NCBI GenBank assembly: GCA_943704415.1
Contig: CALSCO010000308.1
Coordinates: forward strand, 1-31,967
Direction: 5' to 3'
Source of the DNA: Parvularia atlantis
Taxonomy: Eukaryota > Opisthokonta > Rotosphaerida
DNA: 31,967 nt
Each line of letters begins with the position of its first letter. Position 1 is the first letter of the stretch. The notes under the pieces are model-generated. The model saw only the letters and a list, made by a program, of their open reading frames with translations, was not told where the DNA came from and searched no databases. The translations under genes and the position numbers were made by a program. Positions 1 to 31,967 of the stretch are shown one piece after another.

Positions 1-32
1 CCCCCCGCGCGCGTCCGCTGCTTAACCCCTAG

Positions 33-823
33 GGCACACGCGCAAGGTGCTCGTCGCGCTGTCGTACCTGCACTCGCTCCGCCGCATTCACCGGGACATC
101 AAGTCGGACAACATCCTCCTGCACTCGAGCGGGCTCGTCAAGTTGGGTGCGCCCGCGCACGCTCATGGTTCGCACCGCACGCTGAGCCGTGGTCGTGCGC
201 AGCCGACTTTGGCTACTGCGCGCAGCTCTCCGAGGCCGTGCATAAGCGCAACTCGGTCGTCGGCACGCCGTACTGGATGGCGCCCGAGCTGATCCGCGGC
301 CTCGACTACGGCGTCAAGGTGGACGTGTGGAGCACGGGCATCGCGCTGATCGAGATGGCCGAGGGCGAGCCGCCGTACATGGACATGCCGCCGCTGGCCG
401 TGCGTGGCGCTGCGGCACAAGTGCCGTGCGTGCGGCTCACCCCGGCCTGCCGCTGACTTAGGCCATCTTCTACATCGCCACACACGGGCCGCCGGAGCTC
501 AAGGAGCCGCCAAAGTACTCGGCGCAGTTCCGCGTGCGCACCTCTGCCCCGCTGCGCCCACCCTGCGTCGGCATCTCACGGCCGTGCGCGCGCGCCACCC
601 CCCCAGCACTTTCTCGCGCAGTGCACGAGCATCGACGCGCAAAGCCGGCCAAGCGCGGACGATCTGCTGCAGGCACGCTGCCACCCCCACTGTCGCGCTG
701 CGTGCGGAGACGTAACGCTCGCCGCAGCACCCGTTCATCGCGCAGGCCTGCGGCGACGCCGACCTCGTCGCGCTGATCGCCCGCAGCATCGACTCGGCCA
801 GGCTTCCGCCGTCGTGGCCGTGA
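33..823 (+). CDS. Ste20/PAK-family protein kinase, C-terminal part of the catalytic domain (5' end outside the window)
   Basis: This is the C-terminal lobe of a p21-activated-kinase-like serine/threonine kinase. Exons read as 33-146, 203-399, 462-533, 607-672 and 728-823. The first follows an acceptor CTAG at 29-32, so the kinase start lies upstream. Visible motifs are the catalytic loop [22 protein letters not shown] (DFG, formed across the first intron), the activation segment GTPYWMAPE and subdomain [20 protein letters not shown]. The tail [10 protein letters not shown] matches the end of PAK kinase domains. PAKs act downstream of Rac/Cdc42 on actin and polarity; whether this one has a p21-binding domain cannot be seen. 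The intron at 673-727 needs a GC donor (GCACGC), because only that joins LLQ to HPF in frame. The stop at 821-823 could be avoided by a further intron (see the next entry). Confidence 0.9.
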
Positions 824-887
824 ACTTGTACTTTGCGCACCCGAGTGCCGATACGCCCGAACTGCGCCCCGCGATCGCGCTGTACAG

Positions 888-1140
888 CCACAACCTGCGC
901 CTGCCGGGCTGCCTGGCCGGCGTGGTCGCGGGCGACCGCCTGAGCGCGTGGCCGCAGTGCAAGAGGCATCACGCGTCAATGCGCATGCAGACGGGCCGAA
1001 TCGGCTTCCTCCCGCACGGCCACGTGCTGCTGTGGTGCGAGGCGACCGACGTGCACCGCGGCGACCGCGCACCGGCACTTTGTGATCGACACGCGCATCG
1101 TGCACGCGCCGCCCGCCAGATGTTCCTCATGTGGCGCTGA
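888..1140 (+). other. coding-like stretch, possible C-terminal extension of the kinase or a separate small gene
   Basis: From about 823 to 1050 one plus-strand frame keeps G or C at most third codon positions, as the proven exons here do, which suggests it is translated. If an intron at 820-887 (GTGAAC...TACAG) is spliced, the kinase reads on in frame as PHNLRLPGCLAGVV and so on. A second intron at 1051-1119 would then lead to a stop at 1138-1140. The alternative is that the kinase stops at 821-823 and this is another gene or chance. I recognise no domain. From 1141 to the importin stop at 1489 I see only 3'-flanking sequence, with a T-rich run at 1443-1465. Confidence 0.3.
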
Positions 1141-1488
1141 CGACGAGCACGCTTCCCAGCTGTCAGGTTCTTGCATCTTTGCACCACACAGATGGGCGAC
1201 CTGCTCAGTACCCCCCAACCCCAGTTGCCCGACCCCGATCAGAAGAAACCCCCCGGAGAGCGAGATAGCGATAGAGAGGAGCGGAGAAGGGCGCGGGCGT
1301 GAGCGCACGAGGACGGCGTCCCGACTTGACGCGAGCGGACAGGGAAAAAGAAGAAGATGATGAAGCGCGCGGAGTGAAGTACGAAGAAAGGAAACGTGTG
1401 CATCGCCAGCGCCCGGCTCGGCCCCTGCGTGTAGACGGCTTGATTTTTTTTTTGGGGGTGTTTTTCTCACGATTAGCGGTGCCCCCGC

Positions 1489-4400
1489 TCAAGTGCTGGT
1501 CGCGGCGCGGATACGCTGGGCACGCGGACGCGACGTGAGACGCACACGAGACGCCGCGAGCGAGCACACCTGCTGCGTCCACGTCGCCGTCTCCCGGTTG
1601 GCGTCGCTGTGCGTGCGCATGCACTCCTGGATCATGGCCGAGATCCACTGCATGTTGGACACGAAGACTGGCCCGGCCGGGCGGCCGCACGAGTCTGCGA
1701 GGTCGCTGCGAGGCGGCGAAGGCGGCAGCGCGTGAGCGCCGGTGCAGTCTGCTGCTGCTGAGCTTGCACGCACCCGAGCATGCCCACGGTCGCGCGCATT
1801 AGCTCCTCCGTCTTGTGAGCGTCGCGGTACACGCGCTCGCCAAACGCGACGATCGTCGGGCAGTGCTGCAGCAGCGGCCGCGACTTGTCTGCGCCCGTTG
1901 TTAGCGGCCGCGGCGACCGCGCGCGTGTGCACGGCACCTGGCCCGGCAAAGACCTGGATGATGCCCGTGTAGCCCTCGACAACGGCCTGGCGCAGCGTCC
2001 CGAGATAGTCGATGTTGTTGATGTCGTTCTGCGCTCGCCCCACGCGTCACGCCCCGCACACAGCGGCGGCCGACGCGCACCGGCGGCAGCTCGACCATGG
2101 ACGCGCCGCGCAGCACATTCATCACGTTGTTGAGGAACGGCAGGAAGTTGTCGGTGATGGCCATGGCCACGTCGCCAAAGCACGAGAGGATGTGCGGCTT
2201 GACGTCGCGGTGAACCTGGTCGTTCTGCGCCGCTGCCAGCAGGAGGGACATGTACGCCTCAACGTAGGGCAGGACCTCGGGGCCGAGCGCGCGGCACACG
2301 TCGCCGATGAGGCCGACTGCGTGCAGGCACACCTGGGGGGTCAGGCCGTGAGCGTCACCATCGCGGCGTCGCGGACGTGCGTGCACACCGTGTGCTCCTG
2401 GATGTTTTGCAGCGAGATGCACAGGAACGGGTGGAAGACGTCCATGTACCGCTTGAAGTCGCGCCCGAGCGCTGTGTCGCGGTGAGCACGGGCGCGCTCG
2501 GGCAAATGGGCGCGCACCGTCGGCGATCGCGCCGATGGCGATGATCGCGTCCTCGACAATCTCGGCCGTGCGGCCCGTCGACGGCGTCGTGAACACGCGC
2601 AGGAAGACTTGCATCGTGAAGTCCGCCAGCGGGGCGATCTGCCGGTCGAGCTTGCGGACGATCGACTGCACAAGGCATCAGTCGCCCCGCCCAAGGCAGC
2701 GCGCGGCGAAGCACGCACCGTCAGCGCCGCGCACAGGTTGGCCTGGTCCTCGACGTGCTCACGACGCTCATCCGCGCCAACGACCTACGGGCGCACGCTT
2801 CAGCCGCAAAGAGAGCGAGGGGACACGGCAAAACACGCACCGGCTTGTCCATGCCCGTGTTGAGGCGGTCGAGCAGGACCTGGGCCAGCTGCAGCAGCAC
2901 CGAGTAGGTGTCCTGCGGGCGCGGCGCCACCATGAGTGTGCAACAGTGCAGGACATCCCGCAACCGCGCGAGCGCACCTCAGTACCGCTGTCGACCAGCG
3001 ACACGAGCGCGGCATAGCCGGTGATGCGCAAGTTGGCGTCGCCGGCGTCGTCGCTGGCACGGCGCGCACGGGCGTCAGCGCGGCACCGCGAGCAGTGCGG
3101 GCGGCGCACCGGCTCACGGCCGACAGCAGCGCCGTGACGAGCTGCGAAAAGTACGCCGAGAGCGGGTACGTCTTGGCCGTGTCGTCCTCCGGCTCGAGGT
3201 TTTCGGCCAGGTTGCTAATGGCCTGTGCGCGCGGGCGATGAGCAAAGGGGTGCATGCGCCCATTTGCACGGGCGCGCACCCAAGCGCAGCTGGCGGCCAC
3301 ACGTGGGTGCGCCTTGAGGCCCCGGATGAGCGCCTCGAGCAGCGGCACAAGGTAGTTGAGCGTCGCGTCGTGCAACAGGTCGCAGACCACGCCGACGGTC
3401 CAGGCCGCCGTGTCCTGCACCGCAATGTTGTTGTCGCCCATGGACGTGATCAGCAGCGGCATGGCCTGCGCGGCGAACGCCACATGAGCAGCCGCACGCG
3501 GGCAGGCTGCATGCGCACCTGCATAGCCAGCGGCGTCAGGTCGGCCGGGCTTGGCCCCTCGAGGATGGACCCTGCAAGCACGCGCGCGCGCGCCGTGAGC
3601 AGACGAGCACACGGCCGTGGTACGGGCGCGCGCACCAAAGGCCATGAGCGCGGCCTCGCGCAGCTGCCACTCGGGCTTCTGGATGTTCAGCTCAATGAAC
3701 GGCAGCACAAAGGTGATGATGGGCTTGCCTGCGGTCGCAGACGGCGGCGTTGGCGGCGCGCGTACGGCAAACCCCTGTGACGCGCACCGACGCATTTCGC
3801 GAGCAGGTAGATGCACGTCGATGACGCCTTGGCCGTGTTCCACTCCTCGTCGTCGATGTCGGCGCTCTGCGTCCGTGCATGTCAGCGCCCGCGCTCCCGA
3901 CCAAAGGCCCCACGGCCGCGCGCACCTGCTTGGTCAGCATGCGCAGCAGCTGCGGCATGATAAGCGGCAGGGCCGCCTCGGCGTAGTTCTTCGACGCGCG
4001 GTCGACCCGTCCGCTCCCGACCTGCAGGCGCGCGTGAGCCGGTCAAGGCAGCAGCAGTGCCCGCCCCTCCCTACCTCCTGCGCCTGGAAGGCAATCTCGC
4101 TCTCGACGTCGCACACGGTCGACCAGAACTCAATCGCCTGCAGCACAACCTCCTCCGTCTCGTTCATCATCGCGTTGACCGTGAGCTGCCGCGCGCGCAA
4201 CCCCCCTCGCTGTCAGCCGCAACGCGGCACACGGGGCACCGGCGCGGGCGCGCGCACCCCGTACAGCGCCGAGTCCATGTAGGGCTGCATGTGCTCGTAG
4301 TAGAGCGACATGATCTTGACGAGGCACTGGAACGCGCTGACCTTGACGGCCTTGTTGGGCTTGAGCGTGGCGCGGCAGACGACCTCCATGACAAAGTTGC

Positions 4401-5498
4401 GGTCGGCCTGCGCGCGCGCCAAGCTCAACAACGCCGTCTGTGCGGAGCGCTGAGCGACGCCCGCACCTCGCGCTCAAAGTTCTTGCGCACAAACTCGAGC
4501 GAGTTGTACAGCGAGCGAATGGCGGCGATGTTGACCTCCCTGCGGGCGCGCGGTGTGAGCCAGTGCACACGCGCGCGCGACAGTCGGCGTGGCCGCACTC
4601 TGGTTGCCGGTCCTCGCAGCCGAGCACGACCGTGTGCAAAATCTCGCCCGACTGGGCCGCGAGCACGTCTGACGCCTGCACACGGGTGAGCGTGCGCCAC
4701 GACGGTGAGGCAGGCACCGCCCGTACGCACCGTCTCGGCGGCCTCCTCGCAGATAAAGCCGAGCGCCTCGATCGAAGCGCGCGTGAGCATCGGCACGTTT
4801 GAGTTTTGCACGTTGTGCAGGAGGCTGCGGATGAGGTCGGGCCACTTGTTGTCCGACAGGTCGACGGCGGCGATGACCGACACAAACTGCGCGGCCGCGG
4901 TGCCGACGCGCGCGTCGTTGGCGCTGAGGCCCTGCAGCGCCTGCCGAGCGATTCGCGTCAGACGCGGCGCGCCCCTTCCCCGATTGCGGCCAGCCGACGC
5001 ACGAGCGCGCGGACAGCCGCCTTGGTCTGCTCGTCGATGGCGCGCCACCTGTTCCACTTGAGCTCGAGCTCGTCGTAGTCCTGCCGTCGTCGTCGTTGCG
5101 GTTGCGTCAGACACAGCGCCCAGCGGCGGGCTCCGCGGCGCGCACGTTCGACGTCAGCTGGTTCTTGGCCGTGAGCGCGGCGATCTGGCGGATCTCGGAC
5201 GTGAGGTCCGTCCGCGTGACGTAGTTGGCGAGCATGCTCAGCAGCAGGCCCTGCCGTGTGCCATCCCCCCCCCTTTGTCAGACGGGCGCGCCCGTTTGCC
5301 CCCGTTCACGCCGCACGATGTTCTGGTTGGCCATCTCGGCCAGCTGGCTCAGCGCGACATTGCGCGTGTTGTTGTCTGCCGCGCGGAATCCCGCCACCAC
5401 GCGGGCGCGCGCCCGTCAGCCGCAACGTCGCCTGGCGGGCAGGCGGGCGACAGCGCACCCGGCGAGACTGCGTTGACGAGCACCTGCACGACCTCCAT
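1489..5498 (-). CDS. KPNB1: importin subunit beta-1 (karyopherin beta), 862 aa
   Basis: This nuclear transport receptor binds importin alpha or cargo directly, passes nucleoporins and releases cargo on RanGTP. I reconstruct 25 exons whose product aligns with animal KPNB1 from end to end. The N-terminus is MEVVQVLVNAVSPDNNT. Recognisable blocks are KIMSLYYEHMQPYMDSALYG, IEFWSTVCDVESEI, the acidic loop SADIDDEEW, VQDTAAWTVGVVCDLL, YMDVFHPFLCISLQNIQEHT, QVHRDVKPHILSCFGDVAMA and NIDYLGTLRQAVVEGYTGII. The protein is a solenoid of HEAT repeats; usual length is about 876 aa. The start at 5496-5498 gives the conserved ME(L/V) opening. The last exon (1489-1515) holds only RIRAATST after an in-frame 54-nt intron. 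The gene starts 245 bp from prohibitin, head to head, so a shared promoter region is likely. Confidence 0.96.
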
Positions 5499-5743
5499 CC
5501 CTTTCGCCGAGCGTGCTGCGCGGGATGCGGCTGGACCGTTCGCCTCGTTCCCTCCCTGTGCGCCCGTGCCGCCGCGCGCGCCGTCAGCCGCGCCGCGCGC
5601 GCCGCACGCCGAGGCGAAAGCGACGAGGGAGACGGAGAGAGCGACGAAATGCAGCGCGCCGAAACCGAAGCGTCTCGAGCGCTCTCGAAGCTTTCAGAGA
5701 CAACCACGTGGCCACTCGCATTCGCTCAGCCGCCCCGTCCACC

Positions 5744-7102
5744 ATGTCCGCGTCGGCCGCGCTCGGCTCTCTGGCGCGTTGGTCGCTCGGCCTCGGCACG
5801 CTCGCGGTGCGTGCGGGCTGCGGCGCGCTTGTGGGGTGTGTGGGTGTGTGTGGTGTGGCTGCGGCGGGGCTGCGCGGCAGGACGCGGTCACGTGCGCGGG
5901 CTGACGACGCTCGCCGGCCGCGTGGACGCCTTCCCTGCTGACGTCGTTCACGGTAGACCGCGGTCAACTACAGGTGCGTGTGCCGTGCACCGCGCACAGC
6001 TCGTCGTGGCTGAGGTCGCGTGCGCCCACAGCATGTACAACGTCGAGGGCGGCTACCGCGCCGTCATGTTCAACCGCTTCGGCGGTGTGAGCTCGACCGT
6101 CATCCCCGAGGGCACCCACTTCCTCGTGCCGTGGTTCCAGCGCGTCACGCTCTTCGACGTGCGCACGCGGCCACGCCGCATCGAGACCGTCACGGGCAGC
6201 AAGGGTGTGCGCGTCGTTGATGCGCCGGGAAGCGCCGGCTCACGTGGGGGGAGAAAAATTTCAGACATGCAGAACGTGCACATCACGCTGCGTGTACTGC
6301 ACCGGCCCGAGGTCGAGAAGCTGCCGGTCATCTGGCAGCAGTACGGCGTCGACTACGACGACCGCATTCTGCCGTCCATCGGCAATGAGATCCTCAAGGC
6401 CGTCGTGGCGCAGTTTGACGCCGGCGAGCTGATCACGCAGCGCGAGATGGTGCGCCGCACGCCGTCTGTCGCTGCCTGCCGCGGGCCGCTGACGACCATG
6501 CCGGGTGCGCGCGCGCGCGCGCACCAGGTCTCGGACCGCATCCGCGAGCTGCTCGTGACGCGGGGCAACCAGTTCAACATCATCATGGACGACATCAGCA
6601 TCGTGCGCCGTCCGCCGCGCCTGCGCTCGCCACGCTTACGCTCGTGAGGGAGCGCAGGTTGACCTAACGTTTGGGCGCGACTTCACCAATGCCGTCGAGC
6701 AGAAGCAGGTCGCGCAGCAGGACGCCGAGCGCGCGCGCTACGTCGTCGAGAAGGCACGCGCCGACCTTTCATTTCCCCCGCGCACGCTTGGCTGACCGCA
6801 CACGACTGCAGGCCGAGCAGGAGAAGATCGCGTCGATCATCCGCGCCGAGGGCGAGTCGTCGGCCGCCAAGCTCATCTCGGACGCGCTGGTGCAATCGGG
6901 CCAGGGCCTGATCGAGCTGCGCCGCATCGAGGCCGCCAAGGAGATCGCCGGCACGCTCGCGCAGTCGCGCAACGTCACGTGCGTCCGCTCGCCGCTGCGC
7001 TGGGCGCTCGCTGACGGCCGCACGCGCGCGCGCGCGCGCGCACGAAGCTACCTGCCGTCGAGCGGAAACCAGAGCATGCTGCTCAACCTCGGCGGCCAGT
7101 GA
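5744..7102 (+). CDS. PHB1: prohibitin 1, 276 aa
   Basis: Prohibitin 1 forms ring complexes with prohibitin 2 in the mitochondrial inner membrane and steadies m-AAA protease substrates and cristae. Exons are 5744-5806, 5957-5973, 6032-6204, 6265-6449, 6528-6602, 6658-6753, 6812-6978 and 7048-7102; human PHB1 has 272 aa. The N-terminal hydrophobic anchor (about residues 1-25) leads into [18 protein letters not shown]. The SPFH core shows [46 protein letters not shown] and LITQREMV. The coiled coil follows [19 protein letters not shown], and the tail is [12 protein letters not shown]. It matches PHB1 and not PHB2 ([21 protein letters not shown]). Exon 2 is a 17-nt microexon encoding TAVNY. The intron at 6754-6811 starts with GC (GCACGC). 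The first intron, 150 nt, is the longest reconstructed here. Confidence 0.96.
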
Positions 7103-7193
7103 AGAGGGCCTGCAGCCGCCCGCGTGTGTGCGGCGCCGGCGTTCTGTCTGCGTGTGTTTGCTGTGTGGCTGCGGCCGCGACATGCACACCAGG

Positions 7194-7937
7194 TCAACTG
7201 GGTGCGGGTGCGGGAGCGGCGACGACGTTGTGGAAGCGCGGGAGCAGGTCGGCGATGCAGGCCACGTGTGCCAGGTGCACGGCGTGGTTAGTCTGCGGGG
7301 GCACGCGTCACGCTGCGCCCACAGTGTGGCCGCGCGACGGTGCACCTTGGCCGCGGCCTCGTCGAGCACGCGCGTCTGCGTGTTCGGCGCCGCGCCCCAG
7401 ACGACGGTGCGGTCGTCTAGCTCGATGTCGCCCTCGATCCGCACGCCCGCCGACACCACGCAGTCGCTGCCCAGGCGCACGCCCGGCCCGATCATGGCTG
7501 CAACGCTGCGTCAGGCGGAGCGGCGCCCGTCTCGTGTGCGTGCACAGCACGGCACCTTTGGGCTCGATGTAGTTGCCGCTGCCCATCGCGCGCACCGTGT
7601 CAACGACTTTGCCAGCACACTTCAGCACACGCACAACGCGCATCGACGGTCGCGCACGCGCACGCACCCGCCGCGCACGCGATGCGGTTCGCCGCGCCCA
7701 GCCGCATCGGCTCGGCCGCGCGGTTGACGACAAGCGCGAGCTCCTCGACGATGCAGTCCTCGCCGAGCTCGATCGGCCCGCCCTCGGCGACGATGCGCGC
7801 GCGCGGGTGCACGACGGTGCGCGTCCCTGCCACCACGCGCGTCGTCAGCAGCCGCCCGCACGCGCGTCCAGAGACAGCGCCGCGGTACCGAGCGCCACAC
7901 GGCCAACGATGTGCGCGTCCGATGCGACGACAGCCAT
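7194..7937 (-). CDS. DCTN6: dynactin subunit 6 (p27), about 169 aa
   Basis: This subunit is part of the pointed-end complex of dynactin, the cofactor that lets cytoplasmic dynein carry endosomes and other cargo. It folds as a left-handed beta helix of hexapeptide turns, visible as HIVGRVALGTRTVVHPRARI, EGGPIELGEDCIVEELALVV, MIGPGVRLGSDCVVSAGVRI and DIELDDRTVVWGAA. The tail AKTNHAVHLAHVACIADLLP corresponds to the C-terminal helix that ends in LMKILPNYHHLKK in human. Exons, in coding order, are 7937-7889, 7826-7668, 7606-7556, 7497-7346 and 7292-7194. The first intron is taken as 7888-7827 because it restores the repeat register. The ends of the second intron are uncertain by a few codons. Its stop faces that of prohibitin across 91 bp; its start is 161 bp from the next gene, head to head. 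Confidence 0.88.
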
Positions 7938-8098
7938 GCCCGCGAAGTGTGTGACACGCGGCCACGTCTATTTTGCACGGCCACCCAGGCGCGGCCACGT
8001 GGATGCGGCCTGTGCTCCGCCCTTTCTCTCGCTTGTGCTGATTGATCGCGGGCTGCGTGCGCTGGCCTGCCGTGCGCTCACACTTCGCACCTACGACG

Positions 8099-10290
8099 AT
8101 GCCGCGCCAGGCCGATCGCATGTGGGCCGTGCCGGGTGCCGCCGTCGCCGCGGCCGCCGCGCGCCACCCCAAGCCGCCGGGCGCGCGCTTCGAGTACGGC
8201 ACGGCGGGCTTCCGCACGAGGCGCGTCTGCCCGTCGTTGTCATCTGCTGCTGACGGCGAGCGATGCCGCAGGGCTGACGTGCTCGACCCGGTCATGCTGC
8301 GTCTCGGCCTGCTCGCGGCGCTGCGCTCGATTGCGACGCGCGGCGCGACCGTCGGCGTGATGATCACGGCGTCGCACAACCCGATCGAAGTGCAGCACGC
8401 CGCTGACTTTGCCACCTTGCTGCTGATCGCGTTTTTTTGTCGCCGTCGCAGGACAATGGCGCAAAGGTCGTCGACCCGACCGGCGAGATGCTCGCGTTCG
8501 ACTGGGAGCCGCTCGCGGCGCGCCTGGCCAACGTTGAGGGCGACGGCGACGCCGTTGTGCGCGAACTGCAGGCCATCGCCGCTTCGCTCGGCCTGCCTGA
8601 GACCGCCGCTGACGTGCGCCCGGCCATCTGCGTCGGCTACGACACGCGCCCGAGCAGCGAGCCGCTGTGCCGCGCCGTGATCGAGGGCGCCAAGGCGATG
8701 GGCGCGAGCGTGCGCGACCTCGGCGCGGTCACGACACCCGAGCTGCACCACGTTGTGCAGCGGATCAACGCGCAGGCGTCGCTTGACGCGCCCAACGACT
8801 ACGTCGCGCACCTCGCGAGCGCGTTCCTGCGGCTGACGGTGCGCGCTGCCAGCCTGCACGCCCGCATGCGACAGTGACGGCTGTGGCGGCCTCCAGGACG
8901 GCAAACGGCAGACGCGCGCGGTCGTGGTCGACGCCGCCAACGGTGTGGGCGCGCCCAAGGCCCGCGCGCTGGCCGAGCGCATCGTGGGCGTGCTGCCCGT
9001 GCGCGTCATCAACGACGGCCAAGGCGACGGCGTGCTGAACCACGAGGCACGCGTCTGCGCGCGCGGTGCTGTCTCGTGTGGGCTGATGCGACGTGTGCAG
9101 TGCGGCGCCGACTACGTCAAGGTGCACCAGCGCGCGAGCGTGAACGCGGGTGCGGACGCCGGCGACCGCTTCGCCGCGCTCGACGGCGACAGCGACCGCC
9201 TGATCTACTTTGGCTACAACTCCGCCGGTGCGTGCACGGTGCTCGGCATGTGCTGCCGTTGACGCGCCGTTTGTGCGCGCAGATCGCCGCTTCTTCATGC
9301 TAGACGGCGACCGCATCGCCGTGCTGTTTGCGCAGTTTGTGATCCGGCTGGTGAAGGCGGCCGGCCTCGCGCTGCGCGTCGGTGTCGTGCAGACCGCGTA
9401 CGCCAATGGCGCGTCGACGGCGTATCTGACGCGCAAGCTGGTGCGCGCCCGCGCCCCACGAGGCACCCGCGGCTGATGCGCCATATGCAGGGCGTGCCGG
9501 TGACGTGCTCGAAGACGGGCGTGAAGCACCTGCACCACGACGCGAAGGAGTACGACGTCGGCGTGTACTTTGAGGCCAACGGCCACGGCACGATCCTGTT
9601 CTCGCACGCCGCCGCCGCCGCGATCGAAGAGGCCGCGGCGCGCCCGGACGCGTGCGTGCGCCTCGTCTGCTGACCATGCGGCAGCGCCTGACGTGCACAC
9701 GCGTGCGCCAGCGACCGGGCCGCGCGCCAGCTGCGCGACGTCCTGCACCTGATCAACCAGGTGGTCGGCGACGCGCTGGCCGACATGCTGCTGGTTGAGG
9801 CGATTCTGCTGTGCGAGGACCTGACAGTGCGCCCCCATTACTGCCGCGCGCATGCTCACGCCCAGTGCACGCGCAGATTGAGTCATGCCTCGCGCTGTAC
9901 GCCGACCTGCCGAACCGTCTTGGCAAAGTTGTGGTGCGCAGCTGCTCCAGGCGCGTTGTGGCTGTGCTCATCACGTCTACGGCAGGTCAAGGACCGGCGC
10001 CTGTTTGCGACGACCGACGCCGACCGACGCCTCACTGCGCCCGCGGGCCTGCAGGAGCGCGTGGAAGCGGCGGCCGCCAAGCACCCGAGCGCGCGGTCGT
10101 TTGTGCGGTGCGGCGCGCTCTGAGGCGCAGTGCTCGCACTGACGCGCGTGTCGCCTGCAGCCCGTCCGGCACGGAGGATGTCGTGCGCGTGTACGCCGAG
10201 GCCGACACGCAGGCGCACGCGGACGAGCTCGCGGCCGAGGTCGCGCGGCTCGTGTACGACCACGCCGGCGGCGTCGGGGCGCGGCCGTGA
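8099..10290 (+). CDS. PGM3/AGM1: phosphoacetylglucosamine mutase, 548 aa
   Basis: It converts GlcNAc-6-phosphate to GlcNAc-1-phosphate on the way to UDP-GlcNAc, feeding N-glycans, GPI anchors and chitin-like polymers. Eleven exons give a protein close to human PGM3 (542 aa). The phosphoserine loop is [13 protein letters not shown], the metal-binding loop is [11 protein letters not shown], the sugar-binding region is [12 protein letters not shown] with FEANGHGT, and the phosphate-binding loop is [18 protein letters not shown]. All active-site blocks are intact. Exons are 8099-8220, 8272-8389, 8452-8838, 8897-9046, 9101-9227, 9283-9440, 9491-9651, 9712-9826, 9877-9933, 9986-10107 and 10161-10290. 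Two introns (8221-8271 and 9047-9100) need GC donors to keep the protein the same length as its relatives at FRTRADVLDP and LNHECGADYV. Its stop lies 62 bp from that of ATAD1. Confidence 0.97.
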
Positions 10291-10352
10291 GTGCGCCCTC
10301 GAAAAGCATGTACACCAAATACCCGCAGCCCCCAAATTTCCATCTCGTGCAC

Positions 10353-12176
10353 TCACAACGAGCCGGCCGCGCGAAACAGGCGCCCGAAGTCGTTGGTCTT
10401 CTGGCGCTGCAGCTCCTCGCGCGCGCGTCGCTTGTGCTCCTGCTCCTGCGGTCCGCCCAAAGCGCGTCAGCCACATCGTGCACAACGCACACAAGCGCAC
10501 GCGCACCGCGTTGACAAAGTCGCTCATGCGCAGCGGGCGCAGGCGCGAGCGGTCGAGGCGCGCAGGGTGCGCGTCGGGTGGGAGCGGCGCGACGGACGGG
10601 GGATGTGCTGCGGGCACGGGCACCGCGATCGCGTCGGCGCCCTCGTCTTCAGGATGGTGCACGCCGTTCTGGTGCACGCCGTTCCGGTGCACGCCGTTTT
10701 GGTGCACGTCGTTTTGGTGCACGCTGCGCTGGAACTCGCGCAGCGGGGTCATGACCGCGTCGCGGCACAGCTCCTTGAGGTCGCTGCCTGCGCGGGCGTG
10801 AGCACGGCTCGCAGCGTACAGCTGAAGGGCGCGCGCGCACCAGCGTAGCCCTCGGTGTCCCGCGCGATCCGCAGCAGGTCGACGGTCTCGTCCAGACGCT
10901 GCTTGGAAAGCGTCTGCCCGCACGCGCTGAGCCTTCGTGCGCGGCGCAGGCGTCGGCCGCATGTGCGCACCAGCCTCAGAATGCTCAGCCGCTGCTGCTC
11001 GTTGGGCATGCCGACCTCAAAGCGCACGGGCATGCGCCGCAGGATGGCCGAGTCGATGTCCTTCATGCGGTTCGTGGCCCCGAGCACCTTTGCGCGGCGT
11101 GCGCGGTCAGCGAGCGCACGTGGTAGCCCCCCCGCACGCACGATCACGCGGTCGTTGTTTGTCTGCAGCCCGTCCCAGAGTCTGTGCGCGCATCCCGCGT
11201 CACGCCCGGCACACACACACGCTGGTGCGAAGCACGCGCACGTCATAAACTCGGCCTTCATCATGCCAGTGGTCTCGTGGTCGGACGAGGAGCGCTCGCG
11301 CAGGAACGCGTCGATCTCGTCGATGAAGACGATCGAGGGCTCGAGCTTGGCCGCGAGCGTGAACACGGCCTTGACGAGCTTCTGCGACTCGCCAAACTGC
11401 ACACCCAGCGCCGTGAGCATGCAACGCAGAACGAGGCGCACGGCACGCACCCACTTCTCGGTCAGGGTAGACACGCGCAGATCTGCACGTCGGCGGTGTC
11501 AGTGGCGTGCACGCGCGTGCAGACGCCGGCAGCGCGGCGCACTGATGAAGGTCGCGCCGCACTCCTTGGCGATGGCCCGCGCGAGCATGCTTTTGCCGCA
11601 GCCGGGCGGCCCGTGCAGCAGCACGCCCTTGGTCGGCCTGCACAAATCGTCATCGCCGAGCACGTCGGCGTTCTGCAGCGGGAAGAGGATCGTCTCGCGC
11701 ACGGTGCGGATGATCTCGTCCATCCCGCCAATGTCTGCGCCGCGCCACGTCACGTGTCCTCGACCTGGTGCTGTGCGCGCGCCGTCCGCACCCGCGAAGC
11801 GCGTCGAGATGTGCTCGGGCGGCAGCACCTCGCTCAGCACGGCGCGCTCGTGCTCGTTCAGGACGAGCTTGCGTTTCTGGTGGGCGCCGCGTGAGCGCGC
11901 ACGTCGACCGCCGCGCAGAGTGTCACCGACCGCTATCTTCCCCGCGGTCGACGTGTCGTCGGGCTGCTGCCCCTTCGCGAGCTCTTCGAGCCACTTGAAG
12001 AGTTGCTGCACGGAGTCGGGCAGCTCCGGGGCGGGGACGTCTTTGAGGATCATGCGGACGACGGTCCACGCCGCGGCGACTGCGCCCACGTGTCACGCAG
12101 CCGCGGTTGACGTGCGGCTGAGGCACGCACCGTGCACGCCCGCCACGACAACAGCCAGAATGTCCCTGTGCGACAT
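10353..12176 (-). CDS. ATAD1/MSP1: Msp1/ATAD1-family outer mitochondrial membrane AAA ATPase, about 420 aa
   Basis: Msp1/ATAD1 pulls mislocalised tail-anchored proteins out of the outer mitochondrial and peroxisomal membranes. The start [20 protein letters not shown] gives the expected single N-terminal membrane helix. The AAA domain opens with [11 protein letters not shown], then Walker [14 protein letters not shown], the pore loop TEKWFGESQKL, Walker [21 protein letters not shown], the sensor VLGATNR and arginine fingers [18 protein letters not shown] marks the lid. Exons, in coding order: 12176-12131, 12079-11931, 11876-11792, 11734-11543, 11482-11451, 11396-11242, 11181-11142, 11087-10971, 10913-10841, 10787-10507 and 10445-10353. 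The intron at 11930-11877 is 54 nt, in frame and has an atypical donor, so it may be retained (438 aa). A repeat-coded insert VHQNG follows the lid and is unusual for the family. Confidence 0.93.
10656..10726 (-). repeat. 15-bp tandem repeat inside the ATAD1 coding exon
   Basis: About 4.7 copies of a 15-bp unit (plus strand GGTGCACGCCGTTYY) lie head to tail. On the coding strand each unit specifies five residues of the type VH(Q/R)N(G/D). Copies differ at only a few positions, which indicates recent expansion. The insert sits between the AAA lid and the C-terminal helix. Confidence 0.9.
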
Positions 12177-12558
12177 GAGCTCGGCCGCGAGCACGGCACA
12201 CTCGAGCGCCCGGTACAAGCCCTTGATGACCGCGCGGTGGTCGCGGCGCGCCGTGACGCCTGAGACGAGCGTGACGCGCGGCCACGCTGCAAAGTGCGTG
12301 GCTGAGACTCATCGATGGCGCATCGCGGGTCCACTTCCCACGCTTCGTTCGCGTTCGTCGTCGTTGTTGCGCGTGCGCGTCCGTCTGTCCCTCTGCCGCT
12401 CTGCATTGGTCGCCGTGCTGTGCTCGTGCTGTGCTCGTGCCGTGCTCGTGCGCTCGCAGTGCGCTTTGTCGCGCGCAGTGCGCGAACGTCAGCACGACGT
12501 TGCTGACATCCCGCTCCACGCGCGCTCGGAAGACGCGAGAGGCGGGCACGGCACAGCC
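12177..12558. promoter_or_regulatory. 382-bp shared upstream region of ATAD1 and pyruvate kinase
   Basis: This gap between two divergent start codons should hold both promoters. I see no gene in it. It contains a T-richer stretch around 12340-12370 and imperfect GTGCTCGTGC repeats at about 12418-12455. The frame upstream of the ATAD1 start is open for some 60 codons without an ATG, so an earlier 5' exon cannot be fully excluded. No clear TATA box was found. Confidence 0.4.
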
Positions 12559-14528
<1,970 letters not shown>

Positions 14529-14645
14529 GCCCGCGTCCGCGTCCGCGTCCTGCGTCTCCGCCTGCGTCTGCGTCTGTGAGAACGTCCACAGATCGGAGGT
14601 TGTTGTCGTTTCCCCCTCACAGTCGCCACTGACCTTGCCAACCTG

Positions 14646-15750
14646 ATGGCCGACAACAAGCAGCAGGGTCTGTGTCGCGCGCGCGCGCGCTGTGCCACAT
14701 GCGTCGCACTGATCCTGCCGAGCAGAGGCCGTCATGTCGTCGCCGCCGCCCAACTACCCGCAGGCGCAGGGCTACCCGCAGGCGCAGGGCTATCCGCCGC
14801 AGGGCTACCCGCAGCAGGGCTATCCGCCGCAGGGCTACCCGCAGCAGGGCTACCCGCCGCAGGGCTATCCGCCGCAGGGCTACCCGCCGCAGGGCTACCC
14901 GCAGCAGGGCTATCCGCCGCAGGGCTATCCGCAGCAGCCGCAGATGTACGCGACGACGACGGTGGTCAACACGGCGCCCGTCGCGACCGCCGTGATCGTC
15001 TCGGGCCCGACGCTGCGCCAGCTGCCGCCCGATGTCGAAGGTGCGCGGACGGCGACGACGGCGGCGGCGCGTGACGCGGAACGGCGCGAGTCGCAGCGAT
15101 GCTGTACAAACGGCTGCTGGGCCTGCGCGTCGCCGCGTTCCTCGTGATCCTCGCCGCGGCCATCATCTCGATCGTGCCCGTCGCCTACGCCTTTGGCATC
15201 GCCTTCTTCGTGCCAACCGTCGTCATCATCTTCTGCTTCGTGCGCCGCGCCACGCCGCCGCATGGTGCGTCGTCCCCGCTCACGCGCCGCGGCGACACAG
15301 GGTGGCGCGCTGCACTCGCTCATCCACCTCGTGATCCTCGGCCGCTACCGCCTGACGGTGCACTCCGCGTTCTGCGCGTCTGCTGCTCGCCGGCTCACGC
15401 GCCCCGCAGTGGTACTACAGCTACCAATCGACTGTGAGCGACGTCCTGTCGGGCCTGCTCGTCGGTGCGTGGTCGCATTGGGCGCACGTGCGCGCGTGGC
15501 CTTGACCGTGTGACGCGCGCACACAGCCATCGCCGGCATCTATCAGGCGGTCTGGCTGCAGGGCTATGAGTGCGTGGTGGTGGCCCATGCGGCGTGTGGC
15601 GCGTGCGTGCTCACGCTGTGCGCGTGCGACAGGAGGTACTACCCGGCGCACCTCGTGCTCTACATCCTGTGCTTCATCGGCTCGATTCTGCTGTTTGCGT
15701 GCGCGTCGCAGGTGCACATGGCCATGCAGCTGCAGCTCGGCCGCATGTGA
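14646..15750 (+). CDS. GYPPQ-repeat multi-pass membrane protein, about 250 aa, function unknown
   Basis: The N-terminal third is a proline/glutamine/tyrosine-rich tail of GYPPQ and GYPQQ pentapeptides. The rest is hydrophobic, with about four or five membrane segments: [67 protein letters not shown] and [18 protein letters not shown]. Exons are 14646-14667, 14726-15040, 15097-15239, 15301-15357, 15410-15464, 15527-15569 and 15633-15750, chosen because they keep the GC3-rich frame. A second in-frame ATG at 14734 would give a protein starting [10 protein letters not shown]. Similar tails occur on annexins, scramblases and other membrane-associated proteins, but I cannot name the family of the membrane part. 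It lies 117 bp after pyruvate kinase on the same strand. Confidence 0.75.
14749..14938 (+). repeat. 15-bp coding tandem repeat (GYP[P/Q]Q)
   Basis: Two 18-bp units encoding GYPQAQ-like hexapeptides are followed by about ten 15-bp units of the form GGCTAYCCGCMGCAG. They encode the proline- and glutamine-rich tail of the membrane protein. Variation is almost only at the tyrosine wobble base and at one P/Q position, so the array is recent or kept uniform. Confidence 0.92.
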
Positions 15751-15853
15751 GCCGCGCCGCGCCGCGACCCTTTCGCATTTTTTTTGTCTGCGCCGTGATA
15801 ACCCTCTTGACCTTGCCTGTTCCGTCTGTATCGCTCTCTCGCATAATACAGCT

Positions 15854-16597
15854 TCACAGGTGCGACGGCCCTTCTCGCCCCGCCACGGGTGCCGCGCGCC
15901 ACGGCGTGATCCCCGCTCGCGCCCGCGCCTCCTCGACCGCGCGCAGCTCGGCAAAGGCCCGCGCAACGTTGGCCCGCGCCGCGGCCTCGGAGTTGGCGCG
16001 CTCGATCGCGACCGTGCTGCGCTGGACGTAGAGCGCAAAGTCGACGCGGTAGCGCGGGCGGAGGGCGTCGAGCAGCAGCACCTCGAACACGCCGCCGAGG
16101 AAGCTGCCCCATTGCAGCAGCACGACGAGGAACATGAAGTAGACCGAGGCGGACGCCGGGGCGAGCGCCGGGCAGGTCCCGTGCGGCGCCGCATCGTTCT
16201 GCTGCACGGTCAGCGCGACCAGGACGGTGCCGCCGGCGACGAGCGTGCTCGTGAACAGGTCAAGCACGTTGTAGCACTGGCGCCATGGTCAGCCACGAGC
16301 GCAGATCGAACGCGCGCCGCGCCGCGCCACCTGCAGTAGCGGCATGTAGCCCGAGAGCGTGCGCGCGACGAGGCTGGGCAGGACAATCATGCCGTTGATG
16401 CCGGCGATGGCGAGGCACTGCGACGCCGAGAGGAACAGCGGCGGTCCGGCCGTGCGCGCGAGGCAGCGATCGCCCCAGTAGGCCAACCCGACGCCGGCGC
16501 CGGGCAAGACAAGCAGCAGGTTGATCGGGAGCAGCCTCTGCCACTGCGTCGACTGCGCGTGCCCGGCCGGCTGTCGCGCCGCGCCCGTCCGGTCCAT
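15854..16597 (-). CDS. predicted four-helix membrane protein, 229 aa, function unknown
   Basis: Two exons (16597-16331 and 16276-15854) join across a 54-nt intron containing a stop and a CTGAC branch-like motif. The join reads PLLQCYNVLDLF. Hydrophobic segments are LLPINLLLVLPGAGVGLAYW, QCLAIAGINGMIVLPSLVA, LDLFTSTLVAGGTVLVALTV and SVYFMFLVVLLQWGSFLGGV. The last third is a soluble, charged tail, ERANSEAAARANVARAFAEL, that is probably helical. The start at 16595-16597 is the first ATG; the open frame extends a little upstream without another. I do not recognise the family. It is tail-to-tail with the GYPPQ protein (103 bp between stops) and 106 bp downstream of the next minus-strand gene. Confidence 0.65.
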
Positions 16598-16703
16598 GCC
16601 CCGCGTGCGCCTCCGCGTGCTCGCCACGTCAATCTCGCGCACGTCGTCGCCGTGATCGCGCCGTCATCGTCGGTCGCGCCAAAAAATTAAAAAAGGAGGC
16701 TGC

Positions 16704-18470
16704 TCACGTCGTCACAGTCTCCGGCAACAGACACGACAACGACGGCGTCTCAAAGTCCATGTTGAGCCGGTCGAACGGACTCGGGTGCGAGTGGAAGTGC
16801 ACGCTGAGCTCGGGCAGGGCCGTCAGGTGCTGGTCGTTGAGCGTCGGCGTCGCCACCAGCACCCGGTCGCCCGCGTCGTTCATGTAGTAGATGGCCGGCA
16901 CGAGACCGCGCGCGAGCGACGGCACACGCAGCAGCGCAGCGAGGGTCTCGCGCGGCAGCTGGAACGGGCGCAGCGGGCCCACATACAGCTGCACCGCCGG
17001 CCCGAAGCGGATCCGCACGCGCGCGTACGGCACGTGCACGACGTAGCAGCCCCAGGACGCTGGCCGTCGGGACTGCAGCGGCAGGTCCATTGGGTGCATC
17101 GCCTGGTGCACGCGGCTGCAGACGATCCACCGGTCGCCATCGAGCCGGCCAAACTTGGCGGTCCGGGTGCGGAAGACGACCTCGGTGCCGAGTAGGCCTG
17201 CATGCACCGCCGTGACGCCGTCAGCTGGCACACGCATCGTGCGCGCGGGAGCGGTGGCGTGCCCTTCTGCAGCTCCGCGGTGGGCAGGTCGTCGGGATGC
17301 GACATCTGATTCGTGGTCCACTCGAGCAGCAGCCGCATCAGCCGGTCAAACAGGATCGCGTGCTCGCGCCACGCCGGCTGCACCGTGAACACGGCGTACC
17401 CGTGCTGCGGCACAAACTCGACGTGCCGCCTGCACGCCTCGGCCACTGTCGCACAGTCAGTGGGCGATGCGTGAGAGACGTGCACGGCGCACCGAGGTGG
17501 TTGATCGTGTGCGTGTGCGTCTCGATGTGCCGCGCGAGCCGCATCAACTGCTCCTCGGCGGCCGGCAGTCGCTCGTGCAGCGTGGCGATGATGCGCTCGT
17601 TCTGCTCGGTGCGCCAGTACTGCGCTGTGTCGAGCACGCTCTCGTCGACATCGACCAGGCTGTGCGCCATCGCCGTCTGCCGCAGGCGCTCCTGGTCGCC
17701 GCCCGTCGCCCCTTGTCAGCGGTCGCGTGCGCCGTGCCCGCAGCTCCGCGCACGCACCGGCGAAAAGTCGCACAGGCGCACGAGCGTCCGCGGCGAGCGC
17801 GCCGTGTTGGCTATCCCCATCGGCAGCAGCCGCGCATGGAACGTCCTGTCGACGCGTGGCACGTGCAGCGCGCGCGTCCCGCTCGCCAGCACGTCGTGTG
17901 ACGAGCGCATGCCGAGGACGTGCTGCACGTCGCGCCACTGCGCCACACCGAGCGCGACGCGCAGCGGCCACTTGCGGTCGGTGCCCCAGCCGACCTTCTT
18001 GAGGCACGCAATCCCTGCCGCGCACGCGCCTCAGCCACGGCCCGTCCGTCAGCTGCTCATGCCGCACCCAGCGGCTGCAGCTGGTTGTGCACGCGGTCGG
18101 CTGCGGCGTAGACCTGGTCGTACGGCAGGCCCGGGCGCCCGTGGTAGAACATGATCGCGGTCACGAACGGGCGCTCAAAGTACTGCGCGCTGAGTGCCAG
18201 CAGCGCCTGCTCGTCCTTGCGCACGCCCGCCACGACCACTGCGACGACGGCGCACGCGTCATTACTGATCGCTCGACGCCTGATGCGAAGCGCACCGATC
18301 GGCGTGCGCGGCGTCAGCCCGTGGCGCATCATCGCCGCCGCGAACTCGTCCGCCGCGATCGGCCCCTCGTCGCCCCGTCCGCGCGCTGCCGCCGCTGCCG
18401 TCGACGTCGCCCGCCGCCCCGTCGACGCCGTGCGCCGCATCGCGAAGCGTGACAGCGCGACCTTCGACAT
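16704..18470 (-). CDS. unrecognised conserved-looking protein, 492 aa, head-to-head with RPA32
   Basis: Six exons, in coding order 18470-18296, 18238-18068, 18014-17758, 17691-17493, 17445-17263 and 17197-16704, keep one GC3-rich frame and total a multiple of three. The N-terminus (MSKVALSRFAMRRTASTGRR) is basic and serine/alanine rich. Then come VVVAGVRKDEQALLALSAQY, a probably helical central part (TEQNERIIATLHERLPAAEE) and a beta-rich C-terminal half (GLLGTEVVFRTRTAKFGRLD, SVHFHSHPSPFDRLNMDFET). There is no membrane segment or signal peptide. I do not recognise any domain. Its start codon lies 38 bp from that of RPA32 with an E2F-type site between them, so an S-phase or DNA-related role is inferred, not seen. 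The intron at 17262-17198 starts with GC (GCACGC). Confidence 0.7.
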
Positions 18471-18482
18471 TTTGGCGCGAAA
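18471..18482. promoter_or_regulatory. palindromic E2F/DP binding site between RPA32 and the unknown gene
   Basis: The 12 bases read TTTGGCGCGAAA, a perfect match to the palindromic E2F consensus. It begins directly beside the ATG of the minus-strand gene and lies 27 bp upstream of the RPA32 ATG. E2F sites drive RPA and other replication genes in animals and plants. Position this close to both starts implies very short 5' leaders or transcription starts inside the coding regions. Confidence 0.65.
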
Positions 18483-18508
18483 CGGCAAGAGCGCGCCACC
18501 TGCGTCGA

Positions 18509-19652
18509 ATGGGCTCGCGCTTCGGCTCGTACGGTGCGCCGCGGTGGCGCCGCTTGTTGTTTGCCGTCGCTGACGTGCGCTCGCGCAGGTGGTGGTGGTG
18601 GCGGCGGCTTCATGGGCGCGGGCGGTGACGGCGCCGAGGTGTCGCCGCCGCGCAAGGAGCCGCAGAACAAGGCACGGCCGTGGCGCCATCCCGCGCGTGC
18701 TTCGTGAGGCGGACGCTGACGGGCGGACGGTGCGCAGTCGCTGCTGCCCGTGACGATCAAGCAGCTGCTGGACGCGCGGATGCTGCCCGGCGAGGACAAG
18801 TTCCGCGTGGGCGAGGCCGAGATAACGCAGGTCACCTTCATCGGCGTCATCCGCGCCATCAATCAGCAGGCGACGCACACGGCGTACGAGGTGCGCACCA
18901 GTGCGGATGGGTCGGGCCGCGTGCTCACGACGCGCACGGCCAGATCGAGGACGGCACGGGCGCGATGGAGTGCCGCGAGTTTGTGCCGACCGACGAGCCC
19001 GAGGTGATGGCGCAGCTGCGGAGGATGCGCCGCGAGGACATGTACGTGCGCGTCTTCGGCCAGGTGCGGGCCGCACCCCCCGCTCGATCGCGCGCCGTGT
19101 GTTGCTCACGGAGGTGCGCAGCTCCGGCCGTTTAAGGACAAGCGCAATGTGCAGGTGTTCAACATGCGCCCCGTCACCGAATACAACGAGGTCACGTACC
19201 ACCTGCTCGAGGCCATCCAGACGCACCTCCTGCTCTCGCGCGGCCTGCCCACCGCCGCGATGGCCAACGGCGCGGCCGGCGGCGCGCCCGCGGGCGTCGG
19301 CATGTCGTCGTTCACCGCGGGCCTCACCGGGCTCCCCGCCGGCGGCCACGCGGGCGCCGGTGCCGCGCCGATGGCCGTGGACGCGTCGGGCTTCACGCCA
19401 CTCCAGTCCAAGATTATGCAGGCGCTGCGCAGCCTCGGCACGGGCCCCGAGGGCGCGCACTTTGACGACGTGCGTGCTCCGCGCATGTCTGCACGCCTCG
19501 GGCTCAGCCGTGCGTGTGCGCATGCGCAGATCCTCCGCGCCGTCGCGCCCGAGAGCGCCCCGCGTGTGCGCGACGCGCTCGAATTCCTGGCCAACGAGGG
19601 GCACGCGTTCTCGACCACGGACGAGAACCACTTCAAGAGCACGGACGAGTGA
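18509..19652 (+). CDS. RPA2: replication protein A 32-kDa subunit, 283 aa
   Basis: RPA32 is the middle subunit of the single-stranded-DNA-binding RPA trimer used in replication, repair and checkpoint signalling. Exons are 18509-18533, 18589-18671, 18738-18890, 18944-19063, 19122-19469 and 19530-19652. The N-terminus MGSRFGSYGGGGGGGFMGAG resembles the glycine/serine-rich, phosphorylated tail of RPA2. The OB fold starts LLPVTIKQLLDARM and shows FRVGEAEITQVTFIGVIRAI and MYVRVFGQLRPFKDKRNVQV. After an alanine/glycine linker comes the C-terminal winged helix with RVRDALEFLANEGHAFSTTD and the family ending ENHFKSTDE. Length is close to human (270 aa). The intron at 18672-18737 uses a GC donor (GCACGG). 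It shares a 38-bp start-to-start promoter region with the unknown gene. Confidence 0.95.
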
Positions 19653-19832
19653 GGCGGCCGCGTGGCCGTTGTGCGTGTCTTCTCTTCTGTTGGATCTGCG
19701 TCTTTTGCTCGAGTTGCACCATGGACACAGGACGTGGAGGGAAAGGGGCCGAAAGGGATCAGGGAGCGTCGGCGCCAATTTGCAATGCTGTGCGATGCGG
19801 GGCCCGGGCGCGCACACGCGCGCGCGCGAGCA

Positions 19833-22255
19833 TCAGCTGGCGGGCGACGGCTCCTCACCAAGCAGCAGCCGCGTCTTGTTGGCGAGCTTGGCTGCACAGG
19901 CACGAGCGTGAGCTCAACCGTGCCGCAAACGGGCACCGTGCGCACCGATCTCCACGTCGGCGTTGCCGCTGGCCGTGCGGATGCCCTCCATCATCGCCGG
20001 GGAGCTCTTGATCTGGTCCGACAGCGCGCCTGGACACGCACGCGCACGTCAGCGTCGACAGAAGGGACGCGCGTCTCGCACCCTGCTTGGCGAGCTGGTA
20101 CAGTGACCAGATGGCGATGTGCACGAACGTGCCGTTGGCCGATGCGAGGAAGCGCAGCAGGTACGCCTGCGCGTCGGACCACTTTGGCAAAAACTGCTGG
20201 CAGATGGCCGCTGCGCGCGGCGTCAGTTGCGAACAACGCGAGCGTGCGAGGGCGGCATGCGCACCAGACGACGCGAGGTTGCCGAGCGCCGCCGCGCTGT
20301 TGCCCTGCACCTCTATGCTCTCGGACGAGCTCATGAGCGTGAGCAGGTCGCTCACGATCGTCGTCCGCGCGAGGAGGTCGCGCATCGTGTCTGCGTGCGG
20401 TCGCCGTCAGTCATGCCCCTGTGCCGCCTGGCACCGCGCACGCGTACCGCTCAGCGCCAGCACGGCCACGCACGCGGCCATCTCCGACTGTAGCAGCGCC
20501 GGCCCGGCCGGCAGCAGCGCCACAAGCCGCTCGACGCCGCCGAGGCTCGCAAAGGCCGCCTTGCTCGCGTTCGTGCCGACGATGTTGCGGATGCACGAGA
20601 CGGCATGGCAGCGGATGTCGAGCACGACGCGCCCCTGCGGATCGTTGGCCGACGGCAGGGTAGTCATGAGGATGGGCGATTGGTTGAGCGCGGTCCCACT
20701 TGCGGTGCGTGCAAGGGCCGGGCTGCCGTTGGTCGTCGTGGGCGTGTTGGTCGTGCGGTCGTAGCTCATGAGCGTGAGCAGCGGCCCGAGGAAGCCCGTC
20801 TGCACCAGCTTCTGCTCGTTCTTGCTGTGGATGGAGATGTTGCGCAGGCACGCCACGGCCGCAACGACCACCTGGATGTTGGGCGACGTGAGCAGCCGCA
20901 GCAGCGGCGGCAGGGCTCCGCGCTCGACAATCTCAATCTGAAAGCCCTCTGCGCGGCGGGCCGGGGGTGTGCGTGAGCACGTGTGCTCCTCCCGGGCAGG
21001 CCACGGCGCGGCGCACCGTCCGAGGCGAGGTTGCGCAGCGCGAGCGTCGCCTGCGACTGCACCTTGATCGCGGGCGAGTGAAGCAGGCCGATGAGGCCGT
21101 TGACAATCTCGAGATGGTTGAGCATGATCATGCCGCGGTGCTCGCCTGCATCGCCGCGCGTGAGCAGCCAGGCGCGCACGCAGCGGGGCAGACGCGCCGT
21201 CCACGGCGAGGTTGCTCAGCGCGGCCGCGCAGTAGTACTGGATCTCCGTGTCCTGGTGCGACGTGAGCAGGTGCGACAGGACCGGGAGCGCGCCGTACTG
21301 CACAAGCAGCGGCCGGTTGCGGTCTGCCGGGCGCGCCGCGTCAGCCCGCTTGCATGATGCGCGCGTATGCTCGCGCGTGCGCGCACCGGTGTGTGTGAGG
21401 TTGAGCAGCGCGCCGGTCGCGTTGCGCTGCACGCGGATGTCGTCCGAGCCGGCTAGCCTGATGAGCCGCGGGAGGATGCCGCTGTTGGCGATCTTGACCT
21501 TGTTTTCATCTGCGGCGTGGAGGCGGAGCACGCGTCAGGCGTGCGCGAAACAGCGCCACAGCCGCACCGAGCGTGGCGAGGTTCGTGACGCAGCCGACCG
21601 CGTTGCACTGCACCTCGGTGTTGCTCGACTGCAGCAGGTTGACGAGCAGCTCGAGCCCGTTGTACTCGACGATGAGCAGCTTATTGCGGTCTACGCGCGG
21701 GCGTGAGCGTGCCACACGCGCGCGCCGCACTAGGCCATGCACCGTTCACGGCCAGGTTGCCGAGCGCCGTCGACGCCGCGCGCTGCACCTCGCTGTCGGG
21801 CGAGCGCACGAGGTGCAGGATGGGCTGGAGAAACTCGCGCTCGACGGCGCTGACATCTGCGCGCGCACGTGAGCGATGCGTGCGCGCTGCTGCAGTGCCT
21901 CGGCCACGCACCCTTCTCGGTGATCTCGGCGAACGTGAGCGCGGCTGAGCGCTGCAGCTCCAAGTTGGACGAGAAGCTGAGCGTGGTGAGGGCGCTGAGG
22001 GCCTCGCCGAGCTGCACCTGGGTGTCTGGTCGGCCTGCGTGGGCGCCCCGGTGAGCCATCGGCCGCAGTGATTGTGACACGGCGCCGCACTCTCGAGGAA
22101 CTGCAGCAGGTTGGCCACGGCCTCGCGCTCCTGGTCGCCCAGCAGTGGCTCGTACAGGTCCGTCTGCGCGGGCTCTGTGTCGCTCGCGTGACGCGGTCAG
22201 CGGCGCTGTGCGCGCGGCCACCGCAGCACGACGCACTCGCACAGCAGCCGCCCAT
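19833..22255 (-). CDS. VAC8: Vac8-type armadillo-repeat protein, 584 aa
   Basis: Vac8 is a lipid-anchored armadillo scaffold on the yeast vacuole, used in vacuole inheritance, fusion, nucleus-vacuole contact and selective autophagy. The N-terminus [13 protein letters not shown] keeps Gly2 for myristoylation and four cysteines for palmitoylation. Next comes [20 protein letters not shown], as in Vac8. ARM repeats show [79 protein letters not shown] and [10 protein letters not shown]. Yeast Vac8 has 578 aa. Thirteen exons (coding order): 22255-22222, 22174-22091, 22034-21912, 21856-21743, 21690-21568, 21509-21387, 21323-21198, 21145-21017, 20948-20448, 20390-20265, 20210-20082, 20029-19946 and 19891-19833. 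Every intron is phase 1; the one at 21197-21146 has a GC donor. A threonine/serine-rich insert breaks the repeat array in the large exon. Confidence 0.94.
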
Positions 22256-22675
22256 CGCTGCGAGACGCGCGGAACGACGGCTCGGGCGGCGGGGCGCGGG
22301 TGAGGCGGCGGGCGGGCGGGCGGGCGGGCGCTGCGCGTCCGTAGTGAGTACGTCACGCGCACGTCGGGTCAACAGGCCGAGAAGGGGAGGGGGGATCCCG
22401 TCGACAAGGGGGAGGCGCGCCCCTCCCCTCCCACGTCCGTCCACGCGCGCGCCACGTTGCACTGCGGCTTCACGTGCGCACGACCCCCGCGCCGTCCCGG
22501 GGCTGCGGCTGGGGCCGTGCCCACACACGAGGCGGCGCGCACGTGCGTCACGTCATCGCCGCGCCCACACCGCCTGCACCGCGTCCCGTCACCCGCCCGC
22601 CGCTCATACAAAGGCCTTGCGCGGCGCGGCACACGCGACGACCGAGGCGGTGCGCGCGGCAGGCGCAGCAACGAG

Positions 22676-22713
<38 letters not shown>

Positions 22714-22772
22714 AGCGTCCGCGGCCACGATGGCTTCGATGTGTCACGCACTGCCTACGCGTCGATGCCAAG
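22256..22772. promoter_or_regulatory. 517-bp divergent upstream region between VAC8 and the PC-esterase gene
   Basis: This is one of the longest gaps in the window. I see no gene in it. It holds G-rich and C-rich stretches at about 22285-22330, an ATACAAAGG motif near 22607 that is the nearest thing to a TATA-like element for the plus-strand gene, and a pure AG tract at 22679-22712. The plus-strand frame upstream of the PC-esterase ATG is open but low in coding character. Confidence 0.4.
22679..22712 (+). repeat. (AG)17 microsatellite
   Basis: A pure dinucleotide run of 34 bp ends 60 bp before the PC-esterase start codon, probably in its promoter or 5' leader. GAGA tracts can bind dedicated factors in animals and plants; nothing here proves such a role. 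Confidence 0.95.
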
Positions 22773-22967
22773 ATGAAGCTGCGGCCCCCGACGCTCCTCA
22801 TGGCCGCATTCCTCGTCGGCGGCGCGGCGCTGCTGCTGCTGCTGCTCCGCGGCGGCGGCGCGGGCGCGGCGGACGGGACGATCGCGGCCGCGACGGCACT
22901 GCTGGACGAGAGCAGCAGCAACGTGGTGCCGTCACCGCGATACGCGCCGGTTGTCGTAATCGAGCCA

Positions 22968-23001
<34 letters not shown>

Positions 23002-24209
23002 CGCCGCGCCGCATCGGGCGCTGGGTGCGGCGGGCGACATACACGCTCGAGGGCGACGCGCGCGCGCGGATGCTGCTCGACTGCCCCGAGCGCGATCCCG
23101 AGGGCCAGCACTGCGCGCGTGCGCACGTGAAGGAAGTGCTGCGGTGGGCCTGGGACAGCGCCGAGACGACGCTCGAGGGCGCCGCGTGCCCCGCGGGGCT
23201 CGTCTGCAGCGGCGCGGGCAACGGCAGCAGCGTCGGCGTCGTCGATGTCGTGCGGCAGTGCCTGCACCACGCGACGATCGGTGTCGTTGGCGACTCGCTC
23301 ATGCGCCAGCAGAACCTGGCGCTTGTGTGCGCGCTCTCGACCGTCTCGCACGCCGGCTCGCACAACGTGCTGCCCGTGCGCGGTCACGCGTACTTGCAGC
23401 TGCAGCGCTACGACCTCGGGATGGGCGCGCGCGAGAGCGAGACCGGTCTTAGCATCTTCTTCACGGGCATGAACGCGTTCCTGGTGCAGAACTTCACACA
23501 CCGCAACGGCGACCTCACCGAGCCCGCCGGCCCGCCGGTCGACTTTGCGCAGTTTGGGCTGCGCGAGGACGTGCTGCAGGTGCTGGACGAGTTCAGCCCG
23601 GCCTACGTCTTCCTCGGCATCGGCTCGTGGCTGTCGCCGTCGGCGTGGGGCCTGCGCTCGTACAACATGACCTACCTCGACGCGTTCGAGGGCATCGTGC
23701 GCACGGCCGTGCGCGAGCTGGAGGCGCGCAGCCCGCCCCACACACGCTTCGTCTTCCGATCCGTCGCCCAGTCGCACTTCCACGGCGGCAACTGGAACAC
23801 GGCGCCGCGCGGCATGTGCAACTTCTCCGAGCCGATGGACTCGCAGCACCGGCCGCCCGGCTTCTTCGCCGAGGATGCGGACTTTGCCGCGATGGACGGG
23901 GCGCTGCGACGGCTCCTGGCGGGCCGCCCGCGCTTCCTTGTGCTCGATGCCCGCGTGCTCAACGAGCGGCCAGACGCGCACGTGGGCTCGCGCAGCAACA
24001 CACAGGCTGACTGCCTGCACTTTTGCCTGCCCGGCCCGCTGGACGTGCTCTCAAACGAGTTCCTGCGCCTCATCTGGGACGACTGCGTGCGCGCGGGCCG
24101 GGCGGCGTTCCAGCAGACCGCGACCGCGACCGCGACCGCAACCGCGACCGCAACGGCGACCGCAACCGCGACCGCGACCGCGACGCCGTCGGCTGCACCG
24201 CACGTCTGA
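22773..24209 (+). CDS. PC-esterase / TBL-like (GDSL) secretory-pathway protein, 478 aa, intronless
   Basis: The family O-acetylates or de-acetylates glycans in the Golgi (plant TBL proteins, animal CASD1). The ATG at 22773-22775 starts MKLRPPTLLMAAFLVGGAAL, an uncleaved signal anchor, so a type II membrane protein. A proline/threonine stem (PT repeated six times) follows. The catalytic serine block is TIGVVGDSLMRQQNLALVCA (GDS), and the Asp-His block is QADCLHFCLPGPLDVLSNEF, the DxxH of the family. Potential N-glycosylation sites are NGS, NFT, NMT and NFS. The C-terminus is a threonine-alanine repeat. The gene has no intron, unlike nearly all its neighbours. Its stop is only 26 bp from the PIG-G stop. 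Whether it is a transferase or an esterase, and its glycan, cannot be told. Confidence 0.85.
22965..23000 (+). repeat. hexanucleotide repeat encoding (PT)6
   Basis: Six copies of CCRACG encode the proline-threonine stem after the signal anchor of the PC-esterase-like protein. Such stems are often O-glycosylated. Confidence 0.9.
24117..24184 (+). repeat. hexanucleotide repeat encoding a (TA)n tail
   Basis: About eleven copies of ACCGCG with some ACCGCA and ACGGCG variants encode an alternating threonine-alanine tail just before the stop of the PC-esterase-like gene. It has no counterpart in the family as I know it. Confidence 0.9.
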
Positions 24210-24235
24210 CCCGTTCATTGGTTTCATTTGCTCCT

Positions 24236-27164
24236 TTAGAATGCGACACGCAAAACGGCCACCTCGACCACGTGCAGGAGCAGGAAAAAGAGCAGGCAGA
24301 GATACTTGGGCGAGAACACGGTCCAGACGAACAGGTGCGCGCGCATCGCCAGCATCACGACCATGTACCCGCCGAGCCACGACGTACGCGCCGCCGCGAG
24401 CCACGCGAGCGCGGTGGTGCCGTCGTGCCGCGCGCTGTTCGAGGCCGCCACGCAGCGCGCGAGACCGAGCAGCGCCAGCAGCGGCCCGCTGAACGTGAGC
24501 AGGAACAGCAGCGCGCCCGTGCCGGCCACGCTGAACGCAAACTGCCCGGCGTACGCGCCCGCCACGTCCACCGTCGCGATCCCGTTGGTGTTGCCAAGGG
24601 CGTAGAACGCCGCCTGGCCGACTGCGAGCTGCACCGCCGCCGCAAGCCAGCCTGGCGCGCGCAGCTTGGCGAGCCAGCGAGGCGCGAGCTCGGTTGCCGC
24701 AAACGCGCACAGCCACAGCGCGGGCACGTTGTGCGGACGGTGCAGCACGCCCAAGACCAGGCCGAGCGCGCCCGTGGCGGCCCGGATCGCGTCTTCGCCT
24801 TGTGCACCATGCCGACCGAGCAGCGCCACCAGCGACAGCACCGCCGCGCCAAATGCCGTCCAGTCGCACACGATCTGCAGTGCGCCACACCGCGTGAGAC
24901 CGCGCCGGCACCGCACCAGAACGCACAGCTGGTAGACGGACGGCGGCGCGCATCGTCTGCGGGAACGTGTCCGGGTAAGCCGCGACGTGCCGCGTGACGC
25001 CCGCGATCGCCGCAACGACCGACAGCCCGCCCGCCAGCCGGCTGGGTCGCGAGCCCACCAGCGCCGACGCCGCGAGGAGCGCAAAGCCGGCGACGCAGAG
25101 CACGGCGGCCCACGTGCCGTCGCCCGAGGGCAGCGCGGTGCTCGCCCACGTCTTGACGCTCGGCAGCGCGTTCCACTTGACGCCGGCCGGGTTCCACGCG
25201 CGCACGAGCCGCAGCGCAACGAGCAGCATGCCGGCCTCAATGTGCAGCCTGCGCGGCGTCAGCTGCCCGTAACCGCCTGCTGCCGAACAAACGCACCCGT
25301 GATGCAGCACGAGCAGCAGCACGAGCGACGCGGCCACAAACGCCCACACCTCCTGTTCCTCCTCGACGAAGCTCGACGACAGCATGAGCAGCGGGTGCAC
25401 GGCCCACTGCCACGCGGCGAACAGCACGCCGAGGCGCCCGTGCGAGGGCTTGCGCAGCGGTGTGGCGGCCGTCCACACGCACACCGAGGCCACGACGAGG
25501 GCCACAGCCGTGCAGCCCACGAGCACGTCCAGGCGGAAGACGGCGGCGTCGGTCTGCAGGCGCCTGGCCGTCGCAGCGACGTACGTCTGCAGCGCGTCCT
25601 CGTCTTGCACGCGTGGCACGGGCGCGGCGCAGTCGAGGTCCGCCGACGCGGCCGCGGCGTCGCAGCAGGGCGAGGCCAGCGCGTCCGAGCTGGAGCGGTG
25701 CCGGAGCTGTGCGAGGCGGCACAGCTGCGCCGCGTTGGCCGAGAGCATGTCGCGCCGCTGCCGCTCGTCCGGCACGAGCCAGCGCAGCACCGGTCCGATC
25801 GCCTGGCCGACGCTGTTGACCGGCGGGCGCGGTAGACCCAGCAGCAGCGCGATGGTCGCTGCGACGTCGACCTGGTCTGCCGCGAGCGCACCCGTCTCGC
25901 CGTGCGGCGTGGCCACGCCCGGCAGCGCAAACATCGCCAACGCGTCGGTCTCGGCGTCGCTCGAGCCGCCGTGGTTGCCGCCCTGCCGTTCCCGCGCGCG
26001 CGCGCATGAGACACTCTACGGCGAGCGCAGCGAGCGCGCGCACCGCCGTCATGCCGTGGTCCGAGCACAGCACGAAGAGCGTCGGCCGGTGCAGCTGGGC
26101 GCGCAGCGTCTCCCACACGAGCTCGACGACCGCGTCCATCTCGGCCAGCTTGCGGCGCATAAGGTCGCTGCGCGCGATGCGCTCGAGCCGGCGCTGGATG
26201 ACGCACGCGCACGTGCGCACGTGTCCGGCCCGACGAGGTGCCCGACGTGGTCCAGGCCGAGGTAGTGGAACACGAGCGCGTCCCAGTCGGGCCGCGCGAG
26301 CTCGTCGCGCACGTGCCGCGTCACGTTCAGGTCAACCTCGACCGTGTCCTAGTGCCGGTGTGGTCAGCCGCGCACAGCAGCGACCGTGAGGCGCGCACGC
26401 TAACGAAGAACGACGTCGTGCCGTCGACGCGACCAAAGTGCGTCGGGAACAGGCGTAGCCACGTGTCGTCGCCAAAGAAGTGCGCCGTGCGTCCCCGCGC
26501 CGCCAGCAGGTCCAGCCAGCTCTCGCCGATGCTCTCGGCGCCGCTCGCGCCAAAGTTGAAGACGACGTCGGCGAAGCTGGGCACCGTGCCCGTCGTGAGC
26601 GCTGCGCGGCGTGGGTGAGCCTCGCACGCAGGGCGCTCGGCCGTCGCGTACCCTTGATGCGCGGCAGCGTCACCGTCGGCGCGTCGGCGCGCGTGCGCAC
26701 GAGCATCGCGCGGCGCTCGTCGATCAGCCTGCGGCACAACGCGCGTCTCAGCAGTCCATGCCGAGCGACCGTCGCCGTGACTGCCGCGCACCACCGCGTG
26801 AACGCCATCGCCGCGCCGCGTGCCACCGCGTCGTGCCGCAGCGCATCGACGAGCACGAGCACGAGCCTCGTGTGCGCCTGCGCCAGTGGGTCGCGCTCGT
26901 GCGGCTCGTGTGCGCGCCGCCGCGCCGCCGCATCGCGGTCAAAGCTGAGCAGCACATGAGCCACGTTGACCGGCTCCGCATCGGCGCGCGCACCTCGCGC
27001 TGTACGGGAAGAAGCACGCGGCGAACGTGAGCGCGGCCGCTGCTGCCACGGCTAGGAGAAGCGCGTGTCGCCTGCGACCCGGTGAGCGGCGACACGGTCC
27101 GGGCAGTGCGGGCGGCGCACATCGTCACAGTGCGGTTCGTGCCAGCGGGCACGGTCACGCTCAT
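24236..27164 (-). CDS. PIGG: GPI ethanolamine phosphate transferase 2 (PIG-G/GPI7), 832 aa
   Basis: This ER membrane enzyme adds ethanolamine phosphate to the second mannose of GPI-anchor precursors. Exons, in coding order: 27164-27121, 27071-26994, 26944-26795, 26728-26652, 26601-26399, 26348-26221, 26167-26044, 25982-24927 and 24874-24236. After the N-terminal anchor ALLLAVAAAAALTFAACFFP, the alkaline-phosphatase-like domain has LVLVLVDALRHDAVA, the catalytic threonine block PTVTLPRIKALTTGTVPSFA, VDGTTSFFVSDTVEVDLNVT, FHYLGLDHVGHLVGPD, LAEMDAVV, VLCSDHGMT and GGNHGGSS. VNSVGQAIGPVLRWLV ends it. About ten or more membrane helices follow, including the family marks SSFVEEEQEVWAF, NTNGIATVDVAGAY and HLFVWTVFSPKYL. 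It is nearer to PIG-G than to PIG-N or PIG-O. Its start lies only 87 bp from the stop of the Crinkler-like gene. Confidence 0.94.
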
Positions 27165-27251
27165 GGGCACTCACAGGCTCTTGAACACAGATAAATCTAC
27201 CGTACTTTGAAGATTGAAGTGATCGCTGTCGCGAGGTCGCGAGGGTGCGGA

Positions 27252-29537
27252 TCACGCGGTGGCAGTTGATGTTGACTCGAGCGGCACATGCAGACGATGC
27301 GCGAGGCCGGCGAGATACTCGTGCATATGCTCCTTGATGACGATGACAAGGTCACCAGACGTTTTCGCGTACTCTTCGATCTTTGTGAAGGCCGCATTGG
27401 CGCCGATTGCAGTCGTTGCTCGCGTGACGTTGCGCTGGAGGATGAGAACAAAGACAACTTCGACGTTCCAGACCTTCGTCATGGCCCGTGCCTTATTGTG
27501 CCAGTCTTGGATCTCCGCGAGCCTGAATGTCGTCGATGCAGTGAGCTGCGACAGCTTTGTTTGCCAAAGCAGGAGTTTCATCTGCGAACTTGCAGAGTTG
27601 CCAAACTGCAGTTCTAGCGCACAGCGGCCCTCGAAGTGATGGTGGTTGACGTCGCTGGTGTTGTACACGTGGCCGCTGAGAGCTGCCACGGGGATGTCGC
27701 CGCTGACATAACCATCTTTGTTGTGTGGCTTGAAGCACCAGGCGGGCTCCGTTGAAAACTGAGGCCCGAGCGGCAGTTCTCGAGTTGCCTTTGGCAAACT
27801 CACCAGGCACTGGGCAAGGGCGTCGGGCACAAAGCCACCGGGAAAGAGCTGCTCAAAGAGGGTCCCCTGCTGGCGCAAAGCTGACTTGCCCAGCAGATGA
27901 AACGTGCGGGCCGCGTGGATCTTCAGCACGACGTTTTCGAAAGCCTGCCCGCTGCGATGGAGGTACGGGAATGGGACAGCTGACTCCAGCCGGATGGTGG
28001 CCTTGATCAGCATCGAGTTGAGGAACACGAACGGGATGTCGACCATCCAGCAATCTTTGAATGACGGGTGCAGTCTTGGCGTGAGGCCGCACGTGCTGAA
28101 CAGCTCCGCCCACGTCTCTTGCAGTTCTTTCCCGTCCTCGCCCACAGCTTGTTGGTCGATGTTTATGGGCAGCGATGCCACAACGATGGCAACCAAGCTC
28201 GTAGGCAAAGCTGCAATCGGCCGCCGGTGCAACTGTGTTTGTTGACTCCAGAGGGAGTCGCCCTTAGCAAACACGCCAAACAGGCTGTCAAGAAACTCGT
28301 TGTCCATGCGAAAGCCACGTTCACAGCACTGAACTAGCTGGTTGGTAAGATGCACAAGCATCGCAGGATTGCCGCCGCAGTCGAGGATCAGCACACGGAA
28401 GCACAGCTGACGCACCTCCAGCGCATCAAACGTCAGCTGGGGATCGAGCGCGGCGTCAAAGTGCGCGACAAGATCCGCAATGGCCTGCTTTTCGGTATCG
28501 TTTTCGGCCCTTGCTCCATGCTTGTTGAAAAGTTCGCGGACGATCACGAGCGAGTCTGCCTGCGACAGCGGTGCCAGGTTGATGTCGATGCGCTTGTGCC
28601 CACTCATGACCTCGACAGCACGAGCACCGGTGAGAGATGTGCCCGTGAGGAACGGCAACACGAGGATGCCGTCGGTACCAAAGCACCTCGAAGGGCTCTT
28701 TGTGTCGCCCATGACCGACAGCAGCGGAACCATCGCCTCACGCAGGTCGTTGCCCAAATGCTGGAACTCATCAAAGATGAGCAGCACAGACACCTTGTCG
28801 GCGGCCTTTCGGTCAGCCATGAGGCGGAGAGCGTTGGCGATGAGCGGCACAAGGGCGGAGAACGTGAGCAGCACAGAGTTGGCCAGCAGCGTGGACTTGT
28901 GCGCTGCCCACACCTGCTTGTAGCTCGCGTGGAGAAACGCGATCGAGATCACTCGAGCGACCAGACGCGCTTCCGCGCTGATGAGCATGCCGGCGTCACC
29001 CGAGTATACCCACGACGCGTCGCCGCCGTTCAAATTCAAGTAAACACTCGCGCCTTTGCACAGAAGGGCTCGCGTTCGCACCCGAACGAAGCTGCTTTGC
29101 TGCAGATGATGCAAAGCCTCCACGGCGAACGTCGTCTTGCCGGTGCCAGGCAGAGCCGTCGCGGCAAAATACGGGTGATGCTCCGCGCGATCGCTGGACG
29201 CCATCTTCTCGTACGCATCGATGTGCTCCGCAAAAAGGCGAAGCTCATTGTCGCGGCCCCGGAACGATGTAGTCAGCGGGCCTGGAGCGGGTTCGAGCAC
29301 GTTTAGCTGCGGCTCGCCCTTGTCACCCTTGCCGCCCAAGCCCAGTATCAGGTCCTTGAGACTGGCGTACGTCGGTACTACGCCTCGGGTAAGCTGGAGC
29401 GTCTCTTCGTACTTGGCGAGCGTCAGCCTGGCAACACGTAAATCCTTCTCCAGGCCGGCAAGGCGGTCAGTGGTGCTGACGAGCAACTGCATTGCCAACT
29501 TGTGGTCCTCGGGCGTCTTGCTGGTGTCGTCGGCCAT
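27252..29537 (-). CDS. Crinkler/RHS-like P-loop NTPase fused to a restriction-endonuclease-like domain, about 761 aa
   Basis: The frame is whole over some 760 codons and has no intron. It uses many A- and T-ending codons, so its GC is visibly lower than that of its neighbours. An N-terminal helical region (DRLAGLEKDLRVARLTLAKY) precedes an NTPase with Walker A ATALPGTGKTTFAVEAL (about residues 126-142) and Walker B VSVLLIFDEFQHLG. Near the C-terminus FEGRCALELQF and KLLLWQTKLSQ resemble the E...QxK core of the PD-(D/E)XK nuclease superfamily. This order is known from Crinkler and RHS proteins, which derive from transposon-encoded proteins and spread widely in eukaryotes. The frame is open upstream of the chosen ATG (29535-29537), so the start is uncertain. 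The similar-looking stretch up to about 29850 may belong to it, unresolved. No terminal repeats were seen. Confidence 0.65.
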   Translation of the reverse strand: MADDTSKTPEDHKLAMQLLVSTTDRLAGLEKDLRVARLTLAKYEETLQLTRGVVPTYASLKDLILGLGGKGDKGEPQLNVLEPAPGPLTTSFRGRDNELRLFAEHIDAYEKMASSDRAEHHPYFAATALPGTGKTTFAVEALHHLQQSSFVRVRTRALLCKGASVYLNLNGGDASWVYSGDAGMLISAEARLVARVISIAFLHASYKQVWAAHKSTLLANSVLLTFSALVPLIANALRLMADRKAADKVSVLLIFDEFQHLGNDLREAMVPLLSVMGDTKSPSRCFGTDGILVLPFLTGTSLTGARAVEVMSGHKRIDINLAPLSQADSLVIVRELFNKHGARAENDTEKQAIADLVAHFDAALDPQLTFDALEVRQLCFRVLILDCGGNPAMLVHLTNQLVQCCERGFRMDNEFLDSLFGVFAKGDSLWSQQTQLHRRPIAALPTSLVAIVVASLPINIDQQAVGEDGKELQETWAELFSTCGLTPRLHPSFKDCWMVDIPFVFLNSMLIKATIRLESAVPFPYLHRSGQAFENVVLKIHAARTFHLLGKSALRQQGTLFEQLFPGGFVPDALAQCLVSLPKATRELPLGPQFSTEPAWCFKPHNKDGYVSGDIPVAALSGHVYNTSDVNHHHFEGRCALELQFGNSASSQMKLLLWQTKLSQLTASTTFRLAEIQDWHNKARAMTKVWNVEVVFVLILQRNVTRATTAIGANAAFTKIEEYAKTSGDLVIVIKEHMHEYLAGLAHRLHVPLESTSTATA

Positions 29538-30153
29538 TGCCTGGAACCTCTGGTAGTCTGCATTCACGTTCTCGTGTGCTTGGCGCGCTTGCTCGACCTC
29601 CGCACGCAGAGCAATGAGGTGCTCTTGCGTTGTTGATGTCCCGATGCGGAGGTCACTCAGCCCAGCACTAAGTGCGGCTTCGACAGGTTCAGCCGTGCTG
29701 GCTCCTTTGCGAACGTCAGCGAGCTCTTCTCATTCCAGTTTTGTCACGGCTTTGCCTGCGCACCAGATTCTGGTCTCGTCATCGTGCCGTCCGGTGACGA
29801 CGTTCAGTTGGATCGTCGGCCAACACTCTCGCCGGAGTCGTGCACGCCGGTTGTCTCCCCCTCCGTAGGCCTAGCGACCAGCATCAGCACCTGGGGCCTG
29901 AGATGGGCGCGAGGAAAATAAAGAGGACGGATGGAAGCGTGTGCACAGGGCGCAGCACACTCTGTAGCTATGCGGCCGTACAGCCGCCAGGCGGGCGCGA
30001 GGAGGTGGCTGTAGCCCGCGCGCGCTTTCGCAGACCGCGGGCCGCGCGAGCGAGCAGAAGAGCGAATAACGGTAAAGCCAGCAAGGCCCGTTCTTGGCTT
30101 CTGGCATCGGTCGAAGCTCGACGGCCAGCGGCCGTGGCCAGTGCTGACACCCG

Positions 30154-30189
<36 letters not shown>

Positions 30190-30413
30190 TGTGGTGCCGG
30201 TGCCTCACGTGCGCGCGCGCGCCCGGTGAGCCTGTCGTGTGCGCCGTGTGTCGCGCGCGCGCCGTGCGGCCGGGGGTTCAGCGCGGGCGCGCGCACCGTG
30301 GGATGGCCCGCGGCCTTCCGCGGAACATGGCGCCACGCCAGCACGTTCGCTGCTCACGGCGCACGCGCAGGGTCCGTGCGCCCCTTCCTCACACCCACCG
30401 CGTCAGACAGCGA
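29538..30413. other. 876-bp region between the Crinkler-like gene and RAB5
   Basis: The part up to about 29850 has the same lower GC as the Crinkler-like gene and may hold its 5' portion or an old flank. From about 29930 the composition returns to the local GC-rich type and should include the RAB5 promoter and leader. I see no further gene. A CT tract lies at 30155-30190 and a GCGCGC-rich stretch at 30213-30300. Confidence 0.45.
30155..30190 (+). repeat. (CT)n tract upstream of RAB5
   Basis: A 36-bp pyrimidine tract, mostly CT with one interruption, lies about 225-260 bp before the RAB5 start codon. It may be promoter or 5' leader sequence. It is the reverse complement in kind of the AG tract upstream of the PC-esterase gene. 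Confidence 0.9.
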
Positions 30414-31141
30414 ATGGCCAGCTCCGCGCAGGCCAAGGCGGCGCGCCCGGCCGGCGGCGCCGCGTCGACGTCCGGGAGCCTGTTCCAGTTCAAGCTCGTG
30501 CTGCTCGGTGCGCGTGGGCGGCGGCGCGCGTCAGGCGCAGAGGGGGGGCCGCGCTGACGCGGCGGCGCGCAGGCGACTCGGCCGTGGGCAAGTCGAGCTT
30601 GGTGCTGCGGTTTGTCAAGGGCCAGTTCCACGAGTACCAGGAGAGCACCATCGGCGGTGCGCGTCACGGCCCGGGCGTCACACGTGGACGGGACGGGCTG
30701 ACGCGACGGCGCGCACAGCCGCGTTCCTGACGCAGACCGTCGTCGTCGACGACACGACGGTAAAGTTTGAGATCTGGGACACAGCCGGCCAGGAGCGGTA
30801 CCACAGCCTAGCGCCGATGTACTACCGCGGCGCGCCGGCCGCGATCGTCGTGTATGACATCACGTACCCTGTGCGTCGCGCATCGGCCGCGGCGTCGTCG
30901 ATGCTACGCGGCGGCTGACGCATGCGCGCGTGCGTGCGCGCGTGTGCAGGAGACGTTTGCACGCGCCAAGACGTGGGTCAAGGAGCTGCAGCGGCAAGCG
31001 AACCCCAACATCGTCATCGCCCTCGTCGGCAACAAGCTCGATCTGTCCTCCAAGCGCGCTGTGCCGACCGAGGCGCGCGCGGCTCGACACAGCACGGCGC
31101 GGCACGGCAGGGCTGACCCCGCGCGGCACGCACCACACACG

Positions 31142-31217
<76 letters not shown>

Positions 31218-31462
31218 ACGCGCAGGTGTACGCGGACGAGAACAACCTGCTGTTCATGGAGACGTCGGCCAAGACCGGGATCAACGTGACCGAGGTGTTT
31301 ACGCTGATCGGTGCGCGTCCACCCGCCATGCTGTGCCGCGCCGCGCACGCTCACCGCCCCGCAGCGCAAAAGCTGCCCAAGACCGAGCCGCCGCGCCCCC
31401 GCGACAACAAGATCGAGCTGGCCGCGACAGCCAACGACGAGAAGAAGAAGGGCTGCTGCTGA
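30414..31462 (+). CDS. RAB5: Rab5 small GTPase, 214 aa
   Basis: Rab5 drives early endosome docking and fusion through EEA1, Vps34 and related effectors. Six exons (30414-30507, 30573-30656, 30719-30870, 30950-31072, 31217-31310, 31365-31462) give a protein of the human length (215 aa). Seen in order: [20 protein letters not shown] (P-loop), the switch I block [15 protein letters not shown], the switch II block [31 protein letters not shown] and the C-terminal double cysteine GCC for geranylgeranylation. The switch I and II sequences are diagnostic of Rab5 among Rabs. The intron at 31073-31216 starts with GC and is swollen to 144 nt by a CA repeat that ends at the acceptor. Its stop lies 205 bp from that of the next gene. 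Confidence 0.97.
31146..31215 (+). repeat. (CA)35 microsatellite inside RAB5 intron 4
   Basis: Seventy bases of pure CA end exactly at the acceptor: the last CA and the following G form the CAG of the splice site. The tract replaces the usual mixed sequence between branch point and acceptor and more than doubles the intron relative to its neighbours. Confidence 0.97.
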
Positions 31463-31667
31463 GGACGCGGGCTCTTCCGCCGGCTTCCTTGTTTTTCCGC
31501 CCCGCCTCCTGTGATCCCCCTCTTTCCTCTCGCACCGCTCGTTTGTCGGTCTGCCCTGTTCCCCTCCACTTCCCCTCCTATTGTCCGCTGTGCATTGTGC
31601 TGCAAAAACCATGCGCTGCAGCTCGCCTCTCCCCACAGATCGTACACCGCGCGCCCGCCCGGCCCGC

Positions 31668-31925
31668 TCACGCCGCGCCGTGCAAGCTCGCGAGGCACTC
31701 GTACGCTGCAGCGACTGTCAGCCGCCACGAACGAGCGGCTCCACGCCCCCGCACCGCGGTCGATGAGCTCACGCGCGGTGTCGATGGCCGGCTGCAGCGC
31801 GGCCGCGTTAGCCGACTTCTTGAGCACGACGACGAGCGCGCCGCCAGCGGCGAGCGGGCCGACGACGAGGTTAGAGCGGCGGCCCTGGACGGTGATGCTG
31901 CGCGCCTTGTCCTCGGGCAGGGCCA
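31668..31925 (-). CDS. 3' end of a roadblock/LC7-like small protein (5' part outside the window)
   Basis: Two exons are visible: 31925-31755 (preceded by an acceptor GACCAG with a CTGAC motif) and 31705-31668. They encode ALPEDKARSITVQGRRSNLV, then a hydrophobic strand pair GGALVVVLKK, a helix ALQPAIDTARELID and the ending RAYECLASLHGAA. The strand pattern I-V-x-G-R-x-x-N-L-V-V...L-V-V-V-L-K resembles the C-terminal half of roadblock/LC7 domains (dynein light chain roadblock, LAMTOR subunits). The resemblance is weak, and without the N-terminal half no subfamily can be given. Confidence 0.45.
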   Translation of the reverse strand, partial: WPCPRTRRAASPSRAAALTSSSARSPLAARSSSCSRSRLTRPRCSRPSTPRVSSSTAVRGRGAARSWRLTVAAAYECLASLHGAA

Positions 31926-31967
31926 CTGGTCGCGGGCCGTCAGTGCAGGGACGACGGGTGCCGGGGG

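What the first reader, a model, noticed from the sequence alone, without database searches (positions are those of the whole stretch)
18470..18511. A perfect E2F palindrome fills a 38-bp bidirectional promoter shared by RPA32 and an unknown gene
The start codons of RPA32 (+) and a 492-aa unknown gene (-) are separated by 38 bp, and TTTGGCGCGAAA occupies positions 18471-18482 of that gap. RPA genes are E2F targets in animals and plants. A site this close to both ATGs would be expected to switch both genes at once, which points to the unknown gene as a possible S-phase factor. I noticed no other full TTTSSCGC palindrome between genes in this window.
Basis: partly seen in the sequence, partly recalled or inferred. 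Interest (0 to 1): 0.72.

Follow-up and report, generated by a model that had tools for sequence, protein, structure and literature searches.

The report
E2F switch between two divergent genes
A 38-base gap between a DNA-replication gene and an unknown gene holds a likely binding site for the cell-cycle factor E2F, of the kind that also marks the starts of many replication, repair and cohesion genes in this unidentified compact eukaryotic genome; it is a known kind of switch, and the unknown gene is the open question.

Summary
The observation largely holds. TTTGGCGCGAAA lies at 18471-18482, in a 38-bp gap between two ATGs (minus 18470, plus 18509). It is not a perfect palindrome (2 of 12 positions break it), but both strands read TTTSSCGC. 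A second E2F-like core, GCGCGCCA at 18491-18498, was missed. The plus gene is RPA32; the minus gene is a six-exon, 492-codon gene of no recognised family.

TTTSSCGCSAAA has 21 sites in 16.25 Mb (41 strand hits; 3 for the pattern read backwards). Thirteen of 21 lie at starts of replication, repair, cohesion or chromatin genes (11 by Pfam above cut-off, 2 weak); one more lies in POLE2 intron 1. E2F, DP, LIN54-like and LIN9-like domains are encoded. In reverse, a half-site lies near 4 of 10 starts of family-chosen S-phase genes, the full site near none.

So this is very probably an E2F/DP site controlling RPA32. Control of the minus gene is likely from geometry but unproven, and 'S-phase factor' does not follow: another such gap is shared with an aldo-keto reductase. 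Known kind of element; the open points are the orphan gene and sites lying almost on start codons.

The parts
18471..18482 (.). E2F/DP-type site TTTGGCGCGAAA (TTTSSCGC on both strands; reverse complement TTTCGCGCCAAA). Abuts the minus-strand ATG; ends 26 nt before the RPA32 ATG
18491..18498 (.). Second E2F-like core GCGCGCCA, 8 bp after the first site. Such a core lies within 30 bp of 7 of the 21 genomic sites (0.46 expected); same 8-bp spacing at the SMC1-like gene
18471..18508 (.). 38-bp gap between the two start codons (66% GC); putative bidirectional promoter
18509..19652 (+). RPA32 (RPA2) gene; exon 1 18509-18533, intron 1 18534-18588; later exon borders approximate, end taken from the ORF list
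   Evidence: Pfam RPA_C 1.2e-7; splice and N terminus; ORFs
16704..18470 (-). Unknown gene, 492 aa; exons 18470-18296, 18238-18068, 18014-17758, 17691-17493, 17445-17263, 17197-16704; introns of 47-66 nt, four GT-AG and one GC-AG. Codon-usage score 0.418 per codon against 0.474 mean of training exons, negative in the five other frames
   Evidence: no family

Best explanation
The 12-bp word is a working E2F/DP binding site in the promoter of RPA32, reinforced by a second E2F-like core 8 bp further on. An E2F/DP heterodimer would hold RPA32 off outside S phase and switch it on at G1/S, as part of a genome-wide set of replication, repair, cohesion and chromatin genes that carry the same word a few tens of bases before their ATG. 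Because the gap is only 38 bp and the site touches the ATG of the divergent gene, that gene is probably switched by the same element; this last step, and any S-phase role of its product, is inferred. Shown: the sequence, the genome-wide concentration at such genes, the presence of E2F and DP genes. Inferred: binding, timing, direction of effect, co-regulation.
For: 21 genomic sites against 3 strand hits of the reversed pattern. 13 of 21 at starts of replication-type genes: RPA32, WDHD1/Ctf4, POLD1, MSH6, STAG, MCM10, histone H2A, TIMELESS, RFC small subunit beside a divergent H3, CDC6/ORC1-type, SMC1-like (these 11 above Pfam cut-offs), plus a BARD1-type RING gene and a DCLRE1-like gene (both below cut-off); a 14th, POLE2, has it in intron 1. 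Binomial chance of 11 of 21 is about 1e-7 if 8% of places would qualify by chance and 0.001 if 20% (the 8% and 20% are my assumptions). RPA32's 26 bp fits the other site-to-ATG distances: 10, 11, 20, 25, 32, 35, 36, 58, 72, 113, 140. E2F and DP DNA-binding domains are close to human E2F4 and DP2 of 1cf7, and an atypical tandem-domain E2F is present. Second core: 7 of 21 sites within 30 bp, 0.46 expected; composite pattern 16 against 0 reversed.
Against: No binding or expression data. Seven of 21 sites are not at the start or in the first intron of a recognised replication-type gene (C79, C118, C232, C357:6880, C443, C489, and C580, where it lies in the coding end of RNASEH2A). The reverse test finds the full 12-mer at 0 of 10 and the half-site at 4 of 10 family-chosen S-phase genes. 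No relatives were available, so conservation of the site could not be tested. Retinoblastoma-type RB_A was not found, though that search was inconclusive.
Confidence: 0.85

Rival explanations
1. True bidirectional control: the site switches RPA32 and the 492-aa gene together, and the unknown protein is an S-phase or DNA-repair factor.
For: The site touches the minus ATG. MCM7-like has a half-site 5 bp before its ATG, and the RFC site lies right behind its ATG with a divergent H3 starting 40 bp from RFC, so sites this close to ATGs recur. The unknown gene is a real coding gene.
Against: The site is fully accounted for by RPA32 alone. An aldo-keto reductase starts 71 bp from the DCLRE1-like gene across another such site, so sharing the gap does not imply a replication role. 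No family, no structure; the last exon folded alone at pLDDT 34.5.
Confidence: 0.45
2. The site serves RPA32 only; the minus gene merely lies next door and starts from elsewhere, possibly from a later ATG (Met11, or Met47/48).
For: Codon-usage score of residues 1-46 is low (0.132 per codon; residues 11-30 negative) against 0.624 for residues 47-120, so the first ATG is not certain; a later start would widen the gap.
Against: Residues 1-10 score 0.414 in frame and no stop interrupts exon 1. Any other start still leaves the same promoter region upstream.
Confidence: 0.4
3. The word is bound by a fungal-type SBF/MBF (Swi4/Mbp1) factor, whose sites share CGCGAAA, rather than by E2F.
For: TTTGGCGCGAAA contains CGCGAAA (SBF/MBF consensus recalled, from no call).
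Against: 9 of the 21 sites are TTTGGCGCCAAA, which lacks it, and 6 of these 9 sit at starts of replication-type genes with a seventh in POLE2 intron 1. E2F and DP genes are present. The KilA-N domain of SBF/MBF was not searched for.
Confidence: 0.05
4. Chance match.
For: Half-sites in the window are not in excess.
Against: 41 strand hits against 3 reversed, and the gene company the sites keep.
Confidence: 0.03

Closest known systems
E2F/DP sites (TTTSSCGC) of animal and plant S-phase promoters
   Same: Consensus on both strands, target genes (RPA, POLD1, MCM10, CDC6/ORC1, MSH6, RFC and others), E2F and DP proteins encoded. The second core contains GCGCGCC, the sequence of the E2F4/DP2 co-crystal (passages of PMC4686757).
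   Different: Sites sit 10-72 bp before the ATG in 9 of the 12 targets for which I measured a distance (RPA32 included), and touch or overlap start codons here and at RFC, which would force very short 5' leaders.
DREAM-type tandem elements (CDE/CHR, E2F/CLE) read by E2F-DP and LIN54
   Same: TTTGAA/TTCAAA is the most enriched of 1008 six-mers near the 21 sites (5 against 0.13 expected). Three of the five lie exactly 3 bp after the 12-mer, i.e. 4 nt after the GCGSSAA core, the spacing given for human tandem sites (passages of PMC5716687). LIN54-like double CXC and LIN9 DIRP domains are encoded.
   Different: The window's own site has no TTTGAA/TTCAAA within 60 bp, so it is not a tandem element of this kind. 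In the human S-phase set of PMC5716687 only one canonical TTTGAA was seen at that spacing; here TIMELESS and MCM10 have it.
Hybrid E2F/DP-CHR motif of Tetrahymena Anqa1 (PMC8216455)
   Same: A protist E2F-CHR hybrid motif (passages), so the kind is known outside animals.
   Different: There found by ChIP-seq; here from sequence alone, in an unidentified genome.
Tandem E2F sites of the p107 promoter (PMC2891812)
   Same: Two E2F sites in one promoter (search listing only).
   Different: Single-gene promoter; spacing not compared.

Membership tests
E2F/DP binding site | TTTSSCGC consensus | tested here: met
   Both strands, 18471-18478 + and 18475-18482 -
E2F/DP binding site | E2F and DP proteins in the same genome | tested here: met
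   PF02319 at C239 (E2F), C26 (DP), C313 (two domains); a weaker match at C569 is below cut-off
E2F/DP binding site | Motif concentrated at S-phase genes | tested here: met
   13 of 21 full sites at starts of replication-type genes, 11 of them by Pfam above cut-off
E2F/DP binding site | S-phase genes chosen without regard to the motif carry it | tested here: inconclusive
   TTTGGCGC within about 130 bp of the start in 4 of 10 (0.12 expected), full 12-mer in 0 of 10
E2F/DP binding site | Occupied by E2F/DP in vivo; cell-cycle expression depends on it | not testable with these tools
   needs ChIP and reporters
DREAM-type E2F/CHR tandem | TTTGAA-type CHR 4 nt from the E2F core | tested here: not met
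   Window site: none within 60 bp. Met at C79, C312 and C434
DREAM-type E2F/CHR tandem | MuvB and pocket proteins encoded | tested here: inconclusive
   LIN54-like CXC and DIRP found; RB_A not found but 'nothing rang anywhere'
Bidirectional promoter | Two transcription starts within one short gap, co-expressed genes | not testable with these tools
   Only geometry known: 38 bp between ATGs

The most novel reading that the evidence does not exclude
The orphan 492-aa protein is a lineage-specific S-phase or single-strand-DNA factor expressed with RPA32 from one shared core promoter in which the E2F site itself lies at the start codon, so that E2F/DP binding overlaps the transcription starts of both genes and mRNA leaders are nearly absent.
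Probability: 0.25. Interest if true: 0.65.

Novelty: new member of a known kind. Interest (0 to 1): 0.42.

Why it matters
It shows from sequence alone that an unidentified compact, high-GC eukaryote has an animal- and plant-like E2F regulon, partly with E2F-CHR tandems at the spacing known from human DREAM promoters, and it lists orphan genes (the minus gene here; the plus gene at C79, whose start has E2F, CHR and a second E2F core) as candidates for unknown S-phase proteins. If binding so close to the ATG is real, it is a very compact version of the switch.

Tried and rejected
Perfect palindrome: rejected (2 of 12 positions). Half-site counts as evidence: rejected, window half-sites are at chance level. 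Naming the unknown gene: Pfam gave only matches at E 0.089 and 0.16, PDB one at 0.43, NCBIfam one at 0.12, all below any cut-off; my passing thought of a MutS relative had no support in any call. Folding its last exon gave pLDDT 34.5, uninformative, so no fold search was made. POLE2 was first counted as a promoter site; splicing showed the site in a 151-nt intron 1 behind a T-run that may be its polypyrimidine tract, so it is kept apart. RNASEH2A was dropped because the site lies in its 3' coding part (FDFFAPK). The MCM6-like half-site lies in what I read as intron 1 and the MCM3-like one in coding sequence, so neither was counted. Enrichment of TTTGAA was re-tested against other AT-rich six-mers because promoters are AT-richer: 5 against 0.36, P 4e-5, about 0.007 after correction for 181 words, weaker than the raw 3e-7. 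Capsaspora cell-cycle paper (passages of PMC7098662): periodic RB and E2F7 but the words 'motif' and 'promoter' do not occur in it, so no promoter comparison. A search for E2F with Capsaspora and DREAM gave 0 papers; one for E2F, RPA2 and bidirectional promoter gave 1 (FOXM1/RHNO1; listing only).

Full report
What is there. The word TTTGGCGCGAAA stands at 18471-18482. The ATG of a minus-strand gene ends directly before it (18470-18468) and the RPA32 ATG follows 26 nt after it (18509), so the gap is 38 bp. The word is not a perfect palindrome: its reverse complement differs at 2 of 12 positions, but both strands match TTTSSCGC. It is the only full site of this kind in the window; the 10 half-sites are at chance level (7.2 expected, 22 of 100 shuffles reach 10).

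The two genes. RPA32 is supported by RPA_C (E 1.2e-7) and by the N terminus MGSRFGSYGGGGGGGFMG after removal of a 55-nt intron; likeness of that start to other RPA32 proteins is recalled. The minus gene splices into six exons and 492 aa with introns of 47-66 nt, four GT-AG and one GC-AG. Its codon-usage score, trained on other loci, is 0.418 per codon against a training mean of 0.474, and negative in the five other frames, so it is a real gene; its first 46 residues score low (0.132). It matches no family in Pfam, NCBIfam or the PDB sequences, and its last exon folded alone is uninformative (pLDDT 34.5).

Genome-wide test, forward. The genome has 16.25 Mb in 616 contigs, unnamed. TTTGGCGCGAAA occurs 11 times and the word read backwards 0 times. 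TTTSSCGCSAAA occurs at 21 places (41 strand hits, 3 for the reversed pattern): 11 TTTGGCGCGAAA, 9 TTTGGCGCCAAA, 1 TTTCCCGCCAAA. I fetched the surroundings of the 20 other places, picked coding segments with a codon score (one search lists those within 1.7 kb) and sent selected segments, not all, to Pfam (nothing from L024 and L033 was sent). Site at the start of: RPA32 (window, 26 bp to ATG), WDHD1 (C90, 35), POLD1 (C179, 72), MSH6 by MutS_I (C203, 11), STAG (C207, 113), MCM10 (C312, 25), histone H2A (C350, 140), TIMELESS (C434, 10), RFC small subunit (C518, site as codons 2-5, divergent H3 43 bp away), CDC6/ORC1-type (C570, 58), SMC1-like (C601, 36): 11, each with a Pfam match above its cut-off. 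Weaker: BARD1-type RING (C267, 32; zf-RING_6 E 6e-4, below cut-off) and a DCLRE1-like metallo-beta-lactamase fold (C357, 20; Lactamase_B_2 E 2e-4, below cut-off). Exact paralogue names (SMC1, MSH6, H2A.Z, CENP-A-like H3, DCLRE1) are by eye. POLE2 (DNA_pol_E_B 2.4e-21) has the site in a 151-nt intron 1, 184 bp after the ATG. The other seven: C79 (unknown gene, ATG 40 bp off), C118, C232, C357:6880, C443, C489 (a homeodomain gene lies downstream) and C580 (3' coding part of RNASEH2A). Of 10 other segments from the same loci scanned as background, none hit a replication or repair family; 8 hit other families, one of them histone deacetylase. Binomial chance of 11 of 21 is 1.4e-7 at an assumed 8% and 0.001 at an assumed 20%.

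Genome-wide test, reverse. By family I found 8 MCM genes, PCNA and two RNR2 genes. Upstream sequence was fetched for 7 MCMs, PCNA and both RNR2s; for the eighth MCM (C253) only 400 bases to the contig end were fetched, and it was left out of the count. TTTGGCGC lies 5 bp before the MCM7-like ATG, 23 bp before the MCM4-like one, 118 bp before PCNA and 127 bp before one RNR2: 4 of 10, 0.12 expected in 150 bp each (P 8e-6). The other 6, including the second RNR2, have none there, and none of the 10 has the full 12-mer. So the full site marks part of the regulon, not all of it.

The factors. PF02319 finds an E2F domain (C239), a DP domain (C26) and a gene with two such domains (C313), with a weaker match at C569. 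The nearest solved chains are E2F-4 (5.6e-13) and DP-2 (2e-32) of the E2F4/DP2-DNA complex 1cf7. A tandem-CXC protein like LIN54 (C132) and a LIN9-type DIRP domain (C11) are encoded. RB_A was not found, but the tool states that this does not show absence.

Fine structure. Within 60 bp of the 21 sites TTTGAA/TTCAAA is the most enriched of 1008 six-mers (5 against 0.13, P 3e-7 uncorrected); against other AT-rich words it is 5 against 0.36 (corrected about 0.007). Three of the five (C79, C312 MCM10, C434 TIMELESS) lie exactly 3 bp after the 12-mer, i.e. 4 nt after GCGSSAA, the spacing given for human CDE/CHR and E2F/CLE elements (passages of PMC5716687); CHR is TTYRAA for LIN54 (passages of PMC4974476). 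Genome-wide, TTTGGCGC followed within 30 bp by TTTGAA or TTCAAA gives 6 + 9 matches against 0 + 0 reversed (one place, C79, is in both lists and two strings occur twice); one, at C431, lies before an RNR2 gene, the rest outside the 21 sites were not examined. The window site has no such element within 60 bp. It does have a second core GCGCGCCA at 18491-18498, as do 7 of the 21 sites within 30 bp (0.46 expected); TTTGGCGC-N6-26-GCGCGCCA gives 16 matches against 0 reversed, 6 of them at the 21 sites, and one upstream of the DP gene's DNA-binding exon whose promoter status I could not settle.

What this says about the unknown gene. Short head-to-head gaps recur at these sites: RFC and a divergent H3 (40 bp), a DCLRE1-like gene and an aldo-keto reductase (71 bp), POLD1 and an unknown gene (109 bp). 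The H3 pair fits shared S-phase control; the aldo-keto reductase warns that a partner need not be an S-phase gene. Hence: E2F control of RPA32 very likely, control of the partner plausible, function of the partner unknown.

Known or new. E2F-DP sites, tandem E2F sites and E2F-CHR hybrids are known, the last also from Tetrahymena (passages of PMC8216455). I count the find as a new member of a known kind. I found no paper on an RPA2 bidirectional E2F promoter in one search of the held library (1 paper, on FOXM1/RHNO1), which is far from showing that none exists.

Noticed in passing
L022 3891-3942 (G000:C79:22890-22941): E2F palindrome, then TTCAAA at the CHR spacing, then a second GCGCGCCAAA, 40 bp before the ATG of a gene that matched no Pfam family in the one segment scanned: a strong candidate for an unknown cell-cycle gene.
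   Followed up: partly
L038 about 3180-3960 (G000:C518): A divergent histone H3 (HAGRVTIMPRD, LQEAAEVFLV; CENP-A-like by eye, without the canonical H3 tail) starts 40 bp from an RFC small-subunit gene across an E2F palindrome that is codons 2-5 of RFC.
   Followed up: partly
L052 48-85 (G000:C431) and L053 (G000:C538): Two RNR small-subunit genes: one with TTGGCGCCAGAATTTTGGCGCCAGAAATTCAAA before its ATG, the other without any such element in the fetched 600 bases; recalls a replicative and a constitutive RNR2.
   Followed up: partly
L028, L041 and window sites: RPA32, SMC1-like and STAG promoters share TTTGGCGCSAAACG followed after a few bases by GCGCGCCACC.
   Followed up: partly
L025 3910 (G000:C121): POLE2 and its divergent partner start about 20 bp apart; the E2F-like palindrome is in an unusually long (151 nt) intron 1, directly after a T-run.
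   Followed up: partly
window 16676-16683, minus strand: Half-site TTTGGCGC in TTTTTTGGCGCGACC, just past the stop of the unknown gene and before the next minus-strand gene; may be chance.
   Followed up: no
window 17262-17198, minus strand: A GC-AG intron in the unknown gene.
   Followed up: no
window 30904-31329: Long CA/GT dinucleotide run visible in the translations.
   Followed up: no
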